Below, one piece after another: positions 1 to 64,000 of a DNA stretch of 64,000 nucleotides. The stretch's first letter is position 1, and each line of letters opens with the position of its first letter. The stretch spans positions 13,079-77,078 of the forward strand of contig JAHDGF010000015.1 of the NCBI GenBank assembly GCA_020627785.1, in the 5' to 3' direction. Under the pieces are notes generated by a model. That model searched no databases, had not been told where the DNA came from, and worked only from the letters and a program-made list of their open reading frames with translations. Source of the stretch: Saprospiraceae bacterium (lineage in GTDB: Bacteria; Bacteroidota; Bacteroidia; Chitinophagales; Saprospiraceae). The translations under genes and the position numbers were made by a program.

Positions 1-430
1 GGTTATGGATATGCAGCTACTCTGTAGCTGAAGATGTGTTTTACTTTTTTTGTTTGCGGATATTTAGCTGCTCTACAGCTGAGATTGTGAGTTGATGATG
101 GTAACTACTCTGTAGCTGAAGATGTGTTTTACTTTTTTTGTTTAAGGATAATTAGCTGCTCTGAAGCTGAGAGTGTGAGTTGATGATGTATGGGTAACTA
201 CTCCGTAGCTGAAGGATTTAGTGGGTTTTTGTGGGTTATAGATGTGCAGCTACTCTGTAGCTGAGGGTGTGCGTTGATGATGTGTAGGTAACTATTCTGT
301 AGTTGAGGGCATATTGGGTTTTTGTGGGTTATGGATATGCAGCTACTCTGTAGCTGGTGATGTTTTGGGTTATGTGTATGTGGTTGCTCTGTTCCTGCTG
401 GTGTGGGTTGATGTTATTGGTGACGGAACT
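1..430. repeat. Minisatellite of short hairpin units
   Basis: A non-coding array built on a 17-19 base inverted-repeat core whose best copies read CAGCTAC-TCT-GTAGCTG. Clear copies lie at about 14-30, 103-118, 196-211, 247-263, 290-305 and 340-356. A variant in which the arms are rearranged (TAGCTG..CTCTACAGCTGA) alternates at 65-82 and 153-170. Degenerate copies fade out near 390-440. Spacers also recur: the T-rich spacer after copy 1 returns 88 bases later, and the GTGGGTTTTTGTGGGTTAT spacer at about 222 returns 93 bases later. This gives a higher-order period of roughly 90 bases. Every frame is broken by stops. The array probably continues left of the window. Function is unknown; a structured intergenic repeat family is the simplest description. 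Confidence 0.85.
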
Positions 431-759
431 CTGTTACTCTCTGGATAATGATATGTTATCATTTAGGTGATAAATATGCCGATAATCGATGTATTGATTT
501 TTAGGTTAAGCACTGCTATAAAAATTCAGTTGATAAAATAAAAAAAAAGAGGGTAGTATGACTTTGACAAATTTTCAACTGATTAATATTCAAAATTAAA
601 GTCTACGTTTATCGGCAATACGTTGGTATATGTCGATGTTTTAATATTTGCTTATGCATATTAAGGAAGGATTGGAACGGTTATGATAAAAGAGTCGTTT
701 GCTATTTAGTAATTTAATATATTGAGTAATAAGCTTAAGACTATATCTAAAACAATAAC
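431..759. other. Intergenic, no gene seen
   Basis: AT-rich stretch between the hairpin array and the first lipoprotein gene. I see no open frame worth calling, no tRNA-like or hairpin-terminator structure and no clear Bacteroidota -33/-7 promoter pair. The promoter of the downstream lipoprotein gene should lie in its last 100 bases. Confidence 0.6.
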
Positions 760-1593
760 ATGAAAAAATTATTATTGGCCGTTATACTTCCGTTTATATT
801 TTCTTGTAAGGCTACGAAGGACCTGAAGGTGGCGCCAATTGTTTCTGTAGATGATGGTTATGAAATAGAGGTAATGTTTCAACCAGATTCAGAATATGTA
901 ACAAATATTTCTCAGGTTACAACCACTAGTATGACTATGCCAAATATGCCTGAGCAAAGTTCAATTATTGAAGTGTCAACTGGAACAACCCTAATCTTTG
1001 GCGAAAAGAAAAACAATGTATCAGATATGTTAATTATCTATGACGAAGTGGATATGGAAGTTACCGGTGCGGGAGCAGGTCAAGTTCAAAAACCAGCTTT
1101 AGCAGGAATGGAGATTCATGGTAAATTAGAAAATGGGGTTCAATCCATTGATTCCTTGGTTGGAGGTGACGAAGCGCTTAGGGGAATTGTGGAAACTTCA
1201 TTAGAACCAATGTTTAATAACCTTCACGTAGATTTTCCAAATCCTATGAAAATCGGTGAAGAGTTTTTAGACACAAAAGTTACCAAAGTCCCAATCGAAG
1301 GAGCAGGAGAAGTTTCTATGACTATAGAAACAATATATACTTTAAATAAGGTTGTGGATGGTGTAGCTGACCTTACTGCTAAATTCAAGGTTAATGGCTT
1401 AATGTCTATTATGGATAAAGAATTTCCGGTCATAGGTTCAGGAAATGGAAATATGAGTATCGACCTTATGCAGAAATATGTTAAAAATTCATACACAGTA
1501 ATGGATCAAGTGATGACAATGGAGATGCAAGGAATGTCTATGGAACAAAAGGTGAATGTATCTATGCTTATGGATCAGGAGAAAACAAAGTAA
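760..1593 (+). CDS. Lipoprotein, DUF6263-like
   Basis: 277-residue predicted lipoprotein. A Lys-Lys start and short hydrophobic stretch end in a lipobox (IFSC), with Cys16 as the acylated residue, so the mature protein should be membrane anchored. The rest is beta-rich and unusually rich in methionine, for example repeated MTM/MSM/MEM patterns in the last 60 residues. Its layout resembles the DUF6263 lipoproteins of Bacteroidota, but I place it there only tentatively. It stands alone and converges on the response regulator gene, with a strong shared terminator between them. No substrate or function can be inferred. Confidence 0.85.
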   Translation: MKKLLLAVILPFIFSCKATKDLKVAPIVSVDDGYEIEVMFQPDSEYVTNISQVTTTSMTMPNMPEQSSIIEVSTGTTLIFGEKKNNVSDMLIIYDEVDMEVTGAGAGQVQKPALAGMEIHGKLENGVQSIDSLVGGDEALRGIVETSLEPMFNNLHVDFPNPMKIGEEFLDTKVTKVPIEGAGEVSMTIETIYTLNKVVDGVADLTAKFKVNGLMSIMDKEFPVIGSGNGNMSIDLMQKYVKNSYTVMDQVMTMEMQGMSMEQKVNVSMLMDQEKTK

Positions 1594-1667
1594 AATGAAC
1601 TTTTAAAAGTTGAGTAGGGGGCTTATATTTCGCGATTCAATTGACGAAAGGCTAGTATACGATGTTG

Positions 1668-1716
1668 AATAAAGAGGAAAAGGCTTACTCAACGAGTAAG
1701 CCTTTTCCTCTTTATT
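1668..1716. terminator. Bidirectional terminator
   Basis: Perfect 23-base inverted repeat (1668-1690 and 1694-1716) with a 3-base AAC loop. A/T tracts on both outer sides make it work in both directions. It lies between the convergent lipoprotein gene (ends 1593) and response regulator gene (ends 1732). Confidence 0.9.
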
Positions 1717-1731
1717 CTATTTGATTAGATA

Positions 1732-2166
1732 TTATATTTGGACTAAGTGACAGGTGTTTAACCAGAAGTCATTTACTAATCTCACCAACGTAAAGAATTC
1801 GTCTATTCCAATGGGCTTTACAAGAAATGCATTCACGTGATTGGAATAACATTCTTTTATATCAGAATCTAAGTTTGATGTACTTAGCACTATCAAAGGG
1901 ATATTCTTAAGTACCTCATCTGATTTAAACACTTTGATTACTTCTAGGCCACTTACCTTAGGTATGTTTAGATCAGAAATAATAATAGAAGGTGCGTCAG
2001 CGAAATCATTAGCTTTAAGCTTTTTAATATAATCTAAAGCTTGTTCTCCATCTTCTACGATATCCAAGTCGATGCTTAGTTCTTCGATGCTTATAGCTTC
2101 TTCGAAAAGCTTGATGTCTCCTGGGTTATCTTCGATCAGTAATATCTTTTTCTTTTTAAGTTGCAT
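1732..2166 (-). CDS. Single-domain response regulator (CheY/Rcp1-like)
   Basis: 144-residue stand-alone receiver domain with no output domain. The acidic pocket is Glu12-Asp13, the phospho-acceptor is Asp65 (in IISDLNIPK), the switch residue is Ser95 (LST) and the conserved lysine is Lys117 (VKP). This set and the long beta3-alpha3 loop are typical of Rcp1-type regulators paired with PAS-rich kinases. The gene starts 99 bases downstream of the multi-PAS histidine kinase gene on the same strand, so it is probably its co-transcribed partner and passes phosphate on by protein contact. The operon ends in the strong hairpin at 1668-1716. Confidence 0.93.
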   Translation of the reverse strand: MQLKKKKILLIEDNPGDIKLFEEAISIEELSIDLDIVEDGEQALDYIKKLKANDFADAPSIIISDLNIPKVSGLEVIKVFKSDEVLKNIPLIVLSTSNLDSDIKECYSNHVNAFLVKPIGIDEFFTLVRLVNDFWLNTCHLVQI

Positions 2167-2265
2167 TTTCTATTATTATAAAGTTCTCATACACTGATTT
2201 TTTGGAAGTTGCTTCAAAAGTAAGACAAAATATAGTCAGTGTTAGAATAATCTATTGATTTGGTC

Positions 2266-5200
2266 TTAAGATTTCAATTTTTTAGCTGGTAAAGGCTGTA
2301 TTTTTTTAGAAATAGTGAATCTGAAAGAAGAGCCATGATTTTCATTGGCTTCAACCCAAATATCTCCACTATGATTTTGTGATATTTTTTGGCAAATAGA
2401 CAAACCTAAACCTGTGCCTTCAAATACGTCATTACTATGTAGTTTTTCAAAGGTTCCAAATATTTTGGAGTGGTTTTCTTCTTTTATTCCGATTCCATTA
2501 TCCTCCACACAAAATTCCCAATAGGTACCTTTATCTTCACTGCTAACATTTATAATTGGGTTTACATTTTTTCGTCTAAACTTGATGGCATTGCCAATCA
2601 GGTTTTGAAAAATTTGAATCATCATTGATTCATCTGCCTCAATTTTAGTAGGTAGATTACCAATGAAAATTTCTGCCTTTGCCTCTATGATATTTGTATT
2701 AAGTTCAATTAAAATTCTTTGAAGTATTTCCTCAAGGTTTAGAGTTTTTAATTTAATTTTTTGTGTTCCGACTCTACTAAATCTGAGAAGATCATCTATT
2801 AATAACTGCATGTTCCCAGAACTCTTGACGACGATATCTAAATATCCCTTCGACTTTTCATCAAGTAAATCATAGGACTTTTGCTTTAATAAATAAGCAA
2901 AACTAGATACTGTTCTCAGCGGTGCTTTTAAATCATGTGAAGCGATGTAAGCAAAATTTTCTAATTGAAGATTAGAGTCAATGTATTTCACTAATTGATT
3001 ATTTTTACTTTGGAGTTCTTCTCTTGCCGCAATCTCAGCGGTCTTGTCATGTGCGATGATGAAAAGTTCATCTGGGTTAGTGATTTCAACAATAAGATTC
3101 AAATCAGCGTACACATTTTTTGATTCATCAATTGTATTTAGTTTTATAGAGTATATTTTTTCTCCCTTTATGAACTTATCTGATTTATCTTTTATTCTCT
3201 GATGTAACTTAGTAAAACTTATTTCATTGATAAGTTGTGGTATTAGGTGAGATCGATTTTTTGAAAGTATTTCTTCTTTAGAATATCCAAATAATTCTTG
3301 TGCCGAACTGTTGCAATCTATGAATTTATCTTCGCTGAATTTATAAACAAGAATAGCATCATGCATGTTTTCATACATGGCGGTATAAGACTGCTGTGTT
3401 GTTTTTAATTTTTTTTGTGCAACAATTCTATTTGTAACATCATTGAAGAGTAATAGTAATTCACCTTCAGAATTTGTCATTCGGACAACTCCATCAAGAT
3501 ATTTTTTATTTCCACTTTTTGTTATAATACTGATTTGGAAATCAAAGTAATCTCCTCCTTTTTTTAGCTTATTAATAAAAACTTCGAGTGACCCTTGGTG
3601 TTGGTCTTTAATGAATAAGTTATAATTTTTGCCAAGGAGAGATTTTGATTCTAGTATTTCTTCTGTCTTTGCTGAAACAAATGTGAACAATCCGTTTTTA
3701 TCAATTTTAGCTATACCTGTTGGGGAACTTTCAACAATTGAGCGATACTGATTTTCCCTATCTTTTAAATCTTCCTGCGCTTTTACTTTTTCTGTGACAT
3801 CGTTAAATGCTAATAGGAACTCTACTGGCTCTCCTTTACTATTTCTAGTGATTGAGGCGATTCCATCAATAATTATTTGCCCTCTAGTTTTGTGAATCGC
3901 TTTATAGGTTTGATGAATTTCTTTTTTTCCTTTCAATAGAGAGGTAATTCCTTTCAGTAGCCTTTTGTGATCAGATTTGTCTACAAAATTTGAAAGTTTT
4001 TTCCCGATTAACTTTTTTGAATCCTTATATCCGAGAATTTCTTTCGTTCTATTAGAGATAAAAATTATTTCACCTTTTAGGTTTACTTTGGCTATAGCTG
4101 TTGGAGTATTTTCAATGATAGAACTTAATTCTCTTTCTTTTCCTGAGAGCTCATCTTCCTTTTTCATCAATTCAGATAGGTCTCTGGATATTTCAAGAGC
4201 TCCAATTATTTCGCCCATTTGGTTTACTACAGGAGAATATCTGTTTTCATATAAGATTGTGTCTTTACCAGGTACTGCTCCCTTGTAAACAAATTTTTCA
4301 CCTTCAAATACTCTATCATAGTATTGCTCACACCACTTTTTAATTTGCTCAGGCGTTGATACATCCTTCAGGTTCATCTTTTCTTCAATATCTATGTTCA
4401 GATGATTCCTAAAATCAACCTGTGCTTGTTTGTTTATAGTAAGTATATTTAATTCCTTATCTATGGCGTAGATTCCATCCGGCGTTGCATCAAGTACAGC
4501 CATTAACATAGCCTCCCGATCTATAATGTTCTTCGTTTGTATCTTACTTTCTGTAACGTCTCTACCAATACACATACCACCTATGACTTGACCTTGGCTG
4601 TTAGTGATCTGAGAGATTATTATATTATTGTACCTGATACCTTCCACCGATTCCTGTTGAAAGTCGATAGATCGCGATTTTCCGTTTTTTATTACATCCT
4701 TTACAATTATCCCTATTTCCTTTAACTCTTTCGTTTTAGAGAAGACATTTTGTCCAATCTCTAACTCTGAATTTAAGAACTTTTGAAAAGCTTTTTTAGC
4801 TGGATCATTAGCGAGTATTAGTTCGTCTTGTGCATTGACAACAATAATTTCATCCGTAGATGTATCAATTATGGATCTGAGTAATGCCTCGCTTTTTTCT
4901 TTTTCTTGTTCTTTTTTCTTTAGGTCAGATATATCAGCCAAAGTAATTAACACTCCAGAACCTGCATCCTTGGTTGAGGCTTTGTGGCTTAGTTTAGCTA
5001 AGGCAAATTTATCAATACCAGATGCTGTTGGTATTTTTATCGTGGTAGAACCATGTATGATTTTCTTGTCAAGAATATCATTGTAAATCGAACGGAGAAT
5101 TTTATAATCTGCTGGATTTAGAAATTCTTTAAAGGCAATGTTCTCTCCTTCTTTTCTTTCGATTAGCTTGTAGAAAGACGGACTGGCATCCTTTATTTTA

Positions 5201-6090
5201 TCTTTTTCAATATTCACAATGGCCGTGTCTATCGTATTGAAGATATCTCTAAATAAATTTCTTGATTGATTTAAAGCTTCCTTATCCTTAATTGCTTCGG
5301 TGGTGTCAATAAGTGTACAAACCGTTGCATAGTGGTCTCCATCTTCCTTGTAAATACCCTGCAAAGAAGCACTAAAATTTCTCTCATCTCCCGTTGCAGA
5401 AATAAATTTTGAATTTAGTTGGTATCTATCTATGGTATGATTTGTAAAAGCTTCAGTAAGCTGTGCTATTTTTTCTTTTTCGGTGTTTAGGAGTAATGTT
5501 GATAAATGCATGCCGGATAATTCTTCTTTAGAGTATCCGGTTATTTTTGCCAATGAATCATTGGCTTCTAAAATTATGTTTGATTTTAATAAACAGATTC
5601 CATAAACATTGTTGTTTACTATGGCTTTTATCTGTTGGTTTAAAAAATTATTTTCTAAGGTTTTATTTTGACTAACCAGATAGACTTTAAACTTTTTTAC
5701 AATGTTTATTAGTCTATTTGAAATGGAGATAACGTCACTTTCGGGAATTTCCAAAATGATTAGACCAATACTAGCAAGTGGGATTCCAAAATAACTGTTT
5801 GAGTCATTAGATTCTTTAAATGAAATGTAATCCTTTCCATTTAATAGGGTAGGAGCTTTGTCTTTTAGTTGCTGTATGAAGGGTGAAATTTCCTTTGTAG
5901 ACTCAACGGTTTTTATCACTGTTGATTCGAGCCATAAATAGGTTTCTGAAATTTGTTCAAATTCTGAAAGTGTATGAAAAAAGGTCTTCAAGTTTTCCTG
6001 AAGCGATAGCTCGCAGCCAAAGCAAAGAGCTAATGACAATAACTGATCATTAGAAAAATCTACATTTGATATTGGTGGGACTTGAGTCAT
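2266..6090 (-). CDS. Multi-PAS sensor histidine kinase
   Basis: 1274-residue soluble sensor kinase with no predicted transmembrane segment. After an N-terminal region of about 150 residues that may be GAF-like, seven PAS/PAC modules follow, at roughly 155-280, 283-400, 403-525, 530-645, 655-770, 780-895 and 900-1020. Then come a HisKA domain with the phospho-acceptor near His1052 (ASHDLKAPLR) and a HATPase domain with N box (NLIGNAIKF), G1 (VEDNGIGI) and G2 (GTGLGLS) motifs. It autophosphorylates in response to unknown cytoplasmic signals. No receiver domain is fused; the separate receiver downstream is the likely partner. Domain borders are estimates from recurring motifs. Confidence 0.95.
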   Translation of the reverse strand: MTQVPPISNVDFSNDQLLSLALCFGCELSLQENLKTFFHTLSEFEQISETYLWLESTVIKTVESTKEISPFIQQLKDKAPTLLNGKDYISFKESNDSNSYFGIPLASIGLIILEIPESDVISISNRLINIVKKFKVYLVSQNKTLENNFLNQQIKAIVNNNVYGICLLKSNIILEANDSLAKITGYSKEELSGMHLSTLLLNTEKEKIAQLTEAFTNHTIDRYQLNSKFISATGDERNFSASLQGIYKEDGDHYATVCTLIDTTEAIKDKEALNQSRNLFRDIFNTIDTAIVNIEKDKIKDASPSFYKLIERKEGENIAFKEFLNPADYKILRSIYNDILDKKIIHGSTTIKIPTASGIDKFALAKLSHKASTKDAGSGVLITLADISDLKKKEQEKEKSEALLRSIIDTSTDEIIVVNAQDELILANDPAKKAFQKFLNSELEIGQNVFSKTKELKEIGIIVKDVIKNGKSRSIDFQQESVEGIRYNNIIISQITNSQGQVIGGMCIGRDVTESKIQTKNIIDREAMLMAVLDATPDGIYAIDKELNILTINKQAQVDFRNHLNIDIEEKMNLKDVSTPEQIKKWCEQYYDRVFEGEKFVYKGAVPGKDTILYENRYSPVVNQMGEIIGALEISRDLSELMKKEDELSGKERELSSIIENTPTAIAKVNLKGEIIFISNRTKEILGYKDSKKLIGKKLSNFVDKSDHKRLLKGITSLLKGKKEIHQTYKAIHKTRGQIIIDGIASITRNSKGEPVEFLLAFNDVTEKVKAQEDLKDRENQYRSIVESSPTGIAKIDKNGLFTFVSAKTEEILESKSLLGKNYNLFIKDQHQGSLEVFINKLKKGGDYFDFQISIITKSGNKKYLDGVVRMTNSEGELLLLFNDVTNRIVAQKKLKTTQQSYTAMYENMHDAILVYKFSEDKFIDCNSSAQELFGYSKEEILSKNRSHLIPQLINEISFTKLHQRIKDKSDKFIKGEKIYSIKLNTIDESKNVYADLNLIVEITNPDELFIIAHDKTAEIAAREELQSKNNQLVKYIDSNLQLENFAYIASHDLKAPLRTVSSFAYLLKQKSYDLLDEKSKGYLDIVVKSSGNMQLLIDDLLRFSRVGTQKIKLKTLNLEEILQRILIELNTNIIEAKAEIFIGNLPTKIEADESMMIQIFQNLIGNAIKFRRKNVNPIINVSSEDKGTYWEFCVEDNGIGIKEENHSKIFGTFEKLHSNDVFEGTGLGLSICQKISQNHSGDIWVEANENHGSSFRFTISKKIQPLPAKKLKS

Positions 6091-6476
6091 ATATTTTCTT
6101 TCCTTATATGAAAATAGTTCATAATTGTAAAAAGGAAGAGAAAATTATCATATAGGTTGAATATTCGAGTGATATAGAGCAAAAATGATGTCAGAAATTA
6201 CTCATTTAGGCCTGTAAATACTACGTATCCTTTACAGATCACCACAAAACCTCTACATTATTTTAGACTTGTAGGAATTTCATGATGAGTATTCCATTTA
6301 TCAAGGGATAAATAAAAAAGTCAGGCTACTTACACCTGACTTTTCTTTAATACAACCTGTTAATTTACTTATAGTAGTACAAATATGGGGAAGAATTACC
6401 TGGTAACGGTAGAGTTGTACCCTACGGATGTCAACATAGGCACTACATAAACCCTACATATTATAAATTTTATTAA
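6091..6476. other. Intergenic between kinase and ribB
   Basis: 386 bases without a gene. It holds the leader of the histidine kinase gene (nearest 6091) and the 3' region of ribB with its terminator. Several CTAC-containing words recur (for example CTACGTAT and CTACATATT near 6223 and 6455), but I see no structured RNA or open frame. Confidence 0.6.
6316..6344 (-). terminator. Rho-independent terminator of ribB
   Basis: Ten-base stem AAAAGTCAGG / CCTGACTTTT with a 9-base loop. On the minus strand the stem is followed by a run of T. It lies about 130 bases downstream of the ribB stop. Confidence 0.8.
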
Positions 6477-7628
6477 TTAGTCCAATGGAATATGATCAAT
6501 TACTTCAATGCCATAGCCATTTATACCTGAAATTGAACCAGGATTATTAGTGATTAACCTAATTTTAGATGCCTTTTGATCAAGTAAAATCTGAGATCCT
6601 ATCCCAATCTCTTTATTTATGTCATTATGAAGGTTCCTTTTGTGTGGATTTAATCTTACTTGTGATTTAGATTGAGAATCTAGAAATGATAGTGTATCCT
6701 CTAGAGTATCAGAAACAGAGTTGTGTCTTATAAATATTAAGAGACCTTTACCAAATTCCTGAATCAGATTTAGAACGTTACTTATTTTCCCTTTATAGCC
6801 TTTTATCATCATCGCTACAAGATGATTTATATCATCACTAGAGTGAACTCTAACTGGTATTGCTTCACCATCCTCCCAATCTCCAAGTTTTAAAGCTAGG
6901 TGAGTATTTGAAGAATTCGATTCGGAGTAGGTTATAAATTCAAAGGGCCCAAAAACAGTTTCAAGCAAAAATGATTTGCTTTTTTGCACCAATCGTTCTC
7001 TTTGAACTCTATAAGCTACAATATCTTTTATGCTTATTATTTTGAGGTCAAACTTTTTCGCGATTTCCTTCAACTGAGGTAATCTGGCCATGGTTCCATC
7101 TTGATTTAAGATTTCAACCAAAACTCCTGCAGGTTCTAGACCAGCCATTTGAGCTAAATCCACCGCTGCTTCTGTATGACCAGTCCTCCTTAACACCCCT
7201 CCTTTTTTTGCAATTAAAGGAAAAATATGCCCTGGTCTTGCAAAATGTTCTGGCTTGGTATCCTTATTCAAGAGAGCTTTGATTCCAGTAGCACGATCAT
7301 AGGTTGATATGCCGGTCGTGCATCCTTCAAGCTTATAATCGACGGAAATAGTGAAGGCGGTCCCGTGTAGGTCTGTATTTTTATCGACCATCATTGTTAG
7401 TTCCAGTTCTTTGGCCCTTTCTTCCGTAATCGGCGTGCAGATTAGTCCCCTTCCATGGGTAGCCATGAAGTTGATTATCTCCGGAGTAATACATTCTGCA
7501 GCGCACACAAAATCACCTTCATTCTCGCGATCTTCATCATCAACAATGATAATTACTTTACCCTGTTTGATATCCTCAATGGCGGATTCAATGGTATCAA
7601 ATAAGATGTTCTGTTGTACTGTTTCCAT
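6477..7628 (-). CDS. ribB: 3,4-dihydroxy-2-butanone-4-phosphate synthase with degenerate GTP cyclohydrolase II domain
   Basis: Riboflavin biosynthesis enzyme that converts ribulose 5-phosphate into the four-carbon precursor of lumazine. The RibB half (first about 205 residues) has the acidic loop ([10 protein letters not shown]), HGRGLICTP and [11 protein letters not shown] motifs and looks active. The second half aligns with GTP cyclohydrolase II: it keeps the [22 protein letters not shown] and GYGIEV blocks. However, the zinc-binding CLTGD...CDCG segment is replaced by a sequence without cysteine ([12 protein letters not shown]), and the EGRGIGL motif is gone. That half is therefore probably catalytically dead, as in the RibBX proteins described in Proteobacteria. 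I chose the start at METVQQN (7628); an in-frame ATG at 7691 would add 21 unlikely residues. Confidence 0.9.
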
Positions 7629-7786
7629 AGCTGTTTTTTTAGCATTTGCTATCGCATGCAAATATAGAATTACAACAACTAAAAGTATCATTTGGTTAAT
7701 AAAGTAGCTGAGAATCAGCAGTATTTATTTTTAAACCCTTCTTTTTAATAGAAATGGACTATTTTCCCTTTCTAATATAAAATGGT

Positions 7787-8524
7787 TTGGATCTCAGCAT
7801 AACTTCATATCTCATAGTAGGCTTGGCAAGTCTTGTAATCGGTATGTCTAAGTCGGGTGTTAAGGGAATATTCATTATTACAGTCACCTTGATGGCACTT
7901 GTTTTTGGCAGTAAGGCATCCACAGGAGTAATCGTTCCATTGTTAATATGCGCAGATATCTTGGCTGTTATTTACTATAAAAGATATGTTGATTGGAAGC
8001 TACTTTTGCGATTTCTTCCTTGGATGATTTTTGGAGTTTTGATCGGCGTTTTATTTGGGAAAGACCTACCAGAGGAATCATTTAAAAATGTTATGGCAGG
8101 GATTATTCTGTTCAGTGTTGGTGCGATGATTTACTGGGAGAAACAAAAAGATCTTGTTCTTTCTGACAACAAATTATTTGTCAGCGTTGTAGGTATCTTG
8201 GCAGGTGTAACAACGATGATTGGTAATTTGGCAGGGCCTTTTTCTAATATTTTCTTCCTGGCTGCCAGAATCCCTAAGAATGAATTTATTGGGACAGCAG
8301 CATGGCTATTTTTTATTATTAATCTTTTCAAACTTCCATTTCATATTTTTGTATGGGAGACTATTACGCTTGAATCATTGCGAATTGACTTATACCTTTT
8401 ACCAGCCATGCTCCTTGGGTTTTGGATGGGTTTAAAAGTGATTGTATTATTTAAGGAAAGCTTTTTTAGAAAATTTATTCTTATTGGTACAGCAATTGGT
8501 GCCATTCTTTTAATTTTTAAATAA
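7787..8524 (+). CDS. TauE/SafE family permease
   Basis: 245-residue integral membrane protein of the sulfite exporter TauE/SafE (DUF81) family, with about eight hydrophobic segments and the typical duplicated layout. The family's glycine-rich N-terminal motif is seen (GMSKSGVKG), and the second half begins with GNLAGPFSNIF. Substrates in this family are sulfite, sulfoacetate or other organosulfur anions; none can be assigned here. The start is TTG: an in-frame stop lies just upstream and no earlier ATG is in frame. The PnuC-like gene follows after 8 bases, so the two are probably co-transcribed. The pair is divergent from ribB. Confidence 0.88.
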   Translation: MDLSITSYLIVGLASLVIGMSKSGVKGIFIITVTLMALVFGSKASTGVIVPLLICADILAVIYYKRYVDWKLLLRFLPWMIFGVLIGVLFGKDLPEESFKNVMAGIILFSVGAMIYWEKQKDLVLSDNKLFVSVVGILAGVTTMIGNLAGPFSNIFFLAARIPKNEFIGTAAWLFFIINLFKLPFHIFVWETITLESLRIDLYLLPAMLLGFWMGLKVIVLFKESFFRKFILIGTAIGAILLIFK

Positions 8525-8532
8525 ATTTAAAG

Positions 8533-9300
8533 GTGGATAAATTGAGATTCCCATTCATACGTAAGCTTGTACATTCTTCCTCTTTAGATCTTTTGGGGGC
8601 GGCACTTATTTTTTCAGTCTGTCTTTTTCGATCATTTCACGAAACAATATATTACCAAGGAGAAATACAATTTGGAATACCAATCCAAGAATTATGGAGT
8701 TATGTGATGAAGGGAGCATTCCCATTAGGAATCTTCTCAACGGTAGGCGCTGTATTTTCTTTACTTTCTACTAGATTAATTGGAAAACAAAATAATATTG
8801 GCAATGTCATCGGAGTCTTGACAACTGTAAATTCTGGGGTCATTGATTTTATGTTTGGTAATGCTTCAGCAATTATAACTTATCCACTATCATTTTTTAT
8901 CATGACATTTGCGGTGTCCAAGTGGAAGGGAGGAGAGGAATTGAAATCAAGAGACTGGAGGTATTATTTAATAATTGGATCTGGGATGTTACTCGGTTTT
9001 ATCTTGGTTTATTTAGGTGCATATCTATTTGGTGGCCGAACAGATACAGTATTCTTAAATGTTGTTGCCATAACTTTCGGTTTGTCCATAGGCGCTAATA
9101 TCTGCAGTGCCTTAAAGTATGAAGAGACTTGGTTGAGCTGGATTGTCTATAATATCGTACAACTCACAAAAGCAATCTTACAATTAAATTTAGCCAATGT
9201 AGTTAAGTACATATTTTATTTATTCAATGCTGCCATAACTTTGGTTGATTGGCTGTCTAATGGTGATGTAAAGAATGAAATGCAGGCGGTGAAATCCTAA
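8533..9300 (+). CDS. PnuC-like vitamin/nucleoside transporter
   Basis: 255-residue membrane protein with six to seven hydrophobic segments. The C-terminal part has the tryptophan- and asparagine-containing segment typical of the PnuC family (ETWLSWIVYN, then two more helices ending in LVDW). PnuC-type carriers move nicotinamide riboside, thiamine or riboflavin by facilitated diffusion, and the substrate is then trapped by phosphorylation. Closeness to the divergent ribB makes riboflavin (RibM/PnuX type) a possible substrate, but no FMN riboswitch is visible. The start is GTG at 8533, just behind a purine-rich AAAGG. Confidence 0.65.
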   Translation: MDKLRFPFIRKLVHSSSLDLLGAALIFSVCLFRSFHETIYYQGEIQFGIPIQELWSYVMKGAFPLGIFSTVGAVFSLLSTRLIGKQNNIGNVIGVLTTVNSGVIDFMFGNASAIITYPLSFFIMTFAVSKWKGGEELKSRDWRYYLIIGSGMLLGFILVYLGAYLFGGRTDTVFLNVVAITFGLSIGANICSALKYEETWLSWIVYNIVQLTKAILQLNLANVVKYIFYLFNAAITLVDWLSNGDVKNEMQAVKS

Positions 9301-9360
9301 TTACAAAATTAAAATTCGTCGCCATGTTTTTATAAACCTTGTCAGAATTTTAAGCTTAAA

Positions 9361-11571
9361 TCACTTTTCTATTTTTATCAGTTTTTGAGTATTCAGATGC
9401 TTTCCTCCAGCATAAATAGCCAAACTATAAACTCCTGGATTTAGATCTTGGACATTTAAACGTTGGTTAAAATTAGAACTGGCGTTGTTGACTTTTATAA
9501 TTTCCACTACGGCACCTACTTGGTCTAAAATTATGAGGTTAATATTTGGGCCCCAAGTATTTTCAAAACCTAATTCACAATAGTCAATGCTAGGATTAGG
9601 AGTAAGGGTGGTCAAAATATTATTCAACAGATTTTCATTACTAACCATTCCTTGGAACTCGTAGGCGCCGCGATCAACCTCATCAATTCGTCCATTACCT
9701 AAGATGTCAGTTTCAGGAACATCATCTCCAGCGAGTCCCGTATTTATGGTTGGTGAATTTGATTTCTGTTCTCCACTGTTTTCTAAGAGTGCATCCATGT
9801 TGTGGTCATCATTCGATCCAGTGGTTCCAAATTCCCCAATAAGAGACTCATCTGAACTTAAGTTTCCTCCCAATGATATCGTCGTTGGATCACCGTCTTC
9901 TACTGCGAAGTTCAAGCCTATATTATCTAAGACCGTATTTTTAAGTTCAATGACGTTACTTCTTGCTTCTGTCCCTGACCAGTTGGCTATCCCTGCTGCT
10001 AACGAACCGGAATTATTCAGAATGGTACAGTTTACCAATTTTATTGTATCAATTTTATCATCGATTACATTATTAGAAATGGCCCCTCCTGTACCTGTAC
10101 CAAAAGCAAAGTTGGTGTTCATATTGCAGTTGCTTAATAAGGCTTTTGTGGATTCAAGATTAATGGCTCCTCCTTGATTTCCAGAAGTGTTTCCTTCGAA
10201 AATTGAATTTCTTAAGACAAGTGTTGAAAGATCCGTGCTGTCTTCTCCGATCGTAAGCGCACCACCTATGCCTGCCGTATTGTTTGTAAAGAATTGACAA
10301 TCATTTATTTCTGTTTGTTGGCCAGAATTAGCTGATATGGCTCCTCCAGAAGTTTCAGCCATATTTTCTTCGAAAATCGTGCTATTTAAAAAAAGTTTTG
10401 AATTTTCGTTTTGAGCAAAGATTGCTCCTCCACCCATGGTTGAATTATTGCTAATGAAATTGCAGGATGTAGTAGAAGCAGTTCCTAAAAATCCCACATG
10501 TAAAGCTCCTCCACTTTGAAAACAATTATTCTCTATAAAGTCGCAGCCGTTAAGATTTAAGTTTTGGTTTTCACCATACACCGTTATTGCGCCTCCCCAA
10601 CCAATGGAAGTATTGCCCGTGAAAGTAGAATTTAAAATATTGATTTGATTAACTAAGTTTGTATCAGTGGTACTATGAATAGCGCCTCCTGTCCTAGTTG
10701 CTGTATTATTGAGGAATAAGCAATCTTCAATACTCAAATCTGACGTGGTATTGTAAATTGCACCACCTCTATCATCCGGTCCGGTTTCATTTCCTGAAAA
10801 TTGACAATTAGTAATTTTGGTATTTGCGGCGTTCGAATAAATCGCACCGCCATTCTGATCTGCTTTGTTATTTGTGAATTCTGTATTTATTATTTGAACG
10901 TTAGAAGTTGTTACCGTGTATATTGAAGCACCAAATCCTCCTCGATTATTGTCGAATTTGCATTGATCTATAATTGTGTTTGATGCTTCTGTGCCTCTGG
11001 GATACACGGCTCCAGCAAAGTATCCATAATTTTCAGTAAACGTACAGTTTCGGATGATTGGTGAGCCGTAAGATAAGATGGCTCCAGCTCTTCTTGTGTT
11101 ACCAGCCCCAACTTGATCATCGGCCTGTCCATTTCTAAAGGTAAATCCATCAATGATCGTGTTGTTGTTAACTAAGGTGTCCAAAAATAAAAGATGCATG
11201 GCATTATCTGATTTATTGAGTGTGTCCCCAACAATATCATCTTGATTTATGTCGCCAGATATAATGGTTGTGTTCTGGTTTGCATCCCTTTCAGTCAGGG
11301 ATGATTCAGTCCCTATGAAGCCCCCATACATTTTGATGTTTTTGTTTAGCACAGTGAAACCCATTCTACTTTCTGCAGCAAGGTAGGTTCCTTGAGCTAC
11401 CCATATTTCTTCTCCTTCTTCACTATTGTTCCAAGCGGAATAAATATTTGAGTACGCATCCGTCCAACTTGTTCCGTCATTTGCGCCTGACGCAGAACCA
11501 TTAACATAAACTTGACCCGAAGAAATCGAAGCAAAAGATAGAAAAATAAAAAGGTTGATAATTCTGTACAT
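9361..11571 (-). CDS. T9SS-secreted parallel beta-helix surface protein
   Basis: 736-residue exported protein. A Sec signal peptide (about 1-19, ending SSGQ) is followed by the VYVNGSASGANDGTSWTDAY entry motif common to secreted right-handed beta-helix proteins. A long run of beta-helix coils follows (about 100-560), with repeated GGAI, NTTSD and asparagine-ladder patterns. Next is a choice-of-anchor-Q-like end (DEVDRGAYEF near 640), then an approximately 80-residue C-terminal type A sorting domain (TPNPSIDYCEL to KLIKIEK) for T9SS export and surface attachment. No catalytic residues of a polysaccharide lyase are evident. An adhesin or polysaccharide-binding role is possible but unproven. Confidence 0.9.
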   Translation of the reverse strand: MYRIINLFIFLSFASISSGQVYVNGSASGANDGTSWTDAYSNIYSAWNNSEEGEEIWVAQGTYLAAESRMGFTVLNKNIKMYGGFIGTESSLTERDANQNTTIISGDINQDDIVGDTLNKSDNAMHLLFLDTLVNNNTIIDGFTFRNGQADDQVGAGNTRRAGAILSYGSPIIRNCTFTENYGYFAGAVYPRGTEASNTIIDQCKFDNNRGGFGASIYTVTTSNVQIINTEFTNNKADQNGGAIYSNAANTKITNCQFSGNETGPDDRGGAIYNTTSDLSIEDCLFLNNTATRTGGAIHSTTDTNLVNQINILNSTFTGNTSIGWGGAITVYGENQNLNLNGCDFIENNCFQSGGALHVGFLGTASTTSCNFISNNSTMGGGAIFAQNENSKLFLNSTIFEENMAETSGGAISANSGQQTEINDCQFFTNNTAGIGGALTIGEDSTDLSTLVLRNSIFEGNTSGNQGGAINLESTKALLSNCNMNTNFAFGTGTGGAISNNVIDDKIDTIKLVNCTILNNSGSLAAGIANWSGTEARSNVIELKNTVLDNIGLNFAVEDGDPTTISLGGNLSSDESLIGEFGTTGSNDDHNMDALLENSGEQKSNSPTINTGLAGDDVPETDILGNGRIDEVDRGAYEFQGMVSNENLLNNILTTLTPNPSIDYCELGFENTWGPNINLIILDQVGAVVEIIKVNNASSNFNQRLNVQDLNPGVYSLAIYAGGKHLNTQKLIKIEK

Positions 11572-11625
11572 CTTGAATATTTTTTAGGAAATTAATCATT
11601 CAATGGCTAATTAAATAATATTGCT

Positions 11626-12177
11626 TTGGAAAAAACAAAGGACCAGTATATACGGAGACTTACAATTTTAGATGCATCAGAGTTATCTCAATTAGCGCAG
11701 AGTACTTTTGTCGCTGCCTTTGGACCAAAAATCCACGATCCACAGGTGCAAGAGAAATTTGATGATTATGTACAACATGGATATGCGATTGAAAAGATGA
11801 AGGCTCTGTTGAAAAGAGATGATTGTTGGTGTTTTGGACTCATGGAGAAAGACTCCTTGATTGGTTTTATTCAATGTAGTGCACCTAGTAATCAATCATT
11901 GAAAAGGGGAGAAGATTGTTTGGAAGTGGATCGGTTGTATGTTGATTCAAATCGAACGGGCGAAGGTTTAGGTGCAAAGCTTTTAAGTTATGCGATTGAG
12001 CATGCTTCCTCCCTGGGGAAAAATAAAGTATGGCTGAGGGTCTGGTGCCACAATCCAGATGCCGTTAGGTTCTATGAGCGTTTTGATTTTAAGGAGGTAG
12101 ATCGGGCTGCAGATAAATGGAATCACCCTGGAGATTTTGATTACGTTCTAGAAAAGGAAATAAAAAAGGCCACTTGA
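11626..12177 (+). CDS. GNAT family N-acetyltransferase
   Basis: 183-residue acetyltransferase with the GNAT acetyl-CoA loop (about residues 110-118, SNRTGEGLGAKLL) and the FYERFDFKEVD motif near the end, typical of RimI/PaiA-type enzymes. The acceptor (small amine or protein N-terminus) cannot be read from sequence. The start is TTG at 11626; the next in-frame ATG would remove the first beta-strand. The gene lies divergent from the beta-helix gene and converges on the YceI gene, sharing a terminator that overlaps its own stop codon. Confidence 0.85.
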   Translation: MEKTKDQYIRRLTILDASELSQLAQSTFVAAFGPKIHDPQVQEKFDDYVQHGYAIEKMKALLKRDDCWCFGLMEKDSLIGFIQCSAPSNQSLKRGEDCLEVDRLYVDSNRTGEGLGAKLLSYAIEHASSLGKNKVWLRVWCHNPDAVRFYERFDFKEVDRAADKWNHPGDFDYVLEKEIKKAT

Positions 12178-12191
12178 AATTCAAGCAGCCT
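12165..12191. terminator. Bidirectional terminator
   Basis: Imperfect inverted repeat AAAGGC..CTTGAA / TTCAAG..GCCTTT spanning the GNAT stop codon, with A-rich and T-rich flanks. It serves the convergent GNAT and YceI genes. Confidence 0.65.
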
Positions 12192-12215
12192 TTCTTATTA
12201 TCTAATGAGCTAATT

Positions 12216-12872
12216 TTATGATGCAGCTAGTTTTATAGAAAGACCAACATTATCATTTATCGCTTTATCCTTTACAACATCAGCCAGCTTTGTAGATCCA
12301 TATTGAATTCCAAAATCTGTTCTGTCTATTGTAAAATCTGGAGCTTCTACTGTTACTCCATTAGCACCTGCAGTTATGTTAGCCTTAAAGCTAATCTGCT
12401 TAGAAACTCCCATCATGTTTAGGTTACCATAGACTAAAGAATTAGCATTATCATCACCTGATAAGCCCGTTACTTTAGTGATGTCGAAAGTGGCTGTTGG
12501 ATGTTTAGTCACATCGAAGAAATCAGGCGAACTAAGGTGACCGACAAGATCTGCGCCTTTATCAGCTGGAAGATCTGTGCATGTCATTGTGCCCATGTCT
12601 ATAACAAAATTTCCTCCTGCAACTTTGCCATCTTTCATTTCTACTGTTCCATTTTTTAGACCCAACGTACCAGTATGTGTACCGCCTATTTTACTTCCAG
12701 ACCAGTTGATGGTAGAGTTAGTTGTATTTACGGTTAAGCTTTTTGTATTCTCAACTTTTGCAACAGGTGCTGCTTCAGTTGTTGCTGCTTTTTCTCCTTT
12801 AGGAGCATTGCTACAACTAGCCATTAGAGATACAGTGAACGCAAGAAATAAAATATTCTTGATCATTTTCAT
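12216..12872 (-). CDS. YceI family lipoprotein
   Basis: About 218-residue lipoprotein with lipobox LMASC, then an Ala/Thr-rich linker, then a YceI domain (about 45-218). The recognisable YceI blocks are the NSTINWSGSKIGGTHTG opening, VGHLSSPDFFDV, HPTATFDITKV and the LxMxGVSKQISF strand. YceI proteins are lipocalin-like beta-barrels that bind isoprenoid or amide lipids in the periplasm. The nearest start to the signal peptide is ATG at 12872 (or 12866); an ATG at 12923 would prepend 17 poorly suited residues. The gene is monocistronic between two terminators. Confidence 0.92.
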   Translation of the reverse strand: MKMIKNILFLAFTVSLMASCSNAPKGEKAATTEAAPVAKVENTKSLTVNTTNSTINWSGSKIGGTHTGTLGLKNGTVEMKDGKVAGGNFVIDMGTMTCTDLPADKGADLVGHLSSPDFFDVTKHPTATFDITKVTGLSGDDNANSLVYGNLNMMGVSKQISFKANITAGANGVTVEAPDFTIDRTDFGIQYGSTKLADVVKDKAINDNVGLSIKLAAS

Positions 12873-13008
12873 TTTGATGATTTTATAAATAAATAATTGA
12901 TTGACCGACTTTATTGTCTGCACGATTAACTCATGACTTTTGGAAAGGTTTCAAATAAACCTCCTTTTTTTTCCATTTATTATGTCCAAACCAAAAAATA
13001 ATTGAAAA

Positions 13009-13039
13009 AAAAGCCCTGAAACCTAGTTTCAGGGCTTTT
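13009..13039 (-). terminator. Terminator of the CotH-family gene
   Basis: Perfect 14-base stem AAAAGCCCTGAAAC / GTTTCAGGGCTTTT with a CTA loop. On the minus strand it is followed by eight T in a row. It lies 17 bases beyond the stop of the gene ending at 13056. Confidence 0.92.
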
Positions 13040-13055
13040 AACGCTTGAGCGCTTT

Positions 13056-16025
13056 TTATTCAACAATGGTTATTTTCTTGGAAATAGAGCCATTCAATGA
13101 TGTTAGATTTACGAAATAAACCCCTGGTTTGATTTCATTTTCTATGATGCTTATTTGGGTAGAAAAGTTACTTTGTCCACCCGTAGGAATGCTCACTATC
13201 TTTTCACCTAAAATAGAGTACAGGTTAAGATTTACATCCATTTCATTTTCCAGGGTATAATTGATGTTTATCTGATCTTTTGCAGGGTTTGGATATACTT
13301 CAAGGCTAGCTAATGATTCTAATTCATTGGTTGAACTTACCATTTCAAAAACGGCTGTTAGTTCTTCAGCGCCCTCCAACATTATTGCTGCTTTACGAGA
13401 TTCGTTGTCTGGGGTGACCGCAGATCCAGATGTTGTTTCCCAATGAGAAAATTCCCAACCATCGTCTAAAGATTTTGCCTCAATTAGATTTTCAATTTCA
13501 CCGAAGTAATTTCCTGTCCAAGGGAATGAAGTGAGGTCTAGTGTGTTGAATTCAATTTCTCCAACACCTATGGGTTGTGTTTTGAGGGTAATTTGAAAAG
13601 GGCCAGTAAGATCAAAACAGTCGACCATTCCATCATCCAAAAGTTCACAACGTTGGTTGATAAAGTCTTTTAAACGGTCCACATTTGCCATCCATTGATT
13701 CATGGAGCCGCCCCATCTTTGAATTTGCCTAGGCATTTCCGGTTCTATGATTGCAAGCATACTATCGAGTGTCTCATTCATGTTCTCGCAAGAGAAAACG
13801 GTATTCATTAAATCTGCTTGTCTAGAATAATAGAGTTGTCTAAATTCTGGACTTTCGTATTGCAGTTTGAGGAAGATCTTTTCGTGCTTTCCGACATCTG
13901 AATTGTCAAGATCTCCATAGTCATCAGTGATTCCCCCGCCGCTATTTTCTCCTGGCATGCAATCACTGTCAAATTCTCCTTCGGCTGCTTGCGTGTATAT
14001 TGTTTCGCATATATTTCCCCATTCGACTTTACAGCAGCTTGGGAATTGATGCACTGTAATTTGGAAATTAATGTCGTCTTCTGAGTAAGGGCAAGATCCA
14101 TTGGCTATGGATTCACAGGTCCCTAGATTTGTGGGTAATTCATTGTTTTGAGCAACGATGTCATCGTATAGGCCTTGACAAATTTGATCCCAATTTACAC
14201 AACAGCAATAATTGTCTCGGTTTACAACCTGAACATATACTGAATCAGAAGCGTCGTATGGACTAGAGCCGTCTTGTATGGTTGAACATTGATCAGGTTC
14301 ACTCAGGATCATTCCACCTTCAAAATCTCCGCCACCACCTCCACCGCCAAAGCCTCCACCATAGAAGTTATCCATCGAAGAAAGAATTTGATTTATATCA
14401 CATGGTTGAGCGTTTGGACTTGTATTTGGTACACCAGTGTAGTTTATATAATAATCGAACGTAGCATCGTTGTCCCATAAAATGTAACCCCATTTTTTAT
14501 GGTCACCATCTGGATTCGTGCCTCTCCACCATCCAGTGTTATAGTTTAACCAATCTTGAGAAACAACATTTAGGTTTGTTATCATATAATCCATTAGCCC
14601 TACAACTTGCATTTGGTCTTTAACGATTTCGTAGTTTTCTGGAATGCTCATATCCTCAAATAATATGAAATCTCTGAGTACAGCCCAATCTTCAAAAGCC
14701 TGCTCACCGCCATATTCGGCCCATGAATTTCCCCAAGTCAATAGGTACTGTAAATCATATTTCCCTTGATCGTAATACTCACCGGTATAATCATGGTCAA
14801 CCGGTCTTTCCCTTAGTCCATATACTCCCCAATAATCGCCATTCAGAAATACAACGACTCTTTCAACAGCCCGCACATCTAATTTCATTCCACCTTTTTG
14901 GGCAAGTTCATGAACGTATTCATCTCTGATGTGACAACTTCCTTGGTGTGCTTGATCATCCACTGCAGGATAATTATCATCCCCTGAAGCTCTGAGCATC
15001 ACTCTTTGATGTGAAGTTCTGTCAGAGTAGTTAAATAGTTTTGATTCAATGTCTTTGGTGTATCCCATTTCATCTCTGGTAACCCAGTCAAGACTTCGAT
15101 GATCCAGAGCCCAAGAGTCTTGTCCATGTCTATTCAAACTTCCATAAGCTCTACCATCTAACTTCAGGTCAGCATTGAAGTATTCAATTGTTCCGATTGG
15201 GATTAAAGCTCCGTTTCCATTCGCTAAATTTTGAACCTCATCTGAAGCTATTGAGAATACTGGCAGGGTAGAAGTATCATCAATAAAGTATGTAGACCAA
15301 GCTATTTTTCCAGGGAGTCTATCTGGGGATATGTTTTTAGCCTTTAATACTGTGGTCTCTGTGATGGTTATTGGTCCTGTATACTCAGGAGAAGAAAAAG
15401 TAGGTTCAAATCCATCCGTAGTGTATACAAGTCTAGCTGTGGGATCATTGCTTTCTATGGAGACTGTAACTTCTCCTTCATAGAAGCCAGCTTCTAGACT
15501 TAAAGTGGGCTGCTCTGTATAACCATTTAAGATATCCGTTTGATTCCCATTTCCTGGAGATGGACTAACAGAAACAAGCCATTCACCATTGACTTTTACT
15601 CTGGAGTGTTCTAGCATTGTTAATTCATATGGAGTTCCATCCACTTGATTGCCATTGGGGTCACTTATTATTACAAATTCATTCCCCTTGGTCTGGGTTA
15701 GTTTAAAGTTAGAATGATACTGTCCATCGTAGGTGTCTCTACCTGAGCACCAGACAACCAAATAATCATCAGGACCTAATATTGTATTTGGAGGAAATAG
15801 CCATTTTAAGGGTTTCGTTTCTTTATCAGAAAGTCCCCAATTCGAAATATCTACTGGTGCATCAGTCGTGTTGTGCACTTCAATCCAATCTTCATATTTT
15901 TGATTTAGATCTGGGAAGCTATTTAAATTTGAGGCAGAATATTCTGAGATTTCTACTTGAGCAAAAGCTTGAATAGAAAAAAGGCAGCATAGAATTAGAA
16001 CTAGTTGATTTATTGACTTATCCAT
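13056..16025 (-). CDS. T9SS-secreted CotH-kinase-like protein with lamin-tail domain
   Basis: 989-residue surface protein. In order: Sec signal peptide (about 1-22, ending AFAQ); lamin-tail domain (about 24-155, EISEYSASN and YEDWIEVHNTT); a chitobiase-type C-terminal fold (about 170-240, LVYTTDGFEPTFSSPEYTG); CotH-like kinase domain (about 270 onward) with GVYGLRERPVDHDY and GYILWDNDATFDYY; a glycine run (GGGFGGGGGGG); a cysteine-rich insertion (about 575-690); the end of the CotH fold; and a T9SS type A sorting domain (about 915-989, EVYPNPAKDQ). CotH proteins are atypical kinases that phosphorylate secreted proteins. Monocistronic with its own strong terminator. Confidence 0.9.
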   Translation of the reverse strand: MDKSINQLVLILCCLFSIQAFAQVEISEYSASNLNSFPDLNQKYEDWIEVHNTTDAPVDISNWGLSDKETKPLKWLFPPNTILGPDDYLVVWCSGRDTYDGQYHSNFKLTQTKGNEFVIISDPNGNQVDGTPYELTMLEHSRVKVNGEWLVSVSPSPGNGNQTDILNGYTEQPTLSLEAGFYEGEVTVSIESNDPTARLVYTTDGFEPTFSSPEYTGPITITETTVLKAKNISPDRLPGKIAWSTYFIDDTSTLPVFSIASDEVQNLANGNGALIPIGTIEYFNADLKLDGRAYGSLNRHGQDSWALDHRSLDWVTRDEMGYTKDIESKLFNYSDRTSHQRVMLRASGDDNYPAVDDQAHQGSCHIRDEYVHELAQKGGMKLDVRAVERVVVFLNGDYWGVYGLRERPVDHDYTGEYYDQGKYDLQYLLTWGNSWAEYGGEQAFEDWAVLRDFILFEDMSIPENYEIVKDQMQVVGLMDYMITNLNVVSQDWLNYNTGWWRGTNPDGDHKKWGYILWDNDATFDYYINYTGVPNTSPNAQPCDINQILSSMDNFYGGGFGGGGGGGDFEGGMILSEPDQCSTIQDGSSPYDASDSVYVQVVNRDNYCCCVNWDQICQGLYDDIVAQNNELPTNLGTCESIANGSCPYSEDDINFQITVHQFPSCCKVEWGNICETIYTQAAEGEFDSDCMPGENSGGGITDDYGDLDNSDVGKHEKIFLKLQYESPEFRQLYYSRQADLMNTVFSCENMNETLDSMLAIIEPEMPRQIQRWGGSMNQWMANVDRLKDFINQRCELLDDGMVDCFDLTGPFQITLKTQPIGVGEIEFNTLDLTSFPWTGNYFGEIENLIEAKSLDDGWEFSHWETTSGSAVTPDNESRKAAIMLEGAEELTAVFEMVSSTNELESLASLEVYPNPAKDQININYTLENEMDVNLNLYSILGEKIVSIPTGGQSNFSTQISIIENEIKPGVYFVNLTSLNGSISKKITIVE

Positions 16026-16141
16026 TTACAAGGGTTTGTTTATCTTTTCTAAAGTTAAATAACCTAGCTTGTTTTTTTATGAATTTATTGATTAATGTCC
16101 TGCTGGAGCAGTATTATTTATAAAAGAGAGTTGGGCATAAA

Positions 16142-16864
16142 TTAAAGGGCAAACTGAAGCAACGTTTGATATATTTTGTCACACTCTAAGAAAAGGGGTT
16201 TAAGAGACTCTGGCATTTCTGGCTTTTCATCATTATACTTCTGAAATTCAGTAGAATTGTGGACGTTATGATACCAATATGGTGCCCAACAACCGTCTTC
16301 AGTTCTTGGTCCCTTTGACCAGGAAAGCATCTTTTTGTCGAAGGAAATCCCTATAAAATCGCACAGTTTTTTCAGATGTTCTTCTGGGTTTAAAAGAATA
16401 TTTTTAGAATCAATTACAGCAAAGGGAATGTTATTCTTTTTGAAGTGAGCGACTAAGTCAAGATGCGCTTGGTAACCTACATCCACCATTGAGGGATTAT
16501 TAATTTGTTTTTTGAATGACGGGAGCATGAAGGCTGGATCTCTCGTGAGTATTAAGTTTATTGTTTTTTCTAAAAAGCCCATTGGAAGTTTTATCAGGTG
16601 ATGGGTCATGTGCTTAAAGAAGAGGATTGAAGAGTCTGAAGCAGTAAGCATGTTATGAATTACTTTTACTCCATCATTTTCCATTGATGCCAGAATTTCC
16701 TGACTCCCTGGATGGTAATCTTTTGCTTTGGTGTTGGCAAGATAGTGAGCGTAAAGGGGTTCATCGAAGACCTTTGTATCTGGCCTTTCGGCAAATGAAT
16801 ACATTAGTGCAGTGGAAATGTTTCTTGGTCCAGACCAAAGACATATTCGTTTTACTGAATCCAT
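16142..16864 (-). CDS. Sulfotransferase-family protein
   Basis: 240-residue protein with the P-loop-like PAPS-binding motif of sulfotransferases at its N-terminus (LWSGPRNISTALMYSF, about residues 9-24) and a later TRDP segment near residue 108 that fits the 3'-phosphate-binding region. It is shorter than classic sulfotransferases, so the acceptor and even the activity are uncertain. It begins 2 bases after the stop of the class IV aminotransferase gene, so the two are translationally coupled. I recall plant proteins called branched-chain aminotransferase-like that join a similar domain to a class IV aminotransferase, which would suggest that the two products act together; this should be verified. 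Confidence 0.8.
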   Translation of the reverse strand: MDSVKRICLWSGPRNISTALMYSFAERPDTKVFDEPLYAHYLANTKAKDYHPGSQEILASMENDGVKVIHNMLTASDSSILFFKHMTHHLIKLPMGFLEKTINLILTRDPAFMLPSFKKQINNPSMVDVGYQAHLDLVAHFKKNNIPFAVIDSKNILLNPEEHLKKLCDFIGISFDKKMLSWSKGPRTEDGCWAPYWYHNVHNSTEFQKYNDEKPEMPESLKPLFLECDKIYQTLLQFAL

Positions 16865-16866
16865 TT

Positions 16867-17796
16867 TTAACTAAGGCTTTGGTGTTTATTTACTTCGCTT
16901 TTAATCAATGCTTTGTAGCCGTCTGATAGGGCCCTACTGATTTTACCAAAGGTACCTGTGCCTATGATTCTCCCATCTATTTTTGAAACAGGAGTTACTC
17001 CACCAAAGGTGCCGGTTACAAATGCTTCGTCTGCATCATAGACATCGTATAATGAAAAGTTTTTTTCATAAGTTGGATAGTTAAGACTTTTAGATACTTT
17101 CAACAAGTTGTGTCTTGTGATTCCATTCATACAGTATTGTCCAGTTGAGGTCCATACTTCTCCGTTTTTAACCATAAAGAAATTTGTTGCATTACAGGTT
17201 GAAACACAGCCATTGATGTCAAGCATCAATGCCTCATCTGCTCCTGCCTCAATGGCTTGGATTAGGGCTTGAACTTCATGTAATTTACTATGACAATTTA
17301 ATCGAGGATCTAAATAGTCAGGCGAACCTCTTCTTATGGTAGAGGTAAAAAGGGTGATGCCTTTTTCCTTACTTTCCTCAGAGGCTTTTTTATGCTCAGC
17401 AATGATGACAAGGTTTGGTCCCGAAATGGTTAACCGAGGATCTTGTGAAGGTGTTTTTTTGATCCCTCTAGTGATCATAAATCTGACATGGACGTTCGTA
17501 TGCATATCATTTGCGTCTAGCACCTTCCAAATTGATTTTTTCAATTCATCTCTTGTCATTTTTAAGTCAAGGTGAATGGATTTAGCGGCTCTCCAAAGCC
17601 TATCACAGTGTAGGTCGAAAAAAACTAAGACTCCTTCGTATAGTCTGCAAGCTTCCCAAATACCATCACCTACTAGATAGCCAGAATCAAAAACTGATAT
17701 TTTAGCTTCAGACCTTTTGAATAGTTCTCCATTGATGGATATTAGGACTTCATCGTTTCTGAGGTCTTTGACAGCATTGTGGGTTCCATGTACCAT
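16867..17796 (-). CDS. Class IV (BCAT-like) aminotransferase
   Basis: 309-residue PLP enzyme of fold type IV, in the group of branched-chain aminotransferases, D-amino acid aminotransferases and aminodeoxychorismate lyase. It shows the FDSGYLVGDGIWE opening, the Schiff-base lysine at Lys171 (CHSKLHEVQ) and the FVTGTFGGVTPV phosphate-binding end. The glutamate that normally contacts the PLP ring nitrogen (G-x-V-x-E) appears to be Thr200 (NGCVSTCNATNFF), an unusual change. Substrate cannot be assigned. It is the first gene of a two-gene unit with the sulfotransferase-like gene; the upstream side faces the STAS gene terminator. Confidence 0.88.
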   Translation of the reverse strand: MVHGTHNAVKDLRNDEVLISINGELFKRSEAKISVFDSGYLVGDGIWEACRLYEGVLVFFDLHCDRLWRAAKSIHLDLKMTRDELKKSIWKVLDANDMHTNVHVRFMITRGIKKTPSQDPRLTISGPNLVIIAEHKKASEESKEKGITLFTSTIRRGSPDYLDPRLNCHSKLHEVQALIQAIEAGADEALMLDINGCVSTCNATNFFMVKNGEVWTSTGQYCMNGITRHNLLKVSKSLNYPTYEKNFSLYDVYDADEAFVTGTFGGVTPVSKIDGRIIGTGTFGKISRALSDGYKALIKSEVNKHQSLS

Positions 17797-17857
17797 ATAG
17801 TAGGTTTTGGACCCAAGATAATATAACTGCTGATTTTTAAATTGTAGTAATTAAAAA

Positions 17858-17876
17858 AGCTTGCCAAAGGCAAGCT
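17858..17876 (-). terminator. Terminator of the STAS gene
   Basis: Perfect 8-base stem AGCTTGCC / GGCAAGCT with an AAA loop, followed on the minus strand by six T. It lies about 55 bases past the STAS gene stop. Confidence 0.85.
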
Positions 17877-17929
17877 CTTCCAATAAATCAAGATAGGTGG
17901 ATCTTACAATAAATCCATTTTATTTTTAA

Positions 17930-18262
17930 TTAACAGGCAGTAACTAAAGTGTTCCTGAATGAAAATTGATTTTTAAATTTTGTTTCATCTAATAAGTTGA
18001 ATAGAGGATTTTCTTCTCCTGTTTTAATGTAAAGGGAAGAACTCTTCTCATCGCATTTCAATTTAGTGGTTAGTAATGCGTTTAATCCATTGATGTCGAT
18101 GGCAGTTATTCCCGAAAGGTCTAAGTGCATCGGTAATCCGTCGATGATTAAATTTGGTAAGCTACTTTTTAAATTCAGTGCATCAAGCAGTGTCATTGTG
18201 CCTTTTATCTCCACATAGACGGCATAGTCTACATTTTTGGCAGTGTAGGTGTAATTTCCCAT
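17930..18262 (-). CDS. STAS-domain protein lacking the phosphorylatable serine
   Basis: 110-residue single-domain protein with the anti-anti-sigma (STAS) fold pattern: MHLDLSGITAIDINGLNALL in the middle, preceded by two strands and followed by a strand-helix pair. In SpoIIAA-type proteins the loop is D-S-S-G and its second serine is phosphorylated; here the loop is Asp56-Ile57-Asn58-Gly59, so that switch is absent. It may be a scaffold or lipid/partner-binding STAS protein instead. It stands alone, divergent from the pseudouridine synthase gene, with its own terminator. No kinase or phosphatase partner is adjacent. Confidence 0.72.
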   Translation of the reverse strand: MGNYTYTAKNVDYAVYVEIKGTMTLLDALNLKSSLPNLIIDGLPMHLDLSGITAIDINGLNALLTTKLKCDEKSSSLYIKTGEENPLFNLLDETKFKNQFSFRNTLVTAC

Positions 18263-18338
18263 TTCTCAGTGGTATTTAATTGAATAATTAATAAAAGGGC
18301 ATTAGTGTTTGCTATTTAGATGACAGATTAAAATTGAC

Positions 18339-18355
18339 CTACCCTGTAGCCGAAG
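18339..18355 (+). repeat. Solo copy of the hairpin-array core
   Basis: CTACCCTGTAGCCGAAG matches the array word CTACTCTGTAGCTGAAG (for example 17-33) at 15 of 17 positions. It sits in the divergent intergenic region between the STAS and RluA-type genes. Confidence 0.4.
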
Positions 18356-18450
18356 TAAGAATTTGACAATATTTGTCAAATAATAGACATTCTCGATGTC
18401 AAGTCTATTAGAAATGTCAATCTTTGTGGGAATAAAAATTTGCGAAAGCG

Positions 18451-19326
18451 GTGAGTAAAAAATCAGAACATACAGTCAGTGGGTTAGATTTAGCCATACG
18501 GCTAGTGGATTATATCGGATCTGCCTTTGAGTTACTTGGAAGCAAAAGTGCAGCAAAGAAGGCTTTAACTGGGGGAAGAGTACAATTAAATGGTAAACGG
18601 GCATATGCTTCTGATTTTATTGAAAACGGGGACCGTTTAACCTTGACTGGTGATGGGATGAGTAAGGCCAAGGCTTATGACATGGAAATGCCAATTGTGC
18701 ATGAAGATGATCACTTAATTATAGTTAATAAACCAGCTGGAATTGCCGTCAATGGAAACCGATATAAAACGGTGGAAAATGCATTGGTAGGTGTTGCAAG
18801 GAAGTCAAACCTTCGAGATGCGCTACATCGTCCTGTCGCAACACATAGATTGGATGTTCCTACGCGAGGCTTGGTTATGCTGGCTAAGAATAAATCAAGC
18901 TTAATTAAGATTGGGCGACAATTTCAAGAAGGGAATATTCATAAAGAATATCATGCAGTTGTACATGGTAAGGTAAAAGAAAAAGGAATTATTAAAATTC
19001 CAATTGAGAGTAAACATGCTACATCAGAATATGAACGTGTGGAAGTTGTACCTTCTAGAGTCTTTAAAAATTTGAGCCTTGTGAAATTGATGCCAATCAC
19101 TGGTCGTACGCATCAGCTTCGAATTCATATGCAAGCAGAAGGGCACCTTATATTGGGAGACAAAGAATATGCTAATGGTCAGAAAACGATATTGGGTAAA
19201 GGACTTTTTCTTTGCTCGACGCAATTGGTTTTTAATCACCCTGATACTTTTAAAAGAACAAAAATTAGCATTGAAATACCTTCCAAATTCTTGAAGGTTC
19301 TACAAAGAGAAAAGAGTCGATTCTAA
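18451..19326 (+). CDS. RluA-family pseudouridine synthase
   Basis: 291-residue RNA pseudouridine synthase. An N-terminal S4-like RNA-binding segment (about 15-68, GSKSAAKKALTGGRVQLNGK) is followed by the RluA catalytic domain with the HRLDVPTRGL motif; Asp135 is the expected nucleophile. The common family motif is HRLDxxTSG; here Arg replaces the Ser. VNKPAG and the ITGRTHQLRIHM block are also present. The target base (rRNA or tRNA) cannot be told. The start is GTG; it lies directly after a copy of the ATTTGCGNAAGC motif (18438-18449). Confidence 0.92.
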   Translation: MSKKSEHTVSGLDLAIRLVDYIGSAFELLGSKSAAKKALTGGRVQLNGKRAYASDFIENGDRLTLTGDGMSKAKAYDMEMPIVHEDDHLIIVNKPAGIAVNGNRYKTVENALVGVARKSNLRDALHRPVATHRLDVPTRGLVMLAKNKSSLIKIGRQFQEGNIHKEYHAVVHGKVKEKGIIKIPIESKHATSEYERVEVVPSRVFKNLSLVKLMPITGRTHQLRIHMQAEGHLILGDKEYANGQKTILGKGLFLCSTQLVFNHPDTFKRTKISIEIPSKFLKVLQREKSRF

Positions 19327-19385
19327 ATATGTCAATCATCCTTTAGAAGACATTTTTATATTACTGGAAATCCTATTTTGGTAAT

Positions 19386-20915
19386 ATGAATATGATAAAG
19401 GTATTTCAAACAGTTTTCTTGGTTTCTTTGATGCCTCTCATTGGCTTAAGTCACGGAGTAGACTTTCTAATAAATGAATCAAAAATCAAAGCCCTCTATC
19501 AGGATTTAGACAGTTTATCTTTTCCAGGCTTAGAAGATGCGTTTATGAATCGCTTGAGGTTCATGAAACAAACCATAGGAGTTTCAAAGACAAAGGATCT
19601 CGGTATTTCTAATCATTGGTATTCATCCCAAAATCAAGATGAAGTTCAACAATTCTTAAATCTATTATTAGAAGAGGATAAAAGTAAGTTTATTGTAAAG
19701 TTGAATGATATAAAAGCACAATGGAAAGAAGAATATTTACCTTGTCTCTTAGAGGTTTATAGATTTCGATTAGATGCTTTTGGGCAGCGAGCAATCAAGG
19801 AGATACTTGTGAATAAGACTGGTCAGAGTCAAATCGATCAATACTATGATTGGATGGTCTGGTTGTGGGAACAGGAAGATACGACCAGTGATTTGTATGT
19901 AAAATTGAAGGGGGAGCTTAATGGGTTGCTGGATGTTAGATTCAAGAAATATTTTTCAGGTAGAGAAGATCTAATAAACATTCGTTTAGACGAGGTGATG
20001 TGGGGTGGAGTATTGCAAGATGGAATACCTCCATTGCGTTACCCTAATTTCTTGGATGCAGCCAAAGCCGATTATTTGGCATCCAGTGATGTAGTTTTTG
20101 GAGTAGTGATCAATGGCCAACCAAAGGCTTATCCCAAGCGGATCCTAGCCTGGCATGAAATGGCTGTGGATAAATTTGGGAAAACAGAAATAGCATTGGT
20201 TTATTGTACGCTTTGTGGTACTGTGATTGCCTACGATGTTGTGTATAATGGGGTAAAGCATACGCTGGGAACAAGTGGCTTTTTGTATCGGTCAAACAAG
20301 CTGATGTATGATAAGGAAACTCAATCTTTATGGAATACGATCGAAGGGAAGCCGGTGATTGGGCCTCTAATAAATCGAGGCATTGAGCTTGAAACTTATC
20401 CTGTCGTTACCACAACTTGGGGTGCATGGAGCAAAGCTTATCCAGAGACAAAGGTATTGTCCTTAGAAACTGGTCATCGGAGAGATTATGATGAAGGAGC
20501 AGCCTATTATGATTACTTTTCTACGGACAGATTGATGTTTCCAGTACCCTTCACTAATCAGCAATTAAAGAATAAGCAAGAAGTACTAATTGTCAGGAGC
20601 AATGGTTATCAGGAAGATCCAGTAGGTTTTTCGGTGGACTATCTAAAAAAGAAGAAATGGCATCAAGATCAGGTCAATGAGCTAGGTGTAATTCTTGTTG
20701 TTGATGAACTCAATATTCTGAGAGCTTATGAGTCGAAAGACTATAATTTTGTGAAAATGAAAGATCAAAGGCTTATTGATGATAAAGGAAATAAATGGGA
20801 GGTAACGAAAGATGGTTTAGTAAACGGTGATGTATTGTTGAAACAACTTCCATCTCATCAGATATTTTGGTTTGCTTGGTATACCACCTATCCAGATACA
20901 CGATTGGTAAAGTAA
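19386..20915 (+). CDS. Exported DUF3179 protein
   Basis: 509-residue protein with a probable signal peptide (about 1-22), an N-terminal helical region and a DUF3179 domain (about 215-430). The domain hallmarks are seen: GVVINGQPKAYP, WHEMAVDKFG, YCTLCGTVIAYD with its CxxC pair, GTSGFLYRSNKLMYD, and TYPVVTTTWGAW. DUF3179 proteins are widespread in environmental bacteria and have no established function; the CxxC suggests metal binding or redox chemistry, which is inference. The gene follows the pseudouridine synthase gene by 59 bases on the same strand and converges on a GNAT gene only 15 bases away. Confidence 0.9.
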   Translation: MNMIKVFQTVFLVSLMPLIGLSHGVDFLINESKIKALYQDLDSLSFPGLEDAFMNRLRFMKQTIGVSKTKDLGISNHWYSSQNQDEVQQFLNLLLEEDKSKFIVKLNDIKAQWKEEYLPCLLEVYRFRLDAFGQRAIKEILVNKTGQSQIDQYYDWMVWLWEQEDTTSDLYVKLKGELNGLLDVRFKKYFSGREDLINIRLDEVMWGGVLQDGIPPLRYPNFLDAAKADYLASSDVVFGVVINGQPKAYPKRILAWHEMAVDKFGKTEIALVYCTLCGTVIAYDVVYNGVKHTLGTSGFLYRSNKLMYDKETQSLWNTIEGKPVIGPLINRGIELETYPVVTTTWGAWSKAYPETKVLSLETGHRRDYDEGAAYYDYFSTDRLMFPVPFTNQQLKNKQEVLIVRSNGYQEDPVGFSVDYLKKKKWHQDQVNELGVILVVDELNILRAYESKDYNFVKMKDQRLIDDKGNKWEVTKDGLVNGDVLLKQLPSHQIFWFAWYTTYPDTRLVK

Positions 20916-20930
20916 CTTTATCAATTAAGT

Positions 20931-21482
20931 TTAATCGTAAAATTCTTCTGGATATTCAATCATTCCAGAAATGCCATCTAGTGCATTTTCTCTCAATGGC
21001 TTGATCATACAATTTGCTGAAGGGACATCAAAGGGGAATTTAATGTTATAAGTTTCAGCAGATTCATAACCGAATCTTGGGTAATAAGTTTCATGACCGA
21101 TTAGGACAATGAAAGGGTAGTTTAGTTGAGAGGCTATTGTATGGGCTTCATTAATGAGTGCTGTACCAATTCCAGAATTTTGTCTATGAGGGCTTACCGA
21201 AATTGGAGCTAAAGATAGACCATTCAGTTTCTTTGATTGATTAACGACTACTATTTCAGTTATTAAAATATGCCCAATAATTTTTGATACTTCTTCATAA
21301 ACTAAAGCAAGCTCATTTTTGTAGGCCTTGGATTTTCTTAATCTTTCAACCAAAAGATGCTCAGAACCATCACTATGAGCATCTCCTTCGAACGCAGCAA
21401 TAATTAGTTCTTTAATTTGTTGATAATCGCTTGGTGTTTCTTTTCTTATGCTCAAGTTGTGAATGGATAAGGTTCTTTTCAA
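20931..21482 (-). CDS. YhbS-type GNAT acetyltransferase
   Basis: 183-residue acetyltransferase resembling YhbS-type enzymes: an opening IRKETPSDYQQIKELI, the acetyl-CoA loop around residues 110-125 (SPHRQNSGIGTALINEA), and the VLIGHETYYPRFGYE segment that is characteristic of the subgroup. The substrate is unknown. The gene lies 43 bases upstream of the dioxygenase-like gene start region on the opposite side of its operon and is probably transcribed as the tail of that minus-strand unit or on its own. Confidence 0.88.
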   Translation of the reverse strand: MKRTLSIHNLSIRKETPSDYQQIKELIIAAFEGDAHSDGSEHLLVERLRKSKAYKNELALVYEEVSKIIGHILITEIVVVNQSKKLNGLSLAPISVSPHRQNSGIGTALINEAHTIASQLNYPFIVLIGHETYYPRFGYESAETYNIKFPFDVPSANCMIKPLRENALDGISGMIEYPEEFYD

Positions 21483-21525
21483 ATGGTGATGGACAAAGTT
21501 AAGAAGTTTATAAAAAGGATGGTGC

Positions 21526-22470
21526 TTATTCTTTTAGCACCTTTACATAGTGCACTTGAACATTGTTGATAGAAATTGAAATGAAATAATATCCCGGTTG
21601 TAGATATTTGCTCGGATTCCAAGTAGCTTCATATTTTTCTGCAGACATTATTCTATCTTCTAATTCGGCAATTTCTATGCCTTCAACGTTGTAAATTTTA
21701 ATTCCAACTTTGGATTTTTTAAAGACTCCGTATTTAATGGTAAGACTGTTCTGAAAAGGATTGGGTGAAGCACTGTAAATCATTCCGGTGTTTAGATGGA
21801 TTTCTTGAGTCCCGACACTTATCCCATTGCCATCTATAACAATATCAAATTGTCCTTCCATAACACCAGTTGAATTCATGTTTAAAGGAATGATTCTATT
21901 GGTTGCATCAAAAGTACCTGAGTCAATGGAAGCAGCTGCATCCCCAGGAATCTTGTCATCACCTTCAAAATAAAGCTGAGTCGTGAGCTGAGGAAAATTG
22001 GGTGGCTTAACTTTAAAGTGGATATGCGATGGCCTAAAATCAGTACCGTTTAAATACTTTCCAGGGACAATGGTTTTAAAGAGGTAAAATCCTTGATCAT
22101 TGGTTCTGGTAAATCCTCGGAAGTTAAATCCTGTATTGTCATATTGTCCTTGGTGATTGGCATGCCAAACATCTATGATTGTATTTGGGATATATTCTGA
22201 ACATTCAAGATTTAGAACTCTTCCACTGATTACAAGCGGATTACCTTTGGAAGACTCTGAGCCTTGGATATATTCTGAAATTTCTGGTGGATTATCTGAG
22301 TAGAATGGGCCTTCTCCAAAATAGTCTGTGGTTGTCATTTCACAGGCAGACTGATCAATTTTGGTTTTATTGGAGGAGTCATTGATACTTTTAGTCTTGG
22401 GTCTCACAAGGCTTACGGCTAATAATCCTAATCCAGTATTTTTCAAAAATGTTCTTCTCTTATTTGACAT
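21526..22470 (-). CDS. Intradiol dioxygenase-like protein with Tat signal and T9SS sorting domain
   Basis: 314-residue exported protein. The N-terminus has a twin-arginine motif (KRRTFLK) and hydrophobic stretch. A lone intradiol ring-cleavage dioxygenase domain (about 48-205) follows, with DVWHANHQGQYD (Tyr110) and RPSHIHF (His149, His151) as iron ligands, and Tyr139 as a likely fourth. The C-terminus (about 230-314, SASPNPFQNSLTIKYG to YVKVLKE) is a T9SS type A sorting domain. The family cleaves catechols between the hydroxyls; an extracellular role on aromatic or polyphenolic material is inferred. It starts 8 bases after the barrel-type anti-sigma gene, so it belongs to the sigma operon. 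Confidence 0.88.
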   Translation of the reverse strand: MSNKRRTFLKNTGLGLLAVSLVRPKTKSINDSSNKTKIDQSACEMTTTDYFGEGPFYSDNPPEISEYIQGSESSKGNPLVISGRVLNLECSEYIPNTIIDVWHANHQGQYDNTGFNFRGFTRTNDQGFYLFKTIVPGKYLNGTDFRPSHIHFKVKPPNFPQLTTQLYFEGDDKIPGDAAASIDSGTFDATNRIIPLNMNSTGVMEGQFDIVIDGNGISVGTQEIHLNTGMIYSASPNPFQNSLTIKYGVFKKSKVGIKIYNVEGIEIAELEDRIMSAEKYEATWNPSKYLQPGYYFISISINNVQVHYVKVLKE

Positions 22471-22478
22471 TTGTTTAT

Positions 22479-23774
22479 TTAAAAATTGTAGAATAGACCA
22501 GCTGAAATGTTGTGCACCGAATCCCAGATGATTGATTGTCGTTTAGTTTGTATTTGATATCCGTAATTTATTTCTAATCCCATAAATGGATGTATAGAGT
22601 ATTGTACACTACAGCCCATGGAGTATGAACTTAAGGATGGCTTACTTTCTTCAAGGATGAATTCTACATAATTTGTTTCATAAGAATTTATTGAAAGTAA
22701 ACTTAATTCACCTTGTTTAGAATTTGAAAACTGGACACCTCCTGTGGCAAAAATTGCTGCTTGTTTTATTTTGAAAATTTGAAACATGATGCCAGGTCTG
22801 AAGAAATTTTGTTGATATCTGGCACTGCCACTTTCTATATTCTCGTTAGCACCATATAGGTTGGGTCGAGGGAATCCATTGAAATTATTCCCAAATGATC
22901 TACGAATATTTTGTCTATTATATCCGAAGGAAATTCCGATCTTATTTGTTGGCCACCAAACTGTTTTAAGCGTGATTGAAGCTCTTGTAGAATCTGAGAA
23001 TCTAGGACTGAGAAAATCTTTGGTTAGGCTAGCATGGAAAGAAAATTTCTTTTTTCTACTGGTTTGCTTTACCGAAGTCATTTTCATTTTTGAAGATGGT
23101 ACGTTATTTTTCTTAAAGTCTACAATGGATTTTTGATTTGTTTGGATTGGAATTAGAGTTTGTAAAAGGGTAGTATTGGTTTCAATCTGAAGCGGAATAT
23201 TTTTTGGAATTTGATTTGCTCTTAACGAGTAATCTTTATATGTATTGGTAGTAATTATATTTTCTTTATTAGTATCGGCATATTTGGTCTTTTCTATTCC
23301 TATGATTTCTTTGGAATAATATTGACTTTCCTTGACTTTTTCTTTTGCCAGTGGTAAGGTCTCTTTTTTCTCGTCCGAAGGAATGGTTAACCCACTTATT
23401 TTCACGTTGTTATGATTGACTTTATGGTTTTGTGGTATTGGTTTATTGTCTTCCTTAGTTATGGAAGAGGTACTAGTCAAACCTTCATTCCGTTTGTGGG
23501 AATTTGATTCTTCTAATTTCAGTTTATTTACTTTCGAATCAATATGGTTGATTTGGATTTTGTTCTCTGTTTTTGAAAAAGTTGAAGAAAAAACAAGTAA
23601 GGTAGAGGCAATTAAGATGCTTAAAGATATTAGACCTGTCATCCAAATTTTATTATTGCTTTTAGCACTTTTGAGCCTATTATTTATATTAAGCCAATGC
23701 TTATCAATGTCTGATGACTTATCTACTCTGTTTAGCTCTGTCTGAAATAATTTATCCAACCGTTTGTCTTCCAT
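22479..23774 (-). CDS. Predicted dual-membrane anti-sigma protein (Dma-like)
   Basis: 431 residues from ATG 23774 (437 from ATG 23792). A short charged cytoplasmic head contains a D-K-H-W-x-x-I-x-x-R-L pattern seen in small anti-sigma heads. A single TM helix (about 43-63) follows, then a hydrophilic low-complexity linker (about 65-235) rich in Lys, Asn, Ser and Thr. The C-terminal domain of about 190 residues has alternating beta-strands and ends in Phe (GLFYNF), like an outer-membrane beta-barrel. The gene start overlaps the end of the ECF sigma gene, as is usual for sigma/anti-sigma pairs. The layout matches the Dma proteins of Bacteroides thetaiotaomicron, thought to link both membranes. 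Role inferred from architecture and position. Confidence 0.8.
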   Translation of the reverse strand: MEDKRLDKLFQTELNRVDKSSDIDKHWLNINNRLKSAKSNNKIWMTGLISLSILIASTLLVFSSTFSKTENKIQINHIDSKVNKLKLEESNSHKRNEGLTSTSSITKEDNKPIPQNHKVNHNNVKISGLTIPSDEKKETLPLAKEKVKESQYYSKEIIGIEKTKYADTNKENIITTNTYKDYSLRANQIPKNIPLQIETNTTLLQTLIPIQTNQKSIVDFKKNNVPSSKMKMTSVKQTSRKKKFSFHASLTKDFLSPRFSDSTRASITLKTVWWPTNKIGISFGYNRQNIRRSFGNNFNGFPRPNLYGANENIESGSARYQQNFFRPGIMFQIFKIKQAAIFATGGVQFSNSKQGELSLLSINSYETNYVEFILEESKPSLSSYSMGCSVQYSIHPFMGLEINYGYQIQTKRQSIIWDSVHNISAGLFYNF

Positions 23775-24312
23775 GATTTTCTTTTTCTTCAAGTTCCATA
23801 ATCATTTTCTTTAGTTTCTGTCTTGCCTTTGATAGATTCGATTTTGAAGTTCCTTTACTTATGTTGAGCTTTCTTGAGATTTCATCATGTGAAAAGCCTT
23901 CCATGACATGCAAGACGAAAACCATTTTATATTGCGGTGAAAGCCGGTCTAAGAATCCTAATAAGTATTCTTTGTCGAGTGCTTCTGCTCCTTGATTTCT
24001 AACAAGCTTTACTGGTTGTTTTTCGATCTGCGCGGATTTCTTTTCTAATTTTCTGAAATGGTCAATTCCTGTGTTAATCATTATTCGCCTCACCCATAAT
24101 AGAAAAGGAGTGTCATCATTATATTGCTCAATTTTTAATAGCATTTTATAGAATCCATCATTTGCAATTTCTTCTGCTTCTTCCTTACTTCTGGCGTATC
24201 TACGTGCAATGTTATATCCAAAATCATAAACATGATAAAAGAGTGCTTTTTGGCTTGCTGAGTCTTTTGTTTTGCAGGCCGCTATCAATGATTTTAATTG
24301 AGCCTCTGTCAT
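23752..24312 (-). CDS. ECF RNA polymerase sigma factor
   Basis: 186-residue sigma-70 family factor of the extracytoplasmic function type. Region 2 includes YARSKEEAEEIANDGFYKML and an RRIMINTGIDHFRK segment (core and -10 binding). Region 4 includes LSPQYKMVFVLHVMEGFSHDEIS, followed by a helix-turn-helix (LNISKGTSKSNLSKARQKL). It lacks regions 1 and 3, as ECF factors do. Its 3' end overlaps the Dma-like gene, which probably holds it inactive. Two lipoprotein genes lie just upstream on the same strand (36 bases away), and the dioxygenase-like gene follows downstream. Confidence 0.95.
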   Translation of the reverse strand: MTEAQLKSLIAACKTKDSASQKALFYHVYDFGYNIARRYARSKEEAEEIANDGFYKMLLKIEQYNDDTPFLLWVRRIMINTGIDHFRKLEKKSAQIEKQPVKLVRNQGAEALDKEYLLGFLDRLSPQYKMVFVLHVMEGFSHDEISRKLNISKGTSKSNLSKARQKLKKMIMELEEKENHGRQTVG

Positions 24313-24348
24313 TACTTCATAAGATAAACCTAATTAAGTTTATTTCAT

Positions 24349-25053
24349 TTAAATTCTAATTTTTGTTTGGAAGCTAGCATTTTTCAATTCATAAAATGTC
24401 CAATATCCACAACTCAATATTTTTAATTGGACATTAAAGTTTCCAGACATTGAAAATTCATTTTCATTATAATTTAGTTCATTGAATTGAAATTTTTCTT
24501 GTTCGAAATAAAAGCCATTACTTGAATATTGATCATTTGTCCATTCGTTATAAGAATCTGGTATTCTTATGAAAGCCAAAGCATTGACTTTTTCTCTGAA
24601 CTGATTGTTATCCCATTTGTGTTTTTCTAGGATTTGATGGAATGAATTCAGGTCTTTGTATTTCAAGAATCCATCTTCATTGGTTGTTATGTTTTCTTTT
24701 GCTTCTTTGTATAGAAAACCTAACTCAAATTTTCGATACATGAAATCCATATTATTTGACACATCATATTCGAAAGAAGTAAAGAGATAGATGGAATCAT
24801 TTTCCACATTTTCTAGTTCTATTCCAAAGTGATTAAATTCTTGGCTAGCTGCATTGACCTCAATTCCTTTTTCTGAATTAAAACTGGATGTAATCGTGGT
24901 CGTATCTATGGCTTCAAAACTATTTTGGATAGAAATAAAGTCTAAGCACATCCCATTTGTTTTATGATTTTGGCATGCGTCTAGCATAGCATCCTTATGG
25001 CAACTAGAAATGGGAATTAATAATACTAGGATTAATAAAATTGACTGGTTCAT
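24349..25053 (-). CDS. Lipoprotein of unknown function
   Basis: 234-residue predicted lipoprotein with lipobox ISSC (Cys18). The mature part has cysteines at CQNHKTNGMC near the start and one near the end (ILSCGYW), and otherwise looks like a beta-sandwich with many Asn, Glu and aromatic residues. I recognise no family. It lies between the haem-motif lipoprotein gene (10 bases upstream) and the ECF sigma gene (36 bases downstream), all on one strand. It is probably co-transcribed and may be a target or sensor component of the sigma operon. Confidence 0.85.
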   Translation of the reverse strand: MNQSILLILVLLIPISSCHKDAMLDACQNHKTNGMCLDFISIQNSFEAIDTTTITSSFNSEKGIEVNAASQEFNHFGIELENVENDSIYLFTSFEYDVSNNMDFMYRKFELGFLYKEAKENITTNEDGFLKYKDLNSFHQILEKHKWDNNQFREKVNALAFIRIPDSYNEWTNDQYSSNGFYFEQEKFQFNELNYNENEFSMSGNFNVQLKILSCGYWTFYELKNASFQTKIRI

Positions 25054-25063
25054 GATTTAAGCT

Positions 25064-25408
25064 TTAATTATTTAATGCCCCTTCTTCTATCCAGGTTGCA
25101 AATAGCCTTCTTTCATCCTCAGTAATTGTTTCATTTTCTACATTGCCTCCTCCGCTAGGCGGCATGGATCTTTCTACAATGAGTTTGTCCCAAAGCTTTC
25201 CATTATCTGCGACTTCTTTAATGTTGAGATAGTCTTCAAAATATGTTATGGTCGTATGGCAATATGTACCAGAGCAGAAAGTGCTTATTATAGGGATGAG
25301 ATCCTCTTGGTAGCTTACCGTAGCTTCATGGATATCCTTATTGCAACTGTAAGTGAGACCGATAATTGTGGTTAATAGGACTCCTTTTATGCTCATTTGT
25401 GTTTTCAT
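25064..25408 (-). CDS. Small cytochrome c-like lipoprotein with a CX4CH motif
   Basis: 114-residue lipoprotein (lipobox TYSC). The mature part resembles the Planctomycete-type cytochrome c domain: an N-terminal haem-like motif (FCSGTYCH), a middle segment with LWDKLI, a methionine-proline-proline ligand motif (RSMPPSGGG), and the ending WIEEGALNN. The haem motif has four residues between the cysteines (C-x4-C-H) instead of two, so covalent haem attachment is uncertain. It is the first gene of the minus-strand operon leading into the ECF sigma factor. Confidence 0.8.
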   Translation of the reverse strand: MKTQMSIKGVLLTTIIGLTYSCNKDIHEATVSYQEDLIPIISTFCSGTYCHTTITYFEDYLNIKEVADNGKLWDKLIVERSMPPSGGGNVENETITEDERRLFATWIEEGALNN

Positions 25409-25505
25409 CGCTCGCTTTGATGGTATACACGGAATTTTTGGGCAAAGGGTTGCCTCTAAGTGTCAATAACTTCAGATTAATGCTCAGAAAAGTTAGAAGT
25501 AGAAC

Positions 25506-26477
25506 CTAAGCTGTAGATAGGTCAAGGATTACATTACCTGTTTTTTGACCTGAGGTAACATATTGGTAGGCTTCAATAATTTGGTCTAATTGAAAACTAC
25601 AATCTATTAAAGGTGTGAATTTACCTTCAACCATTAATCGCTTGGTTTTATTTATGGAAGCGTTTATATCCGAGGGTATAGGGAATATCACTTTTTTCTT
25701 ACCAAAAAATTTTGACCTTAGGGCTAAGAAAGGATTTTCATTGTTTTCACCTAATTCCGAAGAGATATATATTCCATTTTCGGCTAACAAAGGTTTGCAC
25801 TTTTTAAAAGAAGATTTTCCGACGGCATCAAATATGAAATCATATTTTTCTTCGTCAATTTTTGTGAAATCTTCCTCCTCGTAGTCATATACCTTAGTTG
25901 CCCCAAGTGCTTTTATCTTTTCTAAATTTTTAGCGTTTGCGACAGCGTTCACAACACAGCCTGCATGAGTAACAAATTGAAGCATGGCAGATCCGATTGC
26001 TCCAGTTGCTCCATTTATAAGGACCTTATGTTCTGGTCTCAAATCAATCTTATTTAGGAAATTCCAAGCATAGTGAGATCCTTCGAGACTAGCGACTGCC
26101 TGAGCAAAGGTGTAATTGTTAGGTATTGTGGAGATTGCTTCTTTTTCTGAGATACAAGCGTAAGCTCCTTGGGTCCCTAAGCCAATGTCATTAAATCCAA
26201 ATATTCTGTCGCCAACTTTAAATTTTTCGACTGAGGCTCCAATCTCTTCTATAATTCCTGCAAAGTCTGTACCTGGTGTGGAATATTTGGGTCTTGGAAA
26301 ACCAGCCACAAAGCGCATAATAAAAGGCTTACCAGTAACCAATGCAACATCTGTCCGATTTATGGTAGTGGCTTGTATTTTAACAAGCAATTCATTTGCC
26401 TTTGGCTTTGGTCTTACGACTTCTTTTACGGAGATTGATTCAACAGGTCCATAAGATTTGCGGAAGCTAACTTTCAT
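25506..26477 (-). CDS. NAD(P)-dependent MDR oxidoreductase
   Basis: 323-residue medium-chain dehydrogenase/reductase of the quinone oxidoreductase-like branch. It has an N-terminal GroES-like domain (about 25-130, with TPGTDFAGIIEEIG) and a Rossmann domain with the dinucleotide motif GATGAIGSA near residue 155. The catalytic zinc cysteine and the structural-zinc lobe are absent, so it is likely a zinc-independent reductase of quinones or enones. The substrate is unknown. It stands alone, 98 bases upstream of the cytochrome-like lipoprotein gene. Confidence 0.92.
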   Translation of the reverse strand: MKVSFRKSYGPVESISVKEVVRPKPKANELLVKIQATTINRTDVALVTGKPFIMRFVAGFPRPKYSTPGTDFAGIIEEIGASVEKFKVGDRIFGFNDIGLGTQGAYACISEKEAISTIPNNYTFAQAVASLEGSHYAWNFLNKIDLRPEHKVLINGATGAIGSAMLQFVTHAGCVVNAVANAKNLEKIKALGATKVYDYEEEDFTKIDEEKYDFIFDAVGKSSFKKCKPLLAENGIYISSELGENNENPFLALRSKFFGKKKVIFPIPSDINASINKTKRLMVEGKFTPLIDCSFQLDQIIEAYQYVTSGQKTGNVILDLSTA

Positions 26478-26620
26478 AAATTAAATTTAAAAAAGTTGCC
26501 ATTCAAGTACTACATAATTCTACCAACGCATGAATTTTGAAGATGATTTTAGATTCCTTGTTGGACTAAAGAGTAAGACTTTTTTTAATTTTCTTTTATG
26601 GATAATTATTACTCTCTTTA

Positions 26621-27769
26621 TTATTTTCTAAGCTTCCGCAAATTTTTCGTCGCATTCAAAAGTGTGGATTCTTTCTTAGCAAAACACAATCTAATATTTT
26701 GTTCTTTTATTTCAATGGAGTAAAAAGGAGAAATTGGAATGGCTGCAACTCCGATTTCTGTGGTCAGGTATTTAGCAAATTCAAAATCTGGCAAATCACT
26801 AATTTTACTATAATCAAATACCTGGAAATATGTACCACTAGCCGGTGTAGATTTTAAAGGGCTATTTTCCAATTCAGATAAAAGTAAATCTCTTTTGCTC
26901 TGGAAAAAATTAGGGAGGTATTCATAATTTTCGGAATTCTTCAAATAGTCTGCTAAGGCATATTGAATGAACGAATTAACAGAGAAGACATTCCATTGAT
27001 GGACGTTTCTAAATTCCTTCATTAAATGATCAGGACCTACCGCATATCCTATTTTCCAACCAGTGCTATGAAAGGTTTTGCCAAATGAATAAACAGCAAT
27101 GCATTGTTGAAACAATTGAGGAAATTTAAGCACGCTCTGATGTTGATTCTCATCATAGATGAGGTGTTCATAAACCTCATCACTAAGGACTATTATGTTT
27201 TTGTCTTTTACAATTTCTTGTAGATTAAGTAAGTCTTGTTCTTCTAAACTTGTACCAGTGGGGTTGTGAGGACTATTGATAATGATCATTTTTGTTTTAT
27301 CAGTAATCATATCTTTTAGCTCATTCCAATCGATTTTAAAGTCTGGGGCATACAATCTATTAGGCTTAGGAATACCACCTGCCAGGAGAATTGAAGGGTA
27401 GTATGAATCATACGCTGGCTCAAATATTATTACCTCGTCTCCGGAGTGGATGAAGGCGCTAATTGCGGTGAATAAGGCTTGCGTAGCTCCGGCGGTTACA
27501 GTTATTTCGTCTTTAGGATTAATGTCTACTTCATAAGACTTATAAATTTTCTCTGCGATTGATTCTCTCAATGCAAGCAATCCAGGCATCGGACAATATT
27601 GATTTCTGCCTTCAACTAAATATTTATTAATGAGTTTTTTTAAATCTTCGTTGCAATCATAGTCAGGAAAACCTTGGCCAAGATTAATGGCTTGATGTTC
27701 TGCAGCTAAAGCAGTCATTACTGAGAATATGGTCGTTTCTGATTTTGGTAATTTTGATTTAATGTCCAT
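26621..27769 (-). CDS. Class I/II aminotransferase (methionine/kynurenine type)
   Basis: 382-residue PLP fold-type I aminotransferase. Recognisable blocks: INLGQGFPD at the start, TAGATQALF, NSPHNPTGT, LSDEVYEHL and the Schiff-base lysine in SFGKTFHSTGWKIGY. The sequence fits the YbdL/kynurenine aminotransferase group, which often transaminates methionine or aromatic amino acids with 2-oxo acids; methionine salvage is a reasonable guess. The last codons (NLRKLRK) contain a copy of the ATTTGCGNAAGC motif on the minus strand. It lies 64 bases downstream of the AraC-type regulator gene. Confidence 0.92.
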   Translation of the reverse strand: MDIKSKLPKSETTIFSVMTALAAEHQAINLGQGFPDYDCNEDLKKLINKYLVEGRNQYCPMPGLLALRESIAEKIYKSYEVDINPKDEITVTAGATQALFTAISAFIHSGDEVIIFEPAYDSYYPSILLAGGIPKPNRLYAPDFKIDWNELKDMITDKTKMIIINSPHNPTGTSLEEQDLLNLQEIVKDKNIIVLSDEVYEHLIYDENQHQSVLKFPQLFQQCIAVYSFGKTFHSTGWKIGYAVGPDHLMKEFRNVHQWNVFSVNSFIQYALADYLKNSENYEYLPNFFQSKRDLLLSELENSPLKSTPASGTYFQVFDYSKISDLPDFEFAKYLTTEIGVAAIPISPFYSIEIKEQNIRLCFAKKESTLLNATKNLRKLRK

Positions 27770-27833
27770 GCACTAAATATACCAATAGATTCTATTTTAA
27801 TTGATGGGCAAACTCCAAGATTGCAATGCTAAG

Positions 27834-28676
27834 TTAGTTTGATCTAAACTCTGACGGAGATAGGTTTTCATGCTTCTTGAAGAAGCGGCTAAAGGACTGG
27901 AGGTCTAGAAAACCGATTTCATCAGCTATTTCAGAGATGTTTTTATCAGAATATTTCAATAATCGCCGAGCTTCAAGCATGATCCGATTTTGAATCATTT
28001 GTAGCGGTGTTTGGTGATGAACTTTTTTGAATAAATTAGATAAGGTTTTTGGAGATTTATTGAGGAGTGTGGCATATTCCCCGACTGAATGTTTTGTCCG
28101 GAAATGTTGTTCGATCAGATAATTATAGTCCCGGACAAGATCAGACTGGACATTATCTAATTGAGTGTATTCTTCTTGTGTTTTATAAATCCGTGTACAG
28201 AGAATCAGTAGTCTTTTGAGCATCATTTGCAGCATCTCCAACTGCAGATTGTCTCTTGATTCCATTTCAAGTTGAATCATTTTCCAGACCGTAGATAGCA
28301 CCTCTAAATCCTTCTCAGTAGGGTTTATAAGTGGTAAGTTCTGAGCGCCAAAAAATAAAATCCCTTTGCATCCCACTTCGCTGTCATGATCTAGTATGCA
28401 ATAGAAAGGCTTATTAAATTTCACCCATTTGACTTTGGTTGTTTCTTTTAAATCAATCTTGTGAAAAGCAGTTAAACACAGGAGGCCATTTTGTGGTACT
28501 TGGATTTCTTTTCCATCAATTTCTATCAGATTTTCTTTATTTTCAAACCAGAGGATTGACAATAAATTCTTAAGATCAGCATCGTGATAGAATGAGCTCG
28601 ATTCATTGCTCCGATCAATTTCAAAGTATTCTTTATTTTTCCCACTGTATTTCATAAAAGAATAAAATTTAGACAT
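27834..28676 (-). CDS. AraC family transcriptional regulator
   Basis: 280-residue regulator. A cupin-like N-terminal sensing half (about 1-150) is followed by a linker and a C-terminal double helix-turn-helix (about 185-280). The first helix pair has SVGEYATLLNKSPKTLSNLFKK and the second ISEIADEIGFLDLQSFSRFFKKH, the usual AraC signature. The ligand is unknown. ATG at 28676 is used; a Met at residue 8 is an alternative. The nearest likely targets are the aminotransferase gene downstream and the divergent region upstream. Confidence 0.93.
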   Translation of the reverse strand: MSKFYSFMKYSGKNKEYFEIDRSNESSSFYHDADLKNLLSILWFENKENLIEIDGKEIQVPQNGLLCLTAFHKIDLKETTKVKWVKFNKPFYCILDHDSEVGCKGILFFGAQNLPLINPTEKDLEVLSTVWKMIQLEMESRDNLQLEMLQMMLKRLLILCTRIYKTQEEYTQLDNVQSDLVRDYNYLIEQHFRTKHSVGEYATLLNKSPKTLSNLFKKVHHQTPLQMIQNRIMLEARRLLKYSDKNISEIADEIGFLDLQSFSRFFKKHENLSPSEFRSN

Positions 28677-28826
28677 TAACCCTTAGATTACTTAATATGT
28701 TCTAGGATTTCGGCCTGGTTAAACTAAAAAACAGAAAGTAAGACACTTATAAAGTAACCTTAATTTTACCTCCAAAAGTCAATGAAAATAGGGACTTTAC
28801 CTTAGTTTAACTTCATTTAGTCCTAA

Positions 28827-28934
28827 ATGTTTGAACGCCATTCAACTTTCGAGCTTCAGAAAGCCAAGCAATGGTTAGAAAATCAGCACCGTAAGCCCCA
28901 AAAGTTTACCTTTGTGCACATTATAAGCCCGTAG
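28827..28934 (+). CDS. Candidate 35-residue leader peptide
   Basis: Short frame of 35 codons starting MFERHSTFELQKAKQWLENQ and ending in HIISP. It ends 39 bases before the DEAD-box helicase gene on the same strand. Its composition (Glu, Lys, Gln, aromatic; helix-forming) looks more protein-like than random AT-rich sequence, but it has no clear ribosome binding site and no family I recognise. It could be a leader peptide, a free small protein or chance. Confidence 0.3.
   Translation: MFERHSTFELQKAKQWLENQHRKPQKFTFVHIISP
28907..28914 (+). promoter_or_regulatory. Candidate -7 element of the DEAD-box gene
   Basis: TACCTTTG fits the Bacteroidota -7 consensus TAnnTTTG and would give a leader of about 50 bases. 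No matching -33 TTTG is found at the expected distance, so the call is weak. It also lies inside the candidate small frame, so the two calls compete. Confidence 0.25.
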
Positions 28935-28973
28935 GATAGCAAAAGTAGTATCGAGGGCAGAAAAAAGTTATTT

Positions 28974-30224
28974 ATGAAGTTTGAAGAATTAGGCTTAATT
29001 GATCCAATCTTAAAAGCCTTGAAGGGGTTGAATTATGAACAACCAACAGAGATCCAAGAAAAGGGAATTCCCCTCGTATTAAATAGAAAAGATGTATTAG
29101 GATGTGCCCAGACTGGAACGGGAAAAACTGCAGCCTTTGCGATTCCTATTATTCAGTTAATAGAAAAGATAGAACGTAATAAACCTGGTCGCCCTACATT
29201 AAGGGCTTTGATTGTGACTCCAACCCGTGAATTGGCAATACAGATCGGGGAAAACATAGAGCAGTATAGTAAATATACCTCTGTTAAGCACGCTGTAATT
29301 TTTGGTGGTGTAAAGCAAGGTGCTCAGGTACGTGCATTGAATAAAGGGGTACATATCATGGTTGCTACTCCTGGACGATTATTGGATTTAGAGTCTCAAG
29401 GAATTATTGATTTGTCTACCATCAAGATGTTTGTGTTGGATGAAGCAGATCGTATGCTCGACATGGGATTTATTCATGATATAAAAAAGCTATTGAAGGT
29501 GTTACCTGAGAAAAAGCAGTCGCTTTTCTTTTCCGCAACCATGCCAGATAATATTGTAAAATTATCGAATCAAATTTTACACAAACCAGTTTCGGTTACG
29601 GTTGCTCGGGTGTCTTCGGCAGCGGAAACAATTCAGCAATATCTGTACTATACAAATAGGACAGATAAGATCAAGGTGCTTTTACATATTTTGAAGAACC
29701 CAGAAATTGATCAAGTACTTGTTTTCCATCGAACGAAGCATGGCGCTGATAGACTATGCAGAGATTTGCGAAAGCGTAATATTTCATGTCAAGCCATTCA
29801 TGGAGATAAGGCTCAGAATCAAAGACAGAAAGCTTTAAAGCAATTCAAAGAAGGAAAGATAAGATTACTGGTGGCAACGGACATTGCTGCAAGAGGAATT
29901 GATATTGAAAAGATGGAATACGTGATCAATTATAATGTTCCTAATGAGCCGGAGACATATGTGCATAGGATTGGTAGAACAGGTAGAGCTGGAGAAAATG
30001 GGGTAGCTATAACAATCTCTGAACCGGAAGAAAATGCTTATGTAAAAGACGTTGAAAGACTGATTAAAAAGAAGATTGAACAGGTTAAAAATCACCCATT
30101 CCCTCAAACTGATAAGCCAATGACCGCTGCTGAAAAGAAGGAATGGAACAAGGAAAAGCAAAGACGAAAGCAAGAATATTTTGCTAATCGTAAAAAGAAT
30201 CGCACGTCAAATGCGCGCAGATAA
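28974..30224 (+). CDS. DEAD-box RNA helicase (RhlE-like)
   Basis: 416-residue ATP-dependent RNA helicase. All core motifs are in order: Q motif (PTEIQEKGIP), I (AQTGTGKT), Ia (PTRELA), Ib (TPGRL), II (DEAD), III (SAT), V (ATDIAARGID) and VI (HRIGRTGRAG). A short basic tail (about 375-416, many Lys/Arg/Gln) follows, as in RhlE-type helicases acting on ribosome assembly and structured RNA at low temperature. The gene converges on a secreted-protein gene with only 2 bases between stop codons. Confidence 0.96.
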   Translation: MKFEELGLIDPILKALKGLNYEQPTEIQEKGIPLVLNRKDVLGCAQTGTGKTAAFAIPIIQLIEKIERNKPGRPTLRALIVTPTRELAIQIGENIEQYSKYTSVKHAVIFGGVKQGAQVRALNKGVHIMVATPGRLLDLESQGIIDLSTIKMFVLDEADRMLDMGFIHDIKKLLKVLPEKKQSLFFSATMPDNIVKLSNQILHKPVSVTVARVSSAAETIQQYLYYTNRTDKIKVLLHILKNPEIDQVLVFHRTKHGADRLCRDLRKRNISCQAIHGDKAQNQRQKALKQFKEGKIRLLVATDIAARGIDIEKMEYVINYNVPNEPETYVHRIGRTGRAGENGVAITISEPEENAYVKDVERLIKKKIEQVKNHPFPQTDKPMTAAEKKEWNKEKQRRKQEYFANRKKNRTSNARR

Positions 30225-30226
30225 TT

Positions 30227-31165
30227 TTATGTGTTCTGAATGATGTAACAGGCTATTTTACTTTCTGGGTCGAAGAATATGTATATATCTCCATCTCCCC
30301 AAAAGTTCATGGTCTCATAATATCCTTGTAGAAAATCATTCTTACATTTTACATTTGTAAATTTTGTTTCGATGCCAGTGTCACTTGTTATTTGACAAAG
30401 GAATTTCATGGTTTTACCGGTCCTAGGGCAAGAAGGTGTATGAGGATATTGAATCCAATTGGGTACACCGGTATGGGCGTAACTGTTGACACTAGAGTTT
30501 ACCTTAGTTGTTTTGATAAAACTCTTATTGTAAATTATTTTTGAATCAACTTTCAATTCTTCACTATCTGAATTATCTAAGTTTTTTACATGGTCTTTAT
30601 GATAAGGGACTGGATTTAAAGGGTCTGAATAATCCATGAAAAATTTATCAAACCCAGAGTAGGTAGGCGCCAATAGATGAAGATCAAATGGCAGCCAATC
30701 AAAGGCAGAATCCTTTGGTGAAAACATACCTAAATATTGAAAAGGTGCAACAATCTCAAAAGTTGGAATCGTTAGTTGAGCAGGAACTTCACCTCCTAAA
30801 TAGCTATGACCTTCCTCAGCACGTGATATATCATAAATGGTGTGTGGTTTTAATTCTTGATATGGCATTCCTATCTCATCCGGCGTAAGTTCTCTTTCTA
30901 ATTTTTCACCATCTTCGTAATCGTAGGCTTTTACTAACTTATCATTTTCAAATATCAATTCGATCGCTGAATATTCTTCTAAGGCATAGGCCTCATTGAC
31001 GACCTGTGTTGTTAAGAATCTTTGGCAATCTTCATCACCATTAAAAATGACCTCCCATCCAGAAAGGAATATTTTTTTCGTTTGGGCGTTCATATTGTTA
31101 GTATTTAGGAGGATAAAAGAGGTGAACAAAATAAAGCTTAAGGAATTCAAATATATTTTCTTCAT
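30227..31165 (-). CDS. Exported DUF1963-like protein
   Basis: 312-residue protein with a signal peptide (about 1-27, ending MNAQ). The C-terminal half resembles DUF1963 (YwqG-type) domains: HTGVPNWIQYP, a Cys-containing PSCPRTGKTMKFLCQI segment and a final FWGDGDIYIFFD strand pair. DUF1963 has no defined biochemical role. The usual family members are cytoplasmic, so an exported form is slightly unusual. No signs of an operon; its 3' end abuts the helicase gene. Confidence 0.78.
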   Translation of the reverse strand: MKKIYLNSLSFILFTSFILLNTNNMNAQTKKIFLSGWEVIFNGDEDCQRFLTTQVVNEAYALEEYSAIELIFENDKLVKAYDYEDGEKLERELTPDEIGMPYQELKPHTIYDISRAEEGHSYLGGEVPAQLTIPTFEIVAPFQYLGMFSPKDSAFDWLPFDLHLLAPTYSGFDKFFMDYSDPLNPVPYHKDHVKNLDNSDSEELKVDSKIIYNKSFIKTTKVNSSVNSYAHTGVPNWIQYPHTPSCPRTGKTMKFLCQITSDTGIETKFTNVKCKNDFLQGYYETMNFWGDGDIYIFFDPESKIACYIIQNT

Positions 31166-31253
31166 AATGATTGTTTTAAAAAGTTACTTGTTTCCACACT
31201 GACCAAAGTAGCAATAATCCTGTTGCATATTTTTATTTTTTAGGATAGTCTAA

Positions 31254-33200
31254 TTATTGTTTATTAACAATTTTCCACTCATTTGTTTTCCTATTTCTGG
31301 ATACGACGACATAATCAGAATTCTTTTCTAAGTATACTTCCCAATTTTTTTTGTCAATTTTTATTATTGATGCTCCAACTAAATTTTTCTTCATGTAATC
31401 AAGTATGCCATAGAAATCTCCAGTGGTGTTTACCTTACCGATGATCATTTCATTGTAGTAAAGTTTATAACGGGTTTCATTTTTGTCGTCTTCAATTTCT
31501 ACTAAATCTAATGCTTTAATTGAAGGTATTATTCCTAGATCACTATATGGTTCTTTAGGTTTTTTCTTTGTTAAGAATTTATAAAATAGAAAAGGGTAGT
31601 CTTGATATTTCTTTATTTCTTCATCATAATATTTAACCTTGAACTCTTTGGTCAACGAATCTGCAATAATAAATTTTTCTAAATAATAAGTTCGTAATGC
31701 ATGTTGGGCAGATAAAATGGATTCATCAATAACTACATTTTCATTGTATAAAATAGTACTACTATGTTCGAAATTACTGCGTTTGTGGTAGTAGCTATTT
31801 CCATATTTATCAAATATTAATTTATTTAGATTTCTACTATTTTCATTTTCTTTGAGATAATATACAGTATCTATTTCTGATCCTGTCTTAAATATATAAT
31901 CATAGCTTGTCGTCTCCCCATCCGAGCTTATGATTGATTTTAGTAACCCTGATTCATAATAGATGAATTTATCCATAGATTCTAAGTTTAAACTTCCATC
32001 ATTGTTATATTTTTTCATTTCATATGAATGTAGGTTTCCATTTTTATACGTGTAGTTCTTAGTAAATCTATATTTTTCGAATCTTAATGATTCTGAATTA
32101 TTCGAGCTTATGGATCCATCTAAATTATACTGCTCTTTTTGTATGTAGGTGGGGCCTATCCTTTCAATATTTTTTTTCTTGTCATCAAATTTTGATATGT
32201 TCTTTTCACCACCTTTATAAGAAATTAGTTCGTCTTTTTCTACTTCTAAATAAATATCTCCGTCATGAATTTGATTTATTAAATTTCCTTTATTGTCATA
32301 GTTGTAGATTGATAATTCACTAAGGTAATTTGATGTAATTAATTGATGTGTTTTTTGTCCTTCCGTGTTGTAGTAGCTTGTTGTGTTTTTATGATCTCTT
32401 TCAATTGTAAAATTTATTTTTTCTTGGTTTAAATAATTGTGTTGGAAATTACTTATTTCATTGTTGTATATTTTTGTAAAATATATTTTCCTATTGGTTA
32501 AGTTGACCAGTAAACTATCCAGCATTTCATTGTTTGATAATTTATCGATTTTAAAATTCGGAGGCCTATGGAAATTCTCTTCTACTTCGTCGATGTATCT
32601 AAAAATATTTGAGTTGTAATTCACTTCTTTTACATTGTGCCTGATTTTATATTTTTTTTCAAGAGCGTGATAAAATTCCATTTCCATGACAAATCCAGGT
32701 AAGATAATTGGGGTAGGATAATATTTAATATAGGGAAGCTCTTTTGTTACATAGTAGCTTACTTCTTCATTGTTCAATTCTTTTACCAAGTATTCTTCAC
32801 ATAAATATCCATTTATGGTTTTGGTCTTTCCCGTGGGTTTAGAATCCCATACATATACGCTGTATTGAGGATGTTCTAGGATTTGGAAGGGGGGATTATT
32901 ATTATAGTTATTTATCTTTTGAAAAACTAAATTTGATTTGCTGTCAATTATGTAAACATTGTTGTTCGTGAAATCTTGATCTTGTTCTGAAGTATTTGAG
33001 GATCCTCTGAACTTCATAAGATAACCATTATGAAAAAAGGTCCGATCCTTGAGTCGCCTTACCAGTGTGTACTTATCACTTGGAACGTCGAAATCTGAAT
33101 AGGGAATTAATTCAGTAGTTATTTCATAATATTTAGATTGAGCGTTGCACCCGATGCTGATTATGAAAAGTATGACTGTTGTTAATGTAAATAATCTCAT
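31254..33200 (-). CDS. Large exported protein, GLPGLI-like head and YD-repeat-like body
   Basis: 648-residue protein with a signal peptide (about 1-21, ending GCNAQ; the Cys could also be lipidated). The N-terminal part (about 22-200) resembles GLPGLI/DUF4412 domains, including INGYLCEEYLV, YYVTKELPYI and LPGFVMEMEF. The middle (about 270-470) carries irregular repeats such as YNYDNKGNLIN and YTYKNGNLHSYEMKKYNNDGS, like YD/RHS-type strand repeats. It is very rich in Asn, Lys and Tyr. Function unknown; probably cell-envelope associated. Monocistronic. Confidence 0.8.
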   Translation of the reverse strand: MRLFTLTTVILFIISIGCNAQSKYYEITTELIPYSDFDVPSDKYTLVRRLKDRTFFHNGYLMKFRGSSNTSEQDQDFTNNNVYIIDSKSNLVFQKINNYNNNPPFQILEHPQYSVYVWDSKPTGKTKTINGYLCEEYLVKELNNEEVSYYVTKELPYIKYYPTPIILPGFVMEMEFYHALEKKYKIRHNVKEVNYNSNIFRYIDEVEENFHRPPNFKIDKLSNNEMLDSLLVNLTNRKIYFTKIYNNEISNFQHNYLNQEKINFTIERDHKNTTSYYNTEGQKTHQLITSNYLSELSIYNYDNKGNLINQIHDGDIYLEVEKDELISYKGGEKNISKFDDKKKNIERIGPTYIQKEQYNLDGSISSNNSESLRFEKYRFTKNYTYKNGNLHSYEMKKYNNDGSLNLESMDKFIYYESGLLKSIISSDGETTSYDYIFKTGSEIDTVYYLKENENSRNLNKLIFDKYGNSYYHKRSNFEHSSTILYNENVVIDESILSAQHALRTYYLEKFIIADSLTKEFKVKYYDEEIKKYQDYPFLFYKFLTKKKPKEPYSDLGIIPSIKALDLVEIEDDKNETRYKLYYNEMIIGKVNTTGDFYGILDYMKKNLVGASIIKIDKKNWEVYLEKNSDYVVVSRNRKTNEWKIVNKQ

Positions 33201-33312
33201 GTAGACTATTAATTCAAATTATAATTACTCAAGTTAAGTAAAATCTACACTATTCATAATAGCCACTGAAAGTGGATTGCAGTAACTAATCCTCAAAATA
33301 AATTTAAATGGA

Positions 33313-34194
33313 TTAGTCATACAAATCAGAACTCAGGTACCTATCACCTCTGTCGCAGACAATAAAGACGATGGTTCCTTGATTCAATCTGGAAGCTAAT
33401 TTCAGCGCGCAGAATAAAGCTCCCCCAGATGACATGCCACCCATGATTCCTTCCTCTTTTGCAAGCAGACGTGAATGTTTCATGGCATCTTCCCTTGAAA
33501 CGTAAATGATTTCATCTACCTTATCTTCCTGATATATTTTCGGGAGAAATTCTTTTGACCATTTTCTAATTCCAGGTATACGGGAACCTTCTGTAGGTTG
33601 AGCGCCGATTACTTGAATGTTGGCATTTTTAGTTTTCAAGAAAGTTGAAGTTCCGGTAATTGTTCCAGTTGTTCCCATCGCAGACACGAAATGTGTCACT
33701 TCTCCTTCTGTATCTCTCCAGACCTCAGGTCCTGTTGTTTCAATGTGCGCTTGACGGTTGTTGGGATTGTTGAATTGATCTAGGATAATATAACCATTTT
33801 TTGCAGCCTCTTCTGCTGCCCATGATCTTGAATATTCAATGGTCTTTTCAACTGGTGTTAATATCACTTCAGCTCCGTATGCTTTCATAGTTTTTACCCT
33901 TTCTGGGGTAGCATTAGAGGGCATTACTAGTTTTATTTTTATTCCATATCGAGCGGCAATCATGGCAAGGGCTATTCCAGTATTGCCACTGGTTGCTTCA
34001 ATGATTGTATCATCAAGCGTTAATGATTTACTTTCTAGTCCGTTTTTAATCATGTAGTATGCCGCTCTATCTTTTACAGAACCTCCGGGATTTTGACCTT
34101 CAAGTTTTGCATACAATTTAATTTTGGGATTTTGGTTGATCTTCTCCAAAAGTACCAAAGGTGTGTTACCTATTAATTTTTCAAAACTATTCAT
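33313..34194 (-). CDS. cysM: Cysteine synthase B (O-acetylserine sulfhydrylase)
   Basis: 293-residue PLP fold-type II enzyme that makes cysteine from O-acetylserine and sulfide (the CysM type can also use thiosulfate). It shows the PLP lysine Lys41 (GGSVKDRAA), the substrate loop EATSGNTGIALA, the glycine-rich TTGTITG and the GGMSSGGAL motif. The short length and the SVKDR context favour CysM over CysK. It begins 4 bases after the serine acetyltransferase gene, giving a two-gene cysteine operon. Confidence 0.94.
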   Translation of the reverse strand: MNSFEKLIGNTPLVLLEKINQNPKIKLYAKLEGQNPGGSVKDRAAYYMIKNGLESKSLTLDDTIIEATSGNTGIALAMIAARYGIKIKLVMPSNATPERVKTMKAYGAEVILTPVEKTIEYSRSWAAEEAAKNGYIILDQFNNPNNRQAHIETTGPEVWRDTEGEVTHFVSAMGTTGTITGTSTFLKTKNANIQVIGAQPTEGSRIPGIRKWSKEFLPKIYQEDKVDEIIYVSREDAMKHSRLLAKEEGIMGGMSSGGALFCALKLASRLNQGTIVFIVCDRGDRYLSSDLYD

Positions 34195-34198
34195 GCGT

Positions 34199-34945
34199 CT
34201 AGTTTAGGTTTGTATTTTTGAAAGCACGTGATGAATTGTCGTAGTAAATTTTGGAGTTGGCTGGCACAGAGTTAGTGATCCAAACATTTCCACCGATGAT
34301 AGAGTTGTCTCCAATTTCTGTATCTCCTCCTAAAATAATGGCTTGCGCATAAATGACTACATTATTCCCAATGGTTGGGTGTCGCTTTCCAGATGTTTCT
34401 CTTTTGGTAATGCTCAATGCTCCTAGAGTTACTCCCTGGTAGATTTTTACGTGATCGCCTATTATAGCTGTTTCGCCTATCACTATACCGGTGCCGTGAT
34501 CAATGCATAAATATTCTCCAATGGAGCATGCTGGGTGTATATCGATTCCTGTTGTGCTATGTGCATATTCTGTGATCATCCGAGGGATGAGCGCAACTCC
34601 TGCTTTTATTAAATAGTGCGCCATTCTGTAACAAGCAATTGCTTGAAAACCTGGATAGGCGAGAATGATTTCATTCTTACTCTTAGCAGCAGGATCTCCT
34701 TCATATATTGCTTCAATGTCTTTCGTTAATGTTGAATTCAATATTGGTAAGTTATTTATGAAAGCTTTAGTAACCCTTTCATTTTTTATTTTTGTTTGCT
34801 CTAAGTTATTATCTAAGATCTCCAATAAATGAGTCTCAAGGGTATTTAAATCTGTTAGATGAACACTTCTGAGGCCCAATCTTACAGGGAAAAGTGAATC
34901 TAGCGTTAACTCAATGAAGGCTATTAATTTTTCCTTTAGGTTCAT
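34199..34945 (-). CDS. cysE: Serine O-acetyltransferase (EpsC-type)
   Basis: 248-residue enzyme that acetylates serine with acetyl-CoA, the first step of cysteine synthesis. A helical N-terminal domain (about 1-110) precedes a left-handed beta-helix of hexapeptide repeats (about 130-240), including the catalytic DIHPACSIG and DHGTGIVIGETAIIGD blocks and KRHPTIGNNVVIYA. The extended N-terminal domain places it in the EpsC-like group. The product feeds the cysM product directly. Confidence 0.95.
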   Translation of the reverse strand: MNLKEKLIAFIELTLDSLFPVRLGLRSVHLTDLNTLETHLLEILDNNLEQTKIKNERVTKAFINNLPILNSTLTKDIEAIYEGDPAAKSKNEIILAYPGFQAIACYRMAHYLIKAGVALIPRMITEYAHSTTGIDIHPACSIGEYLCIDHGTGIVIGETAIIGDHVKIYQGVTLGALSITKRETSGKRHPTIGNNVVIYAQAIILGGDTEIGDNSIIGGNVWITNSVPANSKIYYDNSSRAFKNTNLN

Positions 34946-35370
34946 AATTTGGTGACCGATTCTATTTATTTATGCTTCCGCAAATTTTATTGAAACTATT
35001 GAAGATATTCCATTCTTAAGACTTCAAAGTTTAACTAGTAACAACCACAGGGCTTACATGTTATTCCCAGATTTCGCTTTTATGGTCAATTTCTATATGG
35101 CTATTTTCGTTCCATTCTTGAAAAATGTCAGCTATTACGCAATTAGGAAATAATACTCTAAAGTCCTTCGTATTTTGGTTCAAAAGGAATAATTTTTGAT
35201 TTAAAGGTGTTATTATGCCCCTCTTCACCCTTCTATATATTTTCACATCCTTCAGCTGAAGTAGCCTTATTGGTATTTAGGCCAATGTAATGCAATAAAT
35301 CTGTCCATTGATTCTTTGCTGCTAGACTTCAAGTATTACTGAATTTTAAATTTTAAAAATTATAACAACA
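34946..35370. other. Intergenic between cysE and lipoprotein gene
   Basis: Divergent region of 425 bases. It holds the cysE promoter side, one ATTTGCGNAAGC copy (34974-34985), a weak 61-codon minus-strand frame (35061-35246), and a TTCAGCTGAAG palindrome at about 35253-35263 that vaguely recalls the hairpin array at 1-430. No tRNA or clear terminator is seen. Confidence 0.55.
35061..35246 (-). CDS. Possible small orphan protein
   Basis: 61 codons from a GTG preceded closely by AAGGAT. The product has basic, hydrophobic and acidic segments (MKIYRRVKRG at the start, IEIDHKSEIWE at the end) and reads like protein, but I recognise no family. Chance cannot be excluded. Confidence 0.3.
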   Translation of the reverse strand: MKIYRRVKRGIITPLNQKLFLLNQNTKDFRVLFPNCVIADIFQEWNENSHIEIDHKSEIWE

Positions 35371-36510
35371 ATGCATTTAAAGACAATTTTTAGATTTCTT
35401 TCATTTTTTGTACTTGCACTCGTTTGCTTTACAATGGTCTCATGTAGTGAAGATCCTGCTCCTGGGACTGACCCAACGGTAGATCCTATGGAAGAAGAGA
35501 TGGAAATGGAAGAAGAATCTAATGAGACTACTGTTGAAGAAGACAAAGCAAATATTCAAACTACTTTTGATAATATGTTGGTTTGTGTTGATGATATGAC
35601 CTCAGCTAGAGCCATTGATGTTTTACTTCGAGATTTTTTCAATGTATCTGATGGAGAAGCGTATAATGAGGATTGGGCTGAAGAACTTTCTGGTAATTTC
35701 GAAGGGGTTTTTGATTTCGAGCACATTGAAGAAAATGGCAGATTTAATATTCTTCATCATGGAGGAAGATATTATTATAATCACAATACTCAATCATGGG
35801 TAAAGGGATTAGCAGCTAGTGAGATAGTTACGGTACAGTTTCCAACTTCGCCAGAGCTTACAGAAAATAATGCAAGTCTTATTATTGATCAATATATCGA
35901 TCAATCCATCGTTATCGATGGCGAGGAGATTTTTGCTCCTTCAAAAATTCACGCATTGCTGGATGTGGATGGTCAGAGATTGTTTGAGTTGAATCTAGAT
36001 AAAGTTACCTATGAGGAGAATTCTTCATTTGAGATTCCCGTAGAGATAGATGCCACTTTGTTTTTAGATCCTATGGAGATTTCTTTAGATGTGGTTAGAA
36101 ACTCTAGCACTGAATTCACAGGAATATTAGGATTCAATGATGGTAGTCAATGTAGAATGTCTTTAGAGGCTGATATTGCTTTAGCAGACGATGATTTTGA
36201 AAATCTTACTGAAGAATCCATTGAAAGATTGCATGCAAAAGTAAGAATTGGAGATTTGACTTTACAGTCATTAGCAGGTCTTGCAGAATTGTTAACAATG
36301 GATGATCCTAATGAGTCAACGATAAATAGTCTATTAGATTTAGATGTTCTATTTGAAGATCTAAAGATTGCAGATATGGAATATGATGAAACAGAAGAAA
36401 ACTTTGTACTTTATTACAAAGATACTAGCTCAGAAAGTGCAGCCAATTATGTAGATGATTTCCTTGAAAAAATGGAAGCGATGGTTGTAGAATTTACAGG
36501 CGAATGGTAA
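35371..36510 (+). CDS. Lipoprotein of unknown function
   Basis: 379-residue predicted lipoprotein with lipobox MVSC (Cys25). An acidic, Met/Glu-rich linker (EEEMEMEEESNE) of about 30 residues separates the anchor from a globular part (about 60-379) rich in Asp, Glu and beta-strand patterns. I recognise no family. The last 7 bases overlap the start of a small barrel-protein gene, so the two are translationally coupled and may work together at the outer membrane. Confidence 0.85.
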   Translation: MHLKTIFRFLSFFVLALVCFTMVSCSEDPAPGTDPTVDPMEEEMEMEEESNETTVEEDKANIQTTFDNMLVCVDDMTSARAIDVLLRDFFNVSDGEAYNEDWAEELSGNFEGVFDFEHIEENGRFNILHHGGRYYYNHNTQSWVKGLAASEIVTVQFPTSPELTENNASLIIDQYIDQSIVIDGEEIFAPSKIHALLDVDGQRLFELNLDKVTYEENSSFEIPVEIDATLFLDPMEISLDVVRNSSTEFTGILGFNDGSQCRMSLEADIALADDDFENLTEESIERLHAKVRIGDLTLQSLAGLAELLTMDDPNESTINSLLDLDVLFEDLKIADMEYDETEENFVLYYKDTSSESAANYVDDFLEKMEAMVVEFTGEW

Positions 36511-37055
36511 AGAAAACGATATCAACTTTAGCGCTCATACTTTGTATGGGCGCTTTTCTTTTTTCGCAAGAAGCTTATACTAAGCATCAACTTGGTATTA
36601 ACGCTTCTAAATTTCTCATACTTTTTAATGAACAGGTCAATAATCTTGATCTGACGTATAGGTATTCGATCAAACAAGATCAGAGATTAAGGCTTGCCTC
36701 AAGTGTTGATATTAGTAGTGAAGCAGGTGACATTACAAGTTTTGAATTTCGTGGTGGTTATGACTTTGATCTTCGAGATACGCCAAAGTGGAATTTTTAT
36801 ACAGGTTTTGATTTAACCTACGGCGAAAGTGTTACTACGAGCACTGAACGGAAAAATACAATCTTTGGTACTTATATATTCGTAGGTGCACTTTTTAAAA
36901 TTGGTAAATACTTCTCTTTATCTACCGAGCCCAGCATTGCTGTTTTTAGCAAATCTCGTTTTGATCCCAATTCCTTTGATCCAGATTCCAATGCTAATTG
37001 GATAGAGATTAAGTTGTTAAATATTGGTCAGATTAAAGTTGGATTTCATTTTTAG
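36504..37055 (+). CDS. Small outer-membrane beta-barrel protein
   Basis: 183-residue exported protein: signal peptide (about 1-21, ending LFSQ), then about eight amphipathic beta-strands with alternating aromatic and polar residues and an aromatic C-terminus (GQIKVGFHF), as in small porin-like outer-membrane proteins of Bacteroidota. It overlaps the upstream lipoprotein gene by 7 bases (ATGGTAA). Function unknown; it may be the membrane partner of that lipoprotein. Confidence 0.82.
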   Translation: MVKKTISTLALILCMGAFLFSQEAYTKHQLGINASKFLILFNEQVNNLDLTYRYSIKQDQRLRLASSVDISSEAGDITSFEFRGGYDFDLRDTPKWNFYTGFDLTYGESVTTSTERKNTIFGTYIFVGALFKIGKYFSLSTEPSIAVFSKSRFDPNSFDPDSNANWIEIKLLNIGQIKVGFHF

Positions 37056-37116
37056 GCTTTTTCAGAATTCTTAGTTTTATTCGTTTAGCAGCCTAATGGA
37101 AATTGTAAAAAATCAA

Positions 37117-37845
37117 CTAAACTTTATTTTCATAAATCACACTGATGAGTGGATTTTGCTTGTACATGTTTTTTGGGGTAATTGTTATTTTGGCGCTGGG
37201 TCTATATTTTTTATTGTTAGGATTTATAATGCATTCGACTTGGTACTCAATCATTTTTTGAAAAGGCAATAGAAAATCCTTAGTATCACTTTGTTCTATG
37301 CCAGCCTTGTTAAGTAAATTTAAGACAGTGTATACAGACTCAATAGTGCCTAAGCAAAGTGAAGCAGGTTGCTGTTTGATGATAAATTTTGATTCAATGG
37401 TATTATCAAAGCTAACTCTTTTTAAGGTCTGTAGGTTTGTACTTAATTTGAGCATTTTTCTGGCACAAGGCCATGTGCCATCCAAAATGAAAATGTTAGG
37501 ATTTGAACCCAACAATGAATTTGTTTCAGAGCTTTCTCGAGTGGATAAATTAAAATTATCTTTTCCAGGGTAAAGTAAAAAGGAAGAGCTTCTTTGTTTT
37601 TCTAGAATTTCATTTACTCGTTTGTTATCAGTGAAATCTACACCAACAATTATTTCTGAATTTTTTAATTGAAGCCCAGTCATATGTCCTGTTCCGTTTT
37701 TTTCTTTTTTATACTCCTTCGGGTGCATAAGGATGATAAAACGAGCATTAGTATGGATGGGGTTGGTGTATTTACAAATGCAAGAAGAGGAAGGCCTTTT
37801 GCATTTGTAACATTTGGTTCTTGGTTCTGTTATTTCTTCTGGCAA
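37117..37845 (-). CDS. DTW-domain tRNA-uridine aminocarboxypropyltransferase
   Basis: 242-residue enzyme of the DTW/TapT family, which moves the 3-amino-3-carboxypropyl group of SAM onto a tRNA uridine (acp3U). It has four N-terminal cysteines in CYKCKRPSSSCIC (12, 15, 22, 24), probably binding zinc. The DTW signature appears as LDGTWPCARKM, and KQQPASLCLGTIES follows near residue 175. It follows the cytosine deaminase gene by 43 bases on the same strand and may be a tail gene of the pyrimidine operon, though a functional link is not evident. Confidence 0.9.
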   Translation of the reverse strand: MPEEITEPRTKCYKCKRPSSSCICKYTNPIHTNARFIILMHPKEYKKEKNGTGHMTGLQLKNSEIIVGVDFTDNKRVNEILEKQRSSSFLLYPGKDNFNLSTRESSETNSLLGSNPNIFILDGTWPCARKMLKLSTNLQTLKRVSFDNTIESKFIIKQQPASLCLGTIESVYTVLNLLNKAGIEQSDTKDFLLPFQKMIEYQVECIINPNNKKYRPSAKITITPKNMYKQNPLISVIYENKV

Positions 37846-37888
37846 GATTTATATTTTTTGTCTACGGCTCGAATTTAAAACTGAGTGC

Positions 37889-38323
37889 CTACAACTCGCC
37901 GATATCCTCCCACCATAATTCAGGATGCTCTTTAATAAATTGCTCCATCATCTCAATGCATTCTGGAAGCATTAAGTTGACGACCTCCACACCTTTTGAT
38001 TGCATGAATTCTGAAGAACCTTCGAATGTTTTATTTTCGCCTACAATCACCTTAGGTATATTAAATTGAACGATGGTTCCGCCACACATAAAACATGGCA
38101 TCAGTGTAGAGTAGATGGTACAATCTTTATAAGAGCCTATTCGACCAGCATTTAATAAACAATCCATTTCTCCATGAAGTATTGGATTCTTTTCTTGGAC
38201 TCGTTTGTTGTGACCAGCAGCAATGATTTTATTATTTTTTACCAGGACTGATCCTATTGGGATGCCACCTTCACTTAGGCTTTTCTTAGCCTGACGGATG
38301 GCCTCTTCCATAAACTGATCCAT
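37889..38323 (-). CDS. Cytosine deaminase (yeast Fcy1-type)
   Basis: 144-residue zinc deaminase of the CDA fold, converting cytosine to uracil. Zinc ligands are His50, Cys77 and Cys80 with the catalytic Glu52 (ILHGEMDCL, PCFMCGG). The C-terminal end (MMEQFIKEHPELWWEDIGEL) closely follows that of yeast cytosine deaminase Fcy1, so cytosine rather than guanine or tRNA adenine is the likely substrate. The start overlaps the preA stop by one base (TAATG), which places it firmly in the pyrimidine degradation operon, supplying uracil. Confidence 0.9.
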   Translation of the reverse strand: MDQFMEEAIRQAKKSLSEGGIPIGSVLVKNNKIIAAGHNKRVQEKNPILHGEMDCLLNAGRIGSYKDCTIYSTLMPCFMCGGTIVQFNIPKVIVGENKTFEGSSEFMQSKGVEVVNLMLPECIEMMEQFIKEHPELWWEDIGEL

Positions 38324-39660
38324 TAGTTTCTATGTTTTAGTGCGTCTTGTACCGTAGGGACGAAATGATGTTTTCCTCCCGCTCTATCATCATCGAAGGT
38401 TGTAGGAATGGTACCTGCTTCAGTTCTATCATGCCAAGTAATGGGCTCACCTTCATACGGTCGATCGACCATGGTAATGCATTCTTCAACTGGACAGACG
38501 AGCGAACATAAATTACAACCCACACAGTTTTCTTCTATAATCTCTGGAATTCTATTTTCATTGTCTTCTGGTATTCTGATTGCCTGATGTGCGCCATCAT
38601 CACAAGCAATGTAGCAAAGATCACAGCCTACACATTTATCGGAGTCAATTTCTGCGACCACCTTATGTTTCAAGTTAAGGTGTTTCCATTCTGTAACATT
38701 TGGTAAAGCCTTTCCTCGGAAGTCTTCAATGGTATTGAATCCTTTATCAATCATGAATTCTTCTAAGCCAGATTTCATTTCTCTAACAATATCAAATCCG
38801 TAATGCATCACTGCAGTACACACTTGTAATGACCCGGCTCCTAATAAAATAAATTCGACCGCATCTCTCCAAGTTTCAATTCCTCCAATCCCAGAGATTG
38901 GTGTATTCATAATTTCAGGATGCTTGGCCAATTCCTTAACCATTTCTAAGGCAATAGGCTTTACCGCTGGCCCACAGTAACCTCCATTGGTTCCTTTCCC
39001 ATCTACCACAGGATAGGGGGCAAAAGTATCTAAATCAATGCCTACAATACTCTTGACAGTATTGATTAAAGACAGTGCATTCGTTCCCCCTTGAACTGCC
39101 GCTAGTCCCGGATCAACAATGTGCGAAATATTGGGTGTTAGTTTTGTTATGACTGGGACTTGAGCAACTTCCATTACCCATTCCACAATTGTTTTTAATA
39201 CGCTTGGTTCTTGTCCTACCGCTGATCCCATTCCCCGTTCACACATTCCATGTGGGCAGCCAAAATTTAATTCAATGCCATCGGCACCGGCGTTTTCAAC
39301 ATCTTTAATGATCTGATGCCATTCTGCTTTGGTTTCCACCATTAGGGAAGCAATAACCGCATGATCCGGGAAGTATTTTTTTACTTCTTCAATTTCTTTC
39401 AAGTTATCAGCCAAAGGTCGATCAGTAATCAACTCAATGTTATTGAAACCTGCCATTCGAGTATCTCTATAATTAATGGAACCATATCGACTGGAAACAT
39501 TGATGACTGGTACTCCAAGTGTTTTCCATACTGCACCTCCCCAGCCAGCATCAAAGGCTTTCATGATTTGGTAACCAGAATTAGTTGGTGGGGCAGAGGC
39601 CAACCAAAATGGGTTGGGTGCTTTTATGCCAGCAAAATTTATGGATAAGTCAGGTTTCAT
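38323..39660 (-). CDS. preA: NAD-dependent dihydropyrimidine dehydrogenase subunit PreA
   Basis: 445-residue catalytic subunit that reduces uracil and thymine to the 5,6-dihydro forms. A TIM-barrel FMN domain (about 1-310, with GAPNPFW-like start, ELNFGCPHGM and GIGGIETWRD) is followed by a ferredoxin-like end with two 4Fe-4S motifs (CVGCDLCYIAC and CVGCNLCSLVC). It works with PreT, which supplies electrons from NADH. preT is 9 bases upstream and the deaminase gene overlaps downstream. Confidence 0.96.
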   Translation of the reverse strand: MKPDLSINFAGIKAPNPFWLASAPPTNSGYQIMKAFDAGWGGAVWKTLGVPVINVSSRYGSINYRDTRMAGFNNIELITDRPLADNLKEIEEVKKYFPDHAVIASLMVETKAEWHQIIKDVENAGADGIELNFGCPHGMCERGMGSAVGQEPSVLKTIVEWVMEVAQVPVITKLTPNISHIVDPGLAAVQGGTNALSLINTVKSIVGIDLDTFAPYPVVDGKGTNGGYCGPAVKPIALEMVKELAKHPEIMNTPISGIGGIETWRDAVEFILLGAGSLQVCTAVMHYGFDIVREMKSGLEEFMIDKGFNTIEDFRGKALPNVTEWKHLNLKHKVVAEIDSDKCVGCDLCYIACDDGAHQAIRIPEDNENRIPEIIEENCVGCNLCSLVCPVEECITMVDRPYEGEPITWHDRTEAGTIPTTFDDDRAGGKHHFVPTVQDALKHRN

Positions 39661-39669
39661 TTTCTTTTT

Positions 39670-41001
39670 TTAAGATTGTTTATTATTCAGCCAAGCTTCG
39701 ATTCCTAATGCTGCTTGTTTTCCCTCAAAAGCCGCATTGACCACTTCTGCTCCTCCATTCACTGCATCCCCTCCTGCAAAGTATTGGGGGTTGGTGCATT
39801 GAAAATTTTCGTTAACAATGATCTTATTCCTCTGATCAAGGTCTAGTTGGTCTATGAGATTTAGAAGGGGTAAACATTTGGCTTGACCGGTTGCTTTAAT
39901 GATTAGGTCTGCTTCAACAATGAATTCACTATCTGCCTTATAACCCAATTTTCCATCTATACTTTCCGTTTGTACAAATTCAACACCCGTTGCTTTTTCG
40001 TCGCCTACGATGGCTACTGGCTGTGCTCTAAAAAGTGAATCGACACCAGCACTTATTGCCAATTTATATTCAAAGTCATACGCTCCCATGCTTTCCTTAT
40101 CTCTCCTGTACGCAAGTGTAACTTTCTCAGCTCCGAGTCGTGCAGATTGACTGGCCGCATCCATTGCTGTATTCCCACCACCAATCACTACCACCTTTTT
40201 ACCAATACTCATCGACTCTTGTTTTTCCCTTAACTCCTCTATAAATTCCACTGCCCCGACCACATTTTCTTTCTCTTCGCCTTCTAAGGCTAAAGATCTC
40301 GTAGGCCCAATACCTACACCTAAGAAAATGGCATCATACGTTGACTCTAAACTCAATAATTGCTCTTTGCTTTCGATGGCATGGTTGCATATAAAGTTAA
40401 GACCCAGCTGATTGGTTAAGAAGTCCAATTCCTCGGTGACCTCTTCGTTGGTAATTTTGTATGCAGCGATTCCATGGAGCGTAAGACCACTTGGTTTAGA
40501 CTTTGCTTCATAGATGTCAACTGAATACCCCATGGTTCTTAATTCACAAGCACAGGCAATTCCTGCTGGCCCTGAACCGATGATGGCTACTTTTCTTCCA
40601 TTATCTTGTCCCGCGGTAAATAATCTTTTTTCTTGTTTAATCGCCATTGATGTTGCATAATTCTGAAGTCGCCCAATCTGAATTGGGGGAACATCTTGAT
40701 GATTATACACACAAGCACCTTCACATAGAACACCAGTAGGGCAGATGGTGCCACAAGCATTCCCTAGCCAATTAGAACTATAAATCGTCCGGGCCGAACC
40801 CGTAAGATTTTTTGTCTGGATCTGTTTGATGAAAAGTGGAATGTCAATTCCTGTTGGACAAGCTTGAATGCAAGGTGCATCGTAACAGGTCAAACATCTA
40901 CTTGACTCAAAGTAAGCCTCTGTTGGATTCATCAGTGGCTTCTTCTGAGAAAAGTTTTTCTCAAATTCTTCAGTCGTATTGGGTTTTTTATATTCTGACA
41001 C
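39670..41001 (-). CDS. preT: NAD-dependent dihydropyrimidine dehydrogenase subunit PreT
   Basis: 443-residue electron-input subunit. N-terminal iron-sulfur cysteines lie in CLTCYDAPCIQACP and CGTICPTGVLCEGAC. An FAD site (IGSGPAGIACA, near residue 143) and an NAD(H) site (VIGGGNTAMDAA, near 270) follow, as in the glutamate synthase small-subunit family. It passes electrons from NADH to PreA. An ATTTGCGNAAGC copy lies in its leader at 41028-41039. Confidence 0.95.
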   Translation of the reverse strand: MSEYKKPNTTEEFEKNFSQKKPLMNPTEAYFESSRCLTCYDAPCIQACPTGIDIPLFIKQIQTKNLTGSARTIYSSNWLGNACGTICPTGVLCEGACVYNHQDVPPIQIGRLQNYATSMAIKQEKRLFTAGQDNGRKVAIIGSGPAGIACACELRTMGYSVDIYEAKSKPSGLTLHGIAAYKITNEEVTEELDFLTNQLGLNFICNHAIESKEQLLSLESTYDAIFLGVGIGPTRSLALEGEEKENVVGAVEFIEELREKQESMSIGKKVVVIGGGNTAMDAASQSARLGAEKVTLAYRRDKESMGAYDFEYKLAISAGVDSLFRAQPVAIVGDEKATGVEFVQTESIDGKLGYKADSEFIVEADLIIKATGQAKCLPLLNLIDQLDLDQRNKIIVNENFQCTNPQYFAGGDAVNGGAEVVNAAFEGKQAALGIEAWLNNKQS

Positions 41002-41070
41002 CTTTCAATTTTTAGTCTTCATTAACAATTTGCGCAAGCGAAAAAACCATAATGGAATTCTGATACCATA

Positions 41071-41937
41071 CTATAAATCAGTCAATCTTCCATAGGTCTC
41101 TGGTCTTCGGTCCCTAAAGAATTGCCAAGTTGCTCTTACCTCATCTATCATATCTAAGTCAAATTCAGCAACTAGTAATTCATCTTCTGTTTCTGATGCT
41201 TCCGCAAATATTTGTCCTCGAGGATCAACAAAATAAGAGGTGCCATAAAACCGACCTAGGTCCCATGGTTTTTCTTCACCAACTCTATTGATGCAACCCA
41301 TAAAATAACCATTGGCTGCTGCATGTGCAGGCTGCTCTAACTTCCATAGATATTGAGAAAGACCTGTTACTGTTGCAGATGGATTGTAAACAATCTCTGC
41401 GCCATTCAGGCCTAGGATTCTTGCGCCATCAGGGAAATGTCTGTCATAGCAAATATAAACTCCCACCTTTGCATACTTCGTCTGAAAGACTGGGTATCCA
41501 AGATTGCCCGGCTTAAAGAAAAATTTCTCCCAAAACCCAGTGGTATGCGGTATATGATTCTTGCGGTATTTTCCTAGGTATTTTCCATCGGCATCAATAA
41601 CCGCTGCAGTATTATAAAGTACGCCAGGTTGCTCTTGTTCATAAATTGGAACGATGATTACCATGTCATATTTCTTGGCGTAAGCTTGCATGCGTTCGAT
41701 GGTGCGACCAGGAATTGCTTCTGCTGATTTGTACCATTTTAAATCTTGACCTGGGCAAAAATAAGGAGTATTGAATATCTCTTGTAGACATAAAATTTGG
41801 ACTCCCTGCTTGCCTGCCTCATCAATGTAAGGAAGGTGTTTTTCGATCATCGCTTCTTTGATCTCTTCGATGGTTCCTTCGCCCTCTGTGATGGCAAGGC
41901 TCATTTGTATTAAACCTGATTTTACTTTACGTGGCAT
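41071..41937 (-). CDS. Beta-ureidopropionase (N-carbamoyl-beta-alanine amidase)
   Basis: 288-residue carbon-nitrogen hydrolase of the nitrilase superfamily. The catalytic triad is visible: Glu53 (LQEIFN), Lys126 (YRKNHIP) and Cys163 (YICYDRHFPD). In this operon it releases beta-alanine, CO2 and ammonia from N-carbamoyl-beta-alanine, the third step of reductive pyrimidine breakdown. Neighbours hydA (10 bases upstream) and preT support the assignment. N-carbamoylputrescine amidases are similar, but the operon argues against that. Confidence 0.93.
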   Translation of the reverse strand: MPRKVKSGLIQMSLAITEGEGTIEEIKEAMIEKHLPYIDEAGKQGVQILCLQEIFNTPYFCPGQDLKWYKSAEAIPGRTIERMQAYAKKYDMVIIVPIYEQEQPGVLYNTAAVIDADGKYLGKYRKNHIPHTTGFWEKFFFKPGNLGYPVFQTKYAKVGVYICYDRHFPDGARILGLNGAEIVYNPSATVTGLSQYLWKLEQPAHAAANGYFMGCINRVGEEKPWDLGRFYGTSYFVDPRGQIFAEASETEDELLVAEFDLDMIDEVRATWQFFRDRRPETYGRLTDL

Positions 41938-41947
41938 TTTTATTTTT

Positions 41948-43327
41948 TTATATAGCTAATTTCGTTTTACCTCTTTTTACAAATTGTCCTGTACCTTTTT
42001 CAAGGAGACATTCGTTTTTATCAATGGCAATTTTTCCTCTCAATAGAACAGTCTCGACCTTGCCTGTGACTTTAAATCCTTCATATGAAGAATAGTCAGC
42101 ATTCATGTGATGTGTTTTATGCGAAAGTACATGCTTTGTTCTTGGGTTGAATATTACCAGGTCAGCATCCGCTCCGATGGCAATCGTTCCTTTCTTTGGG
42201 TACATCCCAAATATTTTGGCAGCATTGGTAGAGCTCACTTCAACATATTTATTTAATGAGATTCGTCCTTTTTTTACTCCTTCAGAAAACAAGAGTTCCA
42301 TGCGGTGTTCGATGGCCGGGTGACCATTTGGAATTTTTGAAAAATCATCTTTGCCCATTTGTTTTTGTTCCCAAGTGAATGGACAGTGATCAGTCCCAAC
42401 GACTTGAACAAGGCCTTGATTTATTCCTGACCATAGAACTTCTTGATCTTTTTTCTCTCGCAGTGGGGGACTCATGACCCACTTTGCTCCATCTTTTCTC
42501 TTATATAAACTAGCATCCAAGGTTAAATATTGAGTGCACGTTTCAACGAAAACTTTTTGATTTCTAATCGTGGCTTCTCTGACGGCATTCATGGCGCCTT
42601 CACATGTCATGTGAACGATGTACCCAGGGCAGTCTGCATAATCTAACATGTCTGTGAACCTTGCGGATGCCTCAGCTTCTGTAACTTCTGGCTGAGAAAG
42701 GTAATGGTAAATCGGTTTCATTTTTCCTTCCTTTCTAAATTTTGCTATCAGGGAATCAATCATATCTCCATTGGTCGCATGCACAGTCACTAGTCCTCCA
42801 TTTTCTTTGACCACCTTCATGAGTTGAACCATCTGTCCATCATCAATCATTAACGCGCCTTTATACGCCATGAAAGTTTTGAAAGAAGTAATGCCTTCCT
42901 TCTCAATAAAGGTGACAACTTCCTTAGCTACTTTAGCATTAAAGTCTGTAACTGCCATATGGAATCCATAGTCACATACTGCATTACCGTTAGAACGTCC
43001 TTGCCATTGCTTCAGAGCATGCCTTAGTGACTTGCCTTGGGTCTGCAAGATGAAATCTATGACCATGGTAGTTCCTCCAAATAAAGCCGCTCGAGTACCA
43101 CTTTCATAGTCGTCACTAGAGGAGGTTCCCATGAAAGGCATGTCTAAGTGTACATGTGGATCAATGCCTCCTGGAAATACAAATTTATTTCTTGCATTGA
43201 TGGTCTTATCCGCTTTGTACGGAAGATTTTTCCCAATGGCTACGATCTGCTCATCTTCTATGTAGATATCTGCTACATAATCAGATTCAGCTGTTACAAC
43301 ATGTCCATTTTTAATAAGTACTGACAT
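41948..43327 (-). CDS. hydA: Dihydropyrimidinase
   Basis: 459-residue amidohydrolase that opens dihydrouracil to N-carbamoyl-beta-alanine. Binuclear metal ligands are seen: H-x-H in GGIDPHVHLDMPF, the carbamylated lysine region (SFKTFMAYKG), histidines in VHATNGD and IVHMTCEG, and the aspartate in GTDHCPF. It is directly adjacent to the NCS1 transporter gene (stop and start abut) and 10 bases from the beta-ureidopropionase gene. Confidence 0.95.
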   Translation of the reverse strand: MSVLIKNGHVVTAESDYVADIYIEDEQIVAIGKNLPYKADKTINARNKFVFPGGIDPHVHLDMPFMGTSSSDDYESGTRAALFGGTTMVIDFILQTQGKSLRHALKQWQGRSNGNAVCDYGFHMAVTDFNAKVAKEVVTFIEKEGITSFKTFMAYKGALMIDDGQMVQLMKVVKENGGLVTVHATNGDMIDSLIAKFRKEGKMKPIYHYLSQPEVTEAEASARFTDMLDYADCPGYIVHMTCEGAMNAVREATIRNQKVFVETCTQYLTLDASLYKRKDGAKWVMSPPLREKKDQEVLWSGINQGLVQVVGTDHCPFTWEQKQMGKDDFSKIPNGHPAIEHRMELLFSEGVKKGRISLNKYVEVSSTNAAKIFGMYPKKGTIAIGADADLVIFNPRTKHVLSHKTHHMNADYSSYEGFKVTGKVETVLLRGKIAIDKNECLLEKGTGQFVKRGKTKLAI

Positions 43328-45004
43328 TTAATTTTTTCTTTTCATCAATAGATAATATACCACAAAGGAAACAAGAAATCCGCTAAACCAAGATAGATTG
43401 TATAGCGCTTCTAAGGCAGGAACAAAATAACCGACTAAGGCTGTTCCAACCCCAAGAGTTAGTGCAGCCATGGCCGCCATATTGAATCCAGCAGTATATT
43501 TAAATTTTCCTTCTTCTTTATAAAACTCATCCAAGTTTAATTCTGTTTTACGGACCGCCCAATAATCCGCCAACATTATTCCAAGCACCGGCCCAAGGAG
43601 ACCACTTATGAAAATCAGAATGTTGCTAATTTCATCCATGAGCAACCAAGGGCAAATTATGATTCCAATGATCCCCGTAATTATTCCACCGGTCCGGAAA
43701 GAAATATTTTTGGGACTTAGGTTGGAAAAAGCATTGGCAGGGGCGATAACATTTGCTGCGATGTTAGTTGAGAGGGTGGCAATAATCATGAAAATCTGAG
43801 AGATGATAACCACCACTGGATTTTCAAATTTAGCCAACAGCGAGACTGGATCCCATGGTGCTTCATTTCCAAAGAACACATCATCGAAAATTATGACCGC
43901 GGCGCAACTCACAAATATTCCTACGAATGAATAGAGCATCATTGTTCCTGGTAGTCCGATAAATTGACCAAGGACCTGATCTTTTTGAGTGGCTGCATAT
44001 CGAGTAATGTCAGAAATACTTAAGGACATGGTAGCCCAGAATCCGACCATTATTGTTAACCAAAGAATGTAATTCCATAGTTTTGAACCACCTTCTTCTG
44101 CTATATTTTTTTCGCTCAAGGCAAATGTTTTAGATTCCTTGACTTGACCATTAATATTTCTTCGCAACTGAATTTCCTTATCGGCAGTTGACCCTGCAAA
44201 AGCAAAAGCTTCGCCTCTGATTGCTTGCCAAGGGCCGGCTTTTCCTTTGGTGATTAATCGAAACTCTTGGGCCTTCGGATTCCCAGATTGATCCTTGGCA
44301 AAATTAAAATGCAATTTCAATACTTTTCCATCGTTGGAAATGTGTGGCTCTGCTAAGGTCTCACTTTGCTTCAATACATTGGAGAACCCACCTCCATTCA
44401 TCGCTCCCCAGCCAATTAGAATTATTCCCATTAAAATTAAGATGGGTGCGGAATATTGTTCTAGGAATTTTATAGACTCTGTTCCTTCCCAAATGAAGTA
44501 CATATTCATCAGCCAGAAGATTCCAAAGCCTACAAACTTACCAATACTTAGGTCTGTCGTTATTTCTGTTCCTGTAAGTGCGCAAAAGATTGCATGAAAA
44601 GCCAATCCTCCAATCCAGGTTTGAATACCAAACCAACCACAGGCGACAATTGCTCTCACGATCGAAGGAATGTGTATCCCCATGAGTCCAAAGGAAGATC
44701 GTCCGAGTACAGGAAAGGGTATTCCATATTTTACACCCGCATGCCCGTTAAGTACCATTGGGATGGTGATGATTAAATTGGCTAAGCCGATGATGATCAA
44801 GGATTCCAACCAAGTCATACCACTTCCAATCATATAAGACGCAAGTAAATAGGTAGGAATACATACAGCCATACCGACCCACAAAGAAGCGAGTGACCAC
44901 ATGGACCATGTCCGTTCCGATGGTGGTATAGGTTTTAAATCTTCGCTGTATAGATCGGATGCAGAAAAGTCTTTACTTAGGGTTACTATTTCTGGCTTGT
45001 TCAT
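43328..45004 (-). CDS. NCS1 nucleobase transporter with large soluble insertion
   Basis: 558-residue nucleobase:cation symporter-1 family carrier, probably for cytosine, uracil or dihydropyrimidines. About 12 TM helices are predicted, with family motifs TWIGGLAF and GFWATMSLSISDITRYA. Between what looks like TM5 and TM6 (about residues 211-307) sits a hydrophilic, beta-like segment of roughly 95 residues where normal family members have a short loop. It overlaps the aminotransferase gene by 4 bases (ATGA) and abuts hydA. Confidence 0.92.
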   Translation of the reverse strand: MNKPEIVTLSKDFSASDLYSEDLKPIPPSERTWSMWSLASLWVGMAVCIPTYLLASYMIGSGMTWLESLIIIGLANLIITIPMVLNGHAGVKYGIPFPVLGRSSFGLMGIHIPSIVRAIVACGWFGIQTWIGGLAFHAIFCALTGTEITTDLSIGKFVGFGIFWLMNMYFIWEGTESIKFLEQYSAPILILMGIILIGWGAMNGGGFSNVLKQSETLAEPHISNDGKVLKLHFNFAKDQSGNPKAQEFRLITKGKAGPWQAIRGEAFAFAGSTADKEIQLRRNINGQVKESKTFALSEKNIAEEGGSKLWNYILWLTIMVGFWATMSLSISDITRYAATQKDQVLGQFIGLPGTMMLYSFVGIFVSCAAVIIFDDVFFGNEAPWDPVSLLAKFENPVVVIISQIFMIIATLSTNIAANVIAPANAFSNLSPKNISFRTGGIITGIIGIIICPWLLMDEISNILIFISGLLGPVLGIMLADYWAVRKTELNLDEFYKEEGKFKYTAGFNMAAMAALTLGVGTALVGYFVPALEALYNLSWFSGFLVSFVVYYLLMKRKN

Positions 45005-46332
45005 GCGCTATAATGTTCGTCTGCGATTTCTAAGGCTTTTGAAATAATGTCCAGACCTTCATCGATTTGGTCAGTTGTGATGTTTAATGGAGGAGCAATG
45101 AAAATGAAATTCCATTTAACAAAAGTAAACATTCCTAGCTCTCTAATTTTTCCTGCGATTTTGTAGGTGGCCTTCGAGTCAGCTGGCGAGGCATTCCAAG
45201 GCGTTATAGGTTCTTTCGTTTTCTTATTTTTTACCAACTCCAAGCATCCTAACAATCCAGTATTACGAAAGTCTCCGATGGAAGGGTGCTTGTCTTTTAA
45301 TTTTTCAACCGACTGCTCAAGATAGAGTCCCATCTTAGCGGCATTATCTACCATGTTTTCCTCTTGTATAATTCGCAGATTTTCTAATCCAGCGGCACAA
45401 GATACCGCATGAGCAGAATAGGTAAGTCCTACGGTTAAATTCTTTTCAGTAAAATAATTAGCAATGGTATCTGTTACTACTGTTCCACCTAAAGGAAGGT
45501 AGCCGGAGGTTAGCCCTTTCGCAATGGCCATGATGTCTGGGGTTACTCCATGGTGATCAATGCCAAACCATTTTCCTGTTCGCCCAAAACCAGACATGAC
45601 CTCGTCGCTTATGAGCAATAGGTTATATTTCTCTGCCAGTCTTTTAAGTCCCTGCCAGTAATTTTTTGGATATTTTATACAGCCTGAGGAGCCGGATTCA
45701 CCTTCCATCAGGATGGCTGCGATGCTGTTAGGATTTTCGTATTTTATGACTTGCTCTAAATTTGCCAGCGCCCTTTCTCCGCATTCTTCCATGCTGTTGC
45801 TATTCCATGGGCATCGGTAGTAATAAGGATTTTCAACATGCACAAAGTGGGGAGCAGCGAAGGCATCAACTGCATGCTTTCTAGGGTCACCACCAGCGGA
45901 CATCGCACCCATGGTCGCTCCATGGTAGGCACGATATTGCCCGATGATTTTATATTTACCCGTAAACATCCGAGCAATCTTAATGGCATTCTCTATGGCC
46001 TCTGCACCTCCAAGTGTAAAGAAGGTTTTTGTCAGATTTCCTGGTGTGATTTCTGCAATCTTCTCTCCCAATTCTCCTCGGACTCTAGTTGTAGCACCTG
46101 GGTAAACAAAACTGACTTGTTGCATCTGTCTTGATACGGCCTCGGTAATTCTTTGATCTCCGTGTCCAATGTTTACGTTCATCAGTTGCGAAGAAAAGTC
46201 AAGGTACTTTTTCCCATTCCGATCGAAGAGATAACATCCTTTGGCGGATTCTAGATCGAGTGGATTTAAATCCCCTTGTTTGCTCCAAGAGAAAAGGGTA
46301 TAGGCTTTATTTTTTTCAACGATTGTGCTCAT
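45001..46332 (-). CDS. Omega-aminotransferase (beta-alanine transaminase)
   Basis: 443-residue class III PLP aminotransferase. Motifs: GGAEAIENAIKIAR, ISDEVMSGFGRTGKWF and the Schiff-base lysine in AIAKGLTSGYLPLGG. In this operon it most likely converts beta-alanine plus pyruvate or 2-oxoglutarate to malonate semialdehyde. The gene lies between mmsA and the NCS1 gene and overlaps the latter by 4 bases. Confidence 0.92.
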   Translation of the reverse strand: MSTIVEKNKAYTLFSWSKQGDLNPLDLESAKGCYLFDRNGKKYLDFSSQLMNVNIGHGDQRITEAVSRQMQQVSFVYPGATTRVRGELGEKIAEITPGNLTKTFFTLGGAEAIENAIKIARMFTGKYKIIGQYRAYHGATMGAMSAGGDPRKHAVDAFAAPHFVHVENPYYYRCPWNSNSMEECGERALANLEQVIKYENPNSIAAILMEGESGSSGCIKYPKNYWQGLKRLAEKYNLLLISDEVMSGFGRTGKWFGIDHHGVTPDIMAIAKGLTSGYLPLGGTVVTDTIANYFTEKNLTVGLTYSAHAVSCAAGLENLRIIQEENMVDNAAKMGLYLEQSVEKLKDKHPSIGDFRNTGLLGCLELVKNKKTKEPITPWNASPADSKATYKIAGKIRELGMFTFVKWNFIFIAPPLNITTDQIDEGLDIISKALEIADEHYSA

Positions 46333-46391
46333 TTGCTTTTTTATGTGGAATTTATAATACGATTACACATTTGGGCTTGACCCAAAAACAT

Positions 46392-47849
46392 TTAACTCAT
46401 CCAGTCTCTTTTATCTTCTGGGTTCCATTTACTGGTCGTCTTTTTATTCTGTGTCCAAAATTCAATCGAGCTTTTCCCAGTTATATCTCCCACGCCAAAT
46501 TTTGATTCATTCCAACCACCAAAGGAGAATGGTTCTCTCGGTACAGGCACTCCAATATTGACCCCAATCATTCCGGCACTGGCTCCAGCCATTACTTTTT
46601 TAGCTAAAGCACCACTTTGTGTAAATACAGCGGCTGCATTACCGTAGTTAGAACTATTTTCAATGCCTATGGCTTCATCTAAATCTTTGGCTCTGATGAT
46701 AGAAATCACTGGTCCGAATATTTCCTCTTGGGCCACGGCCATTTCAGGTTTCACATAGTCTATGATTGTTGGACCTACATAATATCCATTTTCTCTTCCT
46801 TTTACATTGGTGTTTCTTCCATCGACTAAGATTTTAGCGCCTTGGGCTTCAGCTTCTGTTATGTATTTTTCAATTCTTTCTTTGGCTTCTTTACTGATGA
46901 CAGACCCTAAAGATTCTCCAGGAATTATCTTCTTGGCTTCAACGACCATTTGGTCGATGATGTGTTGGACCTTATCTACGCCGACCATTACTGAGGCTGC
47001 CATGCACCTTTGTCCAGCACATCCTGCCATAGATGCGACAACATCATTAGCGGTCATTTGCACATTGGCATCTGGTAGGACTAGTAAATGATTTTTTGCG
47101 CCACCGAGTGCAACACATCTTTGTAAATTTGCGGAAGCGCGCTTATAAACAATCTTAGCAACTCTTGTTGACCCGACAAATGAAGTTGCTTTTATATCAG
47201 GATGGTCACAGATGGCTTCAACAACTTCTTTACCTCCATTGACAATGTTTAAAACGCCATCAGGCAAACCAGCTTTTGTTAAAAGCTCGGCCATTCTCAT
47301 GGCACTTAAGGGTACTAGTTCGGAAGGTTTTAAAACAACGGTATTCCCTAATACGATGGCATTGGGTATGGTCCAATGCGGAACCATATTGGGGAAGTTA
47401 AAAGGGGTAATGCATGCAACAACTCCGAGCGGTTTTCTTTCAATTCTACATTCCACTCCTTTGCTTACCTCCTGAATTTCATTGGTCACAATCTGCGGCA
47501 TAGAAACAGCAAACTCACAAAGCTCAATGCTTTTTAAAACTTCAGCACGGGCTTCACCCATTGTTTTTCCATTTTCAATATGAACTAATTCTGTTAGTTC
47601 TTCGATATTGTTTTGAAGCAGTGTACGATAGTTAAAGAATATTTGCACTCTTTCTTTAAGTGTCATTCCACTCCATGCAGGAAAAGCTGCATTTGCGGAA
47701 GCTACCGCTGCATCTACTTCTTGATGAGAACTTAGGGGTAGGGAAGAAATGGTTTCGCCACTGATTGGGGAAATAACGTCCATGGTCTGAGCCTCACTCT
47801 TCAAATTTTTACCATTGATGAAATTAGTAACAGGTGGGAATGTGGTCAT
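46392..47849 (-). CDS. mmsA: CoA-acylating (methyl)malonate-semialdehyde dehydrogenase
   Basis: 485-residue aldehyde dehydrogenase of the MmsA type, which oxidises malonate or methylmalonate semialdehyde to acetyl- or propionyl-CoA with loss of CO2. It has the KPSELVPLSAMRMAELL segment, catalytic Cys in GCAGQRCMAASV and the GVNIGVPVPREPFSFGG end. Being first in the pyrimidine operon, it finishes the pathway: uracil gives acetyl-CoA and thymine gives propionyl-CoA. Two ATTTGCGNAAGC copies lie inside the gene (47127 and 47691). Confidence 0.94.
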   Translation of the reverse strand: MTTFPPVTNFINGKNLKSEAQTMDVISPISGETISSLPLSSHQEVDAAVASANAAFPAWSGMTLKERVQIFFNYRTLLQNNIEELTELVHIENGKTMGEARAEVLKSIELCEFAVSMPQIVTNEIQEVSKGVECRIERKPLGVVACITPFNFPNMVPHWTIPNAIVLGNTVVLKPSELVPLSAMRMAELLTKAGLPDGVLNIVNGGKEVVEAICDHPDIKATSFVGSTRVAKIVYKRASANLQRCVALGGAKNHLLVLPDANVQMTANDVVASMAGCAGQRCMAASVMVGVDKVQHIIDQMVVEAKKIIPGESLGSVISKEAKERIEKYITEAEAQGAKILVDGRNTNVKGRENGYYVGPTIIDYVKPEMAVAQEEIFGPVISIIRAKDLDEAIGIENSSNYGNAAAVFTQSGALAKKVMAGASAGMIGVNIGVPVPREPFSFGGWNESKFGVGDITGKSSIEFWTQNKKTTSKWNPEDKRDWMS

Positions 47850-48031
47850 ACTATATCTATTTTTTGTCTGATAGGTAAGTTACACAAACGAAAGATAGAT
47901 TGCATGTCTAGACTATGGTAAAATGGATTCCTTGCTTTCTAGTGTAAAGTAAATAACTTATCGAGGCGACTATTGGCTAAATTCATGGTGTGGTTTGAAA
48001 TGAATGTCTATTAAGTACTTACCTAAAAAAG

Positions 48032-48063
48032 AAAGAGACCCATTTATATAAATAAGTCCCTTT
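48032..48063 (-). terminator. Terminator of the collagen-like operon
   Basis: Imperfect hairpin (AAAGAGAC / GTCCCTTT around an ATTTATATAAAT palindrome), followed on the minus strand by TTTCTTTTTT. It lies about 30 bases past the last collagen-like gene. Confidence 0.6.
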
Positions 48064-48092
48064 TCCATATTGTGATTAGTATGATCCGCAGT

Positions 48093-49124
48093 TTATAAGT
48101 CGATCCATACTGATCCATTTAAATATCTTAAGCCTGGTAAACCGTCAGCTCTATTCGTTCCATTATCAAGGTATATTGGTGTAATAAACCAACCACTAGG
48201 TTCAATGTTATCCATTGTCAATAAACCTATTCCATCTTGTCCTGTTGCTCCAGTTGCACCTTGGTCACCAGTTTCTCCTGGAGGTCCAACATCACCTACG
48301 GGTCCAGCAGGCCCGTCTGGTCCTGCGGAAGGGCCGATTGGTCCTGTCGCTCCGATGGGTCCAGGGATACCTCCACCAATGCCAGGTTCTCCTTTAGGTC
48401 CTTTTGGACCATTTACTCCATCGGCTCCTCGATCACCTTCTTCTCCTGCTGGGCCTTGTGGACCTGCTAGTCCAGTAAAGATACTTGCAGGTGGGCCTTG
48501 AGGTCCTTGTTCTCCGATTGGACCTTGCGGGCCATCGGGTGTACCATCTGGTCCTTTTGGACCAGTAGCTCCTTTGTCTCCTTCAGGTCCATCGGGCCCC
48601 TGCGGCCCAGTCGGGCCAACGCCACCTACACCATCTGGACCCGGTGCTCCTGTTGCACCCGTTGCTCCGGCAGCACCTTGAGGTCCTACAAGTCCTGTAA
48701 CCCCTGGAGGGCCAGGAATTCCATCAGCAGCTTCTAAGGCTAAGTAAGCATAAGGGACAGATAAAAACTGAACCGTTCCCATATTTACATAATCAGTTCC
48801 ACCTGTTAGGTCCATTTGGATGTTGAGGAAGTGGTCATTTGAAACCCACTGGATTTCTAAGAAATTATCTTGGGTTTGGCCTTGGCCGATTTGTAAACTT
48901 AAGTGGCCTAAATCTGTGGTCATTACACTATGGGATTCTGAGTAAACGATATTTCCCATCGTTGTTTCTTCCAAAATATTTATTTGAACACCGACCATTT
49001 GATTTGCTACTATTTGGCCATTTGCGTCCATGGCCATTGATTGATAACTAAAGCTCTGAGGCACTTGCGCTATCATCATTCCTGCAAAGAGGAATGAGCT
49101 TATGATTGATAAAAATATTTTCAT
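48093..49124 (-). CDS. Collagen-like surface protein (copy 3 of 3)
   Basis: 343-residue exported protein: signal peptide (about 1-19, ending MIAQ); an N-terminal domain (about 20-133) with the [28 protein letters not shown] and [12 protein letters not shown] blocks shared by many Bacteroidota secreted proteins; a collagen-like G-X-Y region (about 135-300) rich in Pro, Asp and Ala, with short interruptions; and a 40-residue end with [11 protein letters not shown] and WIDL. No T9SS domain or membrane anchor is seen, so the export and surface attachment route is open. Last gene of the second sigma operon. Confidence 0.9.
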
Positions 49125-49142
49125 TTTAATTGTTTGTATTGA

Positions 49143-50171
49143 TTATAAATCGATCCATCCAAGGGTCTGGTGATAAAATCTCAGTCCTACTTTTCCATCA
49201 GCTCTGTTCACTCCAGAGTCTAAGTAAAAATTTAAGGTACTTGATGGTGTAGGAACTGTGCTTGATGGGGTAGCATTCCAAGCGAATGAGAAACCCGTAA
49301 CACCTGTTGGTCCAGTGGGTCCTTTAACGCCTGGTTCTCCAGTAGGTCCTTTAGGTCCTGGAGCACCTGCTGCTCCACCGGATGGTCCTACCGGGCCAGT
49401 AGGTCCAATAGGTCCAACTTCATTTGATGGAGGTCCCGGATCACCTTGTGGTCCTTGATCTCCTGGGAGCCCAGCTTGACCTGCAGGGCCAGTTGCTCCT
49501 TTTGGTCCGGGAAGGCCAGAATTTCCAACTCCTTCATTACCTGGAGGCCCTGGGTCACCTGGAGGTCCTTGTGGTCCTTCTTCACCACCAGAAGCTCCGG
49601 GTAGTCCTTGAGGTCCTGTTGGTCCAGTTGCACCTTTAGGTCCGGCTTCTCCTATAGGTCCTGCGATGCCACCTATTGGACCAATGGGTCCAGTTGCACC
49701 GGTAGCTCCAGTTGGACCGGTAGCACCTACATCACCTGGTAATCCAACTCTTCCTGGATTTAGGGTTACATCTGCTGTATTGGTCGCCATCGCATAGGGA
49801 ACACTGTAAAACGGGGTTGTGTTAGAAAAAGTGTAATTGGTTCCTCCGGTTGCGTCCATTTCAACCGTTAAGAATCTACTTCCTAACGCCCAGTCGATCG
49901 TTGTAATCGATCCACTTTCTACGTTTCCTTCCCCTACATTGGCACTAAAGTATCCGATAGAAGTTGTGGTCGCATTTTGAGTTTCTGAATAAAGCACATT
50001 TCCATTGGAGAGGGCATCTGAAATTGTAAACTTTAGTCCGACATCACCATTTTGTACGGCAGCTCCTGTGGCATCAACAGCAATTCCCTGATAATTAAAA
50101 TTAGGAGTTACTTGTGCGACAAGGTTTAGAGAACAAAAGGCGAAAACGATATTTAATAATATATTTTTCAT
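49143..50171 (-). CDS. Collagen-like surface protein (copy 2 of 3)
   Basis: 342-residue paralogue of its two neighbours. Signal peptide (about 1-19, ending LVAQ), N-terminal domain (about 20-138) with [30 protein letters not shown] and [15 protein letters not shown] region (about 140-300), and C-terminal [11 protein letters not shown]...WIDL tail. The charged triplets (GPK, GDP, GEP) and repeated [10 protein letters not shown] differ in order from the other copies, so the three are related but not recent identical duplications. Gaps of 18-21 bases to both neighbours suggest one transcript. Confidence 0.9.
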
Positions 50172-50192
50172 TTTAATTTTCTTGTCAATTAA

Positions 50193-51230
50193 TTAATAAA
50201 GATCTATCCAAGCTGTACCGCTATACCATCTCAATCCTATCTCTCCGTCTGCTCTATTAGCTCCTGAATCAACATAGATGTAGTATTGTACTGGATTGCT
50301 TGGAGGCGTATCCAAAAATTCTAAAAACTGGATACCGTCCGCTCCAGGTTCCCCCACGGGTCCTACCGCTCCGGTTGGTCCGGTTGGTCCTGCTGGTCCA
50401 GCAGGTCCATCTGCACCATCGGGTCCTGGAGGTCCTGGAGGTCCTTGCGGTCCTGGTGATCCTGGTGGTCCTTCTGTCCCTCCTGGATCTCCTTTATCAC
50501 CTGTCTCTCCTTTTGCTCCATTAAACCCTTGAGGGCCTGATGGTCCTGTAGGTCCTTGTGGACCATCGGGTCCTGCGCCTTCACCTTGTGGCCCATCCGG
50601 TCCTTTTGGTCCTGGAGGTCCTACATTACCTGTTTGAGTTGCATCATCCCCTGGAGGACCTTGATCTCCAACTGCACCAGTTGGCCCTACGTTCCCTGTT
50701 GGTCCTTGAGGACCTGGAGTTGAGTTAGGCCCCGCTTGACCTGGAGGTCCTGCTGGCCCTGTTGCTCCGGTAGGTCCTGCAGGTCCTATTGGACCTGTGG
50801 CACCTTTAGGACCCCTTGGGCCGTAAAGAGCTGTCGCAGCATGTTGTGCATATGGAACTGAAATTAATTCTGTTGTTCCTGCGCTGAAGTAATCCATTCC
50901 TGCATTTGGGTCAATGGATACTTCTAGGTAATAAGGATTGTTGGTCCAGTCGACATCAGCTAAGGTTCCGAAGATTTCCTCACCTTCGCCGATGATCAGT
51001 TCAAAGGCAGCTGCGTCAGAAGTTGTTGTTACGTGTCTTTCGATGTATGTGTTTGATCCATTAGTTGATCCTTGAAGAACAGAAAATAGAATGGCAATTT
51101 CTTGACTTATGATCGGGTCTCCGTTTCCATCAAAGGCAACCCCTTGATATCTGATTCCGTCTTGAGCAAATACGCTCATGGCAAAACCTAAGAACAATAA
51201 TAGTGTCGTGTATTTTTTCATGTTCTTCAT
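50193..51230 (-). CDS. Collagen-like surface protein (copy 1 of 3)
   Basis: 345-residue paralogue. Signal peptide (about 1-22, ending SVFAQ), N-terminal domain (about 23-135; [44 protein letters not shown]), a G-X-Y region (about 137-303) and the tail [11 protein letters not shown]...WIDLY. The initiation codon directly follows the stop of the upstream sorting-domain gene, so translation is probably coupled. Collagen-like triple helices need trimerisation; the conserved tail is the candidate trimerisation or attachment unit (inference). Confidence 0.9.
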
Positions 51231-51713
51231 TTAAAGTTTAAAAATCTTGAGGGTTTTTGATTTCTTGTCCCCGTCTCTTACGCTAAGGTAGTATGTGCCG
51301 GGATTCCAATTCGTTACTGAAAGATTATTTATCTTTTCAGTTAGAATGTCTCTCTGTATGATTCTTCCACTTTCGTCAAATATTTCCATTGATAATGTGG
51401 AAGAAATTTCTGGTATCTCAATAGTAATAGATTCAATCGTTGGGTTGGGGTAGGTGTGAATGACTTCTTCAATTAAGTCTGTAGTTGCTGTACTTCCTTG
51501 CTCTAGTATAGTAATGTTGAGGAAGCCTTGAGAAATCATAATTTCTCCATCCTGTATTTCTGTGTTTAATGGTTCGCCTACAGATATGTACAAGGCACCT
51601 TCATCATTCATGAGTGCAGCACCTGTCGAAGAAATTAGATAAGAACTAATTTCTTGTGCAGAAATCTGTGAAGAAAGACATAATCCTAGAAATAGGTAAA
51701 GGACTTTTTTCAT
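51231..51713 (-). CDS. Small T9SS-sorted secreted protein
   Basis: 160-residue exported protein: signal peptide (about 1-19, ending ISAQ), a short domain of about 60 residues (ISSYLISSTGAALMNDEG, SVGEPLNTEIQDGE) and a T9SS type A sorting domain (about 85-160, YPNPTIESITIEIPE to KTLKIFKL). The first part resembles short leader domains that precede sorting domains in many Bacteroidota proteins. It lies between the Dma-like gene and the collagen-like genes and may help display or tether them (inference). Confidence 0.87.
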   Translation of the reverse strand: MKKVLYLFLGLCLSSQISAQEISSYLISSTGAALMNDEGALYISVGEPLNTEIQDGEIMISQGFLNITILEQGSTATTDLIEEVIHTYPNPTIESITIEIPEISSTLSMEIFDESGRIIQRDILTEKINNLSVTNWNPGTYYLSVRDGDKKSKTLKIFKL

Positions 51714-51815
51714 TATAGATTGTTTAGGTTAAGTAATATTTGTTTATGTATCGAGCTCTACTTACTAATATGATAGCAAGAACTTTTGTGACAAAAAACT
51801 TTAGAATTTTTTAAA

Positions 51816-53270
51816 TTAAAACTGATGTTTAATCCCTAAAGTGAACTCTTTAAAATTGTAAGTATTGGTCGAAAATGTTTCTTGTGCTCTCGTCTGATTT
51901 AATCCAAACGCCGCCTGCAATTTCCATGACTTGAATACTGGGATTTCAGCAAAGAAACCTCCAGACCATTGAGTCATAAATTGAGTTTGTAAGCTAGCTA
52001 AATCAATGGGGTATAAGCGTTCATCAAGGCTTGCACCTTCTGTTCTATTCCATACATTGATTGATGCACGACCATATGCTCCGTAAGTTATGGATTTGAA
52101 ATTATGATGTAGGCTTAATTGGATTGGGACGTTAACTAATTCATGTTTGTTGAAGATTTCCATGTCTCTTTCAACGATCCGTACTTTGTCTCCTTCAGTT
52201 AAGGTTTCAACCGCAGGAACTGGTCCAATGATGTTGTCATTTTCATCGATGATGTAAGAACCTTCCCAGTTAAATTGTTCATTGATTTTTTGATATTCAA
52301 CGCCGGTACTAATCGTCAGCCAATTGGTTAATTCTACATTCATTAGTAAGGTAGTGCCAAATCTTTCAAGAGGCATTTCAGCGGCGTTTCTGGCTTCTAT
52401 GTAACTTGGGTTAACTCCTTGATTACTAGTTGTTTGCTTTTGATAAAATGCAACAGATTGTAATGCAGAAATACTAAATAAAGGTCTGTACTTCTTTTGG
52501 TCTTCAAGACCAATCCAAGGAGATCTTTCAAAGTCAGAATCAATGCTTGAGTCTGTAACTTTGACTTGACTCTGTTCCACTTTAAATAGTTTTAAATTTT
52601 GTCTAAGGGGTGAAAGAGCAATCATACTTTCTCTTACTTTTCCAATAGATGTTTCTAGCTCCGTCAGGTCAGGTTTAATCTCTGAAAGAGTAGATGGTAA
52701 ATTAGAATCAATACGAGATGTATTTGATTTGTTTCCTACATCAGTATTGTTAGATCTGTTAGTAGTTGCTCTTTTAGTATTATCCTTTCGAGGATCATTG
52801 TTGGTCTGAGCAATGCTCTGTGCGTTGGAGGTAGTCTGGATTTCCTTGTTCAATTTTTGAACAGGAATATTGTTAAAAGATTGGCTAGTTTTTTCTGTGT
52901 TATTATTTAGTTTGCTTGTAGGTAAATCTGAATTTTTCTTTGTTTTATTAATGGCAGATGATGAACTAGTTTTAGCAAGATTTTCATTTGTTTCTGGCTG
53001 TGGTTCATTGTTTGTAGCAATGGTTGTCGTTGGGGTAATTTCTAATAAGTTCTCAGGCTTGTTTTCTGTAACTTTATCATTACCAGGGGAGTATTGTATG
53101 CCTAAAAAGATTACTAAAGAAAGTAGTAATATTCCTAAACCCGTAATCCAAAAGAACCCTTTTCTCTTCTTTTGCTTTGCCTCAATTCCTGACCAGATTT
53201 CCAAAGGGTCGATGTCGTATTCATGCGATTGAACGTGATCTTGAATTATTTTTTTAGTCTTGTCCTTCAT
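51816..53270 (-). CDS. Predicted dual-membrane anti-sigma protein (Dma-like)
   Basis: 484 residues. A cytoplasmic head of about 37 residues (DPLEIWSGIEAKQKK) is followed by one TM helix (about 38-59), a long linker (about 60-215) dominated by Asn, Thr, Ser and Lys, and a C-terminal region (about 255-484) of alternating strands ending LGIKHQF, like an outer-membrane beta-barrel. Its start overlaps the ECF sigma gene stop by 4 bases (ATGA), the classic sigma/anti-sigma coupling. The linker is long enough to cross the periplasm. The same layout appears at 22479-23774, but the sequences are diverged. Confidence 0.82.
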   Translation of the reverse strand: MKDKTKKIIQDHVQSHEYDIDPLEIWSGIEAKQKKRKGFFWITGLGILLLSLVIFLGIQYSPGNDKVTENKPENLLEITPTTTIATNNEPQPETNENLAKTSSSSAINKTKKNSDLPTSKLNNNTEKTSQSFNNIPVQKLNKEIQTTSNAQSIAQTNNDPRKDNTKRATTNRSNNTDVGNKSNTSRIDSNLPSTLSEIKPDLTELETSIGKVRESMIALSPLRQNLKLFKVEQSQVKVTDSSIDSDFERSPWIGLEDQKKYRPLFSISALQSVAFYQKQTTSNQGVNPSYIEARNAAEMPLERFGTTLLMNVELTNWLTISTGVEYQKINEQFNWEGSYIIDENDNIIGPVPAVETLTEGDKVRIVERDMEIFNKHELVNVPIQLSLHHNFKSITYGAYGRASINVWNRTEGASLDERLYPIDLASLQTQFMTQWSGGFFAEIPVFKSWKLQAAFGLNQTRAQETFSTNTYNFKEFTLGIKHQF

Positions 53271-53821
53271 ATGATTACCAATTTTTTAGCACTTTCAATA
53301 TTGGCTTGTAATATCTTGCGAGATCTGTGTAAGTGTGTTCTTGAATTAATTTCTGTCATGTTCAGCATTTCTGCTATTTCTTTGTGTGAGTATCCTTCAA
53401 TTGCATAAAGAGAGAATACTTTTCTATAGTCATCTGGTAGTTTGAAAATCAGTTGCATGATTTCATCATGAGACATTTTATCTAATGCTTCTTCAGGTAC
53501 TGCTTTATCAATTTTTAAATCTTCCAGCTTCATTTCGTTTCTTCTGTACTTCTTTTGGTTTTTGTTCAAGCAGAGGTTTATAATAATCCTCTTTATCCAT
53601 CCATACATGGCACCTTCTTCCGAACCTTCAAAAACTTGAATTTTTTTGAAGACGAGAAGAAAGGCGTCTTGGAGTACATCCTTGGCATCTTCTTCAGAAC
53701 TGCTGTAAATTCGAGCCACCGTCATCAAACGTTTACTCAGCCTCATCACCAGTTCACGAAAAGCCAGTTGGTCCCCTTGCTTTAATCGCGTTAAGAGTGT
53801 TTCAAAATTCATACTAATCAC
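53267..53821 (-). CDS. ECF RNA polymerase sigma factor
   Basis: 184-residue ECF sigma factor. Region 2 shows YSSSEEDAKDVLQDAFLLVFKKI and GWIKRIIINLCLNK; region 4 shows LPDDYRKVFSLYAIEGYSHKEIAEML, followed by a helix-turn-helix (NMTEINSRTHLHRSRKIL). Start at 53821, with a Met at residue 4 as an alternative. It lies between a lipoprotein gene (34 bases upstream) and the Dma-like gene (overlapping), and probably drives its own operon including the collagen-like genes (inference). Confidence 0.95.
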   Translation of the reverse strand: MISMNFETLLTRLKQGDQLAFRELVMRLSKRLMTVARIYSSSEEDAKDVLQDAFLLVFKKIQVFEGSEEGAMYGWIKRIIINLCLNKNQKKYRRNEMKLEDLKIDKAVPEEALDKMSHDEIMQLIFKLPDDYRKVFSLYAIEGYSHKEIAEMLNMTEINSRTHLHRSRKILQANIESAKKLVII

Positions 53822-53855
53822 TGGGCTTAACTTTTAGGTTAAGCAAAAAAAAATA

Positions 53856-55604
53856 TTAATCATAATACACAACATCCATTATAAGACTATCCACATTTCC
53901 AGGGTAGAGTGTTTGATCAGTAACATCTATGGTTCCTTGAAAATTGGTAAATCGATGGCTGTTGATATTTGCATGCTTTATCGTAGATAAATCACAGGTT
54001 CCTTGCGCAGAAAATCCTTGCGTAGGAAAGGTGATTGAAAAATCTGCTTTTGTATTCCCTTCAGTAAAGACATAAACACCGCAAGAGTAAAGTGCTCCTG
54101 TTATGATGTCTTCCATTTTAGTAGAATATATGTATTTCACAGAAGGACCTTCTATGGTACTAATATCCCAGCTGTGAACAATTGTATTATTTAATTCCTG
54201 TTCCCAATTAAAGCCATTGTAGTTTATGTCGTAACCAGCTTGAATTGGAACGCATTGTTCCAGATTACCAATTTGTATGTCACCAGAAATCTGCAGATTC
54301 AATGTCTCACTTGCAAATTGGGTTTGCTCATTAATCATAGTTATTCCTATTGCTGCCTCTTCGCAACTAGCAAAGCTGTAATTGCTTACCCCATTTTGAT
54401 CTGTTTTGGCCATTAAGAATTCTTCTCCAAGCTCTAATAGCATCTGACTGAAAGGTGCCTCGCTGCCATCACATTGCGTAGTTACTCCTGTGATCAGAAT
54501 ATTTGCTTCTTGGTTACTTACAGGTATAGGATCTAATATCGCAGCTTCTGTCTGTGGTTCTATGGTGTGATGTTGATTGGATACAGCACATTCATGTTTA
54601 ATATCAATTTGCTGTTCTTCAAAGGCAGGAATCATGCTTGCAAAAGATCCCGAATTCGTAGGTCTTAACTGTTGGCTGAAAAATGCGGATTGATCTTTTA
54701 TCACCATCCGAGAATTCGCAAAGTTAGATCCCATGGATACTAATTGTCCTTCAATTCTTAGTGCAGGGGAAGAATAACCGATCATCAAATTTCCAACATG
54801 ATTGGTTGTGAAGCTTAAGGTATTCGATTCTACAGTCACTGGTTCTTGCTCAAACCACTGAGTAAGCTCTTTATTCCAGGTCCAGTATGAAAGATCTTGA
54901 TTTACGGAACCAGGATCAGGAAACTCAACTTCAATTAATTTGTCTGCATTTAAATTGACATCTATACCAGTTGTGGATTCTATCTCTATGAACACTAAGC
55001 CTAAACTGTGGATGCATACTCGTTCATTATTTAGGTTGTAACCCGTTAGATCTCCTGACACGGTAGAACCTAGATCATTTTCGTTGGGAGGGATAAAATC
55101 TACCTGTGCTATTACTGGTTCTTGAATGGTTTGACCTTCTTGATCAAGATATGGGCCTGAAGGAATTCTTATTTTGGCACCCAGTAATTGAATGGTTACG
55201 CCTAATTCAGGTGTAAAAGTATTTATTTGTCTTTTTTCTGTAAGTCTGTGTTCTATTTGATTTAACTCATTTGCGAAAGCGTAAAACCTCTTGAAACCTG
55301 TAAAATAATCAGGATGATTAATCTGGATAAGTGTCCCGTTCTCGTTTAGATCTTTATTTTCAAAAATAAACTGGCCATTGATGTCAGTCGTCGTCGTTTC
55401 ATCGCCTATTATAATATCTGCAGAACTTACGGGATCCCCATCATTATTGACGATAAGTCCACTTAAGCTTCCAATTAATTCTACTTCAGGTGGAGGATCA
55501 AAAGTCGGCTCTGTGATAACAATATTATCCATGTTCTCTCTTTGGCAAGCTGTTGAGAGCAAAATAAGTAGCGTTATTATTAAAAATATCCCGTTTTTCA
55601 TCAT
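53856..55604 (-). CDS. Lipoprotein with carboxypeptidase-regulatory-like domain
   Basis: 582-residue predicted lipoprotein: lipobox LSTAC (Cys20), a carboxypeptidase regulatory-like beta-sandwich (about 45-125, GLIVNNDGDPVSSADIIIGD and TTTDINGQFIFEN), then several further beta-rich modules with no family I recognise. Such Ig-like heads are typical of envelope proteins in this phylum. It lies 34 bases upstream of the second ECF sigma gene on the same strand and is the likely first gene of that operon. An ATTTGCGNAAGC copy lies inside (55269). Confidence 0.85.
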   Translation of the reverse strand: MMKNGIFLIITLLILLSTACQRENMDNIVITEPTFDPPPEVELIGSLSGLIVNNDGDPVSSADIIIGDETTTTDINGQFIFENKDLNENGTLIQINHPDYFTGFKRFYAFANELNQIEHRLTEKRQINTFTPELGVTIQLLGAKIRIPSGPYLDQEGQTIQEPVIAQVDFIPPNENDLGSTVSGDLTGYNLNNERVCIHSLGLVFIEIESTTGIDVNLNADKLIEVEFPDPGSVNQDLSYWTWNKELTQWFEQEPVTVESNTLSFTTNHVGNLMIGYSSPALRIEGQLVSMGSNFANSRMVIKDQSAFFSQQLRPTNSGSFASMIPAFEEQQIDIKHECAVSNQHHTIEPQTEAAILDPIPVSNQEANILITGVTTQCDGSEAPFSQMLLELGEEFLMAKTDQNGVSNYSFASCEEAAIGITMINEQTQFASETLNLQISGDIQIGNLEQCVPIQAGYDINYNGFNWEQELNNTIVHSWDISTIEGPSVKYIYSTKMEDIITGALYSCGVYVFTEGNTKADFSITFPTQGFSAQGTCDLSTIKHANINSHRFTNFQGTIDVTDQTLYPGNVDSLIMDVVYYD

Positions 55605-55660
55605 TTATACTGACTTATACCTACGAATGTTACCTACGATGATAGTGTTGCAAAAAAAAA

Positions 55661-56401
55661 TCACTTTTTTTCTAAAAGTGGGTTAAAACCTTGCGTGGGG
55701 TCCTGATCCAGCAGGTCAACCATGACATCATAGAGCTTTGGTAGTTTAACCTTGAAGCGTTGCGGTTGTTCAAAGAAGGTTTCAATACACACAGCAAATA
55801 ATTCCATCATATTCTGAGCCCCATACTCTTTTAAGTGGTTATGCTTTTTATTTCTAAGATTATATAATTCTTTTTCAGCTTCAACCTCCCATTCTTGCAT
55901 GGTTACATAATCGAAGAATTTATTGTAAAGTAAACGGCTAAAGTTTTCGCTCTGCAAGGCATGAGCAAGTTCATGTAATGCAACATTAAAGGCATCGTCA
56001 GGGATTATAAATCCTTGCTGCACACTGGGCCATGACATTACAATGATTTTTTCTTGATGATCTACGTGCCCAAGCAAGGCATCATATCCGCCAAACTTAT
56101 AAGTACTAGGAGATACCATAATGGTTTTGAAGTTGCGGAGTAGAAATTTATCAAGTCCAAAAGTGATCTGAATAAGTGCACTCGTAATGAGAATTTGCAT
56201 TTCTTCTGTGATCGTATCAAATTTAACTGGACGGAAATTTATGAACTTACTGCTTAAGAAAACTCTCTCCCTGAATATCTTCTTCAGTTTGGGGTTGAGT
56301 TGGTTGTAATAAGAACTATATTTAGAAAGATATAGATGGTAGCTTGGAGGAATTTTCTTTAATTGGCTGGAGTACCAAAGTAATTTTAAGCGTTCAATCA
56401 T
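55661..56401 (-). CDS. MtfA-like zinc metallopeptidase (M90)
   Basis: 246-residue protein of the MtfA (peptidase M90) family. The zinc site is HELAH (His143, Glu144, His147) in NVALHELAHALQ, with a likely third ligand in MMELFAVCIETFFEQP. In E. coli MtfA inactivates the repressor Mlc; here the role is unknown. It lies directly upstream of the second sigma operon's lipoprotein gene (56 bases), on the same strand, and divergent from the next gene. Confidence 0.9.
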   Translation of the reverse strand: MIERLKLLWYSSQLKKIPPSYHLYLSKYSSYYNQLNPKLKKIFRERVFLSSKFINFRPVKFDTITEEMQILITSALIQITFGLDKFLLRNFKTIMVSPSTYKFGGYDALLGHVDHQEKIIVMSWPSVQQGFIIPDDAFNVALHELAHALQSENFSRLLYNKFFDYVTMQEWEVEAEKELYNLRNKKHNHLKEYGAQNMMELFAVCIETFFEQPQRFKVKLPKLYDVMVDLLDQDPTQGFNPLLEKK

Positions 56402-56537
56402 ACAATAATGAATGTACGATGCTCAGGTGTATAAGCGAAATTACCTACGGAAAATTTTTATCGAAGTACCTGAATTTCACATGTTTAGAAACAATTTATT
56501 CATGAAAAAATGTGTTTCATTTTCTAAAGATAAATGT

Positions 56538-58091
56538 ATGCGATATCTTCTTTTAATCACCTGTTTTTTAAATTATGCTCAACCATTTCATGCCCAAGAT
56601 AATTTGTGCGATTCTCTAGAATATTATGCAGAAGGCATTCAAGCCATTGATTTGGAGAGTTTGAATTATCATCTGAATGTGTTTGTTTGGAATTCAGATA
56701 AAAGATATAAATCTAGCAACGTTGCCATAGAGTCTGACCGCCAATATTATGGTTTCCACCGATGGTTATCAACTTTAGAGAATCCGGATTTTGATGCTTG
56801 TTTAAATCATGAAGACGGGAGGGTGGTTGCATTAGCACTTTTAAGTGTGTATTATTTATATGATGTGAATAAAATCTACGCCTTTGAAAGGTTTCTAGAA
56901 GATGAACGAAAGTGTTTTAAAATGCTATCCAATAGGCGAGGAGGTCGTTTTTATGCGTCCCAAGAAGAACAAAAAAATGCCCGTAGAAAAAGTTTGGAAA
57001 GCGCACCTTTTATCCCATTGAAAAAGTTGGCAACAGCTTTAATGCAAACTTGCTTTCGATCATCAGGTTATGGGCGGATGGATCAGGATTTAGCTCAGTA
57101 CTTGCAAGATCATAAGGATCTTAAATTTGGCTATGGTCATAGTAAGACGCTTTATTATCGCTCCAAAAGTGCCGATCGTTTTCATATGGACAATGCGGTG
57201 GATCATAGAGCTGAATTTAAATTAAATCATATAGCGCTACTCCCTGAGCCAGAGCGATCGATGTACACTTTGATGATGGAAGGCGAAGATTACATTCATA
57301 ATAATGCGGCCGTATTTAAACAAGCGGATATTCTGGAGGCATTAAATCGTTTAGGTCGTGAGGAATTTTTAAACATTCTTGCAAGAAAGCCTAATAGTAA
57401 AGACCCTGACCTATACCGAGTGGCAGATGAAGATTTCTTTAACTATGACTATTCACAGATGTGTAAGGTAATACTTAAGTATGCTGATCAGTTTTTAGAA
57501 AAAGAAGATGTGCAATTTTTACTGGATCGGGCAACTATGGAGAAAAATGAATTTTATCATCATTCGTTAAATATGAAATTTGCTGAATGGTATATCGCTT
57601 GCGCAAATTTAGATCCGAAAAATGCTGAAAACTATTTTGATATAGGAATAAAGCAGCTTGATGCGAATCACCAAGATTTTGACCGGGCGAGGATTTATCA
57701 ATGTTTATTGGATATGGTGCCAGAGAAAAAGGATCGAGCTTTTAATTGGTTTTATAGTCACTACAGCCTGAATAAACGGTCTGAAGAAAGACCGGATCAC
57801 ATGGTAAGAAGTCTTGAGAACATTACAAGTATTAAGGCTTTGGTTTTAGATAAAAGATTTTTAAATAAATGCAGAATAGAATATGTCTGTGGATTGGCTC
57901 GAAGACTGAATGAATTGTGTGGAGAGGAAACGATTCCTAGCGATATGATCAATAATGTTAGGCATCCATATGGTGTAAGTTCTATTGAAACTAAATATAA
58001 AAAGGCTAAAGAAGAGTATCCTGAAGAGACTGCAACTGCAGAACAAAATGCATCGAAACTAAAGCAGGCTCTCGTTGAATATTTCAATTGA
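56538..58091 (+). CDS. Exported protein of unknown function
   Basis: About 517 residues from the ATG at 56538, which starts a clean signal peptide (MRYLLLITCFLNYAQPFHAQ). An upstream in-frame ATG at 56412 would add 42 residues without a signal sequence at the front. The mature part is helix-rich with regular alternation of helix pairs from about 300 to 480 (for example YADQFLEKEDVQFLLD, NAENYFDIGIKQLDANHQ), suggestive of helical repeats such as TPR, but I cannot assign a family. It contains an ATTTGCGNAAGC copy (57597). Confidence 0.8.
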   Translation: MRYLLLITCFLNYAQPFHAQDNLCDSLEYYAEGIQAIDLESLNYHLNVFVWNSDKRYKSSNVAIESDRQYYGFHRWLSTLENPDFDACLNHEDGRVVALALLSVYYLYDVNKIYAFERFLEDERKCFKMLSNRRGGRFYASQEEQKNARRKSLESAPFIPLKKLATALMQTCFRSSGYGRMDQDLAQYLQDHKDLKFGYGHSKTLYYRSKSADRFHMDNAVDHRAEFKLNHIALLPEPERSMYTLMMEGEDYIHNNAAVFKQADILEALNRLGREEFLNILARKPNSKDPDLYRVADEDFFNYDYSQMCKVILKYADQFLEKEDVQFLLDRATMEKNEFYHHSLNMKFAEWYIACANLDPKNAENYFDIGIKQLDANHQDFDRARIYQCLLDMVPEKKDRAFNWFYSHYSLNKRSEERPDHMVRSLENITSIKALVLDKRFLNKCRIEYVCGLARRLNELCGEETIPSDMINNVRHPYGVSSIETKYKKAKEEYPEETATAEQNASKLKQALVEYFN

Positions 58092-58233
58092 TGGTTGTTG
58101 GTTAATTGAAAGTTAGTTGGCGTTATATGAATAAAGGATAGTTTAAATTTAGGGATAAAAGCGATTTATATTTTAGGCCAACAAGTTGCAAGACATAAAC
58201 CTAATTTTCTATTGATTTTCTTACTTTTAATAG

Positions 58234-60144
58234 ATGAAATCATCTAAGGGGTTAATTGTTGTTGTGATAGGAGTTAGTGGTGTTGGGAAAACTACCATTG
58301 CTCAAGCATTAGCTGACAAACTTCACTTGGAGTGTATTGATGCAGATGATTACCATCCTCCAGAGAATATATCAAAAATGAGTCAAGGTCATGCCCTTAA
58401 TGATGATGATCGAAGACCTTGGTTAGATACCCTCAATTCGATATTAATAAGATCGAGCGATAAAGGGATAGTACTCGCTTGTTCTGCGCTTAAAGAAAGT
58501 TATAGGCAGAGGATTGCAAAGAATTTATCTGATCAACTCAGGTGGGTCGTATTACATGGCGATTTCAATTTAATCCAGAAACGGATGGAATCTAGAGATC
58601 ACTTTATGCCATCAAATTTATTGAGATCTCAGTTTAAGACCTGGGAAGAACCAGAATATGGAATTAAAATAAATGTAAAAAATAATCCGACTGAAATTAT
58701 CCAGACGGTGATTGAAAATTTAGACATGGAGCAAAAGGCAAAAATTGGATTGATTGGTTTAGGGGTTATGGGCAAGAGCCTCAGCAGAAACATTGCAAGA
58801 AGAGGAATTAAAGTAAGCGTATATAATCGACACGTTACTGGTTCTGAAGAAGGCGTTGCTGAAAATTTTGTTCAAGCTTATGATGAGATGGCTTCTTCAG
58901 ATGGCTATGATGATATAAAGCAATTTGTAGATTCATTGGCATCGCCTAAAGCAGTATTTTTAATGGTTAATGCTGGCCCAGCAGTAGATTCTGTCATTCA
59001 AGAATTGGTGCCGCTTCTGGATGAGGGGGACTTAATCATTGATGGAGGAAACTCACACTACAAGGATACGGAGCGACGCTTCCATGATTTAAAAGATAAG
59101 GGTATTGGGTATATCGGATCTGGAGTTTCAGGAGGTGAAGAAGGTGCGTTGAATGGTCCTTCCATTATGCCAGGGGGTGGAGCGGATGCCTATGATAAGG
59201 TAAAAGATATATTGACTGCCATTACAGCAGTAGATGATGATGGAACAAAGTGCTGTGCCTACATTGGTGCCGGTGGTGCAGGGCACTTTGTGAAAATGGT
59301 GCATAATGGGATAGAGTATGGTGAGATGCAATTGATTGCAGAAGTCTACGGGCTATTGCGGCATCATATGAATTATACGCCTGAACAAATCTCTAAACTT
59401 TTTGATGAATGGGGACAAACCGAATGTGGTAGTTATCTTCTTGAGATTACAGCCGTTCTATTGAAGAAAAAAGAAGGAGAGCGACATCTTATTGATCTAA
59501 TTTTAGATAAGGCAGGGAATAAGGGAACAGGAGGGTGGACCACGGTTGCTGCCATCGAATTAGGGGTTGCAATTCCAACATTGACCGCGGCTTTATTTGC
59601 TCGTTATCAATCTGCACAATATGATCAAAGACAAAAGGCTTCATCAATATACTCAAATTCAAATTCCAGCATTCAGATTGATTCTGAACAACTTCGGCTG
59701 GCCTACCAGGTAGCTCGAATAATTAATCATCATCAAGGCTACGATTTAATTGCCGCAGCCTCAAAGGAATACGATTGGGGAATCAACTATAGGGAGCTAT
59801 CACGGATTTGGACCAATGGCTGCATTATCAGATCAAAATTGATGGTTCAGATTTCTGGCTTCGATTTTACAGAACCAGATCTATTGCTTCAAGCCCCACT
59901 TCAAGAGTATGTACAAGAGCATAAAAGTAAACTTCAAAACATTATCTCGGAATCTACTAAATGTGGGATTTCTGCTCCCTGTTTTTTTAGTAGCCTGAGT
60001 TATCTCAATGGGTACACTGAGCATCGGTCTTTAGCTAATATGATTCAAGCGCAACGAGATTTCTTTGGAGCACATACTTATGAAAGAGTAGATGCTGTCA
60101 GAGGTGAAAAATTTCATACGAATTGGTTAGAAAAAATTGACTGA
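58234..60144 (+). CDS. Gluconokinase / 6-phosphogluconate dehydrogenase fusion
   Basis: 636-residue two-domain enzyme. Residues about 1-165 are a gluconokinase with P-loop GVSGVGKTT and DADDYHPPENISKM. From about 170, after MEQKAKIGLIGLGVMGKSL, comes a full 6-phosphogluconate dehydrogenase with GGNSHYKDTERR, SGVSGGEEGALNGPSIMPGG, FVKMVHNGIEYGEMQ and a complete C-terminal helical domain (to about 636). It would convert gluconate to 6-phosphogluconate and then to ribulose 5-phosphate and CO2 in one polypeptide. A lipoprotein gene follows closely. Confidence 0.94.
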   Translation: MKSSKGLIVVVIGVSGVGKTTIAQALADKLHLECIDADDYHPPENISKMSQGHALNDDDRRPWLDTLNSILIRSSDKGIVLACSALKESYRQRIAKNLSDQLRWVVLHGDFNLIQKRMESRDHFMPSNLLRSQFKTWEEPEYGIKINVKNNPTEIIQTVIENLDMEQKAKIGLIGLGVMGKSLSRNIARRGIKVSVYNRHVTGSEEGVAENFVQAYDEMASSDGYDDIKQFVDSLASPKAVFLMVNAGPAVDSVIQELVPLLDEGDLIIDGGNSHYKDTERRFHDLKDKGIGYIGSGVSGGEEGALNGPSIMPGGGADAYDKVKDILTAITAVDDDGTKCCAYIGAGGAGHFVKMVHNGIEYGEMQLIAEVYGLLRHHMNYTPEQISKLFDEWGQTECGSYLLEITAVLLKKKEGERHLIDLILDKAGNKGTGGWTTVAAIELGVAIPTLTAALFARYQSAQYDQRQKASSIYSNSNSSIQIDSEQLRLAYQVARIINHHQGYDLIAAASKEYDWGINYRELSRIWTNGCIIRSKLMVQISGFDFTEPDLLLQAPLQEYVQEHKSKLQNIISESTKCGISAPCFFSSLSYLNGYTEHRSLANMIQAQRDFFGAHTYERVDAVRGEKFHTNWLEKID

Positions 60145-60163
60145 TAATCCACAGTTTCTTCGC

Positions 60164-60805
60164 ATGTTTAAATTGAAATTAATTGTTCTAATAGTTTCAT
60201 ATTACTTTTTAGTGATTTTAACTGGATGCTCTGGGCCACCAAATTTTATATCTTCAAAAATTACAAAAGGCAAACTTGGTAAAAAGCAGTTTTATAAGAT
60301 TGGCTCAATGGGAAAGGAATCATTACAATTCTATGAGATTTTTATGCGATGCTCTAACCTAAAATCCTACTCTGGGAAAAATTTTACATTGATTGAGAAC
60401 AGTAAAATTGCTGAAAGAAAACATTCAGCGTTAAATGAAATCACAGTCTTGCATTTTAAACCAAATCGTCCAGAGAAAGAGATTTTTCTACAATTAAATG
60501 GACAAAAGCAAAAGATTTTGGAACTGCCCGAAGGATATAAAACTTTTAGTACAACTACAGTGGATCATAAGTTGGAACAATGCTTTTATCTATTTGATGA
60601 GATTTTGCGTGTTGAATTTATGCTGCCAGAATCAGAATATCCTGATGCAAAATTTATAAAAGTTTTAGGTTTTCGGAATTTTTCAGAAAAAGATTCAATA
60701 GTTTTTGATATGGATCATTTCTTTGGAAGCGGAGATAACTTGTATAATATCTACTCCCAATCGTGCGATGCTAATTGGGATCTCAAGTTTGATATACGGC
60801 AATAG
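60164..60805 (+). CDS. Lipoprotein of unknown function
   Basis: About 213-residue predicted lipoprotein (lipobox LTGC). The ATG at 60164 fits a signal peptide start; an alternative TTG at 60137 overlaps the preceding enzyme gene. The mature part is Lys/Phe-rich with a beta-sandwich-like pattern and no recognised family. It is probably co-transcribed with the gluconokinase fusion. Confidence 0.78.
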   Translation: MFKLKLIVLIVSYYFLVILTGCSGPPNFISSKITKGKLGKKQFYKIGSMGKESLQFYEIFMRCSNLKSYSGKNFTLIENSKIAERKHSALNEITVLHFKPNRPEKEIFLQLNGQKQKILELPEGYKTFSTTTVDHKLEQCFYLFDEILRVEFMLPESEYPDAKFIKVLGFRNFSEKDSIVFDMDHFFGSGDNLYNIYSQSCDANWDLKFDIRQ

Positions 60806-60902
60806 AATAAGTTGGTTCTTAGAAGAGTTCATTATATTCTTCTACTCGAATTTGATTGAGAAGTTAGAATCGGTCTTGGTTATTTAGTAAGTTGGTTCTT
60901 TT

Positions 60903-60943
60903 AGATTATTTTGAGTGTTAGAGTTATCGTTTTAAAATAATCT
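60903..60943. terminator. Possible AT-rich terminator
   Basis: Inverted repeat AGATTATTTT / AAAATAATCT with a 21-base loop between the lipoprotein and VOC genes. The stem is AT-rich and the T tract short, so function is doubtful. Confidence 0.35.
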
Positions 60944-60972
60944 CAATTTTCGAATCCATTAAACTTAAAAGA

Positions 60973-61353
60973 ATGGCAAGCAGATTAATGACTAATATAT
61001 GTTCTGATAATCCTTCGGAGTCGGTTTATTTTTATACTAAGTTATTTGATTTGGAAGTAGCGTTTGAGAGTGATTGGTTTATACATTTAGTTGGAAGAGA
61101 TAAAAAACTAGAGCTTGGAATTATAGATAGAAATAATGAGCTAGTCCCAGCAGGGTTCAAAAATCAGCCTCAAGGATTTTACTTGACCTTCGTGGTTGAA
61201 GATGCAGATGAAATATGTAGATTAGCTCAGCAAGAAAACTTTGAAATATTGAGTCTGCCTGAAAATACTTCTTATGGGCAGCGGCGCATGTTACTCAAAG
61301 ATCCGAATGGTGCCTTAATCGATGTTTCTTCTCTTATGAAAGACTATGGATAG
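60973..61353 (+). CDS. VOC (glyoxalase/bleomycin resistance) family protein
   Basis: 126-residue single-domain VOC protein with the expected beta-alpha-beta-beta-beta pairs: SVYFYTKLFDLEVAFESDWFIHL in the first half and YLTFVVEDADEICRLAQQ with MLLKDPNGALIDVSS in the second. The substrate is unknown; similar small proteins dioxygenate, isomerise or sequester toxic compounds. Monocistronic, convergent with the TetR gene. Confidence 0.88.
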   Translation: MASRLMTNICSDNPSESVYFYTKLFDLEVAFESDWFIHLVGRDKKLELGIIDRNNELVPAGFKNQPQGFYLTFVVEDADEICRLAQQENFEILSLPENTSYGQRRMLLKDPNGALIDVSSLMKDYG

Positions 61354-61477
61354 TGTTAATCTATGCTAAACTTACCTAAGAACAGTCCCCAATCGTTTCC
61401 TAAAATCATATAATTTGATTTTTTCATTGAATAGTTGCTAAGGTTAATCAACGATAGATTTTACCCTAATCTAATGT

Positions 61478-62101
61478 TTAAAGCACATGTTCTGGGAATA
61501 TTTGAGCGTACCTTTTCCTTCCTTTTCCAGTTAAGTAAGGGAATATGCTATGACTTATAAGGATAGAAAATTCTATAATTGATTTTTTTTGAAGTTGGTT
61601 CGACTTGATTAATATGGACGAAAACCAAAAATTACTAACCAACTCAATTTTTTTAAATAGTGTTTGATATTCATTCTTTAATAATTCACTTCGAAGGAAG
61701 CCACCCTCAACAAGAAGGTTAATTATTAATAAGCTCTCTTTTTCTCTTTGCTTGGAGAGTCTGCGATAATGCGTTTTTATTTTCTCATTATTCCTGACTA
61801 TGGTAACAAAGTTTAAAAAGAAGAATCGATATTCAAATAGAATTACCATCATTCCCATCGATTTATCAAAAAATATTTTTAATAAATCATTACCTGTAAT
61901 CAAATAATGGGCATTCATTTTTTCTACCAATTCAAAATATAAGGCCTCAATAATATCTTCTCTTTTTTTGAAATGATACTGCAAATTACCAACACTGATG
62001 TTTAGTTCTTTTGCAATGTCACGTAGAGATATATTGGAGATACCGCGTTCATTGAAAAGTTGCCTAGCCTTAGATAATATCTTTAGTTTGGTAGAGTTCA
62101 T
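61478..62101 (-). CDS. TetR family repressor
   Basis: 207-residue regulator. N-terminal TetR helix-turn-helix (about 14-48) with ISLRDIAKELNISVGNLQYHFKKREDI, followed by a helical ligand domain. It is divergent from the FAD monooxygenase gene, and two matching palindromes lie between them, so it probably represses both itself and that operon. The inducer is unknown. Confidence 0.92.
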   Translation of the reverse strand: MNSTKLKILSKARQLFNERGISNISLRDIAKELNISVGNLQYHFKKREDIIEALYFELVEKMNAHYLITGNDLLKIFFDKSMGMMVILFEYRFFFLNFVTIVRNNEKIKTHYRRLSKQREKESLLIINLLVEGGFLRSELLKNEYQTLFKKIELVSNFWFSSILIKSNQLQKKSIIEFSILISHSIFPYLTGKGRKRYAQIFPEHVL

Positions 62102-62120
62102 TATGGCAAAGATAATTAAT

Positions 62121-62170
62121 TTTAGTACAAGTGTACTATTTTGACATTTATTTAGTACATTTGTACTAAA
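62121..62170. promoter_or_regulatory. Tandem TetR operators
   Basis: Two palindromes 30 bases apart: TTTAGTACA-AG-TGTACTATT (62121-62140) and TTTAGTACA-TT-TGTACTAAA (62151-62170, perfect). The second contains TACATTTG, a match to the Bacteroidota -7 element, just ahead of the monooxygenase start at 62185, so binding would block the promoter. The first lies close to the TetR gene start and could serve autorepression. Confidence 0.75.
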
Positions 62171-62184
62171 TAAATATTCGCCAT

Positions 62185-63318
62185 ATGAATATAGATATTA
62201 TCGGAGCTGGGATAGGAGGGTTGTCTTTAGCCGTTGCACTCGAACAAAAAGGATTTAAAGTTAAGCTCTACGAGCAGGCGGAAGAATTGAGACCAGTCGG
62301 AGCTGGTATAATCTTAGCGAACAATGCAATGCAAGTGTATGAGAAATTGGGACTTAGGGAAGTTATTGAAGGAAGCGGGAACCATATCTCATCTATGAAT
62401 ATTACCAAAGCAGACTTATCACCCATATCAGCCATAGATCTTAGTCACTTTGAAAATAAGTATGGCGTTAAAAACATTGCCATTCACCGAGGTGCTTTGC
62501 AGCAAATTTTGGTGGATTCTTTGGAGAACACAGAAATCAAATTAAATCATCGGTTACAGAAGCTAGAAAAAAATCAAAATGGTTATGCTTTAACTTTCCA
62601 AAATAAACCAGTAATTCAATCTAGTGTCATAATCGGTGCTGATGGGATACACTCGAAAGTGCGGGAACAAATTTTTCCCAATAATTCAATTAGAGATGCT
62701 AAACAGGTGTGTTGGAGGGGCGTTACTGACTTTCATTTGCCTGCGCAATATAGGCATGAGTTAAATGAGGCCTGGGGGAAAGAGGATCGTTTTGGATTTG
62801 TTGAGATTGCTGAGGGTAAGGTGTATTGGTATGCGCTAAAGTCGTTTAACACTAGTCCTGACGAGCATCCTGTCCAGCATATTGAGAAATATTTTGAAAA
62901 GTACCATCCAGTTATTCAATCCATTATTTCAGCTACGGATATTAAGAAAATCTATACGGCCACGATGTCAGATTTGAAACCTACGAATGAATGGTTTGCA
63001 GATGGGTTATGTCTCATTGGTGATGCGGCACATGCAATGACCCCGAATATGGGGCAAGGTGCTTGTCAGTCCATAGAAGATGCTTATGTTCTTTCAGAAT
63101 GTCTAAACAACTATGAATTAAATGAAGCTTTTCAAAATTTTCACAAGTTACGCTCCCCCAAAGCTCATCAGATTGTAAAGACAAGCTGGACACTTGGTAA
63201 GGTTGCACATGTTGCCAACCCTATGCTTATCGGTTTACGAAACCAAATGATGAAATGGACTCCTAATGCTCTAAGTAGGCTTCAGTCTGAGAAAATCTTT
63301 AAGATTAATAAGGTATGA
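62185..63318 (+). CDS. FAD-dependent aromatic-type monooxygenase
   Basis: 377-residue class A flavoprotein monooxygenase. The FAD-binding GAGIGGLSLAVALEQKG start, the middle GADGIHSKVR and the GD motif (GLCLIGDAAHAMTPNMGQGACQSIEDA) are all present. The family includes salicylate hydroxylase-like enzymes and TetX; the length and motif set fit either, so resistance cannot be claimed. It overlaps the next gene by 4 bases (ATGA) and is controlled by the adjacent TetR. Confidence 0.92.
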   Translation: MNIDIIGAGIGGLSLAVALEQKGFKVKLYEQAEELRPVGAGIILANNAMQVYEKLGLREVIEGSGNHISSMNITKADLSPISAIDLSHFENKYGVKNIAIHRGALQQILVDSLENTEIKLNHRLQKLEKNQNGYALTFQNKPVIQSSVIIGADGIHSKVREQIFPNNSIRDAKQVCWRGVTDFHLPAQYRHELNEAWGKEDRFGFVEIAEGKVYWYALKSFNTSPDEHPVQHIEKYFEKYHPVIQSIISATDIKKIYTATMSDLKPTNEWFADGLCLIGDAAHAMTPNMGQGACQSIEDAYVLSECLNNYELNEAFQNFHKLRSPKAHQIVKTSWTLGKVAHVANPMLIGLRNQMMKWTPNALSRLQSEKIFKINKV

Positions 63319-63743
63319 TAAGTACAATTCTTTGCTACATTTTAAGCTTGATTTTTGCCATCCTAAGTGGTTTCCACTTCTATTGGTTGTTTGGCGGAAC
63401 CTGGGGTGTTGATCAAGTTATTCCGACGAAGGATGATGATTCCTCTTCCATGACAATCCCTCGATTTGCTACTATGGTGGTAGCTCTTGGATTACTGGCT
63501 ATTGCAACTCTTTATCTAATGAAGGTAGGTACTGTAGATATCAATTTACCCGCCTGGCTGAACCAATTTGCATACTGGTTTGTTCCTTCAATTTTTCTTT
63601 TAAGAGCCATTGGCGATTTCAGGTATGTCGGACTTTTTAAGAAAATTCACGATACAAAATTTGCCAAAGCGGACTCAAGATTATTTTCTCCACTCTGCAT
63701 ATTTATAAGTATATCAGGCTTCTTGGTGCAATTTCTATCCTAA
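63315..63743 (+). CDS. DUF3995 membrane protein
   Basis: 142-residue protein with four hydrophobic segments, matching the DUF3995 pattern: the first TM includes LSGFHFYWLFGGTWGVDQVIPT and the last third has LRAIGDFRYVG. Function unknown. The start overlaps the monooxygenase stop by 4 bases, so it is the second gene of the TetR-controlled operon and may help with export or membrane delivery of its substrate (inference). Confidence 0.88.
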   Translation: MISTILCYILSLIFAILSGFHFYWLFGGTWGVDQVIPTKDDDSSSMTIPRFATMVVALGLLAIATLYLMKVGTVDINLPAWLNQFAYWFVPSIFLLRAIGDFRYVGLFKKIHDTKFAKADSRLFSPLCIFISISGFLVQFLS

Positions 63744-63831
63744 AACTATTTACAGAAGAAAAAGATCGAAAAATATTAATTTCAAGGTAGGTCTTTTATT
63801 GCGTAACTTGTCTTAAGAGAAAGAACGCCGT

Positions 63832-64000
63832 ATGAAGAAGACTGTTACCTTACTTTTGCTTTTGCCAATCCTTGCAATGCTAGGAAATGGGACGATTGAT
63901 TTAACCGTGCTATTCAATTATGCAAACCAAATCGTTCCTGGATATATTAATGAAGATAATACTCCAAATAATAATCAAATATCTGATGAGATCGCAACAT
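63832..64000 (+). CDS. Cytochrome c peroxidase family protein (5' part)
   Basis: Start of a gene cut by the window edge: 56 codons, beginning with a signal peptide (MKKTVTLLLLLPILAML) and then LFNYANQIVPGYI, DNTPNNNQISDEIAT. This is the usual opening of di-haem cytochrome c peroxidase/MauG-type proteins of Bacteroidota, where AT(LGRVLFYD) and the first CxxCH would come next. The call rests on that short stretch only. Confidence 0.65.
   Translation, partial: MKKTVTLLLLLPILAMLGNGTIDLTVLFNYANQIVPGYINEDNTPNNNQISDEIAT

Follow-up and report, generated by a model that had tools for sequence, protein, structure and literature searches.

A probable single-operon Dma-type sigma switch with a predicted surface dioxygenase as its output in a Saprospiraceae bacterium

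What does an ECF sigma factor control when its gene follows two lipoprotein genes, precedes a dioxygenase gene and overlaps a gene whose product seems to join an anti-sigma head to an outer membrane (OM) barrel? In the SusC/FecR-type ECF systems of Bacteroidota, an ECF sigma factor works with a membrane anti-sigma factor and takes its input from the OM. In those systems a TonB-dependent receptor, a protein of its own, supplies the barrel, whereas here barrel and anti-sigma head are predicted to lie in one protein. The locus belongs to a 64,000-nucleotide stretch, here called the window, of a Saprospiraceae bacterium genome (4.69 Mb, 81 contigs). Five closely spaced genes run on the minus strand from 25408 to 21526. 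They encode a small lipoprotein of 114 aa (25064-25408), a lipoprotein of 234 aa, LIP234 (24349-25053), a Das-like ECF sigma factor (23752-24312), a Dma-type anti-sigma factor of 431-437 aa (22479-23774 from ATG, or to 23792 with TTG) and an intradiol ring-cleavage dioxygenase of 314 aa (21526-22470). The two lipoprotein genes are 10 nt apart, the second lies 36 nt from the ECF gene, and 8 nt separate the Dma and dioxygenase genes; the Dma gene probably starts at ATG and would then overlap the ECF gene by 23 nt. The sigma factor matched Sigma70_r4_2 (1e-16) and Sigma70_r2 (2e-11) in Pfam and scored 73 bits against the NCBIfam model Sig70_bacteroi1, under its cut-off of 126. A sequence-only reading had described this gene plan, from lipoproteins to a dioxygenase with a type IX secretion (T9SS) tail, and every part of it was found. 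The arrangement is not due to chance, since other genera have the operon in whole or in part.

By definition (PMC13088901), a Dma protein has a sigma-binding domain at its N-terminus and one transmembrane (TM) helix, ends in a barrel reached through a long disordered tether, and is encoded next to an ECF21 sigma gene. By its architecture and predicted structure, the window protein is of the Dma type. Numbered from ATG, it consists of a head (residues ~1-42), a TM segment (~43-61), a disordered tether (~65-240) and a 10-strand OM barrel (241-431). Residues 43-61 (49-67 from TTG) form its single hydrophobic segment. The head is short and helical, with an invariant tryptophan in the six-sequence alignment that also underlies the AlphaFold model. 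In that model the tether, ~175 residues long, is almost structureless (pLDDT ~22-33). The barrel, a guess in the sequence-only reading, is backed by the model, in which residues 241-431 resemble OmpW (Z 16.1, 2.7 Å across 163 residues) and OmpA (Z 15.3; Foldseek E 1.9e-8). The C-terminal residue is phenylalanine. Barrel blocks mostly reach pLDDT 58-91, and the tether and the head (~55, low confidence) pull the mean down to 51.8. This architecture suggests that the protein senses across the envelope. A search of the genomes of 150 relatives with the Dma sequence matched just one other genome, and identity among relatives is 18-33%. Because Dma diverges too fast for sequence search, the ECF sigma factor and the dioxygenase were used to trace the locus.

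The dioxygenase matched Dioxygenase_C (5e-26) and Por_Secre_tail (5e-7). Its T9SS type A sorting domain scored above the cut-off with both PF18962 (30.3 bits, cut-off 27) and TIGR04183 (23.9, cut-off 23). Two tyrosines and two histidines are the iron ligands of intradiol dioxygenases; the corresponding Y110, Y129, H149 and H151 are invariant across 13 aligned dioxygenases (PF00775). The leader carries a twin arginine (KRRTFLK), kept in 12/13 of the same sequences, the exception being a truncated copy in L141. Together, leader and tail suggest export by Tat and then by T9SS. At the surface the enzyme should open catechol-type rings, a predicted activity. The closest solved structures to the catalytic domain are PDB 4ilt/4ilv (E 6e-22), a secreted Streptomyces enzyme with a carbohydrate-binding module. 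That enzyme differs from the window enzyme in having no T9SS tail, and it is not known to be controlled by an ECF switch. No paper that brings together an intradiol dioxygenase and type IX secretion was found in the open literature.

The small lipoprotein carries the motifs CSGTYCH and MPP and is a possible monohaem c-type cytochrome. The cytochrome-like motif ascribed to it is present, but as CX4CH rather than CXXCH, and 25064-25408 contains neither a CXXCH motif nor a Pfam cytochrome match. The protein is kept beside the operon in L116 (44%) and L141 (41%); the spacing is CX4CH in the window and L116 and CX3CH in L141, with MP conserved. It is weakly similar to CXXCH/CX4CH lipoproteins of L149, where one protein matches PSCyt1. 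A haem role is possible, and the protein may act like a c-type cytochrome, although it is not classed as one. LIP234 has homologs at the same operon position in L116, L118, L136, L138/L171 and L141; it matched no known fold, and its AlphaFold model was uninformative (pLDDT 34). At two other loci (L131 and L137), small lipoprotein genes are tandemly duplicated upstream of the ECF gene. Redox-type cargo of another kind, a protein with two CXXCH motifs and two lipoproteins with haem motifs, follows a related ECF/Dma pair at L149:2091-4294.

The operon or its core was retained in 11 genomes of 9 genera, and the core is present in Lewinella cohaerens DSM 23179 (L159). In a tree of ECF sigma factors, the window protein falls in a clade of 8 members (SH-aLRT 99). 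A dioxygenase gene lies beside 8/8 of them, after the Dma gene, a count that includes one locus cut off by a contig end (L138/L171) and one internally inverted (L141). A related ECF/Dma pair in L131/L230 adjoins a dioxygenase of a different branch, and pairs in L134 and L155 adjoin dioxygenases of a third, distant subfamily. Since these two further lineages of dioxygenase accompany related ECF/Dma pairs in another three genomes, the linkage has changed at least three times. That minimum follows from the starred branches of the dioxygenase tree, which give no direction of change; the trees are quick ones of moderate support. At sister ECF loci, either no gene lies close behind the Dma gene or those that do are unrelated. 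The outputs may thus fairly be called exchangeable, since the dioxygenase is kept within its own ECF clade and is absent or replaced in sister clades and paralogs. When cargo was compared as the sequence-only reading had proposed, the refuting outcome it named, unrelated cargo at homologous loci, did not arise, and neither did its other one, a lack of barrels, given the predicted barrel. The L141 locus (L141:4222-6931, G205) contains an internal inversion that breaks within both the ECF gene and the dioxygenase gene. A search there for inverted repeats of at least 9 bp found none, and the inversion may be real or a misassembly. The idea that this operon had been kept together despite rearrangement was dropped, as it shows a single internal inversion that may be an assembly error.

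Comparison of the regions upstream of the first gene in five operons yielded the footprint GGCAACCC-N15-CGTGT. An AAC-containing -35 element with a CGT -10 element is the typical shape of an ECF promoter, and the footprint is likely a sigma-specific promoter. In the window the putative promoter lies on the minus strand at 25427-25454, and 18 nt separate it from the start codon of the leading gene. The 4.69 Mb genome has no other perfect match, with ~0.02 expected, under a strict pattern that would miss targets with weaker sites. One site with a single mismatch, at ~51135, falls within a gene. Among 246 family genomes, 28 perfect matches were found vs 14 of a reversed control pattern; 18/28 are at loci of the window ECF clade, in 15 genomes, and several others are inside reading frames. 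Outside the family, an order-wide search gave scattered matches only. The promoter stands before the leading lipoprotein gene at lipoprotein-led loci and ends 9-44 nt before the ECF start codon at ECF-first loci. This pattern supports autoregulation and a very small regulon. At five loci (L240, L241, L242, L250 and L264) the putative promoter ends just 9-13 nt before the ECF start codon, and their transcripts would therefore be near-leaderless. In the duplicated lipoprotein arrays of L131 and L137, two or three promoter copies are present.

Gene content, the barrel model, the conserved promoter-like element and conserved linkage all support one autoregulated, single-operon Dma sigma switch with the surface dioxygenase as its output, and we consider this the probable explanation. 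The five genes would form one transcription unit. The Dma head would hold the sigma factor at the inner membrane, and the tether would cross the periplasm to the OM barrel, so that one protein spans both membranes. A change at the OM would release the sigma factor, which would then use GGCAACCC-N15-CGTGT. Since a strict match to this promoter occurs only before the window operon, the free sigma factor would make more of itself, of its Dma inhibitor, of the two lipoproteins and of the dioxygenase. The result would be a positive loop with built-in repression and one local target. The dioxygenase would leave the cytoplasm folded, via Tat, pass through T9SS to the surface and cleave catechol-type rings there. 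In Bacteroides, deletion of dma2 strongly raises expression of das2 and neighbouring operon genes (PMC13088901), the behaviour predicted for the window switch.

How far does this switch differ from those of Bacteroides? Both have the order head, TM segment, disordered tether and barrel, an adjacent ECF gene and evidence that the operon is its own target. They differ in output, here a dioxygenase with predicted Tat/T9SS export plus two lipoproteins, and in scale, with ~20 pairs in this genome vs 3 in Bacteroides. The window locus also has a single strict promoter site and showed no link to vesicles or to a polysaccharide locus. The sequence-only reading had suggested a family of trans-envelope switches. 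The family stands, with sensing suggested by architecture, but the switch class is not new because Dma proteins have already been described, if only recently, in Bacteroides, where their signals and direct targets are unresolved (PMC13088901). Judged against the open literature, what is new is the output, the promoter, the seemingly single target and how far the family has expanded.

The plan was also said to recur elsewhere in the window, and a second locus at 48093-55604 shares its core. On the minus strand it encodes a large lipoprotein (53856-55604) whose paralogs precede other Dma pairs, an ECF sigma factor (53267-53821), an overlapping protein assigned to the Dma type by architecture (51816-53270; one TM segment, residues 40-58; putative barrel) and a small protein with a T9SS tail (51231-51713). 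Farther downstream, 48093-51230 encodes three proteins in a row, all with long collagen-like Gly-Xaa-Yaa repeats and with short C-terminal ends that resemble one another. A genome-wide search for further pairs, a check proposed with the original claim, was productive. A scan found 56 sigma-70-type matches in the genome, and the neighbours of each were read. Behind about 20 of the ECF genes lies a gene, mostly overlapping by 4-41 nt, for a protein of 370-705 aa with one TM segment near residue 40-70. Most Dma-paired ECF sigma factors share one tree branch (SH-aLRT 98). Two loci flagged as Dma by script (C46_110953 and C70_55408) resemble other anti-sigma types and were set aside. Mutually homologous large lipoproteins are encoded upstream of at least seven Dma loci. 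A search for a promoter shared by the other Dma paralogs found no dyad clearly above shuffles. By eye, GCA(A/G)CG-like elements recur before the C75, C51, C28, C66 and C17 Dma operons, with no excess over chance found.

A gene for a T9SS-tailed protein lies directly downstream at 6/~20 Dma loci vs 1/24 other ECF loci (Fisher p ~0.03, with 21 Dma-type loci in the test, one of them doubtful). This association fits a switch that senses envelope or secretion stress, with the dioxygenase and the haem-like lipoprotein protecting against catechols or oxidants rather than serving catabolism. Such a reading departs from the preferred one only in what is sensed and why. Dma1 and Dma2 govern OM vesicle production in Bacteroides (PMC13088901), which also speaks for it, whereas a promoter confined to a single operon fits a narrow response better than a general one to stress. 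We regard stress sensing as possible, if on balance unlikely.

Could the dioxygenase be a passenger that landed downstream of a real, autoregulated ECF/Dma switch in one lineage, with no functional tie to it? Dioxygenases 50-68% identical to the window enzyme are common in the family and mostly free-standing (80 loci from named records), and none of the free-standing genes checked has the promoter in front. Because most family dioxygenases stand alone with neither ECF gene nor promoter, the enzyme does not depend on the switch. Many sister-clade ECF genes likewise have the same promoter and a Dma gene with no dioxygenase. Against this, all 8 loci of the ECF clade kept the linkage although Dma itself diverges fast, and related ECF/Dma pairs adjoin dioxygenases from two other lineages; a passenger is quite improbable. 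That the C-terminal domain is instead a periplasmic beta protein, making the anti-sigma factor an ordinary inner-membrane one, fits a Pfam OM barrel match far under its cut-off and is very hard to credit given the ten-strand model, OmpW/OmpA Z scores of 15-16 and the terminal phenylalanine.

The preferred single-operon switch can be extended, speculatively and with considerable doubt, to the proposal that Saprospiraceae Dma proteins are insulated one-operon switches with private promoters and their own surface outputs. Here the barrel would sense the dioxygenase substrate or surface redox state and the enzyme would remove the inducer, so that a single protein spanning both membranes would run a sense-and-destroy loop outside the cell. 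With a promoter that is conserved, probably specific to this sigma factor and strictly matched only once in the genome, the circuit would be small and self-contained, and its signal, sigma release and output could all be measured; among named strains, L. cohaerens DSM 23179 is a candidate for such laboratory work. The locus further suggests that folded enzymes carrying iron reach the surface through Tat and then T9SS, and that Dma switches have expanded greatly beyond the Bacteroides of the gut.

Three other loci in the genome were also noted. L082 (C53:176520-177683), the partner of ECF C53_176062, has ~7 tandem head-like repeats of ~33 residues each before its single TM segment, with a consensus like FADxKDELPxHSPSADIWDKISEDLDV, and only ~100 residues after it; this anti-sigma-like protein is possibly a multivalent sigma trap. 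L061 (C13:21768-23531), the partner of ECF C13_21290, is Dma-like, with ~4 tandem head motifs before the TM segment, then a long tether and a barrel-like C-terminus. The sole other intradiol dioxygenase match in the genome (L041:6001-6597) has a Tat-like leader and no T9SS tail, and adjoins another Dma locus (C45_57691) in convergent orientation.
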